Of a stretch of 64,000 nucleotides of DNA, positions 1 to 64,000 are shown piece after piece. Below the pieces are notes generated by a model. The model was not told the origin of the DNA. It worked only from the letters and a program-made list of their open reading frames with translations, and searched no databases. Every line of letters begins with the position of its first letter. Position 1 is the stretch's first letter. The position numbers were made by a program, and so were the translations under genes. This DNA is from Jiangella sp. DSM 45060 (GTDB lineage Bacteria; Actinomycetota; Actinomycetes; Jiangellales; Jiangellaceae), in assembly GCF_900105175.1 (NCBI RefSeq), contig NZ_LT629771.1:6654622-6718621 (forward strand), given 5' to 3'.

Positions 1-1
1 C

Positions 2-655
2 GCCACGTCGGCGGAACTGCTCAGCGACTCGTTCGAGGCCACCGGCCCGCAGCCGCGCGACTCCACCATCCGGCCCGGCGACATCCCGGTGGACCTCCAG
101 GTCGAGTACGGCCCGGCCCGCTGCCCCGACGGCATCGACTCCGCGGCCGCCCCGTCGCAGGTCCGCCTGACCACCCGCGTCGGCGACGGCGACGAGCACG
201 AGCAGGTGCTCGACCTCCCGCACCCCAACGGCACGCTCGACCGCCTGCTGCGCACCGACTGCCGCGACGCCGCGCTGGCCGAGGCCGTCACGCTGGCGAT
301 GGGTCCGCTGGAGCCGCGCGCCGACGGCACCCTGACCGGCGTCCTCACCGTCACCCGGGTCGACGGCGGCACGACGCCGGCGACCATCACCAACACCCGC
401 GGCAGCGTGCTGTTCACCATCACGCCCGAGGCCGACACCGCGCTCCCGCCCGGGCAGCTGCGTGTGGTGGCCGACGTGCTGCGCTGCGGCGGCCACGCCA
501 TCGGCGACGCGAAGCGGCCGTACGGCTTCACCGCGTGGATCGACCTCGGCGACGGCGCCGAGATCCCCACCGCGATCCCGGTCGACGACGCCCACCGAGC
601 GGCGCTCGACGCCATGCAGCCGGTCCGCTGCGCCGGCAAGGACAACGACATCTGA
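2..655 (+). CDS. Hypothetical Cys-containing protein, 3' part (5' end outside window)
   Basis: An open frame runs in from the left edge without a start, so this is the C-terminal ~217 residues of a longer protein. It contains two similar halves, each with a Cys near the beginning (GPARCPDG and DVLRCGGH), a central GDG-x-E segment, and a closing Cys (LRTDC and PVRC). This looks like an internal duplication of a disulfide-stabilised beta domain, which would suit an exported protein. No signal peptide can be judged because the N-terminus is missing. I do not recognise the family and assign no function. The next gene starts 70 nt downstream and is probably unrelated. Confidence 0.7.
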   Translation, partial: ATSAELLSDSFEATGPQPRDSTIRPGDIPVDLQVEYGPARCPDGIDSAAAPSQVRLTTRVGDGDEHEQVLDLPHPNGTLDRLLRTDCRDAALAEAVTLAMGPLEPRADGTLTGVLTVTRVDGGTTPATITNTRGSVLFTITPEADTALPPGQLRVVADVLRCGGHAIGDAKRPYGFTAWIDLGDGAEIPTAIPVDDAHRAALDAMQPVRCAGKDNDI

Positions 656-725
656 GCCGGTTGTCGAGAGCACGACGCCGGCTCCGACTCACTGCCGAGA
701 ACGCCCACGAGACGGGAGCGACCCG

Positions 726-1085
726 ATGAAGTACATGTTGATGATGTTCGGCGACACCGAGTCGATGCAGGCCACAGCCTCGAAGGAGTGGATCGAGGAG
801 ATGATCGGCTTCATGGTCCAGCTCGACAAGGACCTCGAGGCGTCCGGCGAGCTGGTGTTCCAGCAGGGCCTCGCCGACCCCGGCGCCGCGAAGACGGTGC
901 GGCTGCAGGACGGCCTCCCGGTCGCCACCGACGGTCCGTTCGCCGAGGCGAAGGAGTCGCTGATCGGCTTCTGGGTGGTCGACGTCGAGAGCGAGGAGCG
1001 GGTGCTCGAGCTCGCCGGGCAGATCGTGAAGTACTCCGGACGGCTCGAGGTCCGCCCGGCGATGGACGCCCCGCCGGACCTGTGA
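726..1085 (+). CDS. YCII-related DGPF-motif protein
   Basis: This 119-residue protein opens with MKYMLMMFGD and carries the motif DGPFAEAKE near residues 70-78, which defines the DGPF (YCII-related, dimeric alpha+beta barrel) family. Proteins of this family are encoded beside ECF42-type sigma factors across Actinobacteria, and the gene here overlaps such a sigma gene by 4 nt (GTGA), so the two are translationally coupled. Its biochemical role is not established. Context suggests that it senses, or is part of, the response controlled by the sigma factor. The ATG at 726 gives the usual family length. Confidence 0.9.
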   Translation: MKYMLMMFGDTESMQATASKEWIEEMIGFMVQLDKDLEASGELVFQQGLADPGAAKTVRLQDGLPVATDGPFAEAKESLIGFWVVDVESEERVLELAGQIVKYSGRLEVRPAMDAPPDL

Positions 1086-2296
1086 CCGACCCCGCCGTCG
1101 AGGACCTGCTGCGCGCCGCCGCGCCGCAGGTCCTCGGGGTGCTCGTGCGCCGGTACGGCCAGTTCGACGCCTGCGAGGACGCCGTCCAGGAGGCGCTGCT
1201 GGCCGCCGCGACGCAGTGGCCGGCCGACGGCGTTCCGGACAGCCCGAGCTCGTGGCTGGTGACGGTCGCGTCGCGCCGGTTCGTCGACGAGGTGCGCAGC
1301 TCCGAGGCGCGCCGTCGCCGCGAGGAGACCGTGGCCGCACTCGACCTCGTCGAGCCGGGCGAGGTGGAGCGCGCCGACGACACCCTCACGCTGCTGTTCC
1401 TGTGCTGCCACCCGTCGCTGGCGCTGCCCGCCCAGCTGGCGCTGACGCTGCGCGCGGTCGGCGGGCTGACGACGGCGCAGATCGCGGCCGCGTTCCTGGT
1501 GCCCGAGGCGACGATGGCGCAGCGGATCAGCCGGGCCAAGCAGAAGCTGCGGGCCGGCGACGCGCGGTTCGGCCCGCCGCCGCCGGAGCAGCGGGCCGAG
1601 CGGCTGCGCACCGTCCTGCACGTGCTCTACCTGATCTTCAACGAGGGCTACACCACCAGCTCCGGCCCGGCGGCGCAGCGGACCGACCTCACCGCCGAGG
1701 CGATCCGGCTGACCCGGCTGCTGGTCCGGCTGACGCCCGGCGACGGAGAGGTCACCGGGTTGCTGGCGTTGATGCTGCTCACAGACGCCCGCCGGGCCGC
1801 GCGCAGCACGGGTGACGGCGTCCCCGTCCCGCTGGCCGAGCAGGATCGGTCGCGGTGGGACGCCGCCCAGATCGCCGAGGGCGTCGCGCTGCTCACCGGC
1901 GTGCTCGGCGGCGGCCCCGTCGGCCCGTACCAGCTGCAGGCCGCCATCGCCGCCGTCCACGACGAGGCGCCGACGGCCGACGACACCGACTGGCCGCAGA
2001 TCGTCGCGCTCTACGAGGTGCTCGAGCGGGTGGCGCCCGGCCCCGTCGTCACGCTGAACAAGGCCGTCGCCGTGGCGATGGTGCACGGGCCGCGGGCCGG
2101 GCTGGCGCTGCTCGGCACGCTCGACGCCGACGACCGCATGGCGCAGACGCACCGGCTCGACGCCGTCCGTGGTCACCTGCTCGAACTGGCGGGTGACCCG
2201 GACGGCGCCCGTGCGGCGTACTTGCGCGCGGCGCGGCGGACGGCGAGCGTGCCGGAGCGGCGCTACCTGACGCTGCGCGCCGCCGGCGTCACTTGA
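1082..2296 (+). CDS. ECF42-type RNA polymerase sigma factor with C-terminal TPR-like extension
   Basis: This 404-residue sigma-70 family factor has region 2 near residues 15-75 (FDACEDAVQEAL, then the WLVTVASRRFVDE segment) and region 4 near 100-160 (LTTAQIAAAFLVPEATMAQRISRAK). A helical C-terminal extension of more than 200 residues (LYLIFNEGYTTSSG onward) is typical of the ECF42 group. Known ECF42 members act without a classical anti-sigma factor; the extension and a linked DGPF protein are thought to be involved in control. The GTG at 1082 overlaps the DGPF gene stop by 4 nt. The 3' end overlaps the convergent reductase gene by 8 nt. Target promoters cannot be inferred from this window. 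Confidence 0.92.
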   Translation: MTDPAVEDLLRAAAPQVLGVLVRRYGQFDACEDAVQEALLAAATQWPADGVPDSPSSWLVTVASRRFVDEVRSSEARRRREETVAALDLVEPGEVERADDTLTLLFLCCHPSLALPAQLALTLRAVGGLTTAQIAAAFLVPEATMAQRISRAKQKLRAGDARFGPPPPEQRAERLRTVLHVLYLIFNEGYTTSSGPAAQRTDLTAEAIRLTRLLVRLTPGDGEVTGLLALMLLTDARRAARSTGDGVPVPLAEQDRSRWDAAQIAEGVALLTGVLGGGPVGPYQLQAAIAAVHDEAPTADDTDWPQIVALYEVLERVAPGPVVTLNKAVAVAMVHGPRAGLALLGTLDADDRMAQTHRLDAVRGHLLELAGDPDGARAAYLRAARRTASVPERRYLTLRAAGVT

Positions 2297-2867
2297 GCAC
2301 GCGGTAGCGGACATGCGTGGCGGCGTCGGTCGGCACCGTCTCGACCTGCTCCAGCTCGATGTGCTCGGCGCCGGTGCGGCCGAATAGCCGGACGCCGTCG
2401 CCGAACACCACCGGCACGATGTGCAGCGAGATCTCGTCGACCAGCCCGGCCGCGAGGTACTGCCGGGCGACGTTCGCGCCGCCCATGACCGCCACGATGC
2501 CGTCGCCGGCCGCCGCGCGGGCCTGCGCGAGCGCATCCTCGATGCCGGTCGTGACGAAGGTGTAGACGCCGTTCTCCGGCGACTCCGCCGGCGCCTCGTG
2601 CGTCAGCACGATCAGCGGCCGCCGGGCCGGTCCCGTCGGGCCGTCGGCGCCCCACCAGCGCAGCGAGTCCTCGTAGTTCTTCCGGCCGGTGATCAGGGCG
2701 CCGAGCCCGCCCACCGAACGCTCGGTGTACTCGCGGTTCTGCTCGTCGCCGAACGCCCAGGCGTGCAGGCGCTCGCCACCCTGGCCGAGGGGCTGGTCGG
2801 GGGTCTGCCCGCCCGCCGTGATGAAGCCGTCGAGGGAGATGCTGATGTCCAGTACGAGTGTGTTCAT
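2289..2867 (-). CDS. RibD C-terminal / dihydrofolate-reductase-family protein
   Basis: This 192-residue protein begins MNTLVLDISISLDGFITAGG and has the dihydrofolate-reductase-like fold signature of the RibD C-terminal family. Supporting motifs are the NAD(P)H-binding segment VMGGANVARQYL near residue 130 and LHIVPVVFGDGVRLF near residue 160. Members are NAD(P)H-dependent reductases of mostly unknown substrate, often encoded beside ECF sigma factors of the DGPF group. The ATG at 2867 is chosen because the family consensus starts there. The gene is convergent with the ECF42 sigma gene (8-nt overlap) and divergent from the SigG-like gene, with 66 nt between the two start codons. Confidence 0.88.
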   Translation of the reverse strand: MNTLVLDISISLDGFITAGGQTPDQPLGQGGERLHAWAFGDEQNREYTERSVGGLGALITGRKNYEDSLRWWGADGPTGPARRPLIVLTHEAPAESPENGVYTFVTTGIEDALAQARAAAGDGIVAVMGGANVARQYLAAGLVDEISLHIVPVVFGDGVRLFGRTGAEHIELEQVETVPTDAATHVRYRVLK

Positions 2868-2933
2868 GCCCGTGTAACGACACCCCGGGCGCGGACTCAT
2901 CGGTGCGGGGCGAACGACTTGCAGAATGTCCCG

Positions 2934-3860
2934 ATGGACGACTTCACCGCCGCGGCCGAGGGCCACCGGCGCGAGCTGCACGTGCACTGCTACCGCATGC
3001 TCGGCTCGTTCGACGACGCCGAGGAGGTCGTGCAGGACGTGCTGCTGCGGGCGTGGACGCACCGCGACTCCTACGAGGAGGGCACCAACCTGCGGGCGTG
3101 GCTGTACCGCATCGCGACCAACGCCTGCCTCGACCTGCTGCGGCAGCGGTCCCGGCGACCCGAGCAGGTGCGCTCGTTCGCCGAGGTGCCGTGGCTGCAG
3201 CCGTACCCGGACCGGCTGCTCGACCAGGTCGCGCCGCACGCGGACGAGCCCGAGGCCGTCGTCGTGGGCCGCGAGACGATCGAGCTGGCGTTCGTCGCGG
3301 CCATGCAGGAGCTGCCCGCGCAGCAGCGCGCCGTCCTCGTCATGCGCGACGCGATCGGCTGGTCGGCCGCCGAGACCGCGGCGATCCTGGAGACGTCGGT
3401 GCCCGCGGTCAACAGCGCGCTGCAACGGGCCCGGGCGACCCTGCAGCGCTCGCCCCGGTCGCCGGAGACCACCCCGCCGCGCACCGTGCTCAGCGCCGAC
3501 GAGCGCGACCTGCTCGACCGCTACGTCGCCCTGAGCGAGCGGCCCGACGTCGGCCGCATGGCCGAGCTCGTCCGCGACGACATCCGTGTCACCATGCCGC
3601 CGCAGCCGGTCTGCTTCGACGGCTGGGCCGCGCTGGCGCCGCTGCATGCCGCTGCGGCCGAGCACGGCGACTGGCGGCTGCTGCCGACGTCGGCGAACCG
3701 GTTGCCGGCCGCCGCCTGTTACCTGCGCCCGCCCGGCGGGACGGCGTTCGACGCCTTCAAGATCGACGTGCTCCGGGTGGAGGAGCGCCTGATCGCCGAG
3801 ATCACCACCTTCGGCCCCGAGCTCTTCCCGGCGTTCGACCTCCCCGCCCAGCTCCCATGA
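2934..3860 (+). CDS. SigG/SigX5-type ECF sigma factor with SnoaL-like C-terminal domain
   Basis: This 308-residue ECF factor has region 2 at about residues 15-80 (HCYRMLGSFDDAEEVVQDVL) and the linker signature PWLQPYPD near residue 87. Region 4 lies at about 125-165 (LPAQQRAVLVMRDAIGWSAAE), and a NTF2/SnoaL-like domain fills residues 180-305. This architecture matches the TIGR02960/SigG group, in which the SnoaL-like domain replaces an anti-sigma factor. The ATG at 2934 starts the conserved family N-terminus. It is the second ECF gene with a fused regulatory domain within 2 kb, and no anti-sigma gene is visible. A strong hairpin overlaps its last codons and closes the unit. Confidence 0.9.
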   Translation: MDDFTAAAEGHRRELHVHCYRMLGSFDDAEEVVQDVLLRAWTHRDSYEEGTNLRAWLYRIATNACLDLLRQRSRRPEQVRSFAEVPWLQPYPDRLLDQVAPHADEPEAVVVGRETIELAFVAAMQELPAQQRAVLVMRDAIGWSAAETAAILETSVPAVNSALQRARATLQRSPRSPETTPPRTVLSADERDLLDRYVALSERPDVGRMAELVRDDIRVTMPPQPVCFDGWAALAPLHAAAAEHGDWRLLPTSANRLPAAACYLRPPGGTAFDAFKIDVLRVEERLIAEITTFGPELFPAFDLPAQLP

Positions 3861-3901
3861 TCATCAATGATCCAACACGGCCGATCATTGATGATCATGG
3901 G
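3854..3901. terminator. 19-bp perfect inverted repeat between convergent genes
   Basis: Arms at 3854-3872 and 3883-3901 are perfectly complementary over 19 bp around a 10-nt loop. The arm contains ATGATCATCAATGATC, markedly AT-richer than its surroundings. It lies between the 3' ends of the SigG-like sigma gene (stop at 3860, inside the arm) and the convergent sulfatase gene, so a bidirectional terminator is the simplest reading. A dispersed REP-like palindrome is the alternative. Confidence 0.7.
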
Positions 3902-3912
3902 GCGGGGTGGTG

Positions 3913-5355
3913 TCAGTGCCGGACGTCGAGGTAGAAGGCCTCGGTGTGGTAGCCGGGCCAGCCGTTCGCCCGCTGCTCGGCGACGGTCTCCTCCATCGGC
4001 TCGACGGCGGGCAGGGCGCCGTCCGCGGTGAGGTGCCGCTCGCCGCCGGCGTCGACGAGCGCCGTGACCAGCCGGTCGCGCCAGTCGGCGACGGACCCGG
4101 TCCGGGCCAGGTCGTGCAGTTCGAGAGGGTCGGAGGAAAGGTCGAACAGCTGCTCGGCCGGCCCCTCCGGGTACCAGACGTACTTGTGCCGCCCGTCCGT
4201 CATGGCCAGGTAGTACGGGATGCCCGGCGGCCCGGCGTCGCCGCCGGCCAGCCCGACGACGACGCGTGGACGGTCTCCGGCGGCGGCCAGCGCGACGAGG
4301 TCCACGCCGTCGACGTCGTCGGGGTCCGGTCCGCCGGCCGCCGCCACGAACGTCGGCAGCACGTCGGCCAGCGTCACCGGCGTCCGGACCACCGTGCCCG
4401 GCGGGACGGCCGACGTGCCCGCCGCCGGCCGCACGATCATCGGCACGCCCGCCGCCGCCTCGTGGAAGAACACCTTGTTGCCGGTGCGGTGGTCGCCGAG
4501 GAACTCGCCGTGGTCGGACGTGAACACGATCGTCGTCCGGGTCAGCTCGCCGGCGTCCTGCAGCGCCGCCAGGACCCGGCCGAGGTTGTAGTCCAGCTGC
4601 GTCACCAGCCCGTAGTACGCCGCCCGCGCGGCGCGCACGGTCGCGGCGTCGAGGAGGTCGAACGAGCCGCGGTGGCGCTGCCGCCGGAACGCCGCGGGCG
4701 CGTCGCCGCCGGCCCAGTCGCCCACGACCGGCTCGGGCACCGGCGCGTCGCGGTACATCGAGTAGTACGGCTCGGGCGGGTCCAGTGGCGGGTGCGGCTT
4801 GCTGTACGACAGCCACAGGAACAGCGGCCGGGTCGGGTCGCGGCGGTACCGGATGTGCTCGACCGCCCGCTCCGACAGCCACGACGTCAGCGTCTCCGCC
4901 TCGGGGACGGTCGCCATGCCCGGCGCCAGCTCGTTCTGCCCAAGCCCGTGCCGCATCGCCGGCACGCCCGCCCGGTAGTAGTCGTCGGGCAGGATCAGCT
5001 CGTCGAAGCCGTGGTGCGCCCGCGGCGGCGTGAAGTGCATCTTCCCGATGCCGACGGTCGCGTACCCGAGCGCGCCGAGCCGGGCCGGCAGCGTCGGCGC
5101 GTCCGGCGCCAGCACGTCGCAGGTCCGGCCGTTGTGCGTCATGCCGTGCCGCAGCGCCGACCGTCCCGTGAGCAGCGTGACCCGCGACGGCACGCACACC
5201 GGCGTCGACGCGTAGGCGGCGTCGAACCGGATGCCCTCGTGCGCCAGCTGGTCCAGGTGCGGCGTGCGCAGGAACCCCGGCGCCCCCGGCCCGACGGTGT
5301 CGCGGCGCTGCTGATCGGTGGTGACCAGCAGCAGGTTCGGCCGTTGCCCCGTCAC
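3913..5355 (-). CDS. Arylsulfatase-type sulfatase
   Basis: This 480-residue alkaline-phosphatase-superfamily sulfatase has the N-terminal metal-site motif NLLLVTTDQQRRD. The formylglycine motif CVPSR, followed by VTLLTGR, lies near residues 50-60; its Cys is the residue converted to formylglycine by a separate enzyme. The second metal site reads FTSDHGEFLGDH near residue 280. No signal peptide is visible, so it probably acts in the cytoplasm on an imported sulfated sugar. The GTG start at 5355 overlaps the upstream oxidoreductase stop by 4 nt (GTGA). It is the last gene of the sugar-transport operon, and its end is followed by the 3854-3901 hairpin. The exact substrate cannot be told. Confidence 0.92.
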   Translation of the reverse strand: MTGQRPNLLLVTTDQQRRDTVGPGAPGFLRTPHLDQLAHEGIRFDAAYASTPVCVPSRVTLLTGRSALRHGMTHNGRTCDVLAPDAPTLPARLGALGYATVGIGKMHFTPPRAHHGFDELILPDDYYRAGVPAMRHGLGQNELAPGMATVPEAETLTSWLSERAVEHIRYRRDPTRPLFLWLSYSKPHPPLDPPEPYYSMYRDAPVPEPVVGDWAGGDAPAAFRRQRHRGSFDLLDAATVRAARAAYYGLVTQLDYNLGRVLAALQDAGELTRTTIVFTSDHGEFLGDHRTGNKVFFHEAAAGVPMIVRPAAGTSAVPPGTVVRTPVTLADVLPTFVAAAGGPDPDDVDGVDLVALAAAGDRPRVVVGLAGGDAGPPGIPYYLAMTDGRHKYVWYPEGPAEQLFDLSSDPLELHDLARTGSVADWRDRLVTALVDAGGERHLTADGALPAVEPMEETVAEQRANGWPGYHTEAFYLDVRH

Positions 5356-6647
5356 AGGTACTCGACGGTGCCGTTCTGGCGGGACCGCTCGGCCGCGAAG
5401 GCCACCCAGTGGCTCTCCAGGCTCTCCTCGAACGCGCTCGGCGCGGCCTGGACGGGCAGCCCGGCCCGGCGCCGGCGGGTCCGCTCGACGAAGTCGGCCA
5501 TCAGGCCCGCGTCGCCGCCGGAGTGCCCGGCACGGTCGTTCCACACCTGCTCGACGCGCCGCTCGGCGGGCGGCAGGCCGGCCACCTCGGGCGCCGAGTC
5601 ACCGAACCGGACCACCTCGATGCGGCCGGACTCGAGGTCGGCGTTGAGCTCGCCATGGCTGCCCATCATCGTGATGACGCGGGTGTTCTGCTCGGTGAAC
5701 GCCGACACCACCAGCGACGCCGTCACGCCGTTCGCGTAGCGCAGCGAGGTCGTCTGGTGGTCGACGACGTCGTTGTCCATGCGGTACACGCAGCGGCCGT
5801 AGTCGGTCTCGCGCAGCGCCTTCAGCCGGCCCTCCGGCGACGGGTCGTCGGTGATGACGGAGACCGGCCAGGTGTCGACGCCGGCCAGCTGTTCGACGTA
5901 GAACCGGTGCGCGTTGTACGGGCAGGTGGCCGCGACGGCGCACCCGTCGACGCAGCGGTCGGTGGAGCCGCGCGGCGCGTTCTCGATGCGGAAGTGCCGC
6001 CGGTCGCCGAACGACGACACCGCGATGCACGGCGAGCCGACCAGCCAGCGCAGGATGTCGAGGTCGTGGCACGCCTTGGCCAGCAGCATCGGGCTGGAGT
6101 CGGCCGTCCGGTGCCAGTTGCCGCGGACGTAGCTGTGCGCGAAGTGCCAGTAGGCGATGTGCTCGGCGTGCTCGATGCCCTGCAGGTCGCCGATGGCGCC
6201 CTCGTCCAGGAGCCGCTTCAGCGTGTTGAAGAACTCCGTGTAGCGCATGACGTGCGAGACGGTGATCGCGCCGGGCCGGTCCTTCGTCGCGGCGATCAGC
6301 CGGTCCAGCTCGCTCGGCGTCGGCGCGATCGGCTTCTCCAGCAGCACGTCGTAGCCGTGCTCCAGCGCCCGCACCGTCGGGTCGACGTGCATGCGGTCCG
6401 GCGTGGTGACGACGACGGCGTCCCACGGCCCCTGGCGGGTCAGCGCGGTCCGCCAGTCGGTGTACCGGTGCTCCGGCGGTACGCCGTGCGCGTCGCCGAC
6501 GCCGGCCAGCCGCCGCTCGTCGCTGTCGGCGATGCCCGCGACCACGGCGGCCTCCGGATGCTCGAGGCACCAGCCGGCGTAGGCCTGGCCGCCGCGGTTC
6601 CCGGCTCCGATCACCAGCAACCGCACCGGAGCGTCGATGTCCGTCAT
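5352..6647 (-). CDS. Gfo/Idh/MocA-family oxidoreductase
   Basis: This protein of about 431 residues begins with a Rossmann fold (LLVIGAGNRGGQAYAGW) and has the family EKP motif (LLEKPIAPT) near residue 100. The MocA-like C-terminal alpha/beta domain follows, with HDLDILRWLVG near residue 195 as part of the active-site region. Members oxidise or reduce sugar or cyclitol hydroxyls with NAD(P). A central insertion carries a Cys-rich stretch (DRCVDGCAVAATCPYN) that may bind metal. The ATG at 6647 is preferred over the GTG at 6653 because an AAAGGG ribosome site lies 5 nt before it. It sits between the permease and sulfatase genes with tight overlaps, implying one sugar-catabolic operon. Confidence 0.92.
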   Translation of the reverse strand: MTDIDAPVRLLVIGAGNRGGQAYAGWCLEHPEAAVVAGIADSDERRLAGVGDAHGVPPEHRYTDWRTALTRQGPWDAVVVTTPDRMHVDPTVRALEHGYDVLLEKPIAPTPSELDRLIAATKDRPGAITVSHVMRYTEFFNTLKRLLDEGAIGDLQGIEHAEHIAYWHFAHSYVRGNWHRTADSSPMLLAKACHDLDILRWLVGSPCIAVSSFGDRRHFRIENAPRGSTDRCVDGCAVAATCPYNAHRFYVEQLAGVDTWPVSVITDDPSPEGRLKALRETDYGRCVYRMDNDVVDHQTTSLRYANGVTASLVVSAFTEQNTRVITMMGSHGELNADLESGRIEVVRFGDSAPEVAGLPPAERRVEQVWNDRAGHSGGDAGLMADFVERTRRRRAGLPVQAAPSAFEESLESHWVAFAAERSRQNGTVEYL

Positions 6648-6649
6648 GC

Positions 6650-7513
6650 TCACCCTTTCTCGGCCCCGGCGGTGAGGCCCTCGACCAACAGACGCTCGGC
6701 GGCGAAGAACAGCGCGATGACCGGCAACGTCAACAGCACCGACCCCGCCATCAGGACGGTCGCCGACACGCTGATGTCGTCCAGCTGTGCCAGCCCGAGC
6801 GAGACCGTCCAGTTGTCCCGGCTCTCCAGCAGGAAGAGCAGCGCGAACAGGTATTCGTTCCAGGCGATCATGAACACGTACAGCGAGGTCGCGGCGATCG
6901 ACGGCATGGCCAGCGGCAGCACGATCCGCACGATCACCTGCGCCCGGTTACAGCCGTCGACCATCGCCGCGTCCTCCAGCGCACGCGGGATGGAGCGGAA
7001 GTAGTTGCGCAGCATGTACACCGACACCGGCACCGTCGACGCCAGGTAGATGACGATCAGCGCCGGCAGCTCGCCGCGCAGCCCGAGTCGTGAGAACAGC
7101 ACGAACAGCGGGATCGCCATGACGATGCCGGGGAACATGTAGCAGGCGAAGAACGAGATGTTGATGACGTTCTTGCCGGGGAAGCGCAGTCGCGTCGCCG
7201 CGTACGCCCCGAGCACCGACAACAGCACGGTCGCCACCACGGAGCCCAGCGCGACGATCAGCGAGTTGCCGAAGAACGACAGCAGGCCGTACCCGCCGTC
7301 CTCCGGCGACGCGATGACCTTCCGGTACGCCTCCAGGTTCAGCTCGCTCGGCGACGGCACACCGAGCGGGTCCTGCAGCACCGCCTGCAACGGCCGCACC
7401 GACAGCAGCAGCATGTAGAGCAGCGGCAGCACGCAGGCGATCAGCACCACCGTCAGCCAGAGCACTCGGGCGACGCCGAGCACCCGGGTCTCGACCCGTT
7501 CGCGCGACGGCAT
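6650..7513 (-). CDS. Carbohydrate ABC transporter permease (MalG type)
   Basis: This 287-residue inner-membrane protein has about six hydrophobic segments and the cytoplasmic EAA-like loop (EDAAMVDGCNRAQVIVRIVL) near residues 180-200, which docks the ATPase subunit. It is the second permease of a CUT1-type sugar importer. The ATG at 7513 shares one base with the stop of the upstream permease (TGATG). No ATPase gene is in the operon, so a shared MsiK-like ATPase encoded elsewhere probably powers it; this is usual for actinomycete CUT1 systems and is an inference here. Confidence 0.93.
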   Translation of the reverse strand: MPSRERVETRVLGVARVLWLTVVLIACVLPLLYMLLLSVRPLQAVLQDPLGVPSPSELNLEAYRKVIASPEDGGYGLLSFFGNSLIVALGSVVATVLLSVLGAYAATRLRFPGKNVINISFFACYMFPGIVMAIPLFVLFSRLGLRGELPALIVIYLASTVPVSVYMLRNYFRSIPRALEDAAMVDGCNRAQVIVRIVLPLAMPSIAATSLYVFMIAWNEYLFALLFLLESRDNWTVSLGLAQLDDISVSATVLMAGSVLLTLPVIALFFAAERLLVEGLTAGAEKG

Positions 7514-8556
7514 CAGACCTCCGACTCCTGCTTGAGCACGCCGTACCGGTAGTAGACGGCGAACGCGATGATCAGCACGACGGACATCAGCAGGCCGAGC
7601 GCGGCCGCCCCGCCGACGTCGTTGCGCGCCACCAGGTACTGGTAGACCTGCACCGCGACGACCTCGGTGCCGGCGGCGCCGCGGGTCAGCAGGTACACGT
7701 CGTTGAAGTTCTGGAACGTCCAGATGAACCGCAGCAGCACCAGTAGCGCGATGACGCCGGACAGCTGCGGCGCGATGACGTACCGGAACCGCTGCAGCGG
7801 GGTGGCGCCGTCGACGCGCGCGGCCTCCTCCAGGTCACGCGGCAGGCCCTGCAGCCGGGCCAGGATGAACAGGAACGCCAGCGGGAAGGTCTTCCACGCC
7901 TCGAACGCGATGACGGAGAGCAGCGCGATCGGGGCGTCGAACCCGACGCCGAACAGCTCGATGCGGTGGAACCGCTCGCTGAGGAACCCGATCGGCTGGT
8001 CCCAGCCCAGCACGTCGACGCCGAACACGTTGACCGGCCCGAACTGCGGGTTCAGCAGCGTCCGCCAGACCAGCGCCGCCGACACCACCGGGATGACGTA
8101 CGGCACCAGCACGAACGCCCGGATGATCATCCGGCCGGGGAACCGGTGCCGCAGCGCCAGGGCCGTCGCCAGCCCGGCGCCGATCGACAGCGCCGTGCCG
8201 CCGATGCTGTAGATCAGCGTGGTGCGGACCATCTCCCACAGGTCCGAGCTGCCCAGCACGGTCTCGAAGTTGCGTAGCGTCAGCGTGATGTCGAAGACGT
8301 TCTGCAGGTCGATCAGCCGCAGCCGCTGGAACGACATGATGATCGTCCACAGGAACGGCAGCACCACCACCAGCAGCACGATCAGCACGGTCGGGCTGAC
8401 CAGCACCAGCCCGGCGCGGCCCTCGCGGACACGCAGCGACGGGCCGCGCCGGCCGTCGCCCGGCCGCCCGCGCCGGCCGCGCCATCCGCCGCGGCCGGGC
8501 CCGGTGCCGGTCTCGGCCGCGTCAGCGGCGGACGGGGCGATCGGTCCGGAGGCCAT
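7513..8556 (-). CDS. Carbohydrate ABC transporter permease (MalF type)
   Basis: This 347-residue permease has a Gly/Arg-rich cytoplasmic N-terminus of about 45 residues, then six or so transmembrane segments. The EAA loop (EEAARVDGATPLQRFRYV) lies near residues 240-258. It pairs with the MalG-type permease immediately downstream and the binding lipoprotein just upstream (5-nt gap) to form a CUT1 sugar importer. The linked sulfatase and oxidoreductase suggest that the cargo is a sulfated or otherwise modified saccharide. Confidence 0.93.
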   Translation of the reverse strand: MASGPIAPSAADAAETGTGPGRGGWRGRRGRPGDGRRGPSLRVREGRAGLVLVSPTVLIVLLVVVLPFLWTIIMSFQRLRLIDLQNVFDITLTLRNFETVLGSSDLWEMVRTTLIYSIGGTALSIGAGLATALALRHRFPGRMIIRAFVLVPYVIPVVSAALVWRTLLNPQFGPVNVFGVDVLGWDQPIGFLSERFHRIELFGVGFDAPIALLSVIAFEAWKTFPLAFLFILARLQGLPRDLEEAARVDGATPLQRFRYVIAPQLSGVIALLVLLRFIWTFQNFNDVYLLTRGAAGTEVVAVQVYQYLVARNDVGGAAALGLLMSVVLIIAFAVYYRYGVLKQESEV

Positions 8557-8561
8557 GGGCG

Positions 8562-9965
8562 TCAGCCCAGTTCGGACTGGAGCTGCGTGGCGCTCTCGTC
8601 CATCTGCGCGGCCGCCTCAGCCGGCGTGATGGTGCCGTCCAGCGCCTCGCGCAGGATGTTCGTCAGCTCGAGGTCGCCGTACATCGCGGTGACCAGCGCG
8701 CCCTGCCCCTGCGGGAAGCCCCAGCGCTCGAACCCGGTGGCGCCTTCGGTGATGGTCTGCACCGCGTCGTCGCCGTACAGCTCGCCCACGCTGAGCTGCG
8801 CCTGCCCGGAGCCGACCGCGAGATCGGACCAGCCGTCGACGTAGGACGTGTCGCCGGCCTCGGGGCCGTTGCGCATCGGGAACCGGCCTTCCGGCGAGAT
8901 CGACAGGAAGCCCATGTAGCCGTCGCCGAGCAGGTAGCGGACCAGCTCCTTGGACGGCTCGGTGTCGGCCGACGACGTGATGCCGAGGTTGATGGTGAGG
9001 CCGAACTGGGTCGGCTGGTCGCCGGACGGGCCCTGGAAGAGCGGCAGGATGGTGGTGCGGTCGACCAGCCACTGCTGGTCGGCGGCGCACTCGGCGCAGG
9101 TCAGCGGCGTGTCCGGGAACAGCCCGGCCAGCTCGTCCAGCAGGTGCGGCGACCACGACGTCATGGCGGTCTGCCCGGCCAGGTAGTTGGCCCGGGTGGT
9201 GTCGACGTCGCCGGCGCCGGTGGGCGCGTACTGCGCGAGGTCGACGTAGAACTGGATCGCCTCCTCGCACTCGGGGCTGTCCAGCGTCACCTCGCCCTCG
9301 TCGTCGACCAGTTGGCAGTCGTTGGCCAGCGCGACGTGCTCGAACACCTGCATGGTGAAGCCGTCGCCGCCGGTGCTGCCCAGCGCGAAGCCGGAGACGC
9401 CGTCCTGGCCGTTGAGCGCCTCGGCCGCGGCCAGCACGTTCTCGTAGTCGGTCGGCGGCTCCAGCCCGGCGGCCTCGAACAGGTCGGTCCGGTAGAAGAT
9501 CATCTGACCCCAGCCGTCGGACGGGACGGTGGCGTACTCGCCCTCGGCGTCCTCGACCCGGATGAGGTTCAGCGCGCTCTCGTTGAACGTGTCGGTGCCC
9601 AGCTCGTCGATCATCTCGCTGGCCACGACGGGGTCGAGGATGCCCTCGGCGACCCAGCCGGCGGCCACCTCGACGCCGTGCACGACGACGTCCGGCAGGT
9701 CACCGGCGGCGGCCGCGGACACCATGGCCTGCGTGAGGTCGGGCGCGCTGACGCCGACCAGCTCGACCTCGATGCCGGACTGCTCGGTGAAGTCGGCCAG
9801 CACCTGCTGCATCGTCGCCATGCGGTCGGCGGTGTCGTAGACCGTCCACAGCGTGATGCTGCCGCCGCCCTCGCCGGAGTCCGCGCTCTCGCTGTCGTCG
9901 TCGCCGGAGCAGCCCGCCGCGACCAGGCCGATCACCGCGAGTGCGGTCAGAGGTCGTCGCCACAT
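8562..9965 (-). CDS. Sugar-binding lipoprotein of ABC transporter (extracellular solute-binding family 1)
   Basis: This 467-residue protein starts with a short positively charged segment and a hydrophobic stretch ending in the lipobox VAAGC (Cys19), followed by an acidic Asp/Ser linker. The mature part begins SITLWTVYDTADRM, the usual start of family-1 solute-binding proteins. A Cys pair in CAECAAD near residue 300 could form a disulfide. The ATG at 9965 is supported by a GGAGG site about 10 nt upstream. It is the first gene of the leftward sugar operon and is divergent from the Lrp/AsnC-type gene. Confidence 0.94.
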   Translation of the reverse strand: MWRRPLTALAVIGLVAAGCSGDDDSESADSGEGGGSITLWTVYDTADRMATMQQVLADFTEQSGIEVELVGVSAPDLTQAMVSAAAAGDLPDVVVHGVEVAAGWVAEGILDPVVASEMIDELGTDTFNESALNLIRVEDAEGEYATVPSDGWGQMIFYRTDLFEAAGLEPPTDYENVLAAAEALNGQDGVSGFALGSTGGDGFTMQVFEHVALANDCQLVDDEGEVTLDSPECEEAIQFYVDLAQYAPTGAGDVDTTRANYLAGQTAMTSWSPHLLDELAGLFPDTPLTCAECAADQQWLVDRTTILPLFQGPSGDQPTQFGLTINLGITSSADTEPSKELVRYLLGDGYMGFLSISPEGRFPMRNGPEAGDTSYVDGWSDLAVGSGQAQLSVGELYGDDAVQTITEGATGFERWGFPQGQGALVTAMYGDLELTNILREALDGTITPAEAAAQMDESATQLQSELG

Positions 9966-10009
9966 GATGCCGTCCCTCCTCGTGAAGCGCCTGACGAATA
10001 TGGGGCACC

Positions 10010-10039
10010 ATGGTTCGGATCGGTGATTCAAGGTGTCAA
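10010..10039 (-). promoter_or_regulatory. Candidate promoter of the sulfated-sugar operon
   Basis: Reading leftward, a perfect -35 hexamer TTGACA (10034-10039) is followed, after an 18-nt spacer, by a weak -10 AACCAT (10010-10015). It lies about 45 nt before the start of the binding-lipoprotein gene. The divergent Lrp-type gene begins at 10088, so this 122-nt gap is also where that regulator would be expected to bind. The -10 matches consensus at only three of six positions. Confidence 0.35.
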
Positions 10040-10087
10040 CGAATGGACAAGATGTGCAAGGAATCATGAACACAAGGCGGTGATCTG

Positions 10088-11107
10088 ATGGATTCAGTGA
10101 AGATCGACGAACTCGACCGCCTCGTCATCGGCGCCCTGCTGGCGCAGCCGCGAGCCACCCACGCCGTCATCGGGCAGGCGGTGCGCAGCTCCGAGGCGAC
10201 GGTGTCGCGGCGGCTGGCCCGGCTGCGGCGCACCGGCGCCGTCCGCGTCGTCGGTGCGCTCGACTCGCAGACGAGTCACCGGGCGCGGTCGGTGTTCGTG
10301 CGGCTGCGCTGCGCGCCCGGCGCGGCCGACGAGCTGGCGCTGCCGCTGGCGCAGTGGGAGGAGACCGGCTCGGTCAAGGTGCTGACCGGCAGCGTCGACT
10401 GCGTCGCCGAGATCGCCTACACCTCCAACGAGCACCTCTACCGGCTGATGATGCACGAGCTGCCGCGGTTCGACGGCGTCATCGCGACGTTCAGCAACCA
10501 GGTGATCCGGCGGTTCTCCACCCCGCACGGCTGGAACCCCGGGCTGCTCCCCGACACCGTCGTCGCCGAGCTGCGGGCCGAGCGGCGCGACCGGTGGAGC
10601 GAGCATCCCGAGCCCGACGAGGCCGCGCCGATGTCCGAGCTGGACGAGCAGATCGTCGCCGTGCTCATCGACGACGGCCGGATCAGCTGGCAGGACCTCG
10701 CCGCCCGGTGCGGCGTCACGCCGAGCACGGCACGCCGGCGCACCGAGACGCTGATGGCCCAGGGCGTGCTGCGCATGCGCACCGTCGTCGAGCCGGAGGT
10801 GCTGGGGCTGACGGTCAACGCGTTCGTCTGGCTCACCATCAACCCGACGAAGATCGGCCTGGCCGGCGAGATCCTGGCCCGGCACCGCAGCGTCGTGATG
10901 ATCGCGGCCACCACGGGCGACCGCAACCTCTGCGGCGAGATCGCCGTGGCCAGCGACAGCGCGCTCTACGAGTTCCTCTCCGAGACCGTCGGCCACCTGC
11001 CGGGGCTGATCCACGCCGACGTCGCGGTGGCGCTGCGCACCGTGAAACGGGCCGGCATGATCGACCCGGAGCTGCGCACCGTCGCCGGGTCGCCGTCCGG
11101 GCCGTGA
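10088..11107 (+). CDS. Lrp/AsnC-family regulator with two HTH domains
   Basis: This 339-residue protein consists of two Lrp-like units in tandem. An N-terminal winged HTH (VIGQAVRSSEATVSRRLARL, residues 30-49) is followed by a ligand-binding RAM-like domain. A second HTH (DLAARCGVTPSTARRRTETL) near residues 200-220 precedes another RAM-like domain. Duplicated Lrp proteins of this length are common in actinomycetes. It is divergent from the sulfatase and ABC operon and is the obvious candidate regulator for it, although Lrp proteins more often sense amino acids. The ATG at 10088 gives a complete first HTH. Confidence 0.9.
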   Translation: MDSVKIDELDRLVIGALLAQPRATHAVIGQAVRSSEATVSRRLARLRRTGAVRVVGALDSQTSHRARSVFVRLRCAPGAADELALPLAQWEETGSVKVLTGSVDCVAEIAYTSNEHLYRLMMHELPRFDGVIATFSNQVIRRFSTPHGWNPGLLPDTVVAELRAERRDRWSEHPEPDEAAPMSELDEQIVAVLIDDGRISWQDLAARCGVTPSTARRRTETLMAQGVLRMRTVVEPEVLGLTVNAFVWLTINPTKIGLAGEILARHRSVVMIAATTGDRNLCGEIAVASDSALYEFLSETVGHLPGLIHADVAVALRTVKRAGMIDPELRTVAGSPSGP

Positions 11108-11180
11108 ACAGGGTCGGAACTCCGGACGATCCTGCGAATCTCATGCGTCACAACGGGGGTCGGAGGGCTATGGTCGAGGC

Positions 11181-11735
11181 ATGCACGAGAGTGAGGCTGC
11201 GCACGATGCTGTGCGCCGCGACCCGATAGACATCCATCCTTACGACACCGCGTGGCCCGAGTCGTTCGAGCAGCAGCGCCTGCAGGTCGAACCGGCCCTG
11301 CGTCCGTGGCTGATCGGCTCGGTCGAACACGTCGGCAGCACGGCCGTGCCGGGACTGCCGGCCAAGCCCATCATCGACATGATGGCCATGGTGCCCTCCT
11401 ACGAGCAGGCCCAGGGCGCCGTCGCCGCGATGCGGGAGATCGGCTGGACCCACGTGGCCGAGGCCGGCGACGAAGAGCTGCGGCGCTGGTCGTTCTGCTA
11501 CCCGGAACCGGCCTGGCGCACGCACCACCTGCACGTCGTCGAGTACGTCTCTCAGCTCGGCCGCGACTGCCTGGCCTTCCGCGATCACCTGCGCCACCAC
11601 CCCGACGACGCGCGTCGCTACGCCGAGATCAAGCAGAGCCTGGCGGCCGTGCACCACGACGACCGCCCCGCCTACCGCGCGGGCAAGGCGCCGTTCATCG
11701 AAGACATCATGCGGCGGGCGTCCGTCCAGCACTGA
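11181..11735 (+). CDS. GrpB family protein (UPF0157, nucleotidyltransferase-like)
   Basis: This 184-residue protein carries the GrpB signature EHVGSTAVPGLPAKPIIDMM near residues 48-67 and a conserved HLHVVEY segment near residue 115. Both belong to the nucleotidyltransferase-like fold shared with CoaE-linked GrpB domains. The precise reaction of stand-alone GrpB proteins is not settled. The ATG at 11181 precedes the conserved IDIHPYDTAWPESFEQQR start by about 14 residues. Its 3' end overlaps the convergent DUF389 gene by 29 nt. Confidence 0.9.
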   Translation: MHESEAAHDAVRRDPIDIHPYDTAWPESFEQQRLQVEPALRPWLIGSVEHVGSTAVPGLPAKPIIDMMAMVPSYEQAQGAVAAMREIGWTHVAEAGDEELRRWSFCYPEPAWRTHHLHVVEYVSQLGRDCLAFRDHLRHHPDDARRYAEIKQSLAAVHHDDRPAYRAGKAPFIEDIMRRASVQH

Positions 11736-12657
11736 GCCGGGGCAGCCGGCCGGTGGCCGCCTTCAACGCGATGAGGGTCAGGATGCCGGCCAGCACGATC
11801 GCGGCCAGGTTGATGCCGAGCTGAGCGGCCGCGCCGCCGACCTCGGCGCCGTCACCGAGAGCCAGGGCCAGTCCCAGGTTCCCGGCGGCGGGGACGGTCG
11901 TCACCGAGATGAACACGCCCACCAGGGCTCCCGACTTCGCGGACGTGAGCGACAGGATGCCGGCGATCCCGGCGATGAACGCCACGACGAACGACCACCG
12001 GTCCGGATGCCAGATGAACCCTGTCAACGGCCGGTCGGTCGTCAACACCGACGCGTCGATCCACCCTGCCCACGACGCCACCAGGCCGAGCACGGTGGCG
12101 ACCGTGATCGCGATCGTGAACCCCACCGCCAGGGTCACCAGCCCCTGCCGCACGATGCTGAACCGCCGGTGCACCAGGCCCACGGCGATGCCCGCGAGCG
12201 GGCCGAACTCCGGCCCGACGACCATCGCGCCGACCACCAGGATGGCGGAGTCGAGCACGATCGCGATGGCGGCCAGCACGGCGGCCAGGCTGAGGAACCA
12301 GACGAACGTGTTGGACAGCACTGAGTCCTCGTCGGCGCGGCGCACGACCTGCTCCCAGATGACGGCGTCGGCGCCCTCGCCGGGCGCCTCGTCCTCGGCC
12401 CGCTCGGCGGCCGCGGAGACCGACGTCTCGACCGACTCGAGCGCGATGGTGCCGGTCTGGTCGACGCCCAGCTCGCGCAGCGCCTGGATCATCCCCTCGG
12501 CGGACTCGCGGGCCAGCTCGGCCAGTACGAGGTCGCCCTCGGGGCGCACGGACGCGCCACGCAGGACGGCGATGCTGGCCACGCCCGGGCACTCGTCCAG
12601 CAGCTCGACGATGCGGTCGGTGGTCTCCGCCGGCGTCGTGACGCGCAGGTGCAGCAC
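11707..12657 (-). CDS. DUF389 domain membrane protein
   Basis: This protein of about 316 residues has a soluble N-terminal ferredoxin-like region (LHLRVTTPAETTDRIVELLD), where a regulatory domain is expected. It is followed by about six transmembrane segments with the DUF389 core (SAILVVGAMVVGPEFGPLAG) near residues 150-170. The function of DUF389 proteins is unknown. The GTG at 12657 is chosen because it starts the conserved soluble domain. The gene is divergent from the dehydrogenase gene, with only 45 nt between their starts, and its 3' end overlaps the GrpB gene. Confidence 0.88.
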   Translation of the reverse strand: MLHLRVTTPAETTDRIVELLDECPGVASIAVLRGASVRPEGDLVLAELARESAEGMIQALRELGVDQTGTIALESVETSVSAAAERAEDEAPGEGADAVIWEQVVRRADEDSVLSNTFVWFLSLAAVLAAIAIVLDSAILVVGAMVVGPEFGPLAGIAVGLVHRRFSIVRQGLVTLAVGFTIAITVATVLGLVASWAGWIDASVLTTDRPLTGFIWHPDRWSFVVAFIAGIAGILSLTSAKSGALVGVFISVTTVPAAGNLGLALALGDGAEVGGAAAQLGINLAAIVLAGILTLIALKAATGRLPRLSAGRTPAA

Positions 12658-12702
12658 GGCGCCATCGTAGGGCGTGCGACGCCGGCTTGTACGCTGGCGA
12701 CC

Positions 12703-13641
12703 GTGACTGACGGTGTGATCCTGCAGGTCGGCGGCCTCCATCCCACGGCCGAACGAGGGCTGGCGACGTACGGGGCGCTGCGGCTGCCGTCCGGGCCGGC
12801 GCGGGCGGCGTTCCTCGCCGAGCACGGGCCCGACGTCACCGTCGCGGTCACCGGGGCCGGCATGGACGCCGAGCTGATCGGCGCGCTGCCGCGGCTGGCC
12901 GCCGTCATCAACCTCGGCGTGGGCTACGACTCCGTCGACGTCGCGGCGCTGAAGCCGCGCGGGATCGCGCTCAGCAACACCCCTGACGTGCTCACCGACT
13001 GCGTCGCCGACCTCGCCGTCGGCGGGCTGATCGACGTGTTCCGCGGCCTGTCCGCCGGCGACCGGTTCGTCCGGCGCGGCGCGTGGGCGGCCGGCGACAA
13101 GGCGCCCCTTCGGCGCCGGGTCAGCGGTACCCACGTCGGCATCCTCGGGCTCGGCCGCATCGGCGCCGCCATCGCGCACCGGCTCGAGGCGTTCGGCTGC
13201 ACCGTCAGCTACCACAACCGCCGCCGCGTCGACGACGTCCCGTACGCGTACGCGGCCTCGCCGGTGGAGCTGGCCCGGTCCGTGGACGCGCTCATCGTCG
13301 TCACCCCCGGCGGCCCGGGCACCCAGGCGCTGGTCTCCGCCGACGTCATCGCGGCGCTCGGGCCGTCCGGCTTCCTCGTCAACGTCGCGCGCGGCAGCGT
13401 CGTCGACCAGGACGCGCTGGTGGCGGCGCTGACGTCGGGCGCACTGGGCGGCGCCGCGCTGGACGTGTTCACCGACGAGCCGCGCGTGCCGGAAGAGCTG
13501 TTCGCGGTGGACAACGTCGTGCTGCTGCCGCACATCGGCAGCGCGACGGTCGAGACGCGTGAAGCGATGGCGCAACTGGTGCTGCGCAACCTGGAGCGGT
13601 TCCTGGCCGACGGGACGCTCGCGACGCCGGTGCCGCTTTAA
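12703..13641 (+). CDS. D-isomer-specific 2-hydroxyacid dehydrogenase
   Basis: This 312-residue enzyme has the family layout of a split catalytic domain around an NAD(P)-binding Rossmann domain. The GxGxxG motif is in GILGLGRIGAAI near residue 148. The catalytic Arg is in NVARGSVVD, Glu is in DEPRVPEE and His is in LPHIGSAT. The substrate is probably a glyoxylate/hydroxypyruvate-like 2-oxoacid, but this is not determinable. The GTG at 12703 starts the conserved first strand. It is followed 7 nt later by the nitrilase-family gene, so the two are probably cotranscribed. Confidence 0.92.
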   Translation: MTDGVILQVGGLHPTAERGLATYGALRLPSGPARAAFLAEHGPDVTVAVTGAGMDAELIGALPRLAAVINLGVGYDSVDVAALKPRGIALSNTPDVLTDCVADLAVGGLIDVFRGLSAGDRFVRRGAWAAGDKAPLRRRVSGTHVGILGLGRIGAAIAHRLEAFGCTVSYHNRRRVDDVPYAYAASPVELARSVDALIVVTPGGPGTQALVSADVIAALGPSGFLVNVARGSVVDQDALVAALTSGALGGAALDVFTDEPRVPEELFAVDNVVLLPHIGSATVETREAMAQLVLRNLERFLADGTLATPVPL

Positions 13642-13648
13642 TGACCGT

Positions 13649-14428
13649 ATGCGGGTAGCACTGGTCCAGCTCTCGGCCGGCACCGACGTCGCCGAGAACA
13701 CGGCGGCGATCCGGCGGCTGACCGACGGCGTCTCGGCCGACCTGCTCGTGCTGCCGGAGGCGGTCATGCACGACTTCGGCGACCCCGCGCTGCCGCTCGG
13801 CCCGGTGGCCCAGCCGCTGGACGGCCCGTTCGTCGCGACGCTCGCCGAGGTGGCGCGGGCGGCCGGCGCCGTCGTCGTGGGCGGCATGTTCGAGCGGTCC
13901 GACGACCCCGACCGGCCGTACAACACGCTGGTCGCGGTCGGCCGCGACGGCGCCGTGCTGGCGACGTACCGCAAGGCGCACCTCTACGACTCCTTCGGCT
14001 ACCGCGAGTCCGACCGGCTGCGCGCCGGCGACGCCCTGCCCGCCGTGCTCACCGTCGACGGCGTCCGGCTCGGCCTGCTGACCTGCTACGACCTCCGCTT
14101 CCCGGAACAGGGCCGGGCGCTGGTCGACGCCGGCGCCGACGCGTTCGTCGTCCCGGCCGCGTGGGTGCGCGGGCCGCTGAAGGAGGACCACTGGCAGACG
14201 CTGCTGCGGGCGCGGGCGATCGAGAACACCGTCTACGTCGCCGCGGCGGCGCAGACCGGGCGGGCGTACTGCGGCCTCAGCCAGCTGGTCGACCCGCTCG
14301 GCGTGGTGGTCGCCGCCCTGGGCGATGAGGAGGGCCGGCTGGCCGCCTGGCTGGACCCGGCGCGCGTCGCGGCGGCACGTGAGCGCAACCCGGCGCTGCG
14401 GCACCGACGCAACTGGCCGGCCTCATGA
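13649..14428 (+). CDS. Carbon-nitrogen hydrolase (nitrilase/omega-amidase family)
   Basis: This 259-residue protein has the Glu-Lys-Cys triad of the nitrilase superfamily: Glu in LLVLPEAVMHDF, Lys in TYRKAHLYDSF and Cys in LLTCYDLRFPEQ. Residues YDLRFPE after the Cys are typical of Nit2/omega-amidase-like members that hydrolyse amides. Such enzymes work on small amides in the cytoplasm; the substrate here is unknown. The gene starts 7 nt after the dehydrogenase stop and overlaps the MobA-like gene by 4 nt (ATGA). Confidence 0.92.
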   Translation: MRVALVQLSAGTDVAENTAAIRRLTDGVSADLLVLPEAVMHDFGDPALPLGPVAQPLDGPFVATLAEVARAAGAVVVGGMFERSDDPDRPYNTLVAVGRDGAVLATYRKAHLYDSFGYRESDRLRAGDALPAVLTVDGVRLGLLTCYDLRFPEQGRALVDAGADAFVVPAAWVRGPLKEDHWQTLLRARAIENTVYVAAAAQTGRAYCGLSQLVDPLGVVVAALGDEEGRLAAWLDPARVAAARERNPALRHRRNWPAS

Positions 14429-14997
14429 CCGCCGGGCCGTGGGCGGCGGTGATCCTCGCGGGCGGATCCGGTCGGCGGCTCGGTGGGACGGACAAGCCCG
14501 CGCTGGTCGTCGGCGGGCAGACGCTGCTGGACCGCGCCGTCGCCGCGGCGGACGGCGCGGGCGCGGCGCAGGTGGTCGTCGCGGGCCCGCGGCGCGACAC
14601 GTCCACGCCGGTCACCTGGACCCGTGAGGACCCGCCCGGCGGCGGCCCGCTGGCCGGGCTCGGCGCGGGCCTGGCCGCCCTGGACGTCGCGCCGGACGCC
14701 GTCGTCGTCCTCGCCGCGGACCTGCCGCGGGTGTCGTCGGCGCTGGTCGGACGGCTGCTCGCCGGGCTGGAGCAGAACGTCGACGCCGTCGCCGTCGTCG
14801 ATGCCTCCGGCTGGGTACAGCCGCTGGTGGCGGCGTACCGGATCGAGCCGCTGCGGGCCGCCCTGGACGCCGTCGGCGACCCGCGGGACCGGCCGGTCCG
14901 CGCGCTGCTGGAACGCCTGCGCGTGGCGACGCTGCCGGACGACGACGGCGCCGCGGACATCGACACGCCGGGCGACCTGGCCCGATGGCGGCCATGA
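14425..14997 (+). CDS. mobA: MobA-like molybdenum cofactor guanylyltransferase
   Basis: This 190-residue nucleotidyltransferase has the N-terminal signature ILAGGSGRRLGGTDKPAL, which binds the nucleotide, and an acidic metal site in VLAADLPRVS near residue 98. MobA transfers GMP onto molybdopterin in Moco biosynthesis. The protein matches MobA length, but the wider NTP_transf_3 family includes MocA-type enzymes, so MobA is the best rather than the only reading. It overlaps the nitrilase gene by 4 nt and is followed by a DUF6457 gene, a pairing known for this family. Confidence 0.8.
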   Translation: MTAGPWAAVILAGGSGRRLGGTDKPALVVGGQTLLDRAVAAADGAGAAQVVVAGPRRDTSTPVTWTREDPPGGGPLAGLGAGLAALDVAPDAVVVLAADLPRVSSALVGRLLAGLEQNVDAVAVVDASGWVQPLVAAYRIEPLRAALDAVGDPRDRPVRALLERLRVATLPDDDGAADIDTPGDLARWRP

Positions 14998-15039
14998 TCA
15001 GTGGAGGATGGGCCGGACGGCGGGAGGAAGGTACGTGAC

Positions 15040-15303
15040 ATGGACAGCTGGGTGAGCGCGTTGTGTGAACGTCTGGGGGTACCGGTCGACGACGTCGACG
15101 TCGGCGGGATCCTCGACCTCGCCCGCGACGCCGCGCACACGGTGGAGCGGCCCGCCGCGCCGGTGACGGCGTTCATCGCAGGCTACGCGGCGGCCACCAA
15201 GGGCGGTGGCGCGGCTGCCGTCAACGCCGCCCTCGACATCGCCGGCGAGCTGGCTCGCGACTGGAACGACGGTCCGGACGTCACCACGCCGACCCTGCAG
15301 TGA
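15040..15303 (+). CDS. DUF6457 small protein linked to MobA
   Basis: This 87-residue helical protein begins MDSWVSALCERLGVP and contains VTAFIAGYAAATKGG in its second half, matching the small DUF6457 proteins found beside, or fused to, MobA-like transferases. An accessory role in molybdenum cofactor metabolism is an inference from neighbourhood only. The ATG at 15040 is chosen over an in-frame GTG at 15001 because a GGGAGGAAG ribosome-binding site lies about 11 nt before it. Confidence 0.8.
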   Translation: MDSWVSALCERLGVPVDDVDVGGILDLARDAAHTVERPAAPVTAFIAGYAAATKGGGAAAVNAALDIAGELARDWNDGPDVTTPTLQ

Positions 15304-15326
15304 ACCGCGTCCGCTAGCGTCACGCT

Positions 15327-16427
15327 GTGCAGACCAAGAGTTCCGTCCACCTGCCGGCCCCGGCCGAGGTGGTCGACCCGCTGCGCCTGCTGACCAAGCG
15401 GGTGATCATCGCGGTCGGCGTGCTGGTGTTGACGGCGCTGCTCGTCTACCTCGACCGTGAGGGCTACACGGACAACTCCGACGGCTCGGTCGACTTGCTC
15501 GACGCGTTCTACTACACGACCGTGTCGCTCTCGACCACCGGCTACGGCGACATCACGCCGACGTCGGACAGCGCGCGACTGGTCAACATCGTGCTGATCA
15601 CGCCGCTGCGGGTGCTGTTCCTGATCGTCCTCATCGGTACGACACTGGAGACACTGACCACCCGGAGCCGGGAGCAGGTGCGGCTCAACCGCTGGAGGAA
15701 GAAGTTGCGCGACCACACCGTCGTCATCGGCTACGGCGTCAAGGGGCGCAGCGCGGTGGCCACGATGCTCGCGAACGGCATGTCGACCGACACGCTGGTC
15801 GTCGTCGATCCCGACCCCGCCGCCATCGCCGAGGCGAACGAGCAGGGGCTGGTCGCCGTCATGGGCGACGCCACCCGCACCGAGGTGCTGCGCCGGGCCG
15901 GCGTCCCGGCCGCGAGCCGCATCGTCATCACCACCGCCCGCGACGACGCCAGCGTGCTGGCCACGCTCACGTGCCGGCAGCTCAACCAGACCGCGAACAT
16001 CGTGGTGTCGGTCCGCGAGGCCGACAATCTCGCGCTGGTCCGTCAGGGCGGCGCCAACGAGGTCGTCACGTCGTCCGACGCCGTCGGCCGCATCCTGGGC
16101 CTCGCGACCGTCAGCCCCGCACTCGGGCACGTGCTCGAGGACCTCACCACGTCCGGCGTCGGCCTCGAGGTCGCCGAGCGGCTGGTGTCGCCGCGCGAGG
16201 AGGGCAAGCAGCCGCGGCAGGTCGCCGACCTCGTCGTGGCGGTCGTCCGCGACGGCGACGAGCTGCCGTTCCACTCGCCGGCCATCGGGCACCTCGTCCG
16301 CGGCGACCGCCTCATCGTCATCCGCCCGTCCGAGGAGTACCCGTGGGCCCGGCGCGAGGACGTCCACGAGCCGCCGCCGGTGGACGAGCCCGAGGACCCG
16401 GCGGACCGTCCGCCGGGCGGCGTCTGA
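15327..16427 (+). CDS. Potassium channel protein with TrkA-N (RCK) domain
   Basis: This 366-residue protein has a transmembrane helix near residues 25-43 and a pore loop with the K+ selectivity filter TTGYGD near residues 71-76. A second helix covers about 83-105. The cytoplasmic RCK domain begins HTVVIGYGVKGRSA (NAD-binding glycine motif), and a TrkA-C-like end follows at about 260-345. It forms a two-helix K+ channel gated by nucleotide or ion binding. The C-terminal tail (EPPPVDEPEDPADRPPGG) is low complexity and probably disordered. The GTG at 15327 lies 23 nt after the DUF6457 stop. Confidence 0.93.
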   Translation: MQTKSSVHLPAPAEVVDPLRLLTKRVIIAVGVLVLTALLVYLDREGYTDNSDGSVDLLDAFYYTTVSLSTTGYGDITPTSDSARLVNIVLITPLRVLFLIVLIGTTLETLTTRSREQVRLNRWRKKLRDHTVVIGYGVKGRSAVATMLANGMSTDTLVVVDPDPAAIAEANEQGLVAVMGDATRTEVLRRAGVPAASRIVITTARDDASVLATLTCRQLNQTANIVVSVREADNLALVRQGGANEVVTSSDAVGRILGLATVSPALGHVLEDLTTSGVGLEVAERLVSPREEGKQPRQVADLVVAVVRDGDELPFHSPAIGHLVRGDRLIVIRPSEEYPWARREDVHEPPPVDEPEDPADRPPGGV

Positions 16428-16440
16428 GCGGAGGGGTCAC

Positions 16441-17418
16441 GTGCGTGCGGTCGTCATCACCGAGCCCGGCGGGCCGGAGGTCCTGCGCTGGACCGAGGTG
16501 CCCGACCCCGTCTGCGGGCCGGGCGAGGTGATCGTCGACGTCGTCGCGTCCGCCGTCAACCGGGCCGACCTCCTGCAGCGCATGGGCAAGTACCCGGTCC
16601 CGGACGGTGCGCCGGCCTGGCCCGGGCTGGAGTGCAGCGGCACCGTCAGCGAGGTCGGCGAGGGCGTCACCGGCTGGAAGGCCGGCGACCAGGTGTGCGC
16701 GCTGCTGTCCGGCGGCGGGTACGCGGAGCGGGTCGTGGTACCGGCCGGCCAGTTGCTGCAGGTCCCACGCGGCGTCGACCTCGTCACCGCGGCTGCGCTG
16801 CCCGAGGTCGTGTGCACCGTCTGGTCGAACCTCGTCATGACCGCCGGGCTGCGGGCCGGCGAGGTGCTGCTGGTGCACGGCGGCGGGAGCGGCATCGGGA
16901 CGGCCGCGATCCAGGTCGGGCGCGCGCTGGGCGCCCGGGTCGCGGTGACGGCCGGCTCGTCGGCCAAGCTGGAGCGCTGCGCCGAGCTGGGCGCGTCGAT
17001 CCTGGTCAACTACCGCACCGACGACTTCGTCGAGGTCGTGCGGTCCGCGACGAACGGCCACGGCGCCGACGTCGTCCTCGACATCATGGGCGGTGCGTAC
17101 CTGGCCCGGAACGTCGAGGCGCTGGCGATGGACGGCCGCATCACCATCATCGGGACGATGGGCGGGCGGCGCGCCGAGCTGGACCTCGCCGCCGTCATGG
17201 GGAAGCGGGCCCGCGTCACCGGCTCGCTGCTGCGCCGGCGCACCGTCGCCGGCAAGGCCGCCGTCGTCGCCGAGGTGTGCGAGCACGTGTGGCCGCTGAT
17301 CGAGTCAGGCGCCGTCCGCCCCGTCGTCGACCGCGTCGTCCCGATGCCCGACGCGGCCGAGGCCCACCGCGTCGTCGCCGACGGCGAGCACGTCGGCAAG
17401 GTGCTGCTCACCACCTGA
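16441..17418 (+). CDS. NAD(P)H:quinone oxidoreductase (zinc-less MDR, PIG3-like)
   Basis: This 325-residue medium-chain dehydrogenase/reductase has the GroES-like N-terminal half (VNRADLLQRMGKYP) and a Rossmann half with HGGGSGIGTAAIQVG near residue 140. The VNRADLLQR motif and the lack of zinc-binding cysteines fit the quinone-oxidoreductase/PIG3 group, which reduces quinones with NADPH. The GTG start at 16441 gives the canonical MRAVVITEPGG start. It begins 13 nt after the K+ channel gene, so cotranscription is possible, but no functional link is obvious. Confidence 0.92.
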   Translation: MRAVVITEPGGPEVLRWTEVPDPVCGPGEVIVDVVASAVNRADLLQRMGKYPVPDGAPAWPGLECSGTVSEVGEGVTGWKAGDQVCALLSGGGYAERVVVPAGQLLQVPRGVDLVTAAALPEVVCTVWSNLVMTAGLRAGEVLLVHGGGSGIGTAAIQVGRALGARVAVTAGSSAKLERCAELGASILVNYRTDDFVEVVRSATNGHGADVVLDIMGGAYLARNVEALAMDGRITIIGTMGGRRAELDLAAVMGKRARVTGSLLRRRTVAGKAAVVAEVCEHVWPLIESGAVRPVVDRVVPMPDAAEAHRVVADGEHVGKVLLTT

Positions 17419-17510
17419 GACAGCGATCACCAGCGGCGATGACGCGCGACGGATGACTCGATGCGACATCGGCGGTCACGGGTGCTCGAAGGGGGCGTAC
17501 CCTGGCGAAC

Positions 17511-18062
17511 GTGGTCATGTCGCTGGAGTCCGATCTCGATCGGCCGGTCACGCACCGCCGCACCGCCCGGGTGCTGCTCCTCGAGCCCGGCGGCCGCATT
17601 CTGCTGTTCGAGGACAGCGATCCGTCCGCGCCCGGCGCGCCCACCTTCTGGATCACCCCCGGCGGCGGCGTCGACCCCGGCGAGACCCTCCTCGACGCCG
17701 TCGTTCGCGAGGTCGAGGAGGAGACCGGCCTGCGGCTCTCGCCGTCCACGGTTCGCGGCCCCATCGCCGAACGCACGGTGGTCCATGCCTACTCCGACAA
17801 GATCGCCGTCCAGTCCGAGACCTTCTTCGTCGCCGACGCGCCCGGCCAGGAGATCGAGCCGGCCGGGCTGACGGAGGAGGAGCAGCTCACCGTCATCGGC
17901 CACCGCTGGTGGAGCCTCGACGAGCTGGCGCGGACCGAGCGGCCCATCTGGCCGGTCGGGCTGGCGTCGCTGGTCGCCGCCGCGCACGTCCCGGCTCGCT
18001 GGCCGGTGGTGCTGAGCGCCGCCGAGGAGTCGACGGTGCCGACGAACCACTTCGCCCGCTGA
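17511..18062 (+). CDS. NUDIX hydrolase
   Basis: This 183-residue protein contains a complete Nudix box: GGGVDPGETLLDAVVREVEE continued by ETGL, near residues 48-71, fitting GX5EX7REUXEEXGU. It hydrolyses a nucleoside diphosphate linked to another moiety; the substrate is not predictable. Starts at GTG 17511 or ATG 17517 are both possible. The N-terminal SLESDLDRPVTHRRTARVLL is typical of the family in actinomycetes. Its 3' end faces the convergent DoxX gene with a 3-nt gap. Confidence 0.92.
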   Translation: MVMSLESDLDRPVTHRRTARVLLLEPGGRILLFEDSDPSAPGAPTFWITPGGGVDPGETLLDAVVREVEEETGLRLSPSTVRGPIAERTVVHAYSDKIAVQSETFFVADAPGQEIEPAGLTEEEQLTVIGHRWWSLDELARTERPIWPVGLASLVAAAHVPARWPVVLSAAEESTVPTNHFAR

Positions 18063-18065
18063 CGC

Positions 18066-18428
18066 TCACCAGGTAGTGGCCAGCCAGGCCGTGACGGTAG
18101 CCAGGGCGATCAGGACGAGGTTGAGCCCGATCTTCCCGGCCTCGCCGCGGGAGAGGTGCAGGCCGGTCGCGAGCACCTGCAGGACGATGAACCCGACGGC
18201 CGCGGCGAGTGCCAGGGCCGGCGCGACATCGGTCAGCGGCGGCAGGATCAGCCCGGCGGCGCCGAGGACCTCCACGGCGCCGATGCCGCGCACCAGCCAC
18301 ATCGGGACGGTGTCGACCCAGCTCATCATCGGCGCCAACTGCTCCTGGCCCTGCCCGACCTTCTTCCCGCCGGCGTAGAGGAAGAAGACTGCCAGCACGG
18401 CGGCGACGATCCAGTAGGCGATCTCCAT
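18066..18428 (-). CDS. DoxX family membrane protein
   Basis: This 120-residue protein consists of four hydrophobic helices (the first IAYWIVAAVLAVFFLYAGGKK, the last near NLVLIALATVTAWLA), matching the small DoxX-like family. These proteins are often under redox- or quinone-responsive HxlR-type regulators. It is divergently transcribed from an HxlR gene, with 101 nt between the start codons, so it is the likely target of that regulator. Its molecular activity is unknown. Confidence 0.88.
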   Translation of the reverse strand: MEIAYWIVAAVLAVFFLYAGGKKVGQGQEQLAPMMSWVDTVPMWLVRGIGAVEVLGAAGLILPPLTDVAPALALAAAVGFIVLQVLATGLHLSRGEAGKIGLNLVLIALATVTAWLATTW

Positions 18429-18442
18429 GGCCCGTCCGATGG

Positions 18443-18455
18443 TTACGACTTGTAA
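18443..18455. promoter_or_regulatory. Candidate HxlR operator
   Basis: The inverted repeat TTAC-N5-GTAA lies in the gap between the divergent DoxX and HxlR genes, close to the DoxX start. Another TTAC occurs near 18511, next to the HxlR start. Such GTAA/TTAC half-sites resemble HxlR-family operators. Only pattern and position support this. Confidence 0.35.
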
Positions 18456-18529
18456 GCAAGCACATGATGAGTGACTATCGGAGGCGGTACAAAAGGCACA
18501 TCGGTGTGCGTTACTGACAGGGGACGTCC

Positions 18530-18937
18530 GTGTCGCAGTACGAGCGAACCTGCCTCATCCGCGGCGACGGTGGCCGCACGATCCGCCGGGTGCTGGAGCG
18601 CATCGGCAACAAGTGGACCCTCCTGGTCGTCGCGACACTGCACGGCGAGCGCATGCGCTTCACCGAACTGCAGCAGCGCATCCCCGGCATATCGCAGCGG
18701 ATGCTGTCGCTCACGCTGCGCCACCTCGAGCGCGACGGCCTGGTGTCGCGGACCGCCTACGCCGAGGTGCCGCCCCGCGTCGAGTACCAGCTCACCGACA
18801 TCGGCCGCACGCTGATCGATCCGGCCGTGCGGCTGGCAGAGTGGGCGGCCGAGCACGACGCCGACATCGACCGCAGTCAGCGTCGCTACGACGCGCTCAG
18901 GGAGCCGCGGGGCGAGCGGCCGGCGCCGTCCGCCTGA
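18530..18937 (+). CDS. HxlR-family transcriptional regulator
   Basis: This 135-residue winged-HTH protein has the HxlR signature: an N-terminal Cys (ERTCLIRG), then RIGNKWTLLVVATLHGERMRF, RIPGISQRMLSLTLRHLERDGL and a C-terminal dimer helix. The lone Cys8 region is where redox-sensing members (HypR, QorR-like) carry their sensing thiol. The GTG at 18530 starts the consensus. It is divergent from the DoxX gene, which it probably represses in response to electrophiles or oxidants; the inducer is inferred from the family. Confidence 0.92.
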   Translation: MSQYERTCLIRGDGGRTIRRVLERIGNKWTLLVVATLHGERMRFTELQQRIPGISQRMLSLTLRHLERDGLVSRTAYAEVPPRVEYQLTDIGRTLIDPAVRLAEWAAEHDADIDRSQRRYDALREPRGERPAPSA

Positions 18938-19118
18938 CCGGCGGGTGGGGGCCGCCGGTCGCCGGGGTGCGGTGCCAGCTGCGGGTCGCTGCGTCGGCCC
19001 GGGTACGGTCCCCTCCCGGCCCGGGTGGGGCCCACCCTACGGGCGGGCACCGACAACGTCGCCGACGATCTCGGCGACTTCGCCGACACCGCTCTGACCA
19101 GCGTCGGCTTGACGGAAC

Positions 19119-19129
19119 ATACCGGGTAT
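19119..19129. promoter_or_regulatory. Candidate PadR operator
   Basis: The perfect short palindrome ATACC-G-GGTAT lies 15 nt before the PadR start codon. A related half-pattern, ATAC-TT-GGTA, follows immediately. Position and symmetry suggest autoregulation of the PadR-ABC operon. No experimental motif is known to me for this protein. Confidence 0.4.
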
Positions 19130-19144
19130 GCATACTTGGTAGCC

Positions 19145-19738
19145 ATGTCGATTCGTCACGGTCTGCTGGCGTTGCTGGAGCGGTCCCCGATGTACGGCTA
19201 CCAGTTGCGCCACGAATTCGAACGGTCCACCGGCGCCACCTGGCCGCTGAACGTCGGGCAGGTGTACACCACGCTGGCGCGGCTGGAACGCGACGGCCTG
19301 GTGGAGCAGACCGGTGAGTCCGACGAGGACGGCAAGGTCGTCTATCGCCTCACCGACGCCGGGCATGCGGAGCTGACCGGCTGGTTCGCCACGCCGCTCG
19401 GCGGCAGCGACCGGCCCCGCGACGAGCTGGCGATCAAGGTGGCGCTCGCGCTGACGACGCCCGGTGTCGACGTGCGGGCGGTGTTGCAGACGCAGCGCAC
19501 GGCGACGCTGCGGCACCTGCAGGAGCTGACGCGGCTCAAGGCGGTCGCCGACGGATCCGAGGACACCGCCTGGCTGCTGGTGCTCGACTCCATGATCTTC
19601 CGGGCCGAGGCCGAGGTGCGCTGGCTCGACCACTCCGAGACCCGGCTGGCCCGCCTGGCCACGGCGCCCCGCGCGGCGAACCCGCCGAGCACGGCGCCCG
19701 TCCAAGCGGACGAGACCGATCGGACCGTGCGGCGATGA
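19145..19738 (+). CDS. PadR-family transcriptional regulator
   Basis: This 197-residue protein has the PadR N-terminal winged helix (SIRHGLLALLERSPMYGYQL, then TWPLNVGQVYTTLARLERDG) and a C-terminal Vir-like helical domain (residues 85-180) for dimerisation. It overlaps the ABC ATPase gene by 4 nt (ATGA). It therefore most likely represses this exporter operon and is released by the exported compound. The ATG at 19145 starts the canonical HGLLALL motif. Confidence 0.93.
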   Translation: MSIRHGLLALLERSPMYGYQLRHEFERSTGATWPLNVGQVYTTLARLERDGLVEQTGESDEDGKVVYRLTDAGHAELTGWFATPLGGSDRPRDELAIKVALALTTPGVDVRAVLQTQRTATLRHLQELTRLKAVADGSEDTAWLLVLDSMIFRAEAEVRWLDHSETRLARLATAPRAANPPSTAPVQADETDRTVRR

Positions 19739-20466
19739 CCACCGACCCGGTGCTCGAGCTGCGCGCCGTCGACCGCGTGCACGGCGACGGCGCCACGGTG
19801 GTGCACGCGCTGAGCGACGTCAGCCTGACGCTGCGGGCGGGCGAGCTGATCGCCGTCATGGGGCCGTCCGGCTCGGGCAAGAGCACGCTGCTGCACCTCG
19901 CCGGCGGTCTCGACACCCCGACGGCGGGCGCCGTCCTCGTCGAGGGCACCGACCTCGCCACGCTGAGCCGCGGCGAGCTGGCCGCCGTCCGCCGCCGCAG
20001 CCTCGGCTACGTCTTCCAGGACCTCAACCTCATCCCCGCGCTCACCGCCGCCGAGAACGTCGCGCTCCCCCGCGAGCTGGACGGCGTCCGCGTGCGGGCC
20101 GCCCGGGCCGAGGCGCTCGAGGCGCTGGCCGAGGTCGGCGTCGGCGACCTCGCCGACCGGTTCCCCGACGAGATGTCCGGCGGGCAGCAGCAGCGGGTCG
20201 CCATCGCCCGCGCGCTGATCGGGCCGCGGCGGCTGGTGCTGGCCGACGAGCCCACCGGCGCGCTCGACTCCCAGACCGGTGAGGACGTGCTGCGGGTGCT
20301 GCGCGCACGCTGCGACGCCGGCGCGTCCGGGCTGCTGGTGACGCACGAGGCCCGGCACGCCGCCTGGGCCGACCGCGTCGTGTTCCTCCGCGACGGCGCA
20401 CTGGTCGACGACACCGGCGTCGCGCCGCCGCCCGAGGTGCTGCTGACCGCGGACGGGTTCGGGTGA
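19735..20466 (+). CDS. ABC transporter ATP-binding protein (MacB/LolD type)
   Basis: This 243-residue ATPase has Walker A GPSGSGKST (residues 43-51), signature MSGGQQQRVAIARAL, Walker B LVLADEPTGALD and the switch His in LVTHEARHA. The type and length match ATPases that pair with FtsX-like permeases. The C-terminal tail after VVFLRDG is short. It is flanked by overlapping PadR and permease genes, so all three form one operon for export or envelope remodelling. Confidence 0.94.
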   Translation: MTTDPVLELRAVDRVHGDGATVVHALSDVSLTLRAGELIAVMGPSGSGKSTLLHLAGGLDTPTAGAVLVEGTDLATLSRGELAAVRRRSLGYVFQDLNLIPALTAAENVALPRELDGVRVRAARAEALEALAEVGVGDLADRFPDEMSGGQQQRVAIARALIGPRRLVLADEPTGALDSQTGEDVLRVLRARCDAGASGLLVTHEARHAAWADRVVFLRDGALVDDTGVAPPPEVLLTADGFG

Positions 20467-23201
20467 GGCACCCCTGGCGCGGCTGGCGGCCCGCGCTGCG
20501 CATCGCCCGGCGGCAGGTCCGCCGCAACCTCGGCCGCTCGCTGCTGATCGCGGTGCTGGTGGGGCTCCCGGTGGCGGGCGCGACCATCGCCGACGTCCTG
20601 TACCGCAGTGCCGACTCGCCGGAGCGCACGGCCTACTCCCGCATGGGCGACGCCGACGTCATCGTCGAGGTCACACCGTGGGCCGACCTCCCGCTGCCCG
20701 CCAACGGCCTGCAGCCGCTCGTCGACATCTCGTACAACGCGATGCCCGACGAACCGCCGAACCGCGACCCCGGCACCGTCGACCTACCCGCGCTGCTCCC
20801 GCCGGGCACCGTCCTGGAGCCCGAGCGCCGGATCCAGGGCATCCGGCCGCGTCACGGCGACACCGCGCTGCGCGGCGTCATGCTCGACATCGGCACGCAG
20901 GGCGGCCCGCTGACCGACCACGCGTTCCGGCTCGACGGCGGTCGCTGGCCGGAGGCGCGCGACGAGGTCGTCGTGACGCCGCGGCTGGCCGAGCGGCTGG
21001 ACCTCCTCGACGACGGCGACCTTCGGTCCGACGCCACGGTGACGTTGGACGACGGGCCGCGGATGCGCGTCACCGGGCTCGTCGTCGACCCGTTCTACCT
21101 CGACGACCAGGTGATCAGCGCCGCGCCGGGTTCTGTCGCCGCCGAGTTCGCGGCCACCCTGGAGACCGGCTGGGGCGACCTCGCCTCCACCGGCGGGGTG
21201 GCCTATCTGGCCGACCTCCCGGCCGGGACGGACGTCGACGAGCTCGGCCGGCGGCTGGCCGCGGACGGGGTCGGGCTGCTGCCGCGCGACGCCGTCGCCG
21301 ATCCGGACCAGTTCTACGAGTCCTCCGGCGGGCCGACGGTCGACGACCTGCAGCGGGCGGCCCTCGTCGCGCTGGTCGTCGGCCTGGGGCTGCTGGAGGT
21401 CGTGCTGCTGGCCGGCGCCGCGTTCGCCGTCGGCGCCCGGCGGCAGGTCCGCGAGATCGGGCTGCTGGTGTCGGGCGGCGCTTCCGCCGCGCAGGTACGA
21501 CGGACGGTGCTGGCTCAGGGTCTGGTGCTCGGCGTCATCGGCGCGGTGCTGGGGGTCGTGGCCGGTGCGCTGCTGGTGCCGGCGGTGGCGCCGCTGTGGG
21601 AGTGGTATCTCGGCGCGCTGATCGACGACTGGACGTTCGGCTGGCTCGAGCTGGTCGTCGCCGCCGTCGTCGGCGTGCTGTCCGGGGTGGCCGCGGCCGT
21701 GGTGCCGGCCATCGGCGCTGCCCGGATGAAGCCGGTCGACGCGCTGGCCGAGCGGTTCCGGACCACGCGGGTGGCGGCGCGGCTGCCGGTGGCCGGGCTG
21801 GTGCTGTTCGTCGTCGGCGCCGGTGGCGCCCTGATCGCCAGCCGCATCATGTCCGGGAACCTGGCCGAGTACGGACGCCGGCTGGAGCAGCTCTCCGGCA
21901 CCGGCGCCTACGTCACCCAGCCCTCGACGGCGCCGTACATCGCCATCCAGCTGGCCGGGGCGCTGGTGGCGACGGCCGGCCTCGTCGTGCTGCTGCCCGG
22001 GCTGATCTCGGCGCTGGCCCGCGGAGCGCACCGGCTCGGCCTCTCGGCGCGCCTGGCGCTGCGCGACGCCGCCCGGCACCGGCACCGCACGGCTCCGGCG
22101 GTCGCGGCCATCGCGATCGTCGTGGCGGGGTCGACGGCGGTCGCGTTCGGCGCCGGCGGCTCGGCCAAGGCCGACGAGCTGCGCTACACGCCGTCGCTGC
22201 CGGACAACGTCATCCGCATCGACGTCGACTGGTACGCGCTACCCGGCGACGAGGCCGCGGCGCAGCTCGTCGCCGCCGAGGAGGCCGCCGCCAGAACGCT
22301 GCCCGGCGCCGCCACGCACCGGCTCACCGAGGCGACGCTGCGGTTCACGCCGGACGACGTCTACAACGTCGTCTGGCTGCAGGGGTCGCCCGAGTGCACC
22401 GGCTGCGCGGGGTGGACCAGCGGATCGACATCGGCGGCCGTCGCGGACCCGGCCGTCATGGCCGCCGCCGCGGGCAGCGCGCCCGGCCAGGCCTTGCTCG
22501 ACGCCGTCGAGCGCGGTGCCATGGTCGTCTACGATCCCTCGTTCCTCCGCGACGACGGCGACGTCGTCGTCGACACCTACCCGACGGACGGCGAGCCGGT
22601 GCCGATCCGCTTCCCCGGATACGCGGCCGAACGCGATCTCGCCTACTCCGGCCTGCCCGGCGCGTTCGCGTCGGCTGAGACGTTGACCGCGCAGGGCTTC
22701 GAGTTGCGGACGACGGGCAGCATCGTCACGTTCGACGGCGCCACGCCCGAGCAGCTCGACGCCGCGCTGCAGGCCATCGAGTCGACCGGGGCCTGGGTCT
22801 CCGTCGAGACCCCGTTCGAGCCCGAGGCCGACGCCGCGGTGCTGGCGCTCACCGCCGGCGCGGCGTTCGTCACGCTGGTGGGCGTGGCGATCGCGGTCTC
22901 GCTGGCGGCCGCCGAGGGCCGGGCCGACCTCGCCACCCTCGCCGCCGTCGGGGCGCCGCCGCGGCGCCGTCGCGGGCTGGCCGGCGCGCAGGCGTTGGTC
23001 GTGGGTGGAATCGGGGTACTGATCGGGTCCGGATTGGGTATCTATTTCGCGTACCTGGTGTGGCCGGCGCTCGGAGCGCCGCGCTTCATCTGGGCCTGGG
23101 ACAGCCTCGTCCTCACCGGCGTCGCCGTCCCGGTCCTGGCCGTCCTCGTCGCGGTGATCTTCACCCCGAGTCGGTTGCCGATGATCAGGAGGGTCGAGTG
23201 A
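20463..23201 (+). CDS. FtsX-like permease of ABC transporter
   Basis: This 912-residue membrane protein starts with a helix near residues 18-38 (NLGRSLLIAVLVGLPVAGAT) and then a large extracytoplasmic region. The first FtsX domain lies at about 298-430 (VVGLGLLEVVLLAGAAFAVG). A further membrane pair follows near 440-520, a second periplasmic stretch at about 560-780, and a second FtsX domain at about 790-905. It is partner of the ATPase encoded just upstream (4-nt GTGA overlap). Cargo is unknown; peptides, lipids or antibiotics are handled by related systems. Confidence 0.92.
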   Translation: MRHPWRGWRPALRIARRQVRRNLGRSLLIAVLVGLPVAGATIADVLYRSADSPERTAYSRMGDADVIVEVTPWADLPLPANGLQPLVDISYNAMPDEPPNRDPGTVDLPALLPPGTVLEPERRIQGIRPRHGDTALRGVMLDIGTQGGPLTDHAFRLDGGRWPEARDEVVVTPRLAERLDLLDDGDLRSDATVTLDDGPRMRVTGLVVDPFYLDDQVISAAPGSVAAEFAATLETGWGDLASTGGVAYLADLPAGTDVDELGRRLAADGVGLLPRDAVADPDQFYESSGGPTVDDLQRAALVALVVGLGLLEVVLLAGAAFAVGARRQVREIGLLVSGGASAAQVRRTVLAQGLVLGVIGAVLGVVAGALLVPAVAPLWEWYLGALIDDWTFGWLELVVAAVVGVLSGVAAAVVPAIGAARMKPVDALAERFRTTRVAARLPVAGLVLFVVGAGGALIASRIMSGNLAEYGRRLEQLSGTGAYVTQPSTAPYIAIQLAGALVATAGLVVLLPGLISALARGAHRLGLSARLALRDAARHRHRTAPAVAAIAIVVAGSTAVAFGAGGSAKADELRYTPSLPDNVIRIDVDWYALPGDEAAAQLVAAEEAAARTLPGAATHRLTEATLRFTPDDVYNVVWLQGSPECTGCAGWTSGSTSAAVADPAVMAAAAGSAPGQALLDAVERGAMVVYDPSFLRDDGDVVVDTYPTDGEPVPIRFPGYAAERDLAYSGLPGAFASAETLTAQGFELRTTGSIVTFDGATPEQLDAALQAIESTGAWVSVETPFEPEADAAVLALTAGAAFVTLVGVAIAVSLAAAEGRADLATLAAVGAPPRRRRGLAGAQALVVGGIGVLIGSGLGIYFAYLVWPALGAPRFIWAWDSLVLTGVAVPVLAVLVAVIFTPSRLPMIRRVE

Positions 23202-23359
23202 ACAGCACGACAATGCGCCGCGCGCGTCAGGCCGCGCGGCGCCGGACGCTGGAGCTGCTCGCCCTGCGCAGGGCCGAGGCCGCCGGCCGGCGCCTGGTGG
23301 AACGACGGACCGTGCGTCAAGTTCGACCCGGAGGTGCCGAGAGGGGGACCGAGGGGTGA
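23198..23359 (+). CDS. Small Arg-rich hypothetical protein
   Basis: A 53-codon frame opens with GTG at 23198, overlapping the permease stop by 4 nt (GTGA), and is preceded at 5 nt by a strong AGGAGG ribosome site (23187-23192). The product is very basic (MRRARQAARRRTLELLALRR), predicted to be one amphipathic helix plus a disordered tail. No known family is recognised. The combination of ribosome site and coupling favours translation. Equally, it may be a non-conserved frame in GC-rich DNA. Confidence 0.4.
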   Translation: MNSTTMRRARQAARRRTLELLALRRAEAAGRRLVERRTVRQVRPGGAERGTEG

Positions 23360-23369
23360 AGATGGTGCC

Positions 23370-23948
23370 ATGACGGAGCCCAACCAGAACGCCGAGTCCC
23401 ACGACACCCACGAGGACGACGAGCAGCGCGTCGTCGTCGTCGGCCCTGGCGGCATGGCCGTCGAGTCCGCGCCCGGCAGTCAGGACGAGCAGCGCTCGCT
23501 CACCGACCTCGTCGAGCAGCCGGCCAAGGTCATGCGCATCGGCAGCATGATCAAGCAGCTCCTCGACGAGGTGAAGGCCGCGCCGCTCGACGAAGCGAGC
23601 CGTCGCCGGCTGGGCGAGATCCACCGGGCCTCCATCGACGAGCTCGAGGACGGCCTGGCGCCGGAGCTTGTCGACGAGCTCGAGCGGCTCGCGCTCCCCT
23701 TCGACGACGACAACGTGCCCACCGACGCCGAACTCCGGGTCGCGCAGGCCCAGCTGGTCGGCTGGCTGGAAGGGCTGTTCCACGGCATCCAGACCACGCT
23801 GTTCGCGCAGCAGATGGCGGCGCGGGCGCAGCTCGAGCAGATGCGCCGGGCGCTGCCTCCGGGCGTGCAGCTGGCGCCCGGTCAGGCGATGCCGGGCCAG
23901 CAGATGCCCGACGAGGGCGACCAACGCGGCAGCGGGATGTACCTCTGA
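23370..23948 (+). CDS. bpa: Bacterial proteasome activator Bpa (DUF2587)
   Basis: This 192-residue protein matches the ATP-independent proteasome activator of actinobacteria (Rv3780 type). It has an acidic disordered N-terminus, a four-helix-bundle core (LTDLVEQPAKVMRIGSMIKQ to LEGLFHGIQTTLFAQQMAAR) and a Gln/Pro-rich C-terminal tail ending GSGMYL. The terminal tripeptide corresponds to the GQYL motif that docks into the 20S proteasome alpha-ring; here Met replaces Gln while Tyr-Leu is kept. It lets the proteasome degrade unfolded proteins without ATP. The start ATG is at 23370. A proteasome must be encoded elsewhere in the genome. Confidence 0.92.
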   Translation: MTEPNQNAESHDTHEDDEQRVVVVGPGGMAVESAPGSQDEQRSLTDLVEQPAKVMRIGSMIKQLLDEVKAAPLDEASRRRLGEIHRASIDELEDGLAPELVDELERLALPFDDDNVPTDAELRVAQAQLVGWLEGLFHGIQTTLFAQQMAARAQLEQMRRALPPGVQLAPGQAMPGQQMPDEGDQRGSGMYL

Positions 23949-23950
23949 CG

Positions 23951-24385
23951 ATGCCGGCGGGCGATCCGCTGCTCGAGCGGATCGCCGCGGCGGTCGCCGT
24001 CGGCCACACCGAGTCGCGCACGACGGCGCGCACACTCCTGTCCGAGCTGTGGGAGTCGTCGGCCACGCCGCTGCACCGCTGTGTGGTGGCGCACCACCTG
24101 GCCGACCTGCAGGACGACGTCGCCGAGGAGCTGGCGTGGGACCTGCGCGCGCTGGCGGCGGCGGACGAGTTCGACGCCCGCGGATTCGCGGCGTCGCTGC
24201 AGCTCAACGTCGCCGAAGCGTACCGCCGGCTGGGCGACCTCACGGCCGCGCGGTCGCACCACGCGCTCGCCCTGGCCGCCTGCTCCGAGCTAGAAGACGA
24301 CGGCTACGGCCGGATGATCACGGCCGGGGTGGCCCGCCTGGCCGAGCGGCTCGACGACGTCGACGCTGCCCGGCCACGCGGGTGA
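23951..24385 (+). CDS. Hypothetical helical-repeat protein
   Basis: This 144-residue protein starts 2 nt after the bpa stop, so it is probably cotranscribed. It is all-helical, with a TPR-like segment (LQLNVAEAYRRLGDLTAARS) near residues 82-101 and Arg/Ala-rich helices before it. I do not recognise a named family. Conservation next to bpa would point to proteostasis, but that cannot be checked here. Confidence 0.75.
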   Translation: MPAGDPLLERIAAAVAVGHTESRTTARTLLSELWESSATPLHRCVVAHHLADLQDDVAEELAWDLRALAAADEFDARGFAASLQLNVAEAYRRLGDLTAARSHHALALAACSELEDDGYGRMITAGVARLAERLDDVDAARPRG

Positions 24386-24394
24386 GTGAGCCCG

Positions 24395-24850
24395 TCAGGC
24401 GGCGGTGCGGGCGTGGCTCTCGATGACACTGGCGAGGCGCGGCAGCGCCTCTTCGACGTGCTTCTGCGCCTGCGGACGCAGCTTGCCGTAGACCTTCTTG
24501 ACGCTGTCGCGCTGCGACGCCGCGGCGCGCGCGTCGGACACCCCGAGCAGGGCGTCGGCCACCTCGGTGCGGCGGCCCTCGAAGTAGTCGGCGAGCGAGC
24601 CGCCGCCCGTGGCCTGGAAGTCGGCGTAGAACGGCTCGGCACGCTCGACGAAGGAGTCGAGCATGTTGTCGATGGTCTCCGGGACGAACCCGGCGTTGAT
24701 CTTCTTCAGGACCGCGTAGCCGCCCTTGACGGCCATCCCCGAGACGCCGCTCTTGTCGGAGACCTCGGCGTCGACGAGCTGGTGGAGATCCTTGACGACG
24801 GCGGGCCGGCGGGCCGGGTCGAGAAGGATCTCGCGGAGTGTGTCAGCCAT
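24395..24850 (-). CDS. DUF6918 family protein
   Basis: This 151-residue protein starts MADTLREILLDPARRPAVVKDL and contains KGGYAVLKKINAGFVPETID near residues 42-61, characteristic of the conserved actinobacterial DUF6918 family of helical cytoplasmic proteins. Function is unknown. It is convergent with the TPR-like gene (9-nt gap) and preceded by a 158-nt non-coding stretch (24851-25008) that presumably holds its promoter. No other feature was seen there. Confidence 0.85.
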   Translation of the reverse strand: MADTLREILLDPARRPAVVKDLHQLVDAEVSDKSGVSGMAVKGGYAVLKKINAGFVPETIDNMLDSFVERAEPFYADFQATGGGSLADYFEGRRTEVADALLGVSDARAAASQRDSVKKVYGKLRPQAQKHVEEALPRLASVIESHARTAA

Positions 24851-25008
24851 GTGGGAAGTGCCCCTCAGTATCGATTTTGATCAGATGTGACGGACGTGCT
24901 CCGCCACTGTAGAACACGAAGATCGGTGCGGCGAAGAGCGGTATTTGTCCGGTTTGGTGCGCGTGCGGTCTCGTGGGATCAGAGTGGTCCGAGTGGCGAG
25001 ACCTGCCG

Positions 25009-25824
25009 CTACTCCGGGACGGGGTAGTAGGTCTCGAGGAGCGCGGCGAGGCCGTTGGACTCCACGTCCCCGCAGACGGTGTCAGCGACGGCCTTGACGT
25101 CGTCGGGGGCCTGGCCCATCGCGACGCCGACGGCGGCCCAGCGCAGCATCTCGAGGTCGTTGTGACCGTCGCCGACGGCGAGCGCGTCGGCCGCCGTCAG
25201 TCCCAGCCGCGCAGCGACCTTCGCCAGCCCGGACGCCTTCGACACACCGACCGGCATGATGTCCAGCCACGCCGTGTAGCCGATCGCGTAGTCGACGCTG
25301 GGCAGGCCGGAGTCGCGGGCGATGACGCGCAGCCGCTCGCGGTCGCCGTTGGGCCAGCGCACCACCAGCCGCGTCACCGGCTGGGCGACCAGTTCGTCGT
25401 GCTCGACGACGGTGACGTGGCCGTCGAGGTCGCCGGCCGGGAACTCACCGGTGACGCGGTAGCCGCGGCCCAGCTCCTCGACCGCCAGCACGGCGTCGGG
25501 GATGGTGGCGGTGAAGTAGCGGACGGTGTCGGTGATGTCGAACGTCTCGATGTCGACCGGCGAGCGGGTCGCGACGTCGACCACCACCGCGCCGTTCGAG
25601 CAGACCGCGTAGCCGTCCTTCAGCCCCAGCTGGTCCAGCAGCGGCAGCGTCGAGTGCATCGACCGCCCGGTCGCGACGACGATGTGCGCCCCGGCGTCGT
25701 GCGCCCGGCGCACCGCGTCGACGACCGGCGGCCGCGGCTGCTCGTGGAACTCGGCGTACGTGACGATGGTGCCGTCGACGTCGAGCGCCACCAGCTCCGG
25801 GCGCCACCCGTGGGGCATCGTCAC
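25009..25824 (-). CDS. Cof-type HAD hydrolase
   Basis: This protein of about 271 residues has HAD motif [14 protein letters not shown], motif [13 protein letters not shown], a C2-type cap (residues 85-185), and motifs [19 protein letters not shown] and [13 protein letters not shown]. It is a Mg-dependent phosphatase, probably acting on sugar phosphates or flavin mononucleotide. The GTG at 25824 gives the 4-nt GTGA overlap with serS seen often in this genome; an ATG at 25818, two codons later, is also possible. It is the gene downstream of serS. Confidence 0.9.
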
Positions 25825-27086
25825 GTCGCGACCGGCGTCAGCAGCTCGCGTCCGCCGAGGAACGGGCGCAGCGCCTTCGGCACGTACACCGAGCCGTCGG
25901 GCTGCTGGTGGTTCTCGAGCAGCGCCACGATCCACCGGGTGGTGGCCAGCGTGCCGTTGAGCGTCGCGACCGGACGGGTGCCGGCGTCGGTGCGTTCGCG
26001 GACGCCGAGGCGCCGGGCCTGGAACGTCGTGCAATTCGACGTGGACGTCAGCTCGAGGTAGCGCTGCTGCGACGGCAGCCACGCCTCGCAGTCGAACTTG
26101 CGGGCCGCGCTGGACCCGAGGTCGCCCGCGGCGACGTCGATGACGCGGTACGGCAGCTCCATGTCGCCCAGCATCTGCTCCTCCCACCCGAGCAGGCGCG
26201 CGTGCTCGTCGGCGGCGTCCTCCTCGTGGCAGTAGCAGAACATCTCGACCTTGTGGAACTGGTGAACGCGGATGATCCCGCGGGTGTCCTTTCCGTAAGA
26301 ACCCGCTTCGCGGCGGTAGCAGGCCGACCAGCCGGCGTAGCGCAGCGGCCCGTCGGAGAGGTCGACGATCTCGTCGGCGTGGTAGCCCGCCAGCGCGACC
26401 TCGCTGGTGCCGACGAGGTACAGGTCGTCGGCGTCGATGCGGTAGACCTCGTCGGCGTGCGCGCCGAGGAAGCCGGTGCCGCCCATGATCTCGGGCCGCA
26501 CCAGCGTGGGCGTGATGACCGGCGTGAACCCGGCGGCGACCGCGGTGGCCATGCCGTGGTTGAGGATGGCCAACTCGAGCTGCGCACCCACCCCGGTGAG
26601 GAAGTAGAACCGGGCGCCGGACACCTTCGCGCCGCGCTCGGTGTCGATGGCGCGCAGCCCCTCGCCCAGCTCGAGGTGGTCGCGAACGGTGTCGAGGGTC
26701 GGCTTGTCGCCCACCTCGCGGAGCACGGCGTAGTCGTCCTCGCCGCCCGCGGGCACGCCGTCGAGCACGAGGTTCGACGGCACCCGCGCCAGCTCGTCGA
26801 GCTTCGCCTGCGCGTCGTCGGCGGCGGCCTCGGCGCTCTTCACCGCGGCCGCGAGCTCACGGGTGGTGGCGAGCAGCTGCTGCTTCTCGTCGGGTGCGGC
26901 CTTCGGGATGAGCTTGCCCAGGCGCTTCTGCTCCGCGCGCAGCCGCTCGAACTCGGCCAGGGAGGACCGGCGCGACTCGTCGGCGGCGAGCAACTCGTCG
27001 ACGACGGTCTCGCTCTCGCCGCGCGCTCGCTGCGAGGCGCGGACACGGTCGGGGTCTTCCCGGATCAGGCGCAGATCTAGCACCAC
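25821..27086 (-). CDS. serS: Seryl-tRNA synthetase
   Basis: This 421-residue class II synthetase charges tRNA-Ser in the cytoplasm. The N-terminal coiled-coil arm (residues 28-100) that holds the tRNA variable arm is present ([20 protein letters not shown]). Catalytic motif 2 is in [20 protein letters not shown] and motif 3 in the [15 protein letters not shown] stretch. Length and motifs are complete, so the enzyme should be functional. The GTG start at 27086 gives the canonical (M)[15 protein letters not shown]-terminus. No tRNA-Ser gene is next to it. Confidence 0.97.
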
Positions 27087-27126
27087 CCGAGGGTATCGGG
27101 CCGGGGCGCGGGAGCGCGCGGGGGTT

Positions 27127-28062
27127 TCAGCCGCGCAGCTGCGCCAGCCACTCCGCGGCGTCGGTGAAGTCGCTGTTCGACGTGCCGGGGAGGACGGGTG
27201 GCCGGACGCCGTCGGCGCGGGGGTAGGAGCCGAGGAAGCGCACCGTGGCGCACACTCGGCGCAGGCCCATCATCGCCTCGCCGACCCGGGCGTCGGCGAC
27301 GTGGCCCTCGACGTCGATGGCGAAGCAGTAGCGGCCCATGCCGTTGCCGGTGGGCCGCGACTCGATGCGGGTGAGGTTCACGCCCCGGGCGGAGAACTGC
27401 TCGAGGATCTCGAGCAGCGCGCCGGGGTGGTCGTCGCGGATGAAGGCGACGAGGGTGGTCTTGTCGGAGCCGGTCGGACGCCCCGGCCGCCCCGGCGGCG
27501 TGACGAGGACGAAGCGGGTGACGGCGTCGGAGTCTTCACCGATGTCGACGGCGAGGGCGTCGAGGCCGTAGCGCTCGCCGGCCAGCGGCGCGGCGATGGC
27601 GGCGTCGGCGACGGTGCCGTCGGGGCCGGGCGTGCGGCCGGCGACGGACGCGGCGGCGGCGGCCGTCGACGGGCCGAGGGAGATGACGGCGTCGGGCAGC
27701 TTCGCCGTGACCCACGCGCGGCACTGCGCCTCGGCCACCGGGTGCGTGACGATGCGCCGGATGCCGGCGAGGTCCGTACCGGGGCGGGCGAGCAGCGTGA
27801 ACGTGACCGGCAGCAGCACCTCGGCGGTGATGGCGAGCGGCTCGCCGCGGATCAGCTCGTCGAGCGTGGCGTTGACCGACCCTTCGACGGAGTTCTCGAC
27901 GGGGACGACGGCGCCGGAGACCTCGCCGGTACGCACGGCGTTGATGGCGGCGTGCACCGTGGGCGACGGCTCCAGCGTCGCGCCGGCCAGGGCGGGGAAC
28001 CGCAGGGCGGCCGCCTCGGTGAACGTCGCCTCCGGGCCGAGATAGGCGTAACGATCGGTCAT
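27127..28062 (-). CDS. pheA: Prephenate dehydratase
   Basis: This 311-residue enzyme converts prephenate to phenylpyruvate in phenylalanine synthesis. The N-terminal dehydratase domain starts [14 protein letters not shown] and keeps the catalytic TRF motif (VTRFVLV) near residue 183. The C-terminal ACT domain has the Phe-binding motifs GALLEIL and ESRPTG, so feedback inhibition by phenylalanine is expected. It lies 40 nt upstream of serS and is probably cotranscribed. It is divergent from the large membrane protein, with an 82-nt gap. Confidence 0.96.
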
Positions 28063-28144
28063 GGTCAGAAGACTAGTGTGTCAGCCTGGCCACAATTAGC
28101 GCCGTCGTTGGCGTGAGATCGGCCCGCTACGGATACGGTCGTGC

Positions 28145-30460
28145 ATGATGGACGTGGAGCGCGCAGGCAGCAGCGGCACGCATCCCGGCGCCGTACGGCA
28201 CCGGGTGCGGGCGGGCCGGGCTCGCCTCGCCGGCCTCCTCGTGGCCCTGCTCGCGGTCCTCGCCCCGCTCCTGACGGCGTCCCCCGCGGCCGCCGAGACA
28301 CCGGCGCCGTCCACCACGTCCGACCCGCAGCAGCGCGTCGTCCTCCTCGGCATCCCGGGCCTGTCGTGGCCCGACATCACCCCCGAGGGCATGCCCACCC
28401 TCTATGACATGGCGGGCTCCGAGGCGGCCGGATCGCTGACGGTGCGCACCGTCCGCACCCGCACCTGCGTGGTCGACGGCTGGCTGACGGTGAGCTCGGG
28501 GCGCCGCTCCACCGACCTCCACGACATCGACGCCGACGGCGGGGGCGACCGCTTCTGCCGCCAGCCGCCGGAGCCGACGTCCGCGCCCGACGGTCCTGGC
28601 GTCGTCGTGCCGGGCTGGGAACTGCTGCAGCAGCAACAGGACGACAACTCCTACAACGCCGAGATCGGCCTGCTCGGCGACCGCCTGGCCGAGGCCGGCG
28701 TGTGCGCCACGGCGGTCGGCCCGGGCGCGGCGCTGGCGCTGGCCGACTCCACCGGGCGGGTCGCGTCGTACCACCAGAGCTCCGGCGACATCGGCGCCGG
28801 GCTGCTGAACCAGTGCCCGGTCACGGTCGTCGACCTCGGCGGGCTGTCGAACCCGGCGCCGAACGGCAGCGACGAGCTCGCCGACCAAGCCGCACTCGAC
28901 GCCCGCGCTCAGACCGCGGCCGCCATCGACCAGCAGGTCAAGCGCATCATCGACCAGCTGCCGCCCGACACCGCGCTGATGATCGCGGGCCTGTCCGACA
29001 GCGTCGGCACCACCATCCCGCTGCCTGACGAGCCGACACCCATCCCGCCGGCCGGGCTGCGCGCCGCGCTCGCGATGGGCCCCATCGCCGACGGCGGCAC
29101 GTTCGGGCCGAACTGGCTCACGTCGTCGTCCACGCTGTGGCCGGGCCTGGTGCAGCTCACCGACATCGCGCCGACGCTGCTCGCCTACGCCGGCGTCGAG
29201 GACCCCGCGAAGGACGTCGTCGGACGGCCGTGGCGGGCGGCCGGCCCGCACCCGGGCAGCTCCGCGGGCACGGTGTCCGAGCTGATCGGCGTCGACCGCG
29301 CGTCGGCGATCTACCGCGACCAGTCCGGGCCGTTCTTCCAGATCCTCGGCGGGCTGCTGGTGGTCGTGTGCGCGGCGGCCCTGCTGGCGCTGCTGCGCGG
29401 CGTCTCGTTCCGCCCGGCCGTCCTGCGTGTCGTGCAGGTGGTGGCCGTGCTCGTGGCGGCCGCGCCGGTGGCGTCGTACCTCGCCAACATCACCCGGTGG
29501 TGGCGCTACGACCAGCCCAACACCGTGCTGTGGACGTCGATCGTGGTCAGCACGCTGGCGCTGACCATCGTCGCGCTGGCCGGGCCGTGGCGGCGGCGCG
29601 CCTACGGCCCGCCGGGCGTGGTGGCCGGGGTGACGGCCACGGTGCTGGCGGTCGATGTCGCCAGCGGGTCGAGCCTGCAGCAGTCCAGCCTGCTGGGACT
29701 CTCGCCGCTGGTGGCCGGCCGCTTCTACGGCTTCGGCAACATCCCGTTCGCGATCTTCGTGGTGGCCAGCTTGGTGGCCGCGGCGGCGCTGGGCCAGTGG
29801 CTGCTCGACATCGGCAAGTCCCGGCGGTTCGCCGCTGGCGCGGTGGCCGCCGTCGGCATGATCGCCGTGGTGGTCGACGGCGCGCCGCAGGCCGGCGCCG
29901 ACGTCGGCGGCATCCTGGCCGCGATCCCCGGCTTCGCCGTCCTCGTGCTCGGCACCCTCGGCGCCCGCATCACCATCGCGAAGCTGGCGCTCGCCGCGCT
30001 CGGCGCGACGGCGCTGTTCGGGCTGTTCGCGTTCCTCGACTGGCTGCGCCCGCCCGGCTCGCGCACCCACTTCGGCAGCTTCTTCGCCGACCTGCTCTCC
30101 GGCGACGCGCTGACGGTGATCTTCCGCAAGGCCGAGGCGTCGCTCGGCACGCTGGAACGCTGGCCGATCTACGGCTGGCTGGTGCCGCTGGCGTACCTGC
30201 TGATCCTGTGGCTGATCCGCCCCGACGGCGAGAACGCGGTCAGCCGCACGGTGCAGCACTGGTCGCTGTTCCGGTACCTGGTGTGGGCGGCGCTGCTGAC
30301 CGGCGCGGCCGGGTTCGCCGCCAACGACTCCGGCATCATTGTGCCTGCGCTGCTGCTGACGGTGGGCGTGCCGCTGGGCATGGCGGCGGTCGCCGCGTCG
30401 CAGGGCCCGACGCCGGCGCCGTCACCCGCCGAGCGCGAGCTGCTGACGCCGTCACCCTAG
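28145..30460 (+). CDS. Large membrane protein with alkaline-phosphatase-like extracytoplasmic domain
   Basis: This 771-residue protein has an N-terminal signal/anchor helix (residues 28-48, ending SPAAAE) and an extracytoplasmic domain at about 60-365. That domain has the fold pattern of alkaline-phosphatase/phosphopentomutase-like proteins: VVLLGIPGLSWPDI at the start and LTDIAPTLLAYAGV near residue 340. About eight to ten transmembrane segments follow (385-745). It is a conserved actinobacterial gene beside pheA and serS; the catalytic metal ligands are not obvious and the function is unknown. Starts at 28145 or 28148 are equally possible. Confidence 0.85.
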   Translation: MMDVERAGSSGTHPGAVRHRVRAGRARLAGLLVALLAVLAPLLTASPAAAETPAPSTTSDPQQRVVLLGIPGLSWPDITPEGMPTLYDMAGSEAAGSLTVRTVRTRTCVVDGWLTVSSGRRSTDLHDIDADGGGDRFCRQPPEPTSAPDGPGVVVPGWELLQQQQDDNSYNAEIGLLGDRLAEAGVCATAVGPGAALALADSTGRVASYHQSSGDIGAGLLNQCPVTVVDLGGLSNPAPNGSDELADQAALDARAQTAAAIDQQVKRIIDQLPPDTALMIAGLSDSVGTTIPLPDEPTPIPPAGLRAALAMGPIADGGTFGPNWLTSSSTLWPGLVQLTDIAPTLLAYAGVEDPAKDVVGRPWRAAGPHPGSSAGTVSELIGVDRASAIYRDQSGPFFQILGGLLVVVCAAALLALLRGVSFRPAVLRVVQVVAVLVAAAPVASYLANITRWWRYDQPNTVLWTSIVVSTLALTIVALAGPWRRRAYGPPGVVAGVTATVLAVDVASGSSLQQSSLLGLSPLVAGRFYGFGNIPFAIFVVASLVAAAALGQWLLDIGKSRRFAAGAVAAVGMIAVVVDGAPQAGADVGGILAAIPGFAVLVLGTLGARITIAKLALAALGATALFGLFAFLDWLRPPGSRTHFGSFFADLLSGDALTVIFRKAEASLGTLERWPIYGWLVPLAYLLILWLIRPDGENAVSRTVQHWSLFRYLVWAALLTGAAGFAANDSGIIVPALLLTVGVPLGMAAVAASQGPTPAPSPAERELLTPSP

Positions 30461-31273
30461 AGCGGCGACGCGCTCCAGCAGCCGGGTCTCCTCGTCGGCG
30501 CCGAGCGGCACCTCGAGCACCCGCAGCCACTCGACGAGCTCGCCGTCGCGCAGGTCGCGGTGCTCCGTGGCCTCGCCGGGCCGGCGGATGGTCACCGTGC
30601 GGTGGGTGACCATGACGTGCCGGCCGGGCAGGTGCTTGCCGACCATGAGGCCGGTGCGGAAGTGGATGCCGGGGAACGTGCTGGTGTAGTGGTGCGCCAT
30701 GACGACGTCGATCGGCTTCACGTCGTACTCGTCCGTCGTGTGCGCCAGCTCCCACCCCGCCTCGCGGAAGCGCTGCAGCCCCCAGAGTCCGGGCCCGGTG
30801 CTGACGACGCGGTACGGCCAGCCGTCCTGGTCGGACTCGGCGCCGTCGGCCAGCGGCGTCGGCCGCAGCAGGCCCATGCCGAACCCGGGGTCGCAGAGCA
30901 GCCGTTCGCCGTCCAGGACGACCTCGACGACCATGTGGCTGCGGCCCTGCTGGGTGCCGGCCGCGGGGTCGCCGACGCGGCCGAGATGCCGGACGACGTC
31001 GTAGCCGAGCCGCTGCAGCGCCGCGGCGACGATCGTCGAGTGCTCGAAGCAGTAGCCGCCACGACCGCGGCCGGCGAACTTCGCCTGGACGGCGGGCAGC
31101 CCCACCCCCGGATGTTGGTCGAGCAGGACGTCGACGTTGTCGAAGGTGAACGTGCGGACGTGCGCCTCGTGCAACTCGTCGAGGGCCGCCCGGCTCGGCG
31201 GGCGCTGCGCGATGCCCAGCCGGCCCAGGTAGCCGTCGAGATCGAGCCGATCGGTCTCCCAGGCGTCAGACAC
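30452..31273 (-). CDS. Arylamine N-acetyltransferase
   Basis: This 273-residue enzyme has the Cys-His-Asp triad of the NAT family: Cys in RGGYCFEHS near residue 73, His in SHMVVEVVLDG near 112, and Asp in LCDPGFGMG near 129. It transfers acetyl, or propionyl in some actinomycetes, from CoA to arylamines and hydrazines. Its 3' end overlaps the convergent membrane-protein gene by 9 nt, and its start overlaps the 3' end of the upstream glycosyltransferase gene by 8 nt. Confidence 0.94.
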   Translation of the reverse strand: MSDAWETDRLDLDGYLGRLGIAQRPPSRAALDELHEAHVRTFTFDNVDVLLDQHPGVGLPAVQAKFAGRGRGGYCFEHSTIVAAALQRLGYDVVRHLGRVGDPAAGTQQGRSHMVVEVVLDGERLLCDPGFGMGLLRPTPLADGAESDQDGWPYRVVSTGPGLWGLQRFREAGWELAHTTDEYDVKPIDVVMAHHYTSTFPGIHFRTGLMVGKHLPGRHVMVTHRTVTIRRPGEATEHRDLRDGELVEWLRVLEVPLGADEETRLLERVAALG

Positions 31274-32021
31274 GGCGGAACCGGGCCGGGGCGGACGGGC
31301 GGATGCCGCGGGTGACCAGCGCCCGCATGACGTGGGCGTACTGCTTGCCGCGGTGCAGCTGGGCCTTGAGGTCGGTGCCGGTGACGCGGTGATGGAACTC
31401 GACGTCGACCTCGACGACGCGGAAGCCGGCCCGCAGCAGGTCGATGGTGAGGCCGGTCTCGACGCCGAACCCCTCGGCCAGCGGCAGCGCGGCCTCGAAC
31501 GCGGGCCGGGTGAGGCAGCGCTGGCCGGACAGCGGCTGCGTGGCCGTCCAGCCGGTGGCCCGCTCGATGCCGGTGCGGGCGAGGTCGACCACGAGCCCGC
31601 GGCCGCCGCCCTCGGTGCGCTGGGCGGGCAGCACGCCGATGGTCATGTCGGCCTCACCGGCCAGGACCGGGCCGATCAGCGGCTTCGCGTTGCCCGCCGT
31701 CGACTCGAGGTCGGCGTCGAGGAAGAGCAGCGCGCGCGGCGCCGTGCGGCCGGTCTCGCGCGCCTCGATGGCGGCCAGCGCCGTGGCGCCGGTCTCCATG
31801 GCGGCGGCCTTGCCGCGGTTGCGGGCGTGCCCGACGACGATGGCGCCGGCCTCGGTGGCCGTGGCGGACGTGCGGTCGGCGGAGCCGTCGTCGACCACGA
31901 CGACGAGATCGACCCCCGGGATGCTCTTGGTGGCCTCGACGGTGGCCGCGATGCGGTCCTGCTCGTCCTTGGCCGGGATGATCGCGGCGACGCCGTCGGC
32001 CCGTGGGTCCTCGGTGGTCAT
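31266..32021 (-). CDS. Family 2 glycosyltransferase (dolichyl/polyprenyl-phosphate-sugar synthase type)
   Basis: This 251-residue GT-A enzyme starts AAIIPAKDEQDRIAATVE and has VVVVDDGSADRTSATA and the metal-binding FLDADLES motif near residue 98. No C-terminal membrane helices are seen, so it is a soluble or peripheral enzyme. It probably moves a sugar from a nucleotide donor to a lipid phosphate or other acceptor. The start is the ATG at 32021. It is divergent from arcA (36-nt gap). Confidence 0.88.
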   Translation of the reverse strand: MTTEDPRADGVAAIIPAKDEQDRIAATVEATKSIPGVDLVVVVDDGSADRTSATATEAGAIVVGHARNRGKAAAMETGATALAAIEARETGRTAPRALLFLDADLESTAGNAKPLIGPVLAGEADMTIGVLPAQRTEGGGRGLVVDLARTGIERATGWTATQPLSGQRCLTRPAFEAALPLAEGFGVETGLTIDLLRAGFRVVEVDVEFHHRVTGTDLKAQLHRGKQYAHVMRALVTRGIRPSAPARFRRV

Positions 32022-32057
32022 GGGCGCCAAGCTTAGGGGCTGTAGCCTCTGCTCTCG

Positions 32058-33284
32058 ATGACAACGTCCGCGTCCACCACCGTCGACGCCGCCGACTCCG
32101 AGGTCGGGCGGCTGCGCACCGTCATGCTGCACCGGCCCGGTCCGGAGCTGAAGCGGCTCACACCGCGCAACAACGACAAGCTGCTGTTCGACGGCGTCCC
32201 CTGGGTGGGCCGAGCGCAGGAGGAGCACGACGCGTTCGCCGGCACGCTGCGCGATCACGGCGTCGAGGTGCTCTACCTCGCCGACCTGCTGACGCAGACG
32301 CTGTCCGGCGACGACGCGCGCCACGAGTGCGTCGAGGCGGCGCTGGCCGACCCACGCCACGGCGACACCTTGCGCGACGTGCTCCGGTCACACCTCGGCG
32401 GGCTGCACCCCGACGACCTCGCCCAGGTGCTCATGGCCGGGCTTGCGCACGAGGAGCTGCGGTCCGGCCGCGGGCTCACCTATCGGCTGATGGACCCCCA
32501 CGACTTCGTGATCGACCCGCTGCCGAACCTCTTGTTCACCCGCGACTCCAGCGTGCGCATCGGCGACCACGTCGCCGTCACCAGCCTCGCCATGGCCGCG
32601 CGGCGCCGCGAGACCAGCCTGACGTCGGCGATCTACCGGCACCACCCGCGCTTCGCCGGGATGCCGGAGGTGTACGGACCGCAGCTGGAGAACCTCGAGG
32701 GCGGCGACGTGCTGCTGCTCGGGCCCGGTGTCGTCGCGGTCGGCACCGGCGAGCGCACCACGCCGGCCGGCGTCGAGCGGCTGGCCCGCAACGTGCTCAG
32801 CGGCGGCCTCGCGCACACCGTCCTGGCCGTCCCGATCGCGCAGGACCGCGCCACGATGCACCTCGACACCGTGCTCACGATGGTCGACCACGACGCCATC
32901 GTCATGTACCCGAACGTCGCCGACGAGCTGACGGCGGTCGCCCTGCGGTGGTCCGGCGACGACCTCGTCATCGACCCCGAGCCGGCGCCGTTCGTCGAGG
33001 CGGCCGCGGCGGCCATGGGCATCGACGCGCTGCGCATCGTCGAGACCGGCCTCGACCCCGTCACCGCCGAGCGTGAGCAGTGGGACGACGGCAACAACAC
33101 GCTGGCCATCGGGCCGCGGCTGGCCGTCGCCTACGAGCGCAACATCGAGACAAACGCCCGGCTCGAGGACGCCGGCATCGAGGTGCTGCGCATCGCCGGC
33201 AGCGAGCTGGGCTCCGGCCGGGGCGGGCCGCGGTGCATGTCGTGCCCGATCCGCCGCGACTCCGCGCTGGCGAACCCGCACTGA
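32058..33284 (+). CDS. arcA: Arginine deiminase
   Basis: This 408-residue enzyme hydrolyses L-arginine to citrulline and ammonia. Family motifs are complete: [20 protein letters not shown] near residues 144-163, [26 protein letters not shown] with the catalytic His, and [12 protein letters not shown] with the nucleophilic Cys near 398. No other arc gene (carbamoyltransferase, carbamate kinase or antiporter) is next to it, as is common in actinomycetes. A C-loop hairpin lies 138 nt after its stop. Confidence 0.95.
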
Positions 33285-33390
33285 CGCCGGAGTTACCTCG
33301 CGCCACGGCACCGTTTCGACAACGGTACAGACCGGTCGAGACCGGAACGTAACGGAATGAATCTCAAGAAGTCGCCAATCAGTGGAACTT

Positions 33391-33465
33391 CTACCCTTGG
33401 TAGGCGGTAAGCTCCAAAGAGGCCCCGGTCGCTCGTGTTCCCCCGTCGTGAGCGGTCGGGGTCTT
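33391..33465 (+). ncRNA. Candidate structured RNA or arcA terminator with C-rich loop
   Basis: A short hairpin (stem CTACC/GGTAG, 33391-33403) is followed by a 15-bp stem (33423-33437 with 33447-33461). The long stem includes four G-T pairs that fold only as G-U in + strand RNA. Its 9-nt loop is TTCCCCCGT, followed by a pyrimidine run, TCTTCTCT. The 204-nt gap 33285-33488 holds no gene. It could be the arcA terminator; the C-rich loop also recalls actinobacterial 6C-type RNAs, but it has only five C residues and I cannot confirm a family. Confidence 0.4.
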
Positions 33466-33488
33466 CTCTGCACCGGGCGCCGGTGACG

Positions 33489-34406
33489 TCAGCGGATGGT
33501 CACCTGACGGTTCGCGAGGCCGGCCCGCGCGCGGCGCTGCTCGGACGTCAGCGGCGCCTTCTCGGCCACCGCCGCGGCCAGCCGTTCGCCCAGCGCGGCG
33601 GCGGGTTCCTCGACGGCGTCGGCGGGCGTGCCGTCGACCAGATCCCAGACCGGGACGAGCAGGCCGGCGGCGCGGAACGTGCCGAGCAGCCGGGTGCCCT
33701 CGCCGAGCGTGTCGTCACCCGCGGCGTGCAGCCGTGCCAGCCCGTCGAGCAGCGGCTCCTCGTCGTACGGGAGTACCCAGCGGACCTGGTCGCGGTCGCC
33801 GAGGCTGCACCAGTAGGCCGCCTCGACCGACGTCAGCCGGGCCGCCGGAACGACGGCCGAATTGGCCTCTTCGAGCGCCGCCTTGGCCTCCGAAGCAGCA
33901 TCCGACTCGGGATCCAACCAGTAGTCGAATCCGTCGTGAACCGTCACCTGGAATTCCGCGTCGGTGTCGATGAGGTCGTGCAGACGGGGCGCGCCGGCCG
34001 TGCGCGGCGCCGGGCTCACCGTCGAGCCGGGCTCGGTCTCGAGCGCCGCGGCCAGCGTGTGCCCGAGGTCGGCGGCGGGGTCGCCGGTGGACGTCATGGT
34101 CTGCAGCGCCAGCAGGATCTCGCCGTTCTCGCGCACCAGCGCCGGGAACGCGCCCGGCAGCAGCGTGCAGACGACGACGGAGCGGTCGTCGCCCGAGGCC
34201 AGCCGCAGCGGCGCGGTGGCGGCGGACACGATCTCGCGCATGGCCACCCAGTCGCACTCGCCCGGCAGCCCGGCGAACGGCCGGACGACGTACTGCCGCT
34301 CGGCGTCGCGGGCCTGCTTGCCGTGGCAGACCTTGTAGCGCTTGCCCGAGCCGCACGGGCAGGGCTGGCGGGGGCCGACGACGGGAACTTCGGTAGTGGC
34401 ACTCAC
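33489..34406 (-). CDS. DUF5926 family protein with SEC-C zinc motif
   Basis: This 305-residue cytoplasmic protein has an N-terminal SEC-C zinc-binding motif, CPCGSGKRYKVCHG (residues 16-29), as in the tail of SecA. A conserved DUF5926 domain follows. The SEC-C motif suggests binding to nucleic acid or protein partners, but the function of DUF5926 is unknown; it is a conserved single-copy type of gene in actinobacteria. Start ATG at 34406. The gene is convergent with arcA and the C-loop hairpin. Confidence 0.88.
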   Translation of the reverse strand: MSATTEVPVVGPRQPCPCGSGKRYKVCHGKQARDAERQYVVRPFAGLPGECDWVAMREIVSAATAPLRLASGDDRSVVVCTLLPGAFPALVRENGEILLALQTMTSTGDPAADLGHTLAAALETEPGSTVSPAPRTAGAPRLHDLIDTDAEFQVTVHDGFDYWLDPESDAASEAKAALEEANSAVVPAARLTSVEAAYWCSLGDRDQVRWVLPYDEEPLLDGLARLHAAGDDTLGEGTRLLGTFRAAGLLVPVWDLVDGTPADAVEEPAAALGERLAAAVAEKAPLTSEQRRARAGLANRQVTIR

Positions 34407-34455
34407 GACAGGCGAGGGTAGCCGGTTCCGGCCGCCGGGTGTGAGCCGGACGGCG

Positions 34456-34908
34456 TCAGGCGCCGGAGTTCCACGGGCCGACGACGGCGTGCACCGTCAC
34501 CCGGCCGGGCTCGGAGCGCACCCGCCACTCGCGCGCGATGGCGTCGACGATGGACAGCCCGCGGCCTTGGTCCTCGGTGGACGTCGCCTGGCGCACGCGC
34601 GGGCGCTCGGAGCCGCCGCCGTCGCTGACCTCGATGAGGACGTCGTCGCCCAGGACCGCCCACTGCAGCACGACCCCGGTGCGGGTGCCGCTGAGCGGCA
34701 GCGGCTGCGCGTGCAGGATGGCGTTGGTGACGAGCTCGGTGACGACGATGAGCGCGTTCTCGATGACCGTGGGAGAGACGTTGGTGTTGCGAAGGTCTTC
34801 GGCGACCAGGTGGCGAGCGTGCGGCACGTTGCTGACCTCACCGGTCAGCTCGACGGAGCGTGCGCTGTTGGATCGAGCCTCACGCCTCGTGGCCACGACT
34901 CGACCCAC
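34456..34908 (-). CDS. RsbW-like HATPase anti-sigma/regulatory protein
   Basis: This 150-residue single-domain GHKL ATPase has N-box ELVTNAILHA, G1 box EVSDGGGSERP and G2 box GRGLSIVDAIA. Such proteins in actinomycetes act as anti-sigma factors or serine kinases in partner-switching. The GTG at 34908 is preferred over longer in-frame starts because a GGGAG ribosome site (34917-34921) lies 8 nt upstream. No anti-anti-sigma gene is adjacent, so the partner is unknown. Confidence 0.88.
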   Translation of the reverse strand: MGRVVATRREARSNSARSVELTGEVSNVPHARHLVAEDLRNTNVSPTVIENALIVVTELVTNAILHAQPLPLSGTRTGVVLQWAVLGDDVLIEVSDGGGSERPRVRQATSTEDQGRGLSIVDAIAREWRVRSEPGRVTVHAVVGPWNSGA

Positions 34909-35247
34909 TGGTTGATCTCCCTTCACCGGACCCACGCCACCCGCATCCAGTGGTGCCCACTGCACGACTCTGCCAAACCTCCCGACAGTGAACCATTCGC
35001 CACCCGATCACGTCCATATGTTGAGATGTGACTTCTCCGGCTCTCCGGTTTCGCGGCCGACTGTGCAGGTGGCCGGGCTATGACCGTCACACCGTTGATC
35101 ACCAGCGCGTTTACCTGATCTTGCGCTGCCGGTGGGCGCGCGGGCCGGTGATCGTGATGCCCACATCGCGCGGATATGTCCGGCCGTGGCTCTTCCTTCC
35201 GTGCCGAAGTGGCGGATCGACCGCTAGGTTAGGGCGGGGCGGAGAGG
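34909..35247. promoter_or_regulatory. 339-nt intergenic region between divergent HATPase and flavohemoprotein genes
   Basis: No convincing gene or RNA was found here. The region should contain both divergent promoters. A possible -10 TAGGTT (35225-35230) sits 17 nt before the flavohemoprotein start, but its -35 is poor. AT-richer patches (near 35010-35035 and 35105-35125) are consistent with promoter DNA. No clear inverted repeat for a nitric-oxide-sensing regulator was seen. Confidence 0.3.
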
Positions 35248-36711
35248 ATGACGATGTGGACTCACTCCCGGTCTTCGGGACAACGTGGGGCGGAAGGGGA
35301 TCGGACCGGGGGAGCGTCGGGCGACGCCATGGTCGACGCTACCGGTGACGATGTACCCGGCCGTACCGACACGCGCGGCAACGTGTCGTGGTTCGAACCC
35401 GGCGTTCCAGTATCGCCGGTGCAAGGGCGGCAGAACGGCGCGGCCGCGGTTGCGGATGCCGGCCAGGAGGGTGACACTCGGTCGGGTCCGGCCGGCGAGG
35501 ACACGCCGTCACCCGACGGCGCTTCAGGGGCCGGCACGGCAGCAGGTACCGAGGCAGAGCCGGAGCGAGCACTGGAACCTCAGCCAGCCAACACCACAGG
35601 CCTCGACGACGAGGCGCTGCGGGAGAGCCTGACCATCGTCGAGGACCACCTCGACACGGTCGGCACCGACTTCTACGCGCAGCTGTTCACCATCGCGCCG
35701 GAGACCCGCGAGCTGTTCGGCGCGGGCATGGCGGTACAGCGGTCGCGGCTGGTGGGCGCGCTGGTGCGCATCGTCGGCAACGCCGGCGACCGCGAGTCGT
35801 TGCAGCCGTACCTCGAAGGGCTCGGCCGCGACCACCGCAAGTTCGGCGTCATCGACCAGCACTACGCGCCCGTCGGCACGGCGCTCATCCTCGCGGTCCG
35901 CCGCTCGCTCGGCGACGCGTGGACGCCGCGGCACGAGAAGGCGTGGATCGACGCCTACGACTACATCGCCGGCGTCATGGTCGGCGCCGCCCGCCGCGAC
36001 GCCGTCATCTCGCCGCCGTGGTGGGACGCCGAGGTCGTGTACCACCGGCGCATCCTCGACGACCTCGCGATCATGCAGGTCCGCCCGCACACGGACTATC
36101 CGTACCGGCCCGGCCAGTACGCGTACGTCACCACGCCGCGGCGGCCGAAGATCTGGCGGGCCTACTCCATGGCCTCCGCGCCGCGCGACGACGGCCTGCT
36201 CGAGTTCCACGTTCGCACCGTCGGCGCGGGCTGGGTCAGCAGCGCGCTGGTCTGGCGCACCGAGCCCGGCGACGTCCTGCACCTCGGCGCGCCGCAGGGC
36301 CACGACGTCGCCACGCCGCGGTCCGAGCACGACCTGCTCTGCATCACCGGCGGCACCGGAATCGCGCCCGTGCTGGCCACGCTGCAGGAGCTGGAGCAGC
36401 GCCAGGACGGCCGCCGCGTCCACGTGTTCTACGCCGGGCGCGACCGCGACCACCTGTACGCGCTGCCGCACCTCGAGTCGATCGGCGTGCGCTACCGGCG
36501 GCTGACCGTCGTGCCGGTGGTGTCGCCCGACGGGCCCACCGACCGCAGCCCCGACCTCATGGGCAACATCGTCTCCGCCTACGGCGACTGGCGAAAGCAC
36601 CGTGTCTACGTCGCGGGCCCGACCGGCATGGTCTCGACCAGCCTCGAGCGGCTCCGGCAGCAGGGCGTGCCCGACGAGCAGATCGTCGTCGACGATTACG
36701 GTCTCTGGTGA
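35248..36711 (+). CDS. Flavohemoprotein-like globin with FAD/NAD reductase domain
   Basis: This 487-residue protein has about 115 N-terminal residues of low-complexity, acidic and Gly/Ala-rich sequence, then a globin domain (120-250). The proximal His is probably in GRDHRKFGVID near residue 198. The FAD-binding barrel follows with RAYSMAS near residue 309, then the NAD(P)H domain with ITGGTGIAPVLATL near residue 370 and VYVAGPTGMV near 455. It probably detoxifies nitric oxide with O2, or reduces other small oxidants. The disordered extension is unusual compared with Hmp. ATG 35254, which has better spacing to GGAGAGG, is an alternative start. Confidence 0.9.
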   Translation: MTMWTHSRSSGQRGAEGDRTGGASGDAMVDATGDDVPGRTDTRGNVSWFEPGVPVSPVQGRQNGAAAVADAGQEGDTRSGPAGEDTPSPDGASGAGTAAGTEAEPERALEPQPANTTGLDDEALRESLTIVEDHLDTVGTDFYAQLFTIAPETRELFGAGMAVQRSRLVGALVRIVGNAGDRESLQPYLEGLGRDHRKFGVIDQHYAPVGTALILAVRRSLGDAWTPRHEKAWIDAYDYIAGVMVGAARRDAVISPPWWDAEVVYHRRILDDLAIMQVRPHTDYPYRPGQYAYVTTPRRPKIWRAYSMASAPRDDGLLEFHVRTVGAGWVSSALVWRTEPGDVLHLGAPQGHDVATPRSEHDLLCITGGTGIAPVLATLQELEQRQDGRRVHVFYAGRDRDHLYALPHLESIGVRYRRLTVVPVVSPDGPTDRSPDLMGNIVSAYGDWRKHRVYVAGPTGMVSTSLERLRQQGVPDEQIVVDDYGLW

Positions 36712-36712
36712 G

Positions 36713-36750
36713 GTCTAGGACTTTCTAGTTCTGAGGCTAGACATCGCTAG
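36713..36750. repeat. Four CTAG sites in a convergent gap
   Basis: CTAG occurs at 36715, 36725, 36737 and 36747 (spacing 10, 12, 10), between the convergent flavohemoprotein and AAA-cassette genes. GTCTAG (36713-36718) and CTAGAC (36737-36742) form an inverted pair, and CGCTAGAA follows. CTAG is normally rare in high-GC bacterial DNA. The same GTCTAGCG/CGCTAGAC words recur at the other end of the cassette (38424-38473). Confidence 0.5.
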
Positions 36751-36760
36751 AAGCCGCGAT

Positions 36761-37171
36761 TCATCCGACGCCGCGCTCGTGCAGGGCGTCGGCGAGCGCG
36801 CGGCTGACCTTGGCCGCCCCGGTGACGTTCTTCGGCGACATGACGCCGAGGGCGCCGGGCGGGCACGGGCCGATCAGCTCCGCGCCCGCGCTCTCGCGGA
36901 TGACGATCTGCGAGAGCGCGTCGGGGAGCTTGCTCAGCTGCGCGAACCCGTAGATGTACGCGGAGCCCGCCGCGGACTCCAGCCGGACCGTCCGGGTTCT
37001 CGTCAGCCGGGCCGTGAGCGCGGCGACCTCGGACTCGAGGTCGGTGCCGTTCTTGCCCTGCAGGCGGATGACCCCGTCGCGGACGGTGAGGACGCGCATG
37101 CCGCCGAGCGGGGCGAACCTGTTGCGCTTGAACCCGACGATCGCGACGAGGGGGATGGCGACGTCGTTCAT
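36761..37171 (-). CDS. Hypothetical protein, second gene of AAA cassette
   Basis: This 136-residue protein starts MNDVAIPLVAIVGFKRNRF and is rich in beta-strand pattern in its first half (MRVLTVRDGVIRLQGKNGTD), then helical. No family is recognised. It is encoded 46 nt downstream of, and in the same direction as, the AAA ATPase gene, so it is probably the second gene of that transcription unit. A role with the ATPase is an inference from position only. Confidence 0.75.
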   Translation of the reverse strand: MNDVAIPLVAIVGFKRNRFAPLGGMRVLTVRDGVIRLQGKNGTDLESEVAALTARLTRTRTVRLESAAGSAYIYGFAQLSKLPDALSQIVIRESAGAELIGPCPPGALGVMSPKNVTGAAKVSRALADALHERGVG

Positions 37172-37217
37172 CGGCCCATCATCGGCGCAACCCGCGGCCC
37201 GGGCAACCCGGCATACG

Positions 37218-38414
37218 TCAGACGGTAGCGTGTTTGCGCAGGTAGATGCCGAAATGTGGGACGGTGAACGCGATGGTGCCGCGCTCGGCGGAGTAGACCA
37301 GGCCTTTCTTGATCAGCGAGTCGCGGGCCGGTGACAGCGACGACGGCTTGCGGCCGAGGAAGGTGGCGACGTCAGAGGTGGGGACGACGCCGTGGGTGTG
37401 GTCGGACAGCGCGGCCATGGCGCGCAGGTACTCGCGTTCGGCCGGCGTCGCCCGCTCGTAGCGCGAGCCGAAGAAGCCGACCGCCAGCTCGGCCTCGGCC
37501 TCCGGCGCGGCCATGCGGACGTCGTCGGCGCCGATCGGGTCGGTGGGCGCGTTGTCCCACGTCACCTTGCCGTAGGCCTGCACGAAGTACGGGTAGCCCT
37601 CCGTCGCCGCGTACAGCGCGTCGAGCGCCGCCGCGTCGTACCTGACGCCCTCGTCCTCGGCCGGCGCGACCAGCGCGCGGTCGGCGGCCTCGCGGTCCAG
37701 CCGGTCGATGCGCACGTACCGGAACAGCCGCTCGGAGTACGACTTCGACGCGGACAGGACGGCAGGCAGGTGCGGCAACCCCGCCCCGACGACGACCAGC
37801 GGCAGGCCCTGCTGCGACAGCTCGTGGCAGGCGGCGCACAGCGCCGACACGTCGGGCGCGGGGATGTCCTGCATCTCGTCGACGAACAGCGCGATGCCCA
37901 CCCCGACGTCGCGGGCGACCCCGGCCGCGTCGACCAGCAGCTCGACGAGGTCGACCTCGATGTCGCCGGTGTCGGCCCGCCCCGTCGCCGCGGGCGCGTC
38001 GATGCCCGGCTGCCAGCGGTCGCGCAGCTTCGCCCCGTCGCCGGCCGAGCGCAGCGCGAACGCCTTCAGCACCCCGAGGAAGCCGTCGACGCGGTCGGGG
38101 TCGCGGTGCCGCGGAGTCAGCTCGCGGACCGCCATGTGCAGCGCGCTGGCCAGCGGGCGGCGCAGCGATTGGTCGGGCCGCGCCTCGATCTTCCCGGTGC
38201 CCCACATGCGCCCGATGGCCTGCGACCGCAGAGCGTTCAGCAGCACCGTCTTGCCGACGCCGCGCAGCCCGGTCAGCACCAGCGACCGCTCCGGCCGTCC
38301 CCGCGCGATGCGCTCCAGCACGACGTCGAACTGCTGCAGCTCGCGGTCGCGGCCGGCCAGCTCGGGCGGACGCTGACCGGCGCCGGGAGCGTAGGGATTG
38401 CGCACCGGGTCCAT
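37218..38414 (-). CDS. AAA+ ATP-binding protein with C-terminal winged helix
   Basis: This 398-residue ATPase begins RNPYAPGAGQRPPELAGRDREL and has Walker A VLTGLRGVGKTVLL (residues 45-58), Walker B IALFVDEMQD near residue 173 and a sensor-like VVVGAGLPHLP near 200. A C-terminal winged-helix-like region (VATFLGRKPSSLSPARDSLI) may bind DNA. It resembles the ORC/Cdc6-like AAA proteins widespread in actinomycetes; their role is unknown. A CTAG-containing palindrome lies 9 nt before its start codon and may be its own operator. It could act in DNA metabolism or defence, but nothing here proves it. Confidence 0.88.
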   Translation of the reverse strand: MDPVRNPYAPGAGQRPPELAGRDRELQQFDVVLERIARGRPERSLVLTGLRGVGKTVLLNALRSQAIGRMWGTGKIEARPDQSLRRPLASALHMAVRELTPRHRDPDRVDGFLGVLKAFALRSAGDGAKLRDRWQPGIDAPAATGRADTGDIEVDLVELLVDAAGVARDVGVGIALFVDEMQDIPAPDVSALCAACHELSQQGLPLVVVGAGLPHLPAVLSASKSYSERLFRYVRIDRLDREAADRALVAPAEDEGVRYDAAALDALYAATEGYPYFVQAYGKVTWDNAPTDPIGADDVRMAAPEAEAELAVGFFGSRYERATPAEREYLRAMAALSDHTHGVVPTSDVATFLGRKPSSLSPARDSLIKKGLVYSAERGTIAFTVPHFGIYLRKHATV

Positions 38415-38423
38415 GATCGGACT

Positions 38424-38473
38424 CTATGGTGTCGTCTAGCGGTATCCGTAGATTTCGCTAGACGACCCCATAG
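38424..38473. promoter_or_regulatory. 18-bp CTAG-containing palindrome upstream of AAA gene
   Basis: Arms 38424-38441 and 38456-38473 are complementary over 18 positions with a single mismatch, around a 14-nt loop. The inner parts are GTCGTCTAGCG and CGCTAGACGAC. It sits immediately upstream of the ATG at 38414, where an operator, a leader hairpin or a terminator for the upstream VOC gene are all possible. Confidence 0.55.
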
Positions 38474-38503
38474 GCGTGTCGCGAACCGGGCGAATCAGGT
38501 GTG

Positions 38504-38938
38504 CTAGTTGATCCTGATCTGGTTGCCGAACGGGTCGCGCAGCGTGCAGTTGATGCCGTACGGCTGCTCGGTCGGCTCCTGGGTGAACTCCACCCCCTGG
38601 GCCGACAGCTGCGCGAACGCCTTGTGGCAGTCGTCGGTGGTGAGCACGCACACCACGCCGAGCGCTCCCTTCGTCAGCACGTCCCGGACCTGACCGGCGA
38701 CCTCCTCGCTGAGCGCGGGCGGGCCGGGCACCTCGAGCAGGAGATGCCGATCGGGGTCGTGCGGCAGGGCGACGGTCAGCCAGCGGGTGAAGCCCATGTC
38801 GACGTCGTTGGTGACCTCGAAGCCGAGTGCGACCCGGGCCAGCGCGGGGATGTCGAGTGGCTCGGCGAAGTGCCGGTCGATCGCGTCGCGGGCGCGCAGC
38901 AACCGGCGGTTGGCGTCCTCGGCCGGGCTCAGCCTCAC
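38504..38938 (-). pseudogene. AraC-VOC regulator remnant with in-frame internal deletion
   Basis: A 144-codon open frame joins the beginning of an AraC-type HTH (RLLRARDAIDRHFAEPLDIP followed by ALARVA) directly to the middle of a VOC/glyoxalase domain (LGFEVTNDVDMGFTRWLTVA) at about 38827. Intact relatives are roughly twice as long, with the rest of the AraC HTH and the first VOC half between these points. The deletion kept the frame, so a protein may still be made, but neither DNA binding nor a full VOC fold is likely. The GTG start overlaps the peptidase gene stop by 4 nt. An intentionally short VOC protein is a less likely reading. Confidence 0.7.
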
Positions 38939-40791
38939 TCGTCGAGAGTACGTCCCACCACCGGCAGCTCGACCGACGTCCGGGCGAGGTCGACGGTGAC
39001 GGTGGGCAGCTGGCTGGGTGCGGCGGAGCGCCAGTAGTCGGTGCCGGCGAGGATCAGCCCGATGCGGTGGCCGGCCGGCACGACGTGGTCCATGGCGGTG
39101 AGGTCGAACGTGATGGTCTGCGCCCGCCCCGGCCGCAGCGGCAGCTGCCGCCACAGCGTCGCCCAGTGGCCGAGGTCGCCGGTGCCGCTGGCGAGGACGT
39201 GGTGGTCGACGTCCTGGAGGGAGAGGGCGGTGTCGAGGTAGCAGGCGCTGTCGGACGGCGTGCTCTCGCCCCAGCAGGACCGGGTCTCGAGGTTCTCGCT
39301 GCCCCAGCCGGGGTTCAGGTAGTCGTGGACGGTCGCCGGTCCGTAGTCGACCAGCGCCGCCGACACCACCGCCTCGGACGTCGTCGACGACGCGCGCACC
39401 GTCACCGACGCGGAGCCGGACAGCCGCAGCTCGGACTCCAGCGGCTCGGTCCGGAACAGGACGCGGGCCGGCGACGGCTGGTCCGGGTCGGCGGCCCACA
39501 CCCAGCGATCCTGCTCGGGGTCGTCGGTGAAGGCCGCGGCGTCGCCGGCCGGCGCCGTCGCCGTCGACAACAGGCCGGGCGACGACGGGCGCAGCGTGAC
39601 GTCGCGGGCGCCCGCGGCCGGCCAGCCGGCTTCGTCGGTCCACGATCCGGGGGCGCGCTCGACCGACACCATCGGCTCGTCGTCGATGCCGTTGTCGATG
39701 TCGAGCAGCCAGCGGTCGAACCAGCGGTGCAGCGTGTGCACCCAGCGCTCGCGGTCGAAGTCGAACGGGTCGACGTGGCCGGCCTGGGTCAGCCACAGCT
39801 TGCGCGGCACGTCGGCCTCGGACAGCGCGTCCCACCAGCGGGCGAGGTGGTCCGACGGCACCGCCTGGTCGGTGAACCCGTGCACCAGGAAGACGCTCGC
39901 CTCGACGTCGTCGGCGCGGCGGGTGTAGTCGCGCTCGGCCCAGTACCGCGTCCAGTTGCCGTCGTCGTCGAACCGGGTCTCGAGGTCCTGGAAGAACGGC
40001 TCGCACAACTCGTACGCCCGCGGCGTCAGCAGGTTCGGCGGGCCGCTGCGCAACGGCGCGTAGCCGCCCCAGGCGCCGTTCGCGTTGTGCTGGTGGTAGT
40101 ACGAGCTGACGGCGCCGATGGGCACGATGGTGCGCAGACCCTCGACGCCCAGGGTGGCCACGCCGTTGGCGACGGTGCCGTCGGCGGACTTGCCGATCAT
40201 GCCGACCGCGCCGGTCGACCAGTCGGCGTCGGCGGTCTCGTGGCCGGTGGCCGACGTGTACGCGGTGGCGCGGCCGTTCAGCCAGTCGATGACGCTGGCG
40301 CTGGCCCCGGTCATGGCCGGGCCGCCGCCGTCCGGGCAGCTCGTCGACCGGTTCGTGCCCAGGTCGTCGACCAGCGCGACGGCGTACCCGCGGGGCACGA
40401 AGTAGTTGTCGTAGTAGAGCGGGAATCCGAGCGGCTCGCCGTTCTCGTCGTACGTTTTGCGCTGCGCCTCGTTGCCGCGGCCGCAGCACAGGTAGTACGG
40501 GCTGGTGTCCATGATGACGGGGACCCGCTGGCCGGCCGCGGCGGGCTCGGCCGGCCTGACGATGTCGACCGCCATGCGGTCCGTCTCGCCGTCGGCGTCG
40601 AGGTCGGTGCCGAGGTCGACCCACACCGACTCGCGGATCGCGTCGGCGTACGAGTACACCGGTTGCGTGACGCCGTCCTCCAGCACGAACGCCGGCGCTG
40701 GTTCGGCCTGGGCGACACCGGCGAGGGCGCCGGCGGTGGTCGCGGCCACGAGGAGGGGAACGGACAGACGGCGCAATCGACGCGTCACCAT
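38935..40791 (-). CDS. Secreted CocE/NonD-family S15 hydrolase (X-Pro dipeptidyl-peptidase type)
   Basis: This 618-residue protein has a Sec signal peptide (about residues 1-31, ending AGVAQAEPA), an alpha/beta-hydrolase domain and a C-terminal jelly-roll domain (about residues 390-615). The Ser nucleophile is in VGMIGKSADGTV near residue 175, and the catalytic His is in TQAGHVDPFDF near 340. The nucleophile elbow GKSADG deviates from the usual GxSYxG. It cleaves peptides with a proline in position 2, or esters, outside the cell. Start ATG at 40791. It is divergent from an AraC-type regulator (60-nt gap). Confidence 0.9.
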   Translation of the reverse strand: MVTRRLRRLSVPLLVAATTAGALAGVAQAEPAPAFVLEDGVTQPVYSYADAIRESVWVDLGTDLDADGETDRMAVDIVRPAEPAAAGQRVPVIMDTSPYYLCCGRGNEAQRKTYDENGEPLGFPLYYDNYFVPRGYAVALVDDLGTNRSTSCPDGGGPAMTGASASVIDWLNGRATAYTSATGHETADADWSTGAVGMIGKSADGTVANGVATLGVEGLRTIVPIGAVSSYYHQHNANGAWGGYAPLRSGPPNLLTPRAYELCEPFFQDLETRFDDDGNWTRYWAERDYTRRADDVEASVFLVHGFTDQAVPSDHLARWWDALSEADVPRKLWLTQAGHVDPFDFDRERWVHTLHRWFDRWLLDIDNGIDDEPMVSVERAPGSWTDEAGWPAAGARDVTLRPSSPGLLSTATAPAGDAAAFTDDPEQDRWVWAADPDQPSPARVLFRTEPLESELRLSGSASVTVRASSTTSEAVVSAALVDYGPATVHDYLNPGWGSENLETRSCWGESTPSDSACYLDTALSLQDVDHHVLASGTGDLGHWATLWRQLPLRPGRAQTITFDLTAMDHVVPAGHRIGLILAGTDYWRSAAPSQLPTVTVDLARTSVELPVVGRTLDE

Positions 40792-40851
40792 GATCACGGA
40801 ACCTACCGGACGCTTCTCGGGTCTGTCAGTGCTCCGGCCTAGGCTGGCGAC

Positions 40852-41643
40852 ATGGCCTGGTACCGCCCCGTCGCCGTCGCGCCCGAGCTGCGCGACGCGC
40901 TGGTGTGCGGGTGGACGGCGCAGGTCGACGGGGTCGAGTTGCTGGTGCCCGACGGCTGCGTCGACGTCATGTGGCTGGCCGACGGGCGGGTGGTCGTGTG
41001 CGGTCCCGAGACGTCGGCCTGGCCGGTCGTCGTGCCGAAGGGCACCGATGCGGTCGGCGTGCGGTTCCGGCCGGGCGTCGCGCCGGGGCTGCTCGGCACG
41101 CCGGCGCACCTGCTGCTCGACACCCGGGTCGGGCTCGACGACGTCCTCGGCCGCGGTGCGCGGGCGCTGGCCCGCGAGGTCACCGACGCCGGGTCGGCCG
41201 AGGCGCGGCTCGACCTCCTGACGGCGGCGGCGCAGGGCTGGCTGTACGACCACGACGGCCCCGACCCACTGGCGTTGTGGACGGTTCGGGTGCTGAGCCG
41301 GCGCTCCAGCAGCATCGCCGAGCTCGCCGACGGCGCCGGGCTGACCGATCGCCAGTTGCAGCGCCGCAGCCGGGCCGCGTTCGGCTACCCGCCGTCCATG
41401 CTGCGGGTCATCCTGCGGTTGCAGCGGTTCATGGCGCTGGCCCGTGCGCCCGGCAACGCGCACCTCGGCCTCGCCGAGCTCGCCCATCTCGCCGGCTACA
41501 GCGACCAAGCGCACCTCTCGCACGACTGCCGCCGCATCGCGTCGAGCACGCCCAGCGAGCTGCTGCAGAGCCAGGTCCCCGACTGGCACGGTCCCGGCTC
41601 GGTGGTCGACGACGCACCGGTGCCCGCCGGCCAGGCGGCCTGA
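40852..41643 (+). CDS. AraC-family transcriptional regulator (DUF6597 N-terminal domain)
   Basis: This 263-residue protein has an N-terminal DUF6597-like sensing domain (MAWYRPVAVAPELRDALVCG, with LLVPDGCVDVMW) and a C-terminal AraC HTH pair (SIAELADGAGLTDRQLQRRS and LAELAHLAGYSDQAHLSHDC) at about residues 150-245. It is divergent from the S15 peptidase gene and may control it, but the ligand is unknown. The start ATG at 40852 is well placed. The next gene follows after 66 nt. Confidence 0.9.
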   Translation: MAWYRPVAVAPELRDALVCGWTAQVDGVELLVPDGCVDVMWLADGRVVVCGPETSAWPVVVPKGTDAVGVRFRPGVAPGLLGTPAHLLLDTRVGLDDVLGRGARALAREVTDAGSAEARLDLLTAAAQGWLYDHDGPDPLALWTVRVLSRRSSSIAELADGAGLTDRQLQRRSRAAFGYPPSMLRVILRLQRFMALARAPGNAHLGLAELAHLAGYSDQAHLSHDCRRIASSTPSELLQSQVPDWHGPGSVVDDAPVPAGQAA

Positions 41644-41709
41644 CGCCGCGGCTCTCCCGATGTCCGATCCGTACAAGCGCCGGTCCCGCCGTCGCGGCAC
41701 AGTGGAGAC

Positions 41710-42261
41710 ATGACCGACATCGCTGAGCGCTACCGCCGGCTGGCCGCCACGCTGACCGGCCGCATCGAGTCCGTCCCGGCCGACCGCTGGGAGTCGCCGT
41801 CGCCGTGCGAGGGCTGGACCACCCGCGACGTCGTCGCCCACCTCGTCGACTGGCACCGCGACGTCGCGAAGCTCGGCGGCCTGACGCTGCCCGACGGCCC
41901 GCCCGTCGCCGACGACCCCGTCGCCGCCTGGACACACACCCGCGACGCCATGCAGGACCTCCTCGACGACCCGGAGCGCGCGAACACCCCGTACGAGGGC
42001 ATGTTCGGCCCGACCACGGTGGCCGCGACGGCCGACCAGTTCCTCGGCTTCGACCTCGTCGTGCACGGCTGGGACATCGCCCGCGGCGCCGGCCTCGACG
42101 ACACCATCCCGCCCGAGGACGTCGCCGACCTGCTGCCCATGGTCGAGAAGCTGGGCGACAACCTGCGCCGCCCCGGCGTCTGCGGCCCCGAGGTCCCCGT
42201 GCCCGACGACGCCGACGACCAGACCAAGCTGCTCGGCCTCCTCGGCCGCGACGCCACCTGA
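41710..42261 (+). CDS. TIGR03086 DinB-like protein (maleylpyruvate isomerase family)
   Basis: This 183-residue four-helix protein has the metal/thiol site pattern VVAHLVDWHRD near residues 45-55 and LVVHGWDIARGAG near 116-128. Both are typical of mycothiol-dependent maleylpyruvate isomerase-like (TIGR03086) proteins. Members often use mycothiol in detoxification; the substrate is not known. It ends 11 nt before repeat element A, whose long hairpin could terminate its transcript. Confidence 0.9.
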   Translation: MTDIAERYRRLAATLTGRIESVPADRWESPSPCEGWTTRDVVAHLVDWHRDVAKLGGLTLPDGPPVADDPVAAWTHTRDAMQDLLDDPERANTPYEGMFGPTTVAATADQFLGFDLVVHGWDIARGAGLDDTIPPEDVADLLPMVEKLGDNLRRPGVCGPEVPVPDDADDQTKLLGLLGRDAT

Positions 42262-42272
42262 CGGCCAACCGA

Positions 42273-42366
42273 GCGGGGTTCGGGGGGATGCCGGCAGGGG
42301 TAGGCTGCGGGCGTCCGAGCGAGGAACGAGCGAGGCGGGCGGGGCCGGCATCCCCCCGAACCCCGC
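42273..42366 (+). repeat. Repeat element A: 74-nt core inside a 23-bp hairpin
   Basis: Perfect 23-bp arms (42273-42295 and 42344-42366) enclose a 48-nt loop containing the 8-bp direct repeat GAGCGAGG twice (GAGCGAGGAACGAGCGAGG). The core 42283-42356 recurs in inverted orientation at 63803-63876 with 72 of 74 identical bases. The outer part of the stem (GCGGGGTTCG) differs from the other copy yet is fully self-complementary. It lies just after a stop codon in transcript orientation, 41 nt before the next gene. Confidence 0.85.
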
Positions 42367-42406
42367 GGCCCATGGATGTCGGGCGCAACAGGGGGACAAT
42401 GGGCGC

Positions 42407-42811
42407 ATGATCTCCGTCGAGCTGGCCCGGAAGCTGCGCGAGAAGGGGCTGCGCTGGGAGCCGCGTCCCGGCGACCGGTTCGTCATCGCCGACCGCGGCA
42501 TGGACGACGAGGTGTTCGTGGTCTCCCACATGGTCGTCGACGTGCACGAGTTCCCCAGCGGCGGGCGGGTGCTGGGCTTCAACGGCACGGTCGAGTGGGC
42601 GCTGGACAGCGTCGAGCAGGAGGCCGCGCTCTGGCTGCCGAGCGAGGAACGGCTGCGCGAGCTGCTGGGCGGCGCGTTCACCGGGCTGCGCCGGACGGAC
42701 GACGGCTACCGGCTGACGCTCGACGTCGGCGGGCGGCGGGTCGAGGTCGACGACGAGCGGGCCGAGGAGGCGTACGGCAAGGCGTTGCTGTACCTCGCCG
42801 CGGGCGATTGA
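42407..42811 (+). CDS. Conserved hypothetical protein
   Basis: This 134-residue protein starts MISVELARKLREKGLRWEP and contains LWLPSEERLRELLG and a C-terminal VEVDDERAEEAYGKALLYLA. Similar small proteins are widespread in actinomycetes without a known function; some databases label them as pilus-assembly-like, which this sequence does not support. The start ATG at 42407 is 41 nt after repeat element A. The next gene, the PTS IIC, starts 63 nt downstream. Confidence 0.8.
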   Translation: MISVELARKLREKGLRWEPRPGDRFVIADRGMDDEVFVVSHMVVDVHEFPSGGRVLGFNGTVEWALDSVEQEAALWLPSEERLRELLGGAFTGLRRTDDGYRLTLDVGGRRVEVDDERAEEAYGKALLYLAAGD

Positions 42812-42874
42812 CGGTAGGGTCGCGCGCAACGACACGGGGGGCGTCCGAGCGCCGAGATCGAGGAGACCCGACCC

Positions 42875-44305
42875 GTGGACGTTCTCGAGTTCATCGCGAC
42901 CAACCTGTTCAACGAGGTGTCGGTCCTCATCGGCCTGATCACGGCCATCGGCCTGCTGTTGCAGCGCAAGCCGGTCGAGGACGTCGTCGGCGGCGCGATC
43001 CGGGCGACGATCGGCATCATCATCCTGTTCATCGGCATCGACGTGTTCGTCGGCGGGCTGGCGTCGTTCCAGGCGATCGTCTCCAGCGCGGTCGGCCTGG
43101 ACCCGCCGTCGTCGACCAACACGCTCGACGAGTTCCTGGGCACCCACGGCAGCGACATCGCGCTGGTCATCACGCTCGGCTTCGTGGTGCACCTGGTGCT
43201 GGTCCGGGTGCTGCGGACCCGCTACGTGTACCTGACCGGGCACCTGCTGTTCTGGATGGCCGTCGTCATCACGGCGTCGCTGGTGCAGGTGTTCGGCGAG
43301 CTGGACCGCTGGCAGCTGGTGCTCGTCGGCTCGGTCGTGGCCGGCTGCTACTGGACCGTCCAGCCGCTGTTCATCGCGCCGATGATGCGCCGCGTCATCG
43401 GCTCCGACGACTGGGGCTACGGGCACACCAGCTCGTCGGTGGCGTGGCTGAGCGCGAAGCTGGCGCCGCTGGTCGGCAACCCCGAGCGCGACGACGTCGA
43501 GCAGGTGAAGGTGCCGAAGCGGCTGTCCTTCTTCAAGGACGTCACGGTGTCGACGGCGGTCGTCATCGGGCTGATCATGCTGGTCGGGCTGGCGTTCGCC
43601 GACGGCGGCGTGGTCGACGAGCAGGCCGCGGCGTACGACCCGGAGATCAACCCGTGGGTGTGGGGGATCATCGCGGCGCTGCGGTTCGCGGCGGGCATCG
43701 CGATCCTGCTGTACGGCGTGCGGATGTTCCTGGCCGAGATCGTGCCGGCGTTCACCGGTATCAGCGAGAAGGCGATCCCCGGCTCGCGCCCGGCCTTGGA
43801 CGCGCCGACGATCTTCCCGGTGGCGCCGACGGCGGTCATGGTCGGCTTCCTGTCGACGACGGCGACCTTCCTCGTGCTGATGGGGGTGTTCGCGGCGGCC
43901 GGCTGGTTCGTCCTGGTGCCGCCGATGATCATGCTGTTCTTCGTCGGCGCGGGCGCTGCGGTGTTCGGCAACGCGTTCGGCGGCTGGCGGGGCGCGGTGC
44001 TGGCCGGCGTCGTCACCGGGGTGTCGCTGGCGTTCGGCCAGTGGCTCGGCTGGAACCTGCTGTCCGACACCGCGCCGGAGCTGGCCACGCTGGCCGACCC
44101 CGACTGGTACCTGATGATCCTGCTGCTGCTCGGCCTGGGCGAGTTGTTCTCCGGGTTCGGCGACAACGGCGTGCTGCTGGCCGGCCTGGTCGTCGTCGCC
44201 GTGTTCGGGGTGTGGACGTGGTTCCTCAAGCGTCTGCAGCGCCGCGAGGAGGCGCGCCTGGCAGCGTCGAATGATGAACGGTCCGAAGTGTCGAGAGAAC
44301 GGTGA
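42875..44305 (+). CDS. PTS ascorbate-type transporter subunit IIC
   Basis: This 476-residue integral membrane protein (about ten helices) starts VDVLEFIATNLFNEVSVLIG and matches the EIIC of the L-ascorbate (Ula/SgaT) PTS family, e.g. the helical core with GLASFQAIVSSAVGLDPPSS. It moves the sugar acid across the membrane while the partner IIB phosphorylates it. The next gene, IIB, starts 7 nt after its stop and IIA follows. The exact substrate need not be ascorbate, since this family also includes pentitol- and arabinose-derivative systems. Confidence 0.92.
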   Translation: MDVLEFIATNLFNEVSVLIGLITAIGLLLQRKPVEDVVGGAIRATIGIIILFIGIDVFVGGLASFQAIVSSAVGLDPPSSTNTLDEFLGTHGSDIALVITLGFVVHLVLVRVLRTRYVYLTGHLLFWMAVVITASLVQVFGELDRWQLVLVGSVVAGCYWTVQPLFIAPMMRRVIGSDDWGYGHTSSSVAWLSAKLAPLVGNPERDDVEQVKVPKRLSFFKDVTVSTAVVIGLIMLVGLAFADGGVVDEQAAAYDPEINPWVWGIIAALRFAAGIAILLYGVRMFLAEIVPAFTGISEKAIPGSRPALDAPTIFPVAPTAVMVGFLSTTATFLVLMGVFAAAGWFVLVPPMIMLFFVGAGAAVFGNAFGGWRGAVLAGVVTGVSLAFGQWLGWNLLSDTAPELATLADPDWYLMILLLLGLGELFSGFGDNGVLLAGLVVVAVFGVWTWFLKRLQRREEARLAASNDERSEVSRER

Positions 44306-44312
44306 GTCCCCG

Positions 44313-44621
44313 ATGTCCCCAGCACCGAACCGCCCGCTGACCGTCCTGACCGTCTGCGGCGTCGGCATGGGCAGCAGCCTGATCCTCAAGATGAACGCCG
44401 AGAAGGCGCTGAAGTCGCTCGGCGTCGAGGCGAAGGTCGAGCACACCGACGTGTCGTCGGCGCGCGGCATGCGGGCCGATGTCGCCATCGCGCAGGGCCT
44501 GCACACCGACGATCTCGGCTCGGTCGCACCGGTGGTGCTGCCGATCAGCAACTTCATGGACGTCGACGGCCTGCGCCGGCAGCTGGAGGAGGCGCTGCGC
44601 GAGCAGGGCTGGTTGTCGTGA
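44313..44621 (+). CDS. PTS subunit IIB (lactose/ascorbate type)
   Basis: This 102-residue protein has the active-site Cys in LTVLTVCGVGMGSSLILKMN near residue 14, the P-loop Cys phosphorylated by IIA, and passes the phosphate to the incoming sugar. The ATG at 44313 is chosen because it gives the usual short N-terminus; an in-frame start 42 nt upstream would lie inside the IIC gene. The IIA gene overlaps its stop by 4 nt (GTGA). Confidence 0.92.
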   Translation: MSPAPNRPLTVLTVCGVGMGSSLILKMNAEKALKSLGVEAKVEHTDVSSARGMRADVAIAQGLHTDDLGSVAPVVLPISNFMDVDGLRRQLEEALREQGWLS

Positions 44622-45052
44622 CAGCCCCGATCATCAACGCCGTCGTCGACGTGAAGGCCACCGACTGGCGCGGCGCCGTGCACGCCGCCTGCGCCCCGCT
44701 GGTCGGCGTCGGCGCCCTCGAGGCGCGGTACCCGGAGCGGTGCATCGCGATCGCCGAGGAGCACGGGCCGTACATGGTGCTGGCGCCCGGCATCGCGCTG
44801 GCGCACGCCCGGCCCGAGGACGGCGCGCTGGCGCTGTGTCTGTCGGCGGCCGTCCTGGCGACGCCGGTGGAGTTCGGCCACGACGAGAACGACCCCGTCG
44901 ACGTCGTGCTGGCCTTCGGATCCCCGGACGACGCCGCGCACCTGGCGCTGCTGCAGAGCCTCGCCGAGCACCTGCTCGGCGGTCTGGCCGACCAGCTGCG
45001 GCAGGCGCCGGACCGCGACGCCGCGATGCGCGCGCTGCGCGCCGTCGGCTGA
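44618..45052 (+). CDS. PTS subunit IIA (mannitol/ascorbate type)
   Basis: This 144-residue EIIA domain has the phosphoryl-accepting His in LAPGIALAHARPEDGA near residue 60. It takes phosphate from HPr and gives it to IIB. It is the last gene of the IIC-IIB-IIA operon. Enzyme I and HPr are not in the window. Downstream lies a long near-palindromic hairpin (45113-45191) that probably ends the operon. Confidence 0.93.
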   Translation: MTAPIINAVVDVKATDWRGAVHAACAPLVGVGALEARYPERCIAIAEEHGPYMVLAPGIALAHARPEDGALALCLSAAVLATPVEFGHDENDPVDVVLAFGSPDDAAHLALLQSLAEHLLGGLADQLRQAPDRDAAMRALRAVG

Positions 45053-45112
45053 CGGACGGGCGCGACTGAGCGCCGTCGGCTGACGGATGGGCGCGGCTGA
45101 ACGCCGTCCGCT

Positions 45113-45191
45113 CCCCCTTGCAATGAGCACCTCTACGCATCACGTCCGCGCCCACCCGGGTGATGCGTATGGGTGCTCATTGCAAAGGGGG
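45113..45191. terminator. Long near-perfect hairpin between convergent genes
   Basis: Arms 45113-45143 and 45160-45191 pair over about 30 bp around a 16-nt loop, with one mismatch, one G-T pair and one bulged A. The core words are TTGCAATGAGCACC and GGTGCTCATTGCAA. It separates the convergent PTS operon and RraA gene, so a bidirectional terminator is likely. Being AT-richer and long, it may also belong to a dispersed palindrome family. Confidence 0.65.
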
Positions 45192-45199
45192 CCGGCAGC

Positions 45200-45880
45200 T
45201 CACTCCTCGATGGCGCCGCCGATGGCGCGCAGATGGGCCCGGAACGTGAGGTCCGGCTCGGCGCGGCGGCGGGTGAGGTAGTCGGCGAAGCGGAGCTGGT
45301 CGCGCAGCGTCGTGCCGCCGCGGACCAGTTCGGCCTGTTCCCGCTCGGTGTCGCGGATCGCGGCGGCCAGCGTGGTCAGCTCGTCCGCGCGGTCCGCGGG
45401 CACCACGACCACGCCGTCGTCGTCGGCCAGGATCGCGTCGTCGCGGGTGACGGCGAAGTCGCCGACGGCCGCGCGCGTCAGCCCGCCGTCGGGCGGGCGC
45501 GGGTCGAGCCGCTGCGGCCCGGTGGGCAGCGCGCCGAGGCTGAACACCGGCAGTCCGATGGCCCGGACGTCGGCGGTGTCGCGGTGCAGCCCCCAGATGA
45601 CGACGCCGGACAGCCCGGCCGCGCGCGCCTCGAGCACGGCGAGATCCCCGACGCACGCTTCGTCGCGCCGCCCGCCGTTGTCGACCACCAGCACGTCGCC
45701 CGGCCCGGCCGACTCGTACGCTTCCAGGAACACGTCGACGCTGCCGACGTGGACGCACGGCAGCGCCCGCCCGGCCGCCCGCCAACCGGGGACGACCGGC
45801 GGCAGCGACGCGCACCGCACCGGCACCCCCGCCCGCAGGCACGCGTCGGCGAGGTGCGCGGTGGTGAGGTTCTCGAACAT
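45200..45880 (-). CDS. RraA-family protein
   Basis: This 226-residue protein matches the RraA/HMG-aldolase fold, with GPGDVLVVDNGGRRDEACVG near residues 60-79 and LSGVVIWGLHRDTADVRAIG near 90-110, containing the Arg/Asp of the family site. RraA-type proteins in catabolic operons usually act as aldolases or decarboxylases rather than as RNase E regulators. It lies 9 nt after the GH127 gene, so a role in degrading the released sugar or sugar acid is likely. No precise reaction can be named. Confidence 0.85.
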   Translation of the reverse strand: MFENLTTAHLADACLRAGVPVRCASLPPVVPGWRAAGRALPCVHVGSVDVFLEAYESAGPGDVLVVDNGGRRDEACVGDLAVLEARAAGLSGVVIWGLHRDTADVRAIGLPVFSLGALPTGPQRLDPRPPDGGLTRAAVGDFAVTRDDAILADDDGVVVVPADRADELTTLAAAIRDTEREQAELVRGGTTLRDQLRFADYLTRRRAEPDLTFRAHLRAIGGAIEE

Positions 45881-45889
45881 CCTCTGACT

Positions 45890-47812
45890 CTAGGGCTCGG
45901 CGACCGGCAGCCAGACCCGCATGGTGGACGGGCCGCGGGAGGCCCAGGAGTGGTAGGGCACCAGCCTGATCCGGGCCGGCGACGCGGAGGCATCGGCGCC
46001 GGCGTCGGGGGCGTACGGCCAGTCGTGGTCGCCGGGGTCGGTGAGCGCGCCGGACGCGAGCACCGCGCCGTCGTCGTCCGTGGTCAGAGGCGCGTCGACG
46101 TCCACCCGGACGGCGTCGACGTCGCGGCCGGCGGGGAGGTCCGTGGACTCCGCGCACAGGACGAGCGGGCCGCGTTCGACGGCGACGGTGCCGCGCAGCG
46201 CGTCGATCCGCGGGTCGGCCCGGACCCACCGCGGCCGCATCGGCAGCTCCAGCCGCACCTCGTCGCCGACGGCGAACGGCGCGGTCACCGACGCGAACCC
46301 GGGCCCGACCGGCCGCCGCGTGCCGTCCGGCGAGACCAGCACCGCGCCGTCCGCGGCCCACGCGGGCACCCGCACCGACAGCGTCCACGGCGCCGGCGAC
46401 GTCTCCGTCACCCGCAGCACGACGGCGCCGTCGGACGGGTAGCCGGTGGACATGACGAACCCGGCCGGCCGTCCGTCGGTCAGCCGCGTCGACACCGAGG
46501 CGTCGGCGTACTGGTGCACCTGCAGGCCGTCGTCGTCGGCGGTGACGAGGTAAGCGGCGAGGCTGGCGAACGTGCGGGCGAGGTTGTTCGGGCAGCACGA
46601 CACGTCGAACCAGGGCGCCCGGACGCCGGACTCCGCGCGCGGGTGCTGATGATCCGCCGACGGCAGCCCGCCGATCCGGCGCCGGTGCAGCGTGTTGACG
46701 TAGAAGAAGGAGCGGCCGTCGTCGGCCGGCGAGGTGGCGATGACGTTGTACAGCGTGCGCTCGGCGAGGTCGGCGTACCGCGGCGAACCCGTCGCGAGCA
46801 GCAGCCGCCACGCCAGCTGCACCGATGCCACCGCGGCGCAGGTCTCGGAGTACGCGCGGTCCGGCGGCAGCACGAAGTCGTCGCCGAACGCCTCGTCCAT
46901 GTGCCGCGCACCCATGCCGCCGGTGACGTACGTGCGCCGCGCGACCGTCGCCGCCCACTGCCGCTCGATCGCGGCCAGGAGTGAGGCGTCACCGGTCTCG
47001 ACCGCCACGTCGACGGCGCCGGAGGCGAGGTAGAGCGCCCGGACGGCGTGCCCGTGGAACGCGTCGGCGTCGCGCACCGGCACGTCGTCCTGGAAGTAGC
47101 CGCGGCCGAACTCCACGTCGGCCAGCACCCCGTGCCCGCGGCGCGAGACGAACAGGGCCGCCTGGTCGAGGTAGCGCCGCTCGCCGGTCGCGCGGTACAG
47201 CTCGACCAGCGCCATCTCGACCACCGGGTGCCCGCAGACGCCCTGGTTGCCGTCGGGCCCGAAGGTCCGGCAGACGTGGTCGGCGGCCCGCACGGCGACG
47301 TCGGCCAGCGGGCCGCCCACGCCGGTGCGCAGCAGGGCGACGCCGGCCTGGATGAGGTGCCCGTAGCAGTACAGCTCATGGCCCCACTCGAGGTCGGAGT
47401 ACCGCTCGCCCTGGCCGGCATGGCCGAACGCGGTGTTGAGGTAGCCGTCGGGCTCCTGGGCCCGCTCGATCACCTTGGCCAGCTCCTCGATGGACGCCGC
47501 GGCGAATTCGTCGCCGGTGCGGGCGACCTCCCAGGTCATGCCCTCGATCAGCTTGTACACGTCGGAGTCGGAGAACTCGCGGCCGCGGCGGTCGCGGCCC
47601 ACCCGGCCCTCGACGACGGCGGCGAAGTTGTCGATCCAGCCGACCCGCCGCTCCCAGCTCAGGTTGTGCTCGAGTGTGGCCGCGGCGTTCACGGACTGCC
47701 GCCGCCCCCAGAAGCCCCCGGTGATGCGCACCTCGCGCAGGCCGAGTGGGCGCAGCCGCCCAGTGCTCGGCACCACGGGCCGGCCGGTCAGATCGTCGGG
47801 CACGATGGTCAT
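45890..47812 (-). CDS. GH127-family glycoside hydrolase (beta-L-arabinofuranosidase type)
   Basis: This 640-residue enzyme has the GH127 (alpha/alpha)6 barrel start VRITGGFWGRRQSVNAAATL. Catalytic-site residues are in RAYSETCAAVASVQLAW near residue 320 (Glu and Cys) and WFDVSCCPNNLARTF near 405 (the Cys pair including the nucleophile). Zn held by three Cys and a Glu is expected from the family. It releases beta-L-arabinofuranose from arabinosides of plant walls. With no signal peptide it is cytoplasmic, fitting import of oligosaccharides by the ABC transporter encoded upstream. The ATG at 47812 overlaps the permease stop (ATGA). Confidence 0.93.
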   Translation of the reverse strand: MTIVPDDLTGRPVVPSTGRLRPLGLREVRITGGFWGRRQSVNAAATLEHNLSWERRVGWIDNFAAVVEGRVGRDRRGREFSDSDVYKLIEGMTWEVARTGDEFAAASIEELAKVIERAQEPDGYLNTAFGHAGQGERYSDLEWGHELYCYGHLIQAGVALLRTGVGGPLADVAVRAADHVCRTFGPDGNQGVCGHPVVEMALVELYRATGERRYLDQAALFVSRRGHGVLADVEFGRGYFQDDVPVRDADAFHGHAVRALYLASGAVDVAVETGDASLLAAIERQWAATVARRTYVTGGMGARHMDEAFGDDFVLPPDRAYSETCAAVASVQLAWRLLLATGSPRYADLAERTLYNVIATSPADDGRSFFYVNTLHRRRIGGLPSADHQHPRAESGVRAPWFDVSCCPNNLARTFASLAAYLVTADDDGLQVHQYADASVSTRLTDGRPAGFVMSTGYPSDGAVVLRVTETSPAPWTLSVRVPAWAADGAVLVSPDGTRRPVGPGFASVTAPFAVGDEVRLELPMRPRWVRADPRIDALRGTVAVERGPLVLCAESTDLPAGRDVDAVRVDVDAPLTTDDDGAVLASGALTDPGDHDWPYAPDAGADASASPARIRLVPYHSWASRGPSTMRVWLPVAEP

Positions 47813-48633
47813 CCCTTCAGTGCTCCGGACATGAAGCCGCGCACGTAATGCCGTTGCAGGAGCACGAACAGGAGCAGGCAGGGCAGCGCCATGATCACGA
47901 CGCCGGCCTGGGTGGCGCCGAAGTCGACGGCGCCCATGGTCTGCTGCCGCAGAGTGGCGATGGCCAGCGACAACGGGTAGCGGGAGCTGTCGTTGATCAT
48001 GAACAGCGGAGCGATGAAGTCGTTCCAGGCGTGCAGGAACGCGAACAGGCCGACGGTGATCATCCCGGGCCAGACCGCGAACACCAGCACCCGGCGCAGC
48101 ACACCGAACGTGCCGCAGCCGTCGACCAGCGCAGACTCCTCGATCTCGCGGGGGACCGCCTCGAACGAGATGCGCATCATGAACATCGAGAACGGCAACT
48201 GGTACAGGGTCAGCACCAGCGCCAGGCCGGTCAGCGAGTTCCGCAGCCCGATCTCGCCCATCAGCACCCACAGCGGCACCAGCAGCGTCGCGTAGGGAAC
48301 CATGAGGATCGCGATGATCAGCAGGAACAGCGCGTCGCGGCCGGGGAAGCGGAACCGGGCGAACGCGTAGCCGCCCAGTAGCGACAGCCCGAGCGTGAAC
48401 ACGACCGTCAGGATCGAGACGTACGCGCTGTTCCACAGGTACGTCGGCAGCCCGGCGTCGTACTCCGTCAGCGTCCGGTAGTTGTTGAAGCCGTAGCCGT
48501 CCTGCTGAGCCGTCGCGCCGTGCGGCGACACCGACGCGACGGCGGTCCAGATCAGCGGGACGAGGAACATGATCGCCAACCCGCCGCCGAACACCCAGAA
48601 CGACGTGCGGCCGATGGCTTGCTGCAGTCTCAT
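47809..48633 (-). CDS. Carbohydrate ABC transporter permease (MalG type)
   Basis: This 274-residue permease has six hydrophobic segments and the EAA-like loop (REIEESALVDGCGTFGVLRR) near residues 170-190. It forms a CUT1 sugar importer with the permease and binding protein encoded upstream. It overlaps the GH127 gene and follows its partner by 10 nt. The ATPase is not in the operon and is expected to be a shared one from elsewhere. Confidence 0.93.
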   Translation of the reverse strand: MRLQQAIGRTSFWVFGGGLAIMFLVPLIWTAVASVSPHGATAQQDGYGFNNYRTLTEYDAGLPTYLWNSAYVSILTVVFTLGLSLLGGYAFARFRFPGRDALFLLIIAILMVPYATLLVPLWVLMGEIGLRNSLTGLALVLTLYQLPFSMFMMRISFEAVPREIEESALVDGCGTFGVLRRVLVFAVWPGMITVGLFAFLHAWNDFIAPLFMINDSSRYPLSLAIATLRQQTMGAVDFGATQAGVVIMALPCLLLFVLLQRHYVRGFMSGALKG

Positions 48634-48643
48634 CGCTCGCCCC

Positions 48644-49585
48644 TCAGTCGTCCGCGCCGCGGCGCAGGTAGCGGAACTGGGCGATGTTGATGACCAGGAG
48701 CACCAGCAGCACGACGACGGACAGCGCGGCCGCCGAGCCGAGGTCGAACCGGCGGAACGCCTCCCGGTAGATCATCATCACCACGGTCGTGGTGGAGTTG
48801 TCCGGACCGCCGTTGGTCAGGATGAAGAACTGGTCGAACGCCAGCAGCGACCCGGTGACCGAGATGATCAGGCACAGCGCGATCGACGGGCGCAGCAGCG
48901 GCAGCGTGATGCGGAGGAACGACTGCACCTTGCCGGCGCCGTCGACGCGGGCCGCCTCGTACACCTCGGTCGGGATCGACTGCAGCCCGACCATGAGGAT
49001 GAGCATGAAGAACCCGGCGAACTTCCAGACCACGAGGATGATCGACGAGAACAGCGCCATGTTCGGCGTCCCGATCCAGCGGATCGGCTCGTCGGTGACG
49101 CCCAGCCACTGCAGGAACGGGTCGATCGGCCCGATCTGCGGGCTGTAGAACCCCCAGAACAGCAGCGACGCCGACGCCAGGCCGAGCGAGACGGGCAGGA
49201 AGTAGGCGGTGCGCAGCAGCCCGACGCCGCGACGGCGCTCCTGCACCAGCAACGCCATCCCCATCGAGAGGACCAGCAGCACCACCACGACGATGACGGT
49301 GTACTTCAGCGTGAACCCGACCGCCGGCCAGAACAGGCGGTCGTCGGCGATGCCGGTGTAGTTGTCCGGCAGGTTCAGGCCCTGGCCGCCCTTGAGCAGC
49401 GGCCATTCGCTGGCCGACATCTGGCCCACCAGCAGCAGCGGGAGCACGAACAGCAGCAGCACGAAGATCGCGGCGGGCGCGGCGTACATCGCTCCTTGGA
49501 ACGTCCGGGTGCGCCACCAGGCCCGGGAGCTGGGGGTCTGGTGCGCCGGCGGAGCCGCAGGCTCGCGCAGGACTGGGCTGGCCAA
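48644..49585 (-). CDS. Carbohydrate ABC transporter permease (MalF type), TTG start
   Basis: This 313-residue permease begins its first helix near residue 30 (MYAAPAAIFVLLLFVLPLLL) and has the EAA loop YEAARVDGAGKVQSFLRITL. No ATG or GTG precedes the first helix in a sensible place. TTG at 49585 has a GGAAGGA ribosome site 8 nt upstream, so a TTG start is chosen; this is rare but used in actinomycetes. It works with the MalG-type permease encoded downstream and the binding protein encoded upstream. Confidence 0.85.
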   Translation of the reverse strand: MASPVLREPAAPPAHQTPSSRAWWRTRTFQGAMYAAPAAIFVLLLFVLPLLLVGQMSASEWPLLKGGQGLNLPDNYTGIADDRLFWPAVGFTLKYTVIVVVVLLVLSMGMALLVQERRRGVGLLRTAYFLPVSLGLASASLLFWGFYSPQIGPIDPFLQWLGVTDEPIRWIGTPNMALFSSIILVVWKFAGFFMLILMVGLQSIPTEVYEAARVDGAGKVQSFLRITLPLLRPSIALCLIISVTGSLLAFDQFFILTNGGPDNSTTTVVMMIYREAFRRFDLGSAAALSVVVLLVLLVINIAQFRYLRRGADD

Positions 49586-49617
49586 GCGTCGGGTCCTTCC
49601 TCTGACGGGGCGGGCGG

Positions 49618-50928
49618 TCAGCTCTGCAGCGACGCGTCGACCGCCTCGTTGTCCTGCTCCAGGGTCGAGCCGTCGCCGAACACGTAGTTGCGCACGAGCG
49701 GCAGCCACGGGCCCTGCGGGTCGTTGAAGGTCTCGCCGAAGCGCATGGAGTACGGCGTGCGGCCGACGCCGGCGACCTCGTTGATGGTCACCAGCCGCGG
49801 GTCCTGGTCGGAGTACTCGTTCGACGCGAGGTCGGTGCGGGCGACCACGTCGCGGTTCTGCGCCAGCACCTCGACCTGCGCCTCGTCGCCGAGCGTCCAG
49901 GCGATGAAGTTCCAGGCCGCGTCCGGGACCTCGCTGTTGCTGGAGATGCCGACGGCGTCGCCGCCGACGAACGTCGACTCGCCACCGTCGACGCCCGGGA
50001 TCGGCGCGACGCCGGTCTCGAAGGTGTCGGGCATGAGGCCGAGCGTGGTGGACGGCATCGGCATCACGCCGATGTTGCCCTCGGGGAAGACGCCGGTCCA
50101 CGTCGGGCCGGCCTCGTCCTGGGTGCCGGCCGCGACGATGTCGTCGTCGACCAGGCCCTTCCAGACGTCGTAGACGGCCTGCGCCTCGGGCTCTGCCAGG
50201 AACGACTCGGTGCCGTCCTCGTTCATGACGTCGGCGCCGGACGCCCAGATGCTCGGCCACCACGTGAACACGTAGCAGCCGCCGCAGTTGCCGCCGAAGA
50301 ACGTGCCGCTGACGTCGCCGCCGAGCGCGTCGATCGCGCGGGCGTGCTCGGCGAACTCCTGCATGGTGGTGGGCGGCGCCTCGGGGTCGAGCCCGGCCTG
50401 CTCGTAGAGATTCTTGTTGTAGAAGAGCACCGACAGGTCCATGGTGTGCGGCACGACGTACTTCGCGCCGTCGAGCGTGCCGACCTCGATGTGCGACTGC
50501 GCGAGGTCGTCGGCGAACGGCAGCGCGTCGATGCGGTCGGTGATGTCGAGGTACGCGCCGGCGGTGGTGAACTGCGGCACGAAGACGACGTCGAGGCTGA
50601 GCACGTCGGGCAGCTCGCCGGCGCCGGCGGCCGTGCCGACCCGCGGCAGGTAGTCGTCGGTGGGGATGACGGTCAGCTCGACCTGGTTCTCGTGGCTGGC
50701 GTTGTAGGCGTCGACCAGGCGCTGGGACTGCGCCTCGGTGGCCGCCCTGGTCCACATCGTGATGGTGCTGCCGTCGTCGACCCCGTCGGCCAGCGATTCC
50801 GGCGAGGAGTCGCCGCCGCCGTCCGCGGTGTCGGTGTCGTCGTCACCACCGCCGCAGGCGCTCATCACGAGCGCCAGCACAGCAGCGGTCACGGCCGTCG
50901 TCGCCCGTGTCCTGGTACTACGTCGCAT
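49618..50928 (-). CDS. Sugar-binding lipoprotein of the arabinoside ABC transporter
   Basis: This 436-residue family-1 solute-binding protein has an Arg-rich start, a hydrophobic stretch and the lipobox VMSAC (Cys25), then a Gly/Asp linker and TITMWTRAATEAQS. A Cys-rich loop (FGGNCGGCYVF) near residue 205 is unusual and may hold a disulfide. It captures the oligosaccharide outside the membrane. It is the first gene of the leftward operon with two permeases, GH127 and RraA. A palindrome (50958-50969) lies about 29 nt upstream of its start. Confidence 0.93.
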   Translation of the reverse strand: MRRSTRTRATTAVTAAVLALVMSACGGGDDDTDTADGGGDSSPESLADGVDDGSTITMWTRAATEAQSQRLVDAYNASHENQVELTVIPTDDYLPRVGTAAGAGELPDVLSLDVVFVPQFTTAGAYLDITDRIDALPFADDLAQSHIEVGTLDGAKYVVPHTMDLSVLFYNKNLYEQAGLDPEAPPTTMQEFAEHARAIDALGGDVSGTFFGGNCGGCYVFTWWPSIWASGADVMNEDGTESFLAEPEAQAVYDVWKGLVDDDIVAAGTQDEAGPTWTGVFPEGNIGVMPMPSTTLGLMPDTFETGVAPIPGVDGGESTFVGGDAVGISSNSEVPDAAWNFIAWTLGDEAQVEVLAQNRDVVARTDLASNEYSDQDPRLVTINEVAGVGRTPYSMRFGETFNDPQGPWLPLVRNYVFGDGSTLEQDNEAVDASLQS

Positions 50929-50957
50929 CGCCGTCTCCCCGGAGAACGAAAGTAGCC

Positions 50958-50969
50958 GAAAAGGTTTTC
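50958..50969. promoter_or_regulatory. LacI-type operator in front of ABC operon
   Basis: GAAAA-GG-TTTTC is a palindrome 29 nt upstream of the binding-protein start. LacI-family operators of the GAAA...TTTC type are well known. The LacI gene next to it would therefore repress this leftward operon. Confidence 0.55.
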
Positions 50970-51054
50970 TGCGACGGTAGGAGGTCGGTTGGGCGGCGTC
51001 AACCCTCTACGGCGTGGTAATTCTTCAATCGTCGACGTGGGTGGCCGACGCCCA

Positions 51055-51078
51055 CGAAAACCGGTCTACCCGTTTTCG
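51055..51078. promoter_or_regulatory. Second GAAAA/TTTTC-type inverted repeat before lacI-family gene
   Basis: The arms CGAAAAC (51055-51061) and GTTTTCG (51072-51078) are perfectly complementary with 10 nt between them. They lie 24 nt before the LacI-type start codon. They resemble the operator at 50958-50969, suggesting autoregulation or a looping pair. Confidence 0.45.
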
Positions 51079-51102
51079 GAGGGCTCGGGTACAGTCCACC
51101 GC

Positions 51103-52128
51103 ATGAACAACGCCGCGCCGTCGCCGGCCTCGCGCAAGGTGACGCTGAACGACGTCGCCCGCCTGGCCGGGGTGTCGGTCGCCACCGCGTCCAAGGCGCT
51201 CAACGGTCGCAAGCAGGTGCGCGCCGAGACCCGCGCGCGCGTCGTCGAGGCGGCCGAGCAGCTCTCGTTCTCGCCGAACGAGCTGGCCCGCAGCTTGCTG
51301 GCCGACCGCACCGGCACGGTCGGACTGCTCACGAACGACCTCGAGGGCCGGTTCTCCATCCCGATCCTCATGGGCGCCGAGGACGCGTTCGGCGCCGACA
51401 GCGTCGCGGTCTTCCTGTGCGACGCCCGCGGCGACGCCATCCGCGAGAAGCACCACGTGCAGGCGCTGCTCAGCCGCCGGGTCGACGGCCTCATCGTGGT
51501 CGGCAGCCGCACCGACCCGCGGCAGTCGCTGGGCCGCGAGCTGCCGGTCCCGGTCGTCTATGCCTACGCGCCGTCGGAGGACCCCGACGACCTGTCCATC
51601 GTGGTCGACAACGTCGGCGCCGGCCGCGGCGCGGTCGACCATCTCGTCTCCACCGGGCGCACCCGCATCGCCCACATCACCGGCGATCCCACCTACGGCG
51701 CCTCGCAGGAGCGCGCCGCGGGTGCGCTCGCCGCGCTCGCCGGTCACGGCCTCGAGCTCGTCGGCGAGGTCCGGTTCGGGTCCTGGACGGAGAGCTGGGG
51801 CCGCGCCGCGGCGTCCATGCTGCTCGACCGGCACCCCGAGCTCGATGCCATCCTCTGCGGCAGCGACCAGGTGGCCCGCGGGGTCATGGACGCGCTGCGG
51901 GAACACGGCCGCGTCGTGCCCGACGACGTCGCGGTCATGGGCTTCGACAACTGGGAGATCTTCACCAGTGGCGCACGCCCCGATCTGACCAGCGTCGACA
52001 TGAACTTCGAACGGCTCGGACGGGTGGCGGCGCAGCGTCTGTTCGCCGCCATCGACGGCGAGCCGCGGTCCGGGGTCGAGGCGTTGGACACCCGCGTGGT
52101 GATCCGCGGCTCGACCGTCCCTGGGTGA
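51103..52128 (+). CDS. LacI-family transcriptional regulator
   Basis: This 341-residue repressor has the N-terminal LacI HTH (VTLNDVARLAGVSVATASKA, residues 13-32) followed by the hinge helix NELARSLLADRTG. A periplasmic-binding-protein-like sugar domain (residues 70-340) follows. It faces the arabinoside ABC/GH127 operon across a 174-nt gap holding two GAAAA/TTTTC palindromes, and probably represses it until an arabinose-type ligand binds. The ATG at 51103 starts the conserved HTH. The rightward WxL/GH operon after it has a different operator. Confidence 0.93.
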   Translation: MNNAAPSPASRKVTLNDVARLAGVSVATASKALNGRKQVRAETRARVVEAAEQLSFSPNELARSLLADRTGTVGLLTNDLEGRFSIPILMGAEDAFGADSVAVFLCDARGDAIREKHHVQALLSRRVDGLIVVGSRTDPRQSLGRELPVPVVYAYAPSEDPDDLSIVVDNVGAGRGAVDHLVSTGRTRIAHITGDPTYGASQERAAGALAALAGHGLELVGEVRFGSWTESWGRAAASMLLDRHPELDAILCGSDQVARGVMDALREHGRVVPDDVAVMGFDNWEIFTSGARPDLTSVDMNFERLGRVAAQRLFAAIDGEPRSGVEALDTRVVIRGSTVPG

Positions 52129-52168
52129 CCTCGTGAGGCGCCCGTCCCGTGCCTCCGCGCGGCGGAGG

Positions 52169-52182
52169 TGTTAACGCTAACA
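52169..52182. promoter_or_regulatory. LacI-type operator TGTTAACGCTAACA before the WxL/GH operon
   Basis: The 14-bp near-palindrome TGTTAACGCTAACA lies 27 nt before the start of the WxL-like gene. It matches the TGTTAGCGCTAACA type of operator typical of actinomycete LacI repressors of plant-sugar genes. It differs from the GAAAA/TTTTC operators of the adjacent leftward operon. Confidence 0.6.
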
Positions 52183-52208
52183 ACGCTCCAACGACGGAGA
52201 GGTTCGAC

Positions 52209-52826
52209 ATGAGCACACGACACGTCAGACCCCGCCTGGTCCTGGCCGCGCTCGGCCTGGTGGCGCTGGGGCTCGCCGGTTCGGCCACGGCCGTGGCCGA
52301 CGAGGAGGAGGGCGTCGACCTGTCGGTCGTCATCGACGACCTGACGCCGCCCGGCCAGCTCACCCTCACGGTCGCGCCGAACGACGGCGTCGTCCTGACG
52401 GAGGACGGCTCGGACGAGGACGCCCGCCAGTTCACCGGCACCCTCCCGACCGTGACGGTGAGCGACACCCGCACCCCCGACGAGATCCCGGACGGCGCGT
52501 TCTGGGCGGTCGTGGGCCAGGCCGGCGACTTCACCGGCGGTGAGCACACCATCGGCGCCGATCACCTCGGCTGGCGGCCGGAGCTGCTGACGCCGTCGCC
52601 GACCGGCAACGTCGCCGAGGGCGAGCCGGTCTCCAGCGTCATCCCGGACGGCAGCGGCGCGCCCGCCGTCGGCCTCGTCGGGCAGGAGCTGCTGGTCTCG
52701 ACGTTCAGCGCGGAGGACGAGACCGGCAGCTGGGACGTCACCGCCGAGCTGGCGCTGCGCACACCGGTGGACGTCGAGCCGGGCGAGTACCACTCGGTGC
52801 TGACCCTGTCGCTGTTCGACCAGTGA
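52209..52826 (+). CDS. WxL-domain-like secreted protein
   Basis: This 205-residue exported protein has a signal peptide (about residues 1-32, ending GSATAVADEE). The mature part is beta-rich and ends in a WxL-like pattern: FWAVVGQAGDF and GADHLGWRPELLTP in the middle, and PGEYHSVLTLSLFDQ at the terminus, matching the distal YxxxLTxxLxD motif. WxL proteins bind the wall, and DUF916 proteins act as their partners; the next gene is DUF916-like. Start ATG at 52209. Identification is by motif and context, not by search. Confidence 0.7.
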   Translation: MSTRHVRPRLVLAALGLVALGLAGSATAVADEEEGVDLSVVIDDLTPPGQLTLTVAPNDGVVLTEDGSDEDARQFTGTLPTVTVSDTRTPDEIPDGAFWAVVGQAGDFTGGEHTIGADHLGWRPELLTPSPTGNVAEGEPVSSVIPDGSGAPAVGLVGQELLVSTFSAEDETGSWDVTAELALRTPVDVEPGEYHSVLTLSLFDQ

Positions 52827-52830
52827 TCGC

Positions 52831-53844
52831 ATGATCGGCCTCCTCGGTGCGGTGCTCGTGGCGATCGCCGCGGGCACGCCCGCCGACGCGCCGATCACGT
52901 GGTCGGTGGCGCCCGCGGACGCGTCCGGACCGGACGGGCGCCGGGTCATCGATGCCGTGCTCGAGCCGGGCCAGGAGTCCCTCGAGCACGTGGCGGTGAC
53001 GAACCACTCGGCGGCGCCCGTGACGTTCTCGATCAGCGCGAACGACGGCTACCTGACCGAGCGCGGCAGCTTCGACATGCTGCCGTCGGGCACGCCTCCC
53101 GTCGACGGCGGCGCGTGGCTCGGCGTGCCGGAGCAGGCCGTGGTCGGGGCCGGCGAGACGGTCGTCGTGCCGGTGCAGATCGCCGTGCCGGAGACCGCCG
53201 AGCCGGGCGATCACCCGGCCGGCATCGCGGCGTCGATCCGGTCCGCCGGGTCGGAGGTGGCGGTCGAGAGCCGGGTCGGCGTGCGGGTGAACCTCACGGT
53301 CGCGGGCGAGGCGGTGGCCGGGCTGGACGCCCAGGTCACCGGCGTCTCGTACGAGCCGTCGTGGAACCCGTTCGCACCCGGCGACCTGGTGGTGCACTAC
53401 GAGGCGGTCAACACCGGCACCGTCGGCCTCGCGGCCGCGGCGAGCGCCGCCGGCGCCGACGGGGGCGAGCCGCGCGAACTGCTGCCCGGCGGCCGCGTCC
53501 AGCGGTCGGTCCGGGTGCCCGACGTCTGGCCGGCCGGGCGCGTGACGACCGAGCTCACCGTCGAGCCGCGGCTGCGCGACGGCGCGGCGGTCGCGGCGCC
53601 GCCGGCGGTGACGCTGACGGCGACCGCGTGGGCGCTGCCGCTGGCGCAGCTGCTGTTCCTGCTGGTGCTCGTGCTCCTCGTGCTGGTCGTGCGGCGGCTG
53701 CTGCGACGGCGACGGGACCGGCTGCGGCGGCTGCTCGCCCAGGCCCGGGCCGAGGGCGCCGCCGAGGCCCGCCGGCACACGACCCACACAGCTCACGCTC
53801 AGAACCCAGATCCACCCAGATCCCCGATGGAGAGGACATGGTGA
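52831..53844 (+). CDS. DUF916-like cell-surface protein with C-terminal anchor
   Basis: This 337-residue protein has a short N-terminal hydrophobic signal, then Ig-like beta domains with the WxL-interacting-protein pattern (PITWSVAPADASGPDGRRVI, then LEHVAVTNHSAAPVTFSIS and ETVVVPVQIAVPETAEPGDH). One transmembrane helix follows at about residues 268-295 (LPLAQLLFLLVLVLLVLVVR), then a basic cytoplasmic tail. It resembles WIP/DUF916 proteins that anchor WxL proteins in Firmicutes. It is 4 nt from the WxL-like gene and overlaps the next glycosidase gene, so it is part of the same operon. Confidence 0.75.
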   Translation: MIGLLGAVLVAIAAGTPADAPITWSVAPADASGPDGRRVIDAVLEPGQESLEHVAVTNHSAAPVTFSISANDGYLTERGSFDMLPSGTPPVDGGAWLGVPEQAVVGAGETVVVPVQIAVPETAEPGDHPAGIAASIRSAGSEVAVESRVGVRVNLTVAGEAVAGLDAQVTGVSYEPSWNPFAPGDLVVHYEAVNTGTVGLAAAASAAGADGGEPRELLPGGRVQRSVRVPDVWPAGRVTTELTVEPRLRDGAAVAAPPAVTLTATAWALPLAQLLFLLVLVLLVLVVRRLLRRRRDRLRRLLAQARAEGAAEARRHTTHTAHAQNPDPPRSPMERTW

Positions 53845-56800
53845 TGTCGGGACCTACCTTCAGACGAGTCCTCGCGACCGCGACCAGCGGCGCGATGGCC
53901 TGCGGCAGCCTGCTGCTGTTACCCGGCGCCGCGTACGCGGACACGCACGTGTTGCCGGGCAACGAGAGCGACGTCGGCCTCTACACCGACGGGCTGACCG
54001 ACACGATGGACATCGGTGACCCCACGTTCGTCAACGCCGACCAGGTGGAGGCCGCGCTCGAGCCGGGTGTGCCCTACACCGCTGGGAACATGCACCAGTC
54101 GATCTTCGAGAAGGACCTCGCCGCAGGCGGCACCGACTACTACCTCGACCGCATCCTCGGCGTCCGCGGGACCAGCGGCAACAACGTCCTGCAGACCCGT
54201 GGCCGCACGCTGTACCTGCGCGGCGGCAGCAACTTCGGCGTCATGGGCTTCGCCGGCAGCGCGTACGCCGGCGGCCCGAACAACCTGGGCAACTTCTACA
54301 CCGTCACGGTGCCCGGTCAAACCGTGGCCGAGGTGGGCGCCGAGCGGTTCAACGCACCCAGCCACGCGAGCGGCCGGTACACCATCGGCACGACCGGCGT
54401 GGTGGCCGAGCAGACCAAGGCGATCACCTACGACAATGTCGCGGTCACCGCGCTCACGTTCCGCAACCCGGGCGCCGAGGCCGTCACGTTCACCGTCCGC
54501 GCCGCCGCGCCGCTCGCGACCACGTCGACGGACGCGGCCGACGAGCTGACCGGCACCCGGACGCTCACCAGCGGCGCCAACAACGGCCTCATCGACACCC
54601 CGTGGTCGCGGGTGACGGTGGGCCTCAAGGCCGCTGGTTTCACGCGAAACGGCACGACCCTCGACCGCGAGATCACCGTGCCCGCGGGCGGGTCGGTCGA
54701 CCTGTCCGTCGTCGGGGTGCTCTACTCCGCCGGCATGCCCGACTCGGCGGCCGGCTTCCAGGAGTACGCCGAGCTGGCGCCGTCCGACGCCACCCGTACG
54801 GCGATCACCGAGTTCAACCGGCGCTGGGCGGCCGACATCCCCTACATCGACGTGCCGAACGCGGCGGTCGAGAAGGCGATCGTCTACCGCTGGTGGGGCG
54901 AGCGCTACAACAGCCTCGACGCGAACGAGCCGGGTTACGTCTACCAGTACCCGACCACGATCGAGGGCGTGAACCTGTACCAGAACGCCGTCGCGCTGAC
55001 CCAGCCGATGCACCTGCAGGACACCAAGTGGATCCGCAACCCGTACCTCGCCTACGGGCAGATCATGAACATCGGCGAGCTGTCCGGGTCGTCGGCGTTC
55101 CTCGACAGCCCCGGCCACACCAGCTGGAACAACCACTACTCGCAGTACCTCGGCACCGCCGGACTGGAGGCGTACAACGTCCACGGCGGCGGCGCGGCGG
55201 TGGCGGAGCGGTTCGCCCGCTACTTCGAGGGTGACGGCGTCGGCCAGCTGGAGCACTACGACGGCAACGACGACGGGCTGATCGCGTACGACACCAACTT
55301 CATGCCGGGCAACGACGCCGACGCGATCAGCTTCGGCTACCCGAAGACGAACGCCGGGGCGCCGGGCGCGCGGACCATCGAGCGGCCCGAGTCGGCGTAT
55401 GTCTGGGGTGCGTTCGACGCGGCGCGGCAGCTGTACGAGCTGGCCGGCGCCGACCCGGCGAAGGTGACGGAGATGGGCGCGGAGGCCGACCGGATCCGCG
55501 AGTCGATCCTCGGCCGGCTGTGGAGCGAGGAGATGCGGATGTTCCTCGCCGGCACCTCGCACGGCGCCCGCTCGGGCGGCAGCCAGAACCCGCTGACCGA
55601 GGCGGAGCGCGACCTCATCCCGGCGAAGGAGTCGAACCTCTACGACGTGTACGCGCAGAACCTCATCCCGTTCGAGGACTACGAGGACTACGTCGACGGC
55701 TTCCGGTTCCTGCGCTACGGCGACAACTTCCCGATCTTCCCGTTCTACACGGCGAACCAGTTCGACCGGTCGAAGTTCGGGATCGGCGGCTCGAACAACT
55801 TCTCCAACATCAACTTCACCGTGCAGTACCGGGCGGTCCGGTCGGCGTTGCGGCACTACGACCCGGAGCAGAAGTACGTCACGCCGGAGTACGCCGCACG
55901 GCTGCTGGACTGGATGGCGTGGAGCATCTACCCCGGCGGTGACGTGCGGGTGGCCAACCAGGCCGAGTACTACTCGAACTGGAACCCGGCGACGCGCACC
56001 TACAACCGCAACAACCCGAACCACGTGATGCTCGGCAACATGAACTACATCTACGTCGAGGACATGGGCGGCATCCAGCCGCGCTCCGACGACGTGATCG
56101 AGCTGTGGCCGGTCGACCTCGGCTACGACCACTTCATGGTGAACAACCTGCGCTACCACGGCAAGGACGTCACGATCGTCTGGGACGCCGACGGCTCCGA
56201 GTACGGCCTGGGCGCGGGGTACAGCCTGTTCGTCGACGGGGAGAAGAAGGTCACCGCCGACGCGCTCGGCCGGTTCGTCTACGACCCGAACACCAACGAG
56301 GTCGTCGAGGCCGACGAGGGCCTGAACGTCAGCGTCGTCGCCGCCGCGGGCAGTGCGCTGCCGTCCGCCGTCGACACCGCGATCGACGACGAGCGGGTCG
56401 CGTCGTACCTGCGCACGGCCGGCATCGACCTCGGTGAGGACGCGCCGAACCTGGCCGCCGGCGCCGAGCTGTCGTCGTCGTTCACGCAGCAGGGCGCCCG
56501 TCCGACGCCGTGGCGGCAGTTCCACACGCCCGGCTGGAGCACCGGCTCGATGAACTACACGCCGGGCGCCATCAGCACCACCGAGCGGCCCGTGTCGCTG
56601 TCCGCCGTGATCGACGGCAGCACCGTCAACGAGCCGTACTGGGGCAACCACGGCACCACCGAGCCCGGCGGCTACGTCGAGCTGGACCTCGGCGAGCCGG
56701 TGCGGTTCGACAACGTCAAGGTGTGGTTCGTCAGCGATCGCCAGACCGGCGGCTACCGCGAGCCGCAGCGGTACACCATCCAGGTGCCGGACGGCTCCGG

Positions 56801-58559
56801 CGGCTGGGTCGCCCTGCCCGACACGTTCAAGTCGCCGAAGATCCCCGGCGCCAAGTTCAACGAGGCGCTTTTCGACGCCGTCACGACCGACCGGGTGCGG
56901 GTGGCGTTCACCAACACGCCGTCGTTCTTCACCGCGATCTCGGAGATCCAGATCTTCGAGTCCGGGCGCGAGGTGCCCGACGTCGTCAACGATCCGCCGG
57001 CGGTGACGGTCACCGTCGACCGGTCCCGCGACGGCAACCTGTCCACGACGCTGGCCGGCACGGTCATCGACGACGGCATCCCCGACACCGGCGAGCTGAC
57101 CTACGGCTGGTCGGCGGTGTCCACACCGGACGGTGCGGGCGTCATCTTCGCCGCGCCGAACGCGCTGACCACGCAGGTCACCGGCACCGTCGCGGGGACC
57201 TACGTGTTCCGGCTGACGGCGTCGGACGGCGAGCTGACGACGCAGCGCGACGTCGAGGTGGAGCTGACGGAGAAGGCGTCGTCGGCCGAGTTCGGCGCGC
57301 TGGCCGGCATCACCACCAGCGGCAGCGCGCCGTGGGAGAACCCGCTGCGGGTCAACGAGGCGACCACGCCGGCCAGCTCCAACCCCGGCGCCGGGAACGG
57401 CTGGGGCTCGTGGGGCCAGCCGAACAACGGCACGTCGCCGGCCACGGCGGCCTGGATCCAGTACTCCTGGGACTCGCCCGTGCTGATCGGCTCGACCGAC
57501 ATCTACTGGTACGACGACAACGGCGGCACCCGCATGCCGCGGGCCGACACCTACGTCGTCGAGCAGTCGGCGGACGGCCAGACGTGGACGCCCGTCACGC
57601 TGACCGGCGACTCCACCTACGCCGGTGCGCTCACCCGCAATGCCTACAACCACCTCGACTTCGAGCCGGTGACCACCAGTCACCTGCGCATCCGCATCTT
57701 CGGGGTGCAGGGCAGCGGCGCCGGGACGGGCGTGCTGCGGTGGCGGGTCAACGGCGACACCGTCAGCCAGGTGGCCAGCCCGGTCATCATGCGCACGGTG
57801 GTCGGCGAGGTGCCGGAGCTGCCTGCGGAGCTGGACGTCGAGTACACCAGCGGACCGCGCGGCACGCTGCCGTTCACCTGGCAGCCGATCACGTCGGACA
57901 TGGTCGACGAGACCAACGTCGAGCCGTTCGTCGTCTACGGCACGAACACGACGTACGGCCTGATCGCCGAGGCGCGCATCTACGTGCGGCCGGAGAACTC
58001 GCCGGGCGGCATCTCGATCCAGGGCGCCCAGCAGTTCGAGCAGTCCGTCGCCGTGGGCGAGCAGCCGCACCTGCCGACCCGCGTCGAGGTGTCGTACAAC
58101 GACGGCTCGCGGGACAACCAGGCGATCGGCGTCGACTGGGACTTCGACGAGTCCGTGGTGGACACCCCCGGCGTCTACGTCATCGAGGGCGACCTGATCC
58201 TGCCCGACTACGTGAGCGACGCGGGCACCACGTCCACGACGCTCACGCTGACGGTGGGCGACGGCGTCGCGCCGGTGGACGTGTCGGTGACGACCGAGGT
58301 GCGCTGCCTCGGGCGGCGCGCGTTCATCGCCGTGCGGGCGACGAACGACGACACCGTCCCGCTCGACATCACGCTGGCGACGCCGTACGGCGACCGGCCG
58401 CTGGACGGCATCCAGCCGGGCGCCGCCGCGTACCAGATGTTCGCCACCCGGGTGGCGGACCTGCCGGCCGGCGAGGTGACGGTCACCGCCGCCACCGCCG
58501 ACGGCTCGCGGAGGTCCGTGCTCGTGGACGACTACCCCGCGATCGCGTGCGGGTCGTAG
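53838..58559 (+). CDS. Giant secreted multidomain glycoside hydrolase (MGH1-like barrel)
   Basis: This 1573-residue secreted enzyme has a signal peptide (residues 1-35, ending GAAYADTH). A beta-sandwich covers about 40-310, and an (alpha/alpha)6 barrel about 320-830 (VYRWWGERYNS, GHTSWNNHYSQYLG, IERPESAYVWGAFDAARQLY), similar to mannosylglycerate-hydrolase-like (MGH1) glycosidases. Two F5/8-type carbohydrate-binding domains (about 870-1044 and 1148-1305) flank a PKD-like domain (1052-1146). Two Big_4-like domains (1318-1473) and a C-terminal module (1482-1573) follow. The last module is shared with the GH43 enzyme encoded next. Substrate is unknown, but context suggests arabinan or a related plant glycan. 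Confidence 0.85.
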   Translation: MVMSGPTFRRVLATATSGAMACGSLLLLPGAAYADTHVLPGNESDVGLYTDGLTDTMDIGDPTFVNADQVEAALEPGVPYTAGNMHQSIFEKDLAAGGTDYYLDRILGVRGTSGNNVLQTRGRTLYLRGGSNFGVMGFAGSAYAGGPNNLGNFYTVTVPGQTVAEVGAERFNAPSHASGRYTIGTTGVVAEQTKAITYDNVAVTALTFRNPGAEAVTFTVRAAAPLATTSTDAADELTGTRTLTSGANNGLIDTPWSRVTVGLKAAGFTRNGTTLDREITVPAGGSVDLSVVGVLYSAGMPDSAAGFQEYAELAPSDATRTAITEFNRRWAADIPYIDVPNAAVEKAIVYRWWGERYNSLDANEPGYVYQYPTTIEGVNLYQNAVALTQPMHLQDTKWIRNPYLAYGQIMNIGELSGSSAFLDSPGHTSWNNHYSQYLGTAGLEAYNVHGGGAAVAERFARYFEGDGVGQLEHYDGNDDGLIAYDTNFMPGNDADAISFGYPKTNAGAPGARTIERPESAYVWGAFDAARQLYELAGADPAKVTEMGAEADRIRESILGRLWSEEMRMFLAGTSHGARSGGSQNPLTEAERDLIPAKESNLYDVYAQNLIPFEDYEDYVDGFRFLRYGDNFPIFPFYTANQFDRSKFGIGGSNNFSNINFTVQYRAVRSALRHYDPEQKYVTPEYAARLLDWMAWSIYPGGDVRVANQAEYYSNWNPATRTYNRNNPNHVMLGNMNYIYVEDMGGIQPRSDDVIELWPVDLGYDHFMVNNLRYHGKDVTIVWDADGSEYGLGAGYSLFVDGEKKVTADALGRFVYDPNTNEVVEADEGLNVSVVAAAGSALPSAVDTAIDDERVASYLRTAGIDLGEDAPNLAAGAELSSSFTQQGARPTPWRQFHTPGWSTGSMNYTPGAISTTERPVSLSAVIDGSTVNEPYWGNHGTTEPGGYVELDLGEPVRFDNVKVWFVSDRQTGGYREPQRYTIQVPDGSGGWVALPDTFKSPKIPGAKFNEALFDAVTTDRVRVAFTNTPSFFTAISEIQIFESGREVPDVVNDPPAVTVTVDRSRDGNLSTTLAGTVIDDGIPDTGELTYGWSAVSTPDGAGVIFAAPNALTTQVTGTVAGTYVFRLTASDGELTTQRDVEVELTEKASSAEFGALAGITTSGSAPWENPLRVNEATTPASSNPGAGNGWGSWGQPNNGTSPATAAWIQYSWDSPVLIGSTDIYWYDDNGGTRMPRADTYVVEQSADGQTWTPVTLTGDSTYAGALTRNAYNHLDFEPVTTSHLRIRIFGVQGSGAGTGVLRWRVNGDTVSQVASPVIMRTVVGEVPELPAELDVEYTSGPRGTLPFTWQPITSDMVDETNVEPFVVYGTNTTYGLIAEARIYVRPENSPGGISIQGAQQFEQSVAVGEQPHLPTRVEVSYNDGSRDNQAIGVDWDFDESVVDTPGVYVIEGDLILPDYVSDAGTTSTTLTLTVGDGVAPVDVSVTTEVRCLGRRAFIAVRATNDDTVPLDITLATPYGDRPLDGIQPGAAAYQMFATRVADLPAGEVTVTAATADGSRRSVLVDDYPAIACGS

Positions 58560-58576
58560 TCCAGGAGAGGAGACCC

Positions 58577-61500
58577 ATGACCACCATCAGACGCGGCGGG
58601 CCGTTCGCCGTCGTCGTCGCGGTCGCCGCCGGGCTGCTCGGCCCGGCGGCGCCGGCGGCCGCCGCGGACCCCGTCACGTTCACGAACACCGAGAACCCGA
58701 TCCTCGGCGACGGCAGCTACTACTCCGCCGACCCCGCGCCGCTGGTCGTCCCGGCCGGTGCGCCGGGGAACGACACCGGCGCCGACCAGCTCTACGTCTA
58801 CACCGGCCACGACGAGGCAGGCCCGACCCGCAACGACTTCATCATGAACGAGTGGGGCGCGTTCGTGACGTCCGGCGTCGATGCGGGCGAGTGGACCCAC
58901 CACCCGTCGCTCATGCGCCCGGAGCAGGTGTTCGGCTGGGCGACGCCGGGCCGCGCCTACGCCGGGCAGGTCGTGCGCGGCGTCGACGGCCGCTACTACT
59001 GGTACGTCCCGGTGAACGAGGCGGCCAGCCCGGCCAGTGACAAGTTCGGTATCGGCGTGGCGGTGTCTGACACCCCCACGGGACCGTGGACCGACCACGC
59101 CGGCGCGCCGATCATCTCGCAGCGGGTGCCCACGGCGAACACCATCCACAACATCGACCCGACCGTCCTCGTCGACGACGGGCGGGTCTACGTCTACTGG
59201 GGCAGCTTCGGCAACCTGCGCATGCTGGAACTCGCGCCGGACATGAAGACGCCGATCGGCTCGGTGCGCACCGTCACCGGGCTGACCGGCTTCTTCGAGG
59301 CGGCCTGGATCTTCGAGCGGAACGGCACGTACTACCTGGTCTACGCGGGCAACAACGCCGGACCGACGTCGCCCTGCACGCCGGCGAACTACCACGCGTG
59401 CATCGCCTACGGCACCGCCACGTCGCCGGAGGGTCCGTGGACGTACCGCGGGACGATCCTGCCGCCGGTGTCGTCGACGACCAGCCACCCCGGCATCGTC
59501 GAGTTCGACGGCGAATGGTGGCTGGCCTACCACACGGCCGACGCGGTGGGCGGCAACCACTTCCGCCGCTCGGTGGCGATCGACCGCGTCGAGTGGGACG
59601 ACACCCAGTCGCCGCCGCGGATCGAGCCGGTCGTGACGACGCCGCCGAAGGTCGAGGACGTCACGCCGCGGGCCAACGTGGCCCAGGAGGCCACCGTCAC
59701 GGTGTCGAACACGCCCGTCCCGACGCAGTACTGGGTGAAGGCGCTCAACGACGAGATCGTCCGGCCGAACCCGCTACCGCCGGACATGTGGGGCACCTGG
59801 ACCGGCAACAACCCGCCCCAGCAGTGGGTGCAGTACACCTGGGACCGGCCGATGCGGCTGGCCGGCTCGCAGATCGAGTTCTGGAACGACCAGCCGCAGG
59901 GCACCGGCGTCGGCGTCGCGGCGCCGGCGGCGTGGCGGATCCAGTACTGGGACGGCGCCTGGCGCGACGTGCCGAACCCCAGCGGGTACGGCACCGCGAC
60001 GAACGGCTTCCAGGACACCACGTTCGACCCGGTCACGACGACGCAGGTGCGTGCGGTGTTCGACGCCTCCACCAACGGCAGCACGTACTCGGCCGTCGCG
60101 GTGGAGGAGTGGAAGGTGCTGGCCGAGCAGCCCGCGTCCGTCGCGCCGCCGTCGCTCGTGGTCGAGGTGGACGAGACCGAGCTGCCCGGCACGGTGCCGG
60201 TGACGTTCCCGTCGTCCGGCGAGACGCTGCGGATCCCGGCGTTCTGGGACGCGCTGTCGCCGTCGGACGTCGCCTCGCCGGGGACGCTCACCGTCGAGGG
60301 CTCGGTGCTCGGCTACGCCGGCGGGCGGGTGACGGCGGAGGTCACCGTGATCGACCCGGGCGACACCGAGGGCGACGTGACGCCGCCGGTGGTCACGCTG
60401 ACGCCGAGCGGCAGCGCGGGCAGCGCCGGGTGGTTCCGGTCCGACGTGCGGGTGCGCATCGACGGCGCCGACGACCGCGGCGGCCGCGTGAGCATCGAGT
60501 CGGCGGTGGACGACGGCGCGCCCGTGACCGCGGGCCCCGTGCGGTACACCGACGTCGCCGTGACCGGCGACGGCGAGCACACCGTCGTCGCGCGGGCCAC
60601 CGACCGGGCCGGCAACACGTCGGACGACGCGAGCCTCGCGGTCCGCATCGACCGCGCCGCGCCCGTCAGCGCCGGCGTCGTCGACGAGGCGGCCCGGATG
60701 GTGACGGTCACGGCGGCCGACGCGACGTCCGGGGTCGCCGGGATCGAGTACGCCCTCGGCGCGGGCGGGGCGTGGCAGCCCTACACGGGCCCCGTCGCGG
60801 CGCCGGACGCGCAGCGGCACCAGGTGTTCTTCCGGGCCACCGATGCCGCGGGCAACGTCGAGACGGCGAAGTCGGCGGTCATCGCGGCGGACATCTCCGG
60901 GCCGCTGACCGGCAACGTCGCCCCGCTCGGCAGCGCGACCGCGTCGTACACGGCCGGCTGGAACGCCGTCACCGCGCTCAACGACGGCCTCGACCCGGCC
61001 AGCCCGAGCCAGGCGCAGCTCTGGGGCACGTGGTCGGGCACCCGGCCGGCCAGCCAGTGGATCCAGTACACGTGGTCGCGGCCGATCCGGCTCACCGGCG
61101 CCGAGATCAAGTTCTGGCGCGACCAGCCGCCGGCCACCGGTGACGGCGTGGCCGCGCCGGACTCGTGGGTGCTGCAGTACTGGGACGGCGCCGCCTGGAT
61201 CGACGTCGCGGACCCGTCCGGCTACGGCACCAGCACGACGGCGTTCAACACCGTCACGTTCGCGCCGGTCACCACCGACCGGCTGCGCGCGACGCTGGCC
61301 GCGAACGGCAACGGCACGACGTTCTCAGCGGTCGCGGCGACGGAGTGGCGGGTGTTCGCGGACGATCCGGGCGTGGCGCCGGAGGTCCCGGTCACCGTCG
61401 AGGCCGAGACCCGCTGCATCGGCCGGAACGCGTTCGTCGCGGTGCGCGTGACCAACGACCACGCCGCACCGGTCGACGTCCGGATCGAGACGCCCTACGG

Positions 61501-61672
61501 CACCCGCACGGTCGACGACGTCGCACCCGGCCGGGCCGCGTACCAGTCGTTCGCGACGCGCGCGGCCGAGGTCGCGGCCGGCGAGCTGACCGTCCAGGCC
61601 ACCGGCACCGTCGACGGTGAGGAGGTGACGACCGAGGTCACGGCCGAGTACGACGCCGCCACGTGCGGCTGA
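58577..61672 (+). CDS. Secreted multidomain GH43-family glycosidase
   Basis: This 1031-residue enzyme has a signal peptide (about residues 1-34, ending APAAAADP). A five-bladed GH43 propeller covers about 40-360: Asp base in YYSADPAPLVV, Asp modulator in NIDPTVLVDDG, Glu acid in TGFFEAAWIFERNG. F5/8-like modules lie at about 365-517 and 781-925, a Big_4-like domain at 524-594, and two Ig-like domains at 602-770. The C-terminal module (938-1031) is shared with the preceding enzyme. Family members act as arabinofuranosidases or xylosidases. The AGGAGAGGAG ribosome site (58563-58572) supports the ATG at 58577. It starts 17 nt after the preceding gene. Confidence 0.92.
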   Translation: MTTIRRGGPFAVVVAVAAGLLGPAAPAAAADPVTFTNTENPILGDGSYYSADPAPLVVPAGAPGNDTGADQLYVYTGHDEAGPTRNDFIMNEWGAFVTSGVDAGEWTHHPSLMRPEQVFGWATPGRAYAGQVVRGVDGRYYWYVPVNEAASPASDKFGIGVAVSDTPTGPWTDHAGAPIISQRVPTANTIHNIDPTVLVDDGRVYVYWGSFGNLRMLELAPDMKTPIGSVRTVTGLTGFFEAAWIFERNGTYYLVYAGNNAGPTSPCTPANYHACIAYGTATSPEGPWTYRGTILPPVSSTTSHPGIVEFDGEWWLAYHTADAVGGNHFRRSVAIDRVEWDDTQSPPRIEPVVTTPPKVEDVTPRANVAQEATVTVSNTPVPTQYWVKALNDEIVRPNPLPPDMWGTWTGNNPPQQWVQYTWDRPMRLAGSQIEFWNDQPQGTGVGVAAPAAWRIQYWDGAWRDVPNPSGYGTATNGFQDTTFDPVTTTQVRAVFDASTNGSTYSAVAVEEWKVLAEQPASVAPPSLVVEVDETELPGTVPVTFPSSGETLRIPAFWDALSPSDVASPGTLTVEGSVLGYAGGRVTAEVTVIDPGDTEGDVTPPVVTLTPSGSAGSAGWFRSDVRVRIDGADDRGGRVSIESAVDDGAPVTAGPVRYTDVAVTGDGEHTVVARATDRAGNTSDDASLAVRIDRAAPVSAGVVDEAARMVTVTAADATSGVAGIEYALGAGGAWQPYTGPVAAPDAQRHQVFFRATDAAGNVETAKSAVIAADISGPLTGNVAPLGSATASYTAGWNAVTALNDGLDPASPSQAQLWGTWSGTRPASQWIQYTWSRPIRLTGAEIKFWRDQPPATGDGVAAPDSWVLQYWDGAAWIDVADPSGYGTSTTAFNTVTFAPVTTDRLRATLAANGNGTTFSAVAATEWRVFADDPGVAPEVPVTVEAETRCIGRNAFVAVRVTNDHAAPVDVRIETPYGTRTVDDVAPGRAAYQSFATRAAEVAAGELTVQATGTVDGEEVTTEVTAEYDAATCG

Positions 61673-61682
61673 CGTCCCACCG

Positions 61683-61716
61683 ATCGGGCCGGCCGGTCCC
61701 TCGCGGCCGGCCCGAT
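61683..61716. terminator. Bidirectional terminator hairpin after GH43/HepT
   Basis: Perfect 12-bp arms (61683-61694 and 61705-61716, ATCGGGCCGGCC) enclose a 10-nt loop. It lies 10 nt after the GH43 stop, with its right arm reaching to within 2 nt of the convergent HepT stop at 61718. Confidence 0.75.
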
Positions 61717-61717
61717 G

Positions 61718-62083
61718 CTATGTCGCATCCTCGATGCCGAGTCGCCGGATCAGTTCCGGAATCCGGACGGCGAGCGCGGAGAACACGAGACGATCGTCGA
61801 CCTTGTCGTAGTGATGGGCGATCAGGTTGCGCATGCGGGCGATCGCGACCCACTCGATGTCGTCGTGGAGGTCCTTGAAGGAGTCCGGCAGCTTCTCGAC
61901 CACGGTGGCCACCTGGATCAGGATGTGCCGGCCGTTGTTGCGCAGGACGCGACCCCGCGGGCTGTCGTCCAGGTACGCCTCGATGCCCAGACTCACCGTG
62001 TACGCCGCGTCGGCGCCCATGCCGGCAAGATCCTGGAGCCGGCGGCCGACTCGCTCGGACGCCGCGTCTTCGGCAGCTGTCAC
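61718..62083 (-). CDS. hepT: HepT-like toxin RNase (DUF86)
   Basis: This 121-residue helical protein has the HepT catalytic motif RNLIAHHYDKVD near residues 85-96, matching the Rx4HxY consensus, and belongs to the HEPN-domain RNases. In known MNT-HepT pairs the antitoxin AMPylates the Tyr next to the His to silence the toxin. The GTG start overlaps the MNT gene stop by 4 nt (GTGA), so the antitoxin is made first. No other defence gene is adjacent. Confidence 0.88.
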   Translation of the reverse strand: MTAAEDAASERVGRRLQDLAGMGADAAYTVSLGIEAYLDDSPRGRVLRNNGRHILIQVATVVEKLPDSFKDLHDDIEWVAIARMRNLIAHHYDKVDDRLVFSALAVRIPELIRRLGIEDAT

Positions 62084-62538
62084 AGCCCGACGGCCTCCGC
62101 GCGCGCATGCTCGGTCACCCGGCCGTCCGCTCGCCCGTCCACGACGTCCACGCCGACGGTCAGCAGTTCCTCGAGATCGTGCTCCAGCGTGAGCAGATCG
62201 ACGATGTCGTGCCGGTCGGTGAAATCCACGATCAGATCCAGATCCGACGACGGGTCGTCGTCACCGCGCGCCACCGAACCGAAGACCCGTGGCTGCGGCA
62301 GCCCGGCTCGGGCGAACAGCTCTCGAACCTGCTCGCGGCGAGCCGCCAACGCCGTCGATGGCCGGATCGCCAAGGCCTGGTCCAAGGCGGCGCGAGCGGC
62401 GTCCGACGGCTGGCGCCGACCGCTCTCGATCGCCGCGATGAGCGGCTGCTTCACGCCCGTCCGCTCGGCGAGCTCACGCTGGGAGAGTCGCAGGATCCCT
62501 CGACGGGTCCGGACGAAGTCACCGTATGCTGTCGCCAC
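62080..62538 (-). CDS. mntA: XRE-HTH fused to MNT nucleotidyltransferase antitoxin
   Basis: This 152-residue antitoxin has an XRE-type HTH (ILRLSQRELAERTGVKQPLI, residues 15-34) followed by a minimal nucleotidyltransferase with VFGSVARGDDDPSSDLDLIV near residues 85-104, matching GSxxRG...SDxDL. It should AMPylate HepT, and the HTH should repress the operon. A 19-bp palindrome (62547-62565) lies 8 nt upstream of its GTG start, as expected for autoregulation. Many MNT antitoxins lack the HTH, so this is the fused variant. Confidence 0.88.
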   Translation of the reverse strand: MATAYGDFVRTRRGILRLSQRELAERTGVKQPLIAAIESGRRQPSDAARAALDQALAIRPSTALAARREQVRELFARAGLPQPRVFGSVARGDDDPSSDLDLIVDFTDRHDIVDLLTLEHDLEELLTVGVDVVDGRADGRVTEHARAEAVGL

Positions 62539-62546
62539 ACCATCAC

Positions 62547-62565
62547 GATAACAAACTATGTTATC
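62547..62565. promoter_or_regulatory. Autoregulatory operator of the MNT-HepT pair
   Basis: GATAACA-AACTA-TGTTATC forms perfect 7-bp arms with a 5-nt centre in an AT-rich patch, 8 nt before the antitoxin start. The antitoxin's own HTH is the likely binder. Confidence 0.65.
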
Positions 62566-62580
62566 AACAGCTAGGTGGAG

Positions 62581-63777
62581 CTATGCGCGTCCGACCTGGA
62601 GAGGCAGCACACCGCCGTGGTGGAGGCGGACGTCGTCGGGGGCGCCGTCGGCCAGGCGCAGGTCCGGCAGCTCGCGGGCGACCGCCTCGAGCATGAGCCG
62701 GGCCTCCAGTCGGCCCAGCGAGGCGCCCAGGCAGAAGTGGCTCCCGTACCCGAACGCGATGTGCCCGGCGACGTCGGCGCGGTGCACGTCGAACACGTCC
62801 GGGTCGGAGAAGACCTCGGGGTCGCGGTTGGCGCCCCACAGCGACAGGCCGACCCGCTCGAACGCCGGGATCGTCCCGCCGGCGAGGTCCAGCTCGCGGA
62901 ACGTGAACCGCGGCGGCACGATTTCGACCGGCCCGCGGAAGCGCAACGTCTCCTCGACGACGGCACTCGCCAGCGCCGGGTCGGCGCGCAGGTCGTCCCA
63001 CTGCTCGGGATGCGTGAGCAGCAGCCGCAGCGCGTTCGCGATGACGTCGACCGTCGTCTCCTGGCCGGCGATGAGCAGCAGCTGCACCATCGCGACCAGC
63101 TCGTCGCGGTCCAGGGCGTCACCCTGCGTCTCCAGCGCGACCAGCTCGGAGATCAGGTCGTCGCGCGGTTCGGCCCGGCGCCGCGCGGCCAGCTCGTCGA
63201 CGTACGCGGCGAACGCCAACGTGGCCGAGCCGTCGTGGTCGGACGCGGAGACGATGGTCGCCGACCAGTCGCGGAACCGGGCGCGATCCTCGTCCGGCAC
63301 GCCGACCAGCTGGGCGATGACGTTGACGGGCAGCGGGTCGGCGAGGTCGGTCACGGCGTCGAACCGGCCCAGCCGGCGCACGTGCCCGACGAGCTCGGCC
63401 GCGACGCCGGCGATCCAGTCCTCCAGCCGGGCCACCGTGCGGGCGGTGAACGCGGTGCTGACCAGCCGCCGCAGCCGGGTGTGGTCGGGCGGGTCCAGGG
63501 CGATGAGCTGCCGTGACGAGATGCGCTCGGTCTCGCTGGGCGGGTACGGCGACGGCGACAGGTCCGGCTCCTGGTGCTTGTGCACCTCGTGGCCGATGTC
63601 CGGATGCTGCAGGCCGGCCAGCACGTCGGCGTGCCGGGCGACGATCCAGAACCGGTTGCCGGCCGGGTCGTACTGCGGGACCGGCGTGCCGGCGGCGCGC
63701 ACGCGGGCGTAGAAGGCGTGCGGGTCGCGCCGGGTCTCGGGCTCCCACAGCTCCATCGGCCTGAAGTCGTCGATCAC
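62581..63777 (-). CDS. Cytochrome P450
   Basis: This 398-residue haem monooxygenase has the I-helix AGQETTVDVI near residue 235, the ExxR motif in EETLRFRGPVEI near 273 and the haem-Cys loop FGYGSHFCLGASLGRLEARL near 345. A soluble bacterial class I P450 of this length needs ferredoxin partners, none of which is adjacent. Substrate is unknown. The GTG start at 63777 has a GGAGGA ribosome site (63786-63791). Repeat element B begins about 5 nt upstream of that site. Confidence 0.95.
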   Translation of the reverse strand: MIDDFRPMELWEPETRRDPHAFYARVRAAGTPVPQYDPAGNRFWIVARHADVLAGLQHPDIGHEVHKHQEPDLSPSPYPPSETERISSRQLIALDPPDHTRLRRLVSTAFTARTVARLEDWIAGVAAELVGHVRRLGRFDAVTDLADPLPVNVIAQLVGVPDEDRARFRDWSATIVSASDHDGSATLAFAAYVDELAARRRAEPRDDLISELVALETQGDALDRDELVAMVQLLLIAGQETTVDVIANALRLLLTHPEQWDDLRADPALASAVVEETLRFRGPVEIVPPRFTFRELDLAGGTIPAFERVGLSLWGANRDPEVFSDPDVFDVHRADVAGHIAFGYGSHFCLGASLGRLEARLMLEAVARELPDLRLADGAPDDVRLHHGGVLPLQVGRA

Positions 63778-63795
63778 GGGTGCCGTCCTCCGGCT

Positions 63796-63883
63796 GGAGG
63801 GTGGGGGATGCCGGCCCCGCCCGCCTCGCTCGTTCCTCGCTCGGACGCCCGCAGCCTACCCGTGCCGGCGTCCCCCACCCTCC
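63796..63883 (-). repeat. Repeat element B: inverted copy of the 74-nt element
   Basis: Arms 63796-63815 and 63864-63883 pair over 20 bp with one T/G position, around a 48-nt loop the same size as in element A. The core 63803-63876 is the reverse complement of 42283-42356, with 72 of 74 bases identical. The outer stem (GGAGGGT with ACCCTCC) is unlike element A's but self-complementary. It lies between the terminator of the preceding gene and the P450 start, in the same orientation relative to transcription as copy A. Confidence 0.85.
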
Positions 63884-63896
63884 GGTGCGGATGGCC

Positions 63897-63929
63897 CCCG
63901 CCGGCCGGTCTCGCGGACCGGCCGGCGGG
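63897..63929 (-). terminator. Terminator hairpin downstream of partial gene
   Basis: Perfect 14-bp GC-rich arms (63897-63910 and 63916-63929) enclose the loop TCGCG, 12 nt after the stop codon of the leftward partial gene. No T run follows, as is usual in high-GC actinomycetes. Confidence 0.7.
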
Positions 63930-63941
63930 CCACGTCGAGCG

Positions 63942-64000
63942 TCAGACCGCCAGCTCGGTGCGGGCGTTCGCCGCTGCCGAGACCACGGTGTCCTTCTGCT
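63942..64000 (-). CDS. 3' end of a leftward gene (rest outside window)
   Basis: Only the last 18 codons and the stop of this gene are in the window; the encoded tail is QKDTVVSAAANARTELAV. Too little is present to name a family. A perfect hairpin 12 nt downstream supports this as a true gene end. Confidence 0.45.
   Translation of the reverse strand, partial: QKDTVVSAAANARTELAV

Follow-up and report, generated by a model that had tools for sequence, protein, structure and literature searches.

Two copies in one window

What is a hairpin that occurs twice within 64,000 nucleotides of Jiangella sp. DSM 45060 (the whole stretch analysed, hereafter the window), with a nearly identical core and an outer stem of different sequence each time? 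In copy A (42273 to 42366, plus strand), the 5' arm of the stem P1 covers 42273 to 42295 (GCGGGGTTCG as outer and GGGGGATGCCGGC as inner part) and the 3' arm 42344 to 42366, both delimited by pairing and covariation. Between the arms lie the left junction strand AGGGGTAGGCTGCGGGCGT (42296 to 42314, from alignments A1 and A2), a proposed inner hairpin P2 (42315 to 42335, CC-GA-GC-GA-G-GAA-C-GA-GC-GA-GG, with inferred tandem G.A pairs and a GAA loop) and the right junction strand CGGGCGGG (42336 to 42343, from the alignments). Copy B (63796 to 63883) lies on the minus strand. Its 74-nt core of inner P1, junction and P2 (63803 to 63876) matches that of copy A at 72 of 74 positions, and its outer P1 arms, GGAGGGT (5' arm, 63877 to 63883) and ACCCTCC (3' arm, 63796 to 63802), are recognised by their self-complementarity. 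When the sequence was re-checked, the core, its 72/74 identity, its inverted orientation and the 48-nt loop were all recovered as the initial annotation had described them, as were the outer stems, which differ in letters and are self-complementary in each copy. RNA folding compared with shuffles gave z = -6.6 for copy A and z = -3.1 for copy B.

Both copies had also been said to share their orientation relative to transcription and to follow a gene end. They are indeed both sense and lie between co-directional genes. Copy A sits 3' of a gene with an MDMPI_N domain (41710 to 42261, Pfam). For copy B, a minus-strand gene ends upstream and a cytochrome P450 gene begins downstream (62581 to 63777, minus strand). 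The 134-aa gene 3' of copy A (42407 to 42811) has no Pfam match; its start is conserved beside an MDMPI_N-type gene in 11 aligned relatives.

A recent segmental duplication of one terminator would account for the 72/74 identity. This explanation is already refuted, since the outer stems and the flanks differ between the two copies and the genome holds 23 matches to a covariance model of the element. The pair is thus, as proposed, not just a recent duplication.

A lineage-specific family

The notion of only two copies genome-wide fails in the same way. In addition to the 23 covariance-model matches, a blastn search of the 7,485,957-bp genome (G000) with the core returned 26 matches, part of them partial. 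In the genus, the covariance model R1 gave 93 matches at E <= 0.01 in 11 of 12 genomes, 23 of them from G000 and none from G002, the sole genus member without any match. In the order, 19 of 22 genomes contain matches at E <= 0.001. An exact-pattern scan of 84,980 species, which covers one loop type and from which records close to the window's genome may be missing, matched 36 stretches. Of these, 35 belong to Jiangellaceae (Jiangella, Haloactinopolyspora and Phytoactinopolyspora) and one to an Actinomycetes MAG. Copies A and B are members of a lineage-specific family of hairpins of about 90 to 110 nt, found in a group of soil bacteria.

A phage or plasmid origin was considered and rejected: the exact pattern had no match in viral contigs, and blastn found none in plasmid or phage records. 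Within G000 the copies are unevenly spread, 9 of 23 falling inside about 350 kb (G000:C1:6367834-6718497; simulated P about 0.0002); the record's first half contains 4 of the 23. At five loci (L109, L166, L170, L178 and L179), tandem runs of 5' arm and loop without a 3' arm stand ahead of a complete copy.

Stem P1 and the junction

The element consists of a stem P1, whose sequence is almost free, a junction of two conserved strands and the inner hairpin P2. Sequence is conserved in the left junction strand (about AGGGTNNGGNCGGGCRT), in the right one (about CGGGCGRG) and at the tip of P2. For a census of stems, 106 of the 133 unique copies were scored, 27 being left out as partial or weak. P1 is 15-34 bp long (median 23) and the loops measure 37-64 nt (median 48). 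The 2488 P1 pairs of this census comprise 2414 Watson-Crick pairs, 42 GU pairs and 32 mismatches.

The pairing of P1 is maintained through change on both sides. In an alignment of 45 copies, 93.8% of the cells are paired and 18 of 23 pairs show two-sided change; the covariation amounts to 0.503 versus 0.128 in shuffled alignments, a value reached by none of 500 shuffles. In a selection of 34 out of 64 sequences, which covers several genera, two-sided change was found in all 14 modelled P1 pairs. The proposal that the palindromes form a dispersed, structured family whose stems covary is correct. The covarying helices are accompanied by conserved unpaired positions, and the covariation could also be mutational in cause. 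Some non-orthologous copies have arm motifs in common.

It was also considered whether the outer stem is a common free-standing hairpin. This was rejected, as GCCGGTGGG-N0-30-CCCACCGGC is present in 10 of the 12 genomes of the genus and only 0 to 3 times in any one of them. Another hairpin of 32-34 nt, GCCGGTGGGCCGG...CCGGCCCACCGGC, is present once per genome in seven genus genomes (L055, L056, L058, L060, L061, L063 and L064).

A proposed inner hairpin, P2

In the loop of copy A, a direct repeat GAGCGAGG-N3-GAGCGAGG had been noted. The letters are correct, but comparison with other copies favours a different reading: the repeat is probably P2 itself, (CGAG)2-GAA-(CGAG)2 with tandem G.A pairs. 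When 5'-CGAG-3' is set against 5'-CGAG-3', two Watson-Crick pairs enclose two G.A pairs. In other copies the place of P2 is taken by a Watson-Crick helix (GGGGG/CCCCC, GAAGGGC/GCCCTTC, GAAAGGC/GCCTTTC), and the pair that closes the GNA loop is G-C in some copies and C-G in others. Alignment columns 42-58 and 43-57 hold a standard pair in only 5 of 31 and 7 of 32 sequences, respectively, the others being non-standard and, judged by eye, mainly G.A and A.G. Folding programs give P2 for both Watson-Crick types that were folded. They do not predict it for the G.A types, copies A and B among them; for copy A and the L098 type, folding as RNA and as DNA led to another inner fold.

A second actinobacterial family

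A second covariance model (R2) was searched against 393 genomes of the class under strict filters. It matched 18 of 22 members of the window's family and, among the 371 others, a single genome (G207). At E <= 0.01, matches were then found in four of the 41 genomes of the family of G207, namely in G395 (8), G207 (5), G411 (1) and G402 (1). The build of the element, about GGGYGTGGYCGGGCGT - P2 - CGGGCGRG, recurs in seven of the eight sequences from G395; the L393 locus is off-centre from its match and stands outside this comparison. In the G395 copies, P1 is rather alike and P2 varies. The seven sequences and a diverged copy from G014 (eight in total) show two-sided change in 6 of 7 P2 pairs. 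The G402 match lacks a long stem and is probably due to chance. According to a home-made gene caller, the 14 loci of this family comprise three inside a called gene, seven antisense tails, three convergent gaps and one sense tail (that of G402). Diverged copies of the same build are hence present in a second actinobacterial family.

Gene context

The gene context was determined with a home-made codon-usage caller, for which the 133 copies were merged into 74 flank groups (at least one of which joins two neighbouring sites) and the majority call was taken per group. In 64 of these groups the site is cleanly intergenic and both neighbouring genes were called, nine are flagged inside a called gene and one lacks a neighbour. 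The clean intergenic groups consist of 24 convergent gaps, 22 sense tails, 17 antisense tails and one divergent gap, so that 63 of 64 adjoin at least one gene 3' end.

This position is what would be expected of a host-functional structured RNA or a two-way terminator or mRNA-end element, in which the hairpin and a protein-bound loop are under selection. It is the main rival explanation, and it is also favoured by a junction that is kept while the helices covary, as in structured RNAs, and by sites that are kept across several species with paired change. It is rather unlikely nevertheless. Sense and antisense tails are nearly balanced (22 versus 17), although one strand only can form the proposed P2; no T-tract follows the stem; copies occur in frame inside genes in both orientations; and the genus member G002 has no match at all. 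For a plain terminator family, which had been put forward as one possibility, the fit is poor for the same kind of reasons. Intrinsic terminators are likewise G+C-rich hairpins near stop codons, but the stem is much longer here, the long loop is conserved, there are intragenic copies in frame, and a T-run after the stem is absent, with T in 5-14 of 105 copies at each of six positions.

Nine open frames running through the element were picked for comparison. All nine contain Pfam domains, and in six of the proteins domains lie on both sides of the element. These are HydA-HydB fusions (L098 and L273 in sense, L099 in antisense orientation), an FHA-FtsK protein (L103, antisense), a permease-ATPase fusion (L125, antisense) and a BTAD/NB-ARC/TPR regulator (L038). 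For a MTHFR (L177), two stretches were matched, with the position shown for one; in the relatives G019 and G016, this site is filled by a short native peptide. In an ABC ATPase (L112) and an acetyltransferase (L107) the domain lies downstream of the element only, which suggests a location near the N-terminus, the start of the frame being inferred. Across several genera the element occupies one and the same HydA-HydB linker: in G012, G013 and G019 in one orientation, in G018 in the opposite orientation and in G014 as a diverged form. This linker contains other sequences in G017, G020 and G021 and a weak, putative model match in G016.

Changes at orthologous sites

The copies are dispersed at non-homologous sites and vary in presence or absence between species at orthologous ones. 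A full copy is absent at the site of copy A in all 11 relatives: G001, with flanks 97% identical, has a short gap, and partial arms are left in G010 and G006. Copy B is shared by G000 and G010, and the eight other genomes compared lack it. By flank identity, G001 and G009 are closer to G000, yet both lack copy B. The pattern therefore requires several losses, recombination or repeated gain, and losses or recombination matter as much as gains. At two sites in G001 the arms are fused and the loop is missing, which fits a deletion between repeated GCCGGC. Some sites are old and have been kept, one of them in seven genomes.

According to a further explanation, a loop module inserts into the tips of pre-existing terminator hairpins, so that each copy has the stem of a different host hairpin. 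This would account for arms that pair perfectly yet are unrelated and for the location near the ends of genes, and at L013 most relatives do carry an ordinary hairpin. The stem of these relatives is unlike the arms, however, and copy B comes and goes together with its arms. Moreover, no hairpin of those arms is present in the relatives at three sites (MTHFR, acetyltransferase and ABC ATPase), where any hairpins are weaker and unrelated, and the arm motifs common to some non-orthologous copies also speak against it. Tip insertion is largely refuted for the intragenic copies and improbable as a general explanation.

To follow the arms themselves, 48 orthologous pairs with both flanks more than 75% identical were compared; the pairs share history and are not independent. 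An ungapped count, in which an arm pair was scored as changed if either base had changed and which overstates two-sided change, gave 798 arm pairs the same, 204 two-sided, 25 one-sided and 16 broken. With paired indels allowed, 900 were the same, 88 two-sided, 20 one-sided and 11 broken, with 77 paired indels. Of the 88 two-sided changes, 51 cannot proceed via G-U and need a mismatch intermediate. By the ungapped count, mean loop identity in these pairs was 0.89 and identical arm pairs made up 0.76. Where flanks are at least 94% alike, 100 arm pairs are the same, three changed on two sides and one on one side, so the arms are not unusually fast. Between paralogs little of the arm sequence is left. 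The 14 copies of G020 have loops that are 84% alike and an arm-pair identity of 45% (40% when shuffled), and for the 21 copies of G000 the values are 95% and 66% (53% when shuffled). Arms are thus recognisable between orthologs, where they change in step on both sides, and near-unrelated between paralogs, and the loops change more slowly.

From the compensated change in the outer stems, selection for a hairpin had been concluded. The change itself is real, but this conclusion is not safe. In PMC8794818, hairpin-templated (template-switch) replication is argued to be able to make and keep paired stems via two-sided changes, so the two-sided change in P1 could stem from selection or from such replication. 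The two-sided changes were not found to be clustered, with 9 adjacent versus 8.5 expected, which leaves multi-base template switches without direct support. The process is presented there as one that mutates RNA genes, and not as the upkeep of a dispersed repeat family (PMC8794818).

At some sites other palindromes were seen. At sites occupied by the element in G020, long hairpins of another kind are present in G017 and G018 (L310, L312 and L317). Two of them measure 22 and 24 bp by script and one about 26 bp by eye, and such gaps might attract or tolerate several palindrome families. A second dispersed palindrome of G020 (GGCACGTTGGGTACACG...CGTGTATCCAACGTGCC type) stands beside two element copies, L108 and L110 (query positions 207-279 and 1316-1385), and about ten further places in G020 match it.

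Relation to known repeats

Families of Rickettsia palindromic elements (RPE) keep the sequence of the element. In Jiangellaceae, a different phylum, almost every paralog has a stem of its own, and it is mainly the junction and P2 that are kept. The likeness lies elsewhere: according to PMC10969869, RPE are palindromic, of similar size, and found in frame inside unrelated genes and also between genes. In-frame intragenic insertion, an RPE trait, is also seen here, in both orientations.

REP and REPIN sequences also occur in many copies, mostly downstream of genes, with a preference for convergent and co-directional gaps and with some intragenic copies, according to PMC3733652. For the GTAG and CGTC families, the stem length is given there as 5-13 bp and the loop length as 2-20 nt (PMC3733652), far below the 15-34 bp and 37-64 nt found here. 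The Y1 transposase (TnpA-REP/RAYT, PF01797) was found in none of the 22 genomes of the order, with 5 of 14 control genomes positive. No GTAG or CGTC tag is present at the palindrome end, where the outer bases vary; within the loops, away from the ends, these letters are found in 56 and 62 of 106 copies, respectively. A REPIN as such, which had been suggested, does not fit, given the missing Y1 transposase and the sizes of stem and loop.

With bacterial MITEs (ERIC, RUP and others) the element shares that it is small, palindromic, dispersed and without a gene of its own. An inverted repeat is present at its ends, but the sequence of this repeat is not conserved between paralogs. A flush target repeat of at least 5 nt was found at 7 of 105 copies, where 3.4 were expected and 56 of 1000 shuffles had as many, so that no clear target duplication is seen. 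Copy B is flanked by a 7-nt repeat, CCGGAGG, which contains the Shine-Dalgarno-like GGAGG. In the strict sense, the suggested MITE could not be substantiated.

In attC sites the conserved part is located at the base of the stem. An attC-like recombination site, formed by folded single-strand DNA with a free stem and used by a putative recombinase, would share the pairing-only stem, the strand-specific structure and the position after genes. The conserved part here is at the apex, however, and such a site is very improbable.

Rfam gave no match above the gathering score in the window. In 10 loci searched with E up to 5, only sub-gathering matches were returned apart from a cobalamin riboswitch, and some of these are microRNA-type models over or near the element. 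The riboswitch itself (82 bits; L113:1814-1997, minus strand) lies near an element copy in G020. Searches of an open-access library turned up no described bacterial repeat family that combines a nearly fixed tip with an almost freely changing paired stem, and no title listed there names the present family.

Spread and upkeep of the element

The best reading is that of a palindromic interspersed element that works like REP or RPE yet is classed with neither. With a probability of roughly 0.55, we consider it to be an element with a free P1, a conserved junction and P2 that spreads as a selfish or semi-selfish hairpin and is recognised by its structure. Recognition would rest on the junction and P2, because the outer ends have little common sequence. 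New copies would lodge where harm is least, in gene tails and linkers. Thereafter the arms may drift and yet stay paired, through hairpin-templated (template-switch) synthesis, through selection or through both, and the junction and P2 would be constrained because a putative mover or binder recognises them. Next to a gene end, the element may act incidentally as a two-way transcript end or as an mRNA-protecting hairpin.

The in-frame copies, which are still paired inside genes, and the lack of a strand bias weigh towards a cause at the DNA level. Old sites that have been kept and the constrained loop count against selfish spread, as host function would give the same. A bolder proposal can be made only tentatively, namely that the element represents an actinobacterial class of structured nucleic acid, either RNA or folded single-strand DNA, that is mobile and defined by its architecture alone. 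Here both helices would be free and the fixed two-strand junction would serve as signal, the arms would be rewritten by hairpin-templated replication, non-Y1 machinery would read the shape and not the terminal sequence, and peptide linkers would be added to proteins. The unclustered changes and the arms that are not unusually fast slightly lower its probability.

The many dispersed copies with one loop and independently changed stems, some of them in coding sequence, form a natural data set on the origin and upkeep of long, near-perfect hairpins, on which selection versus hairpin-templated replication becomes testable. The element also cautions that covariation alone is no proof of RNA function. 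With it, an actinobacterial lineage joins those whose palindromic elements give rise to new stretches of protein.
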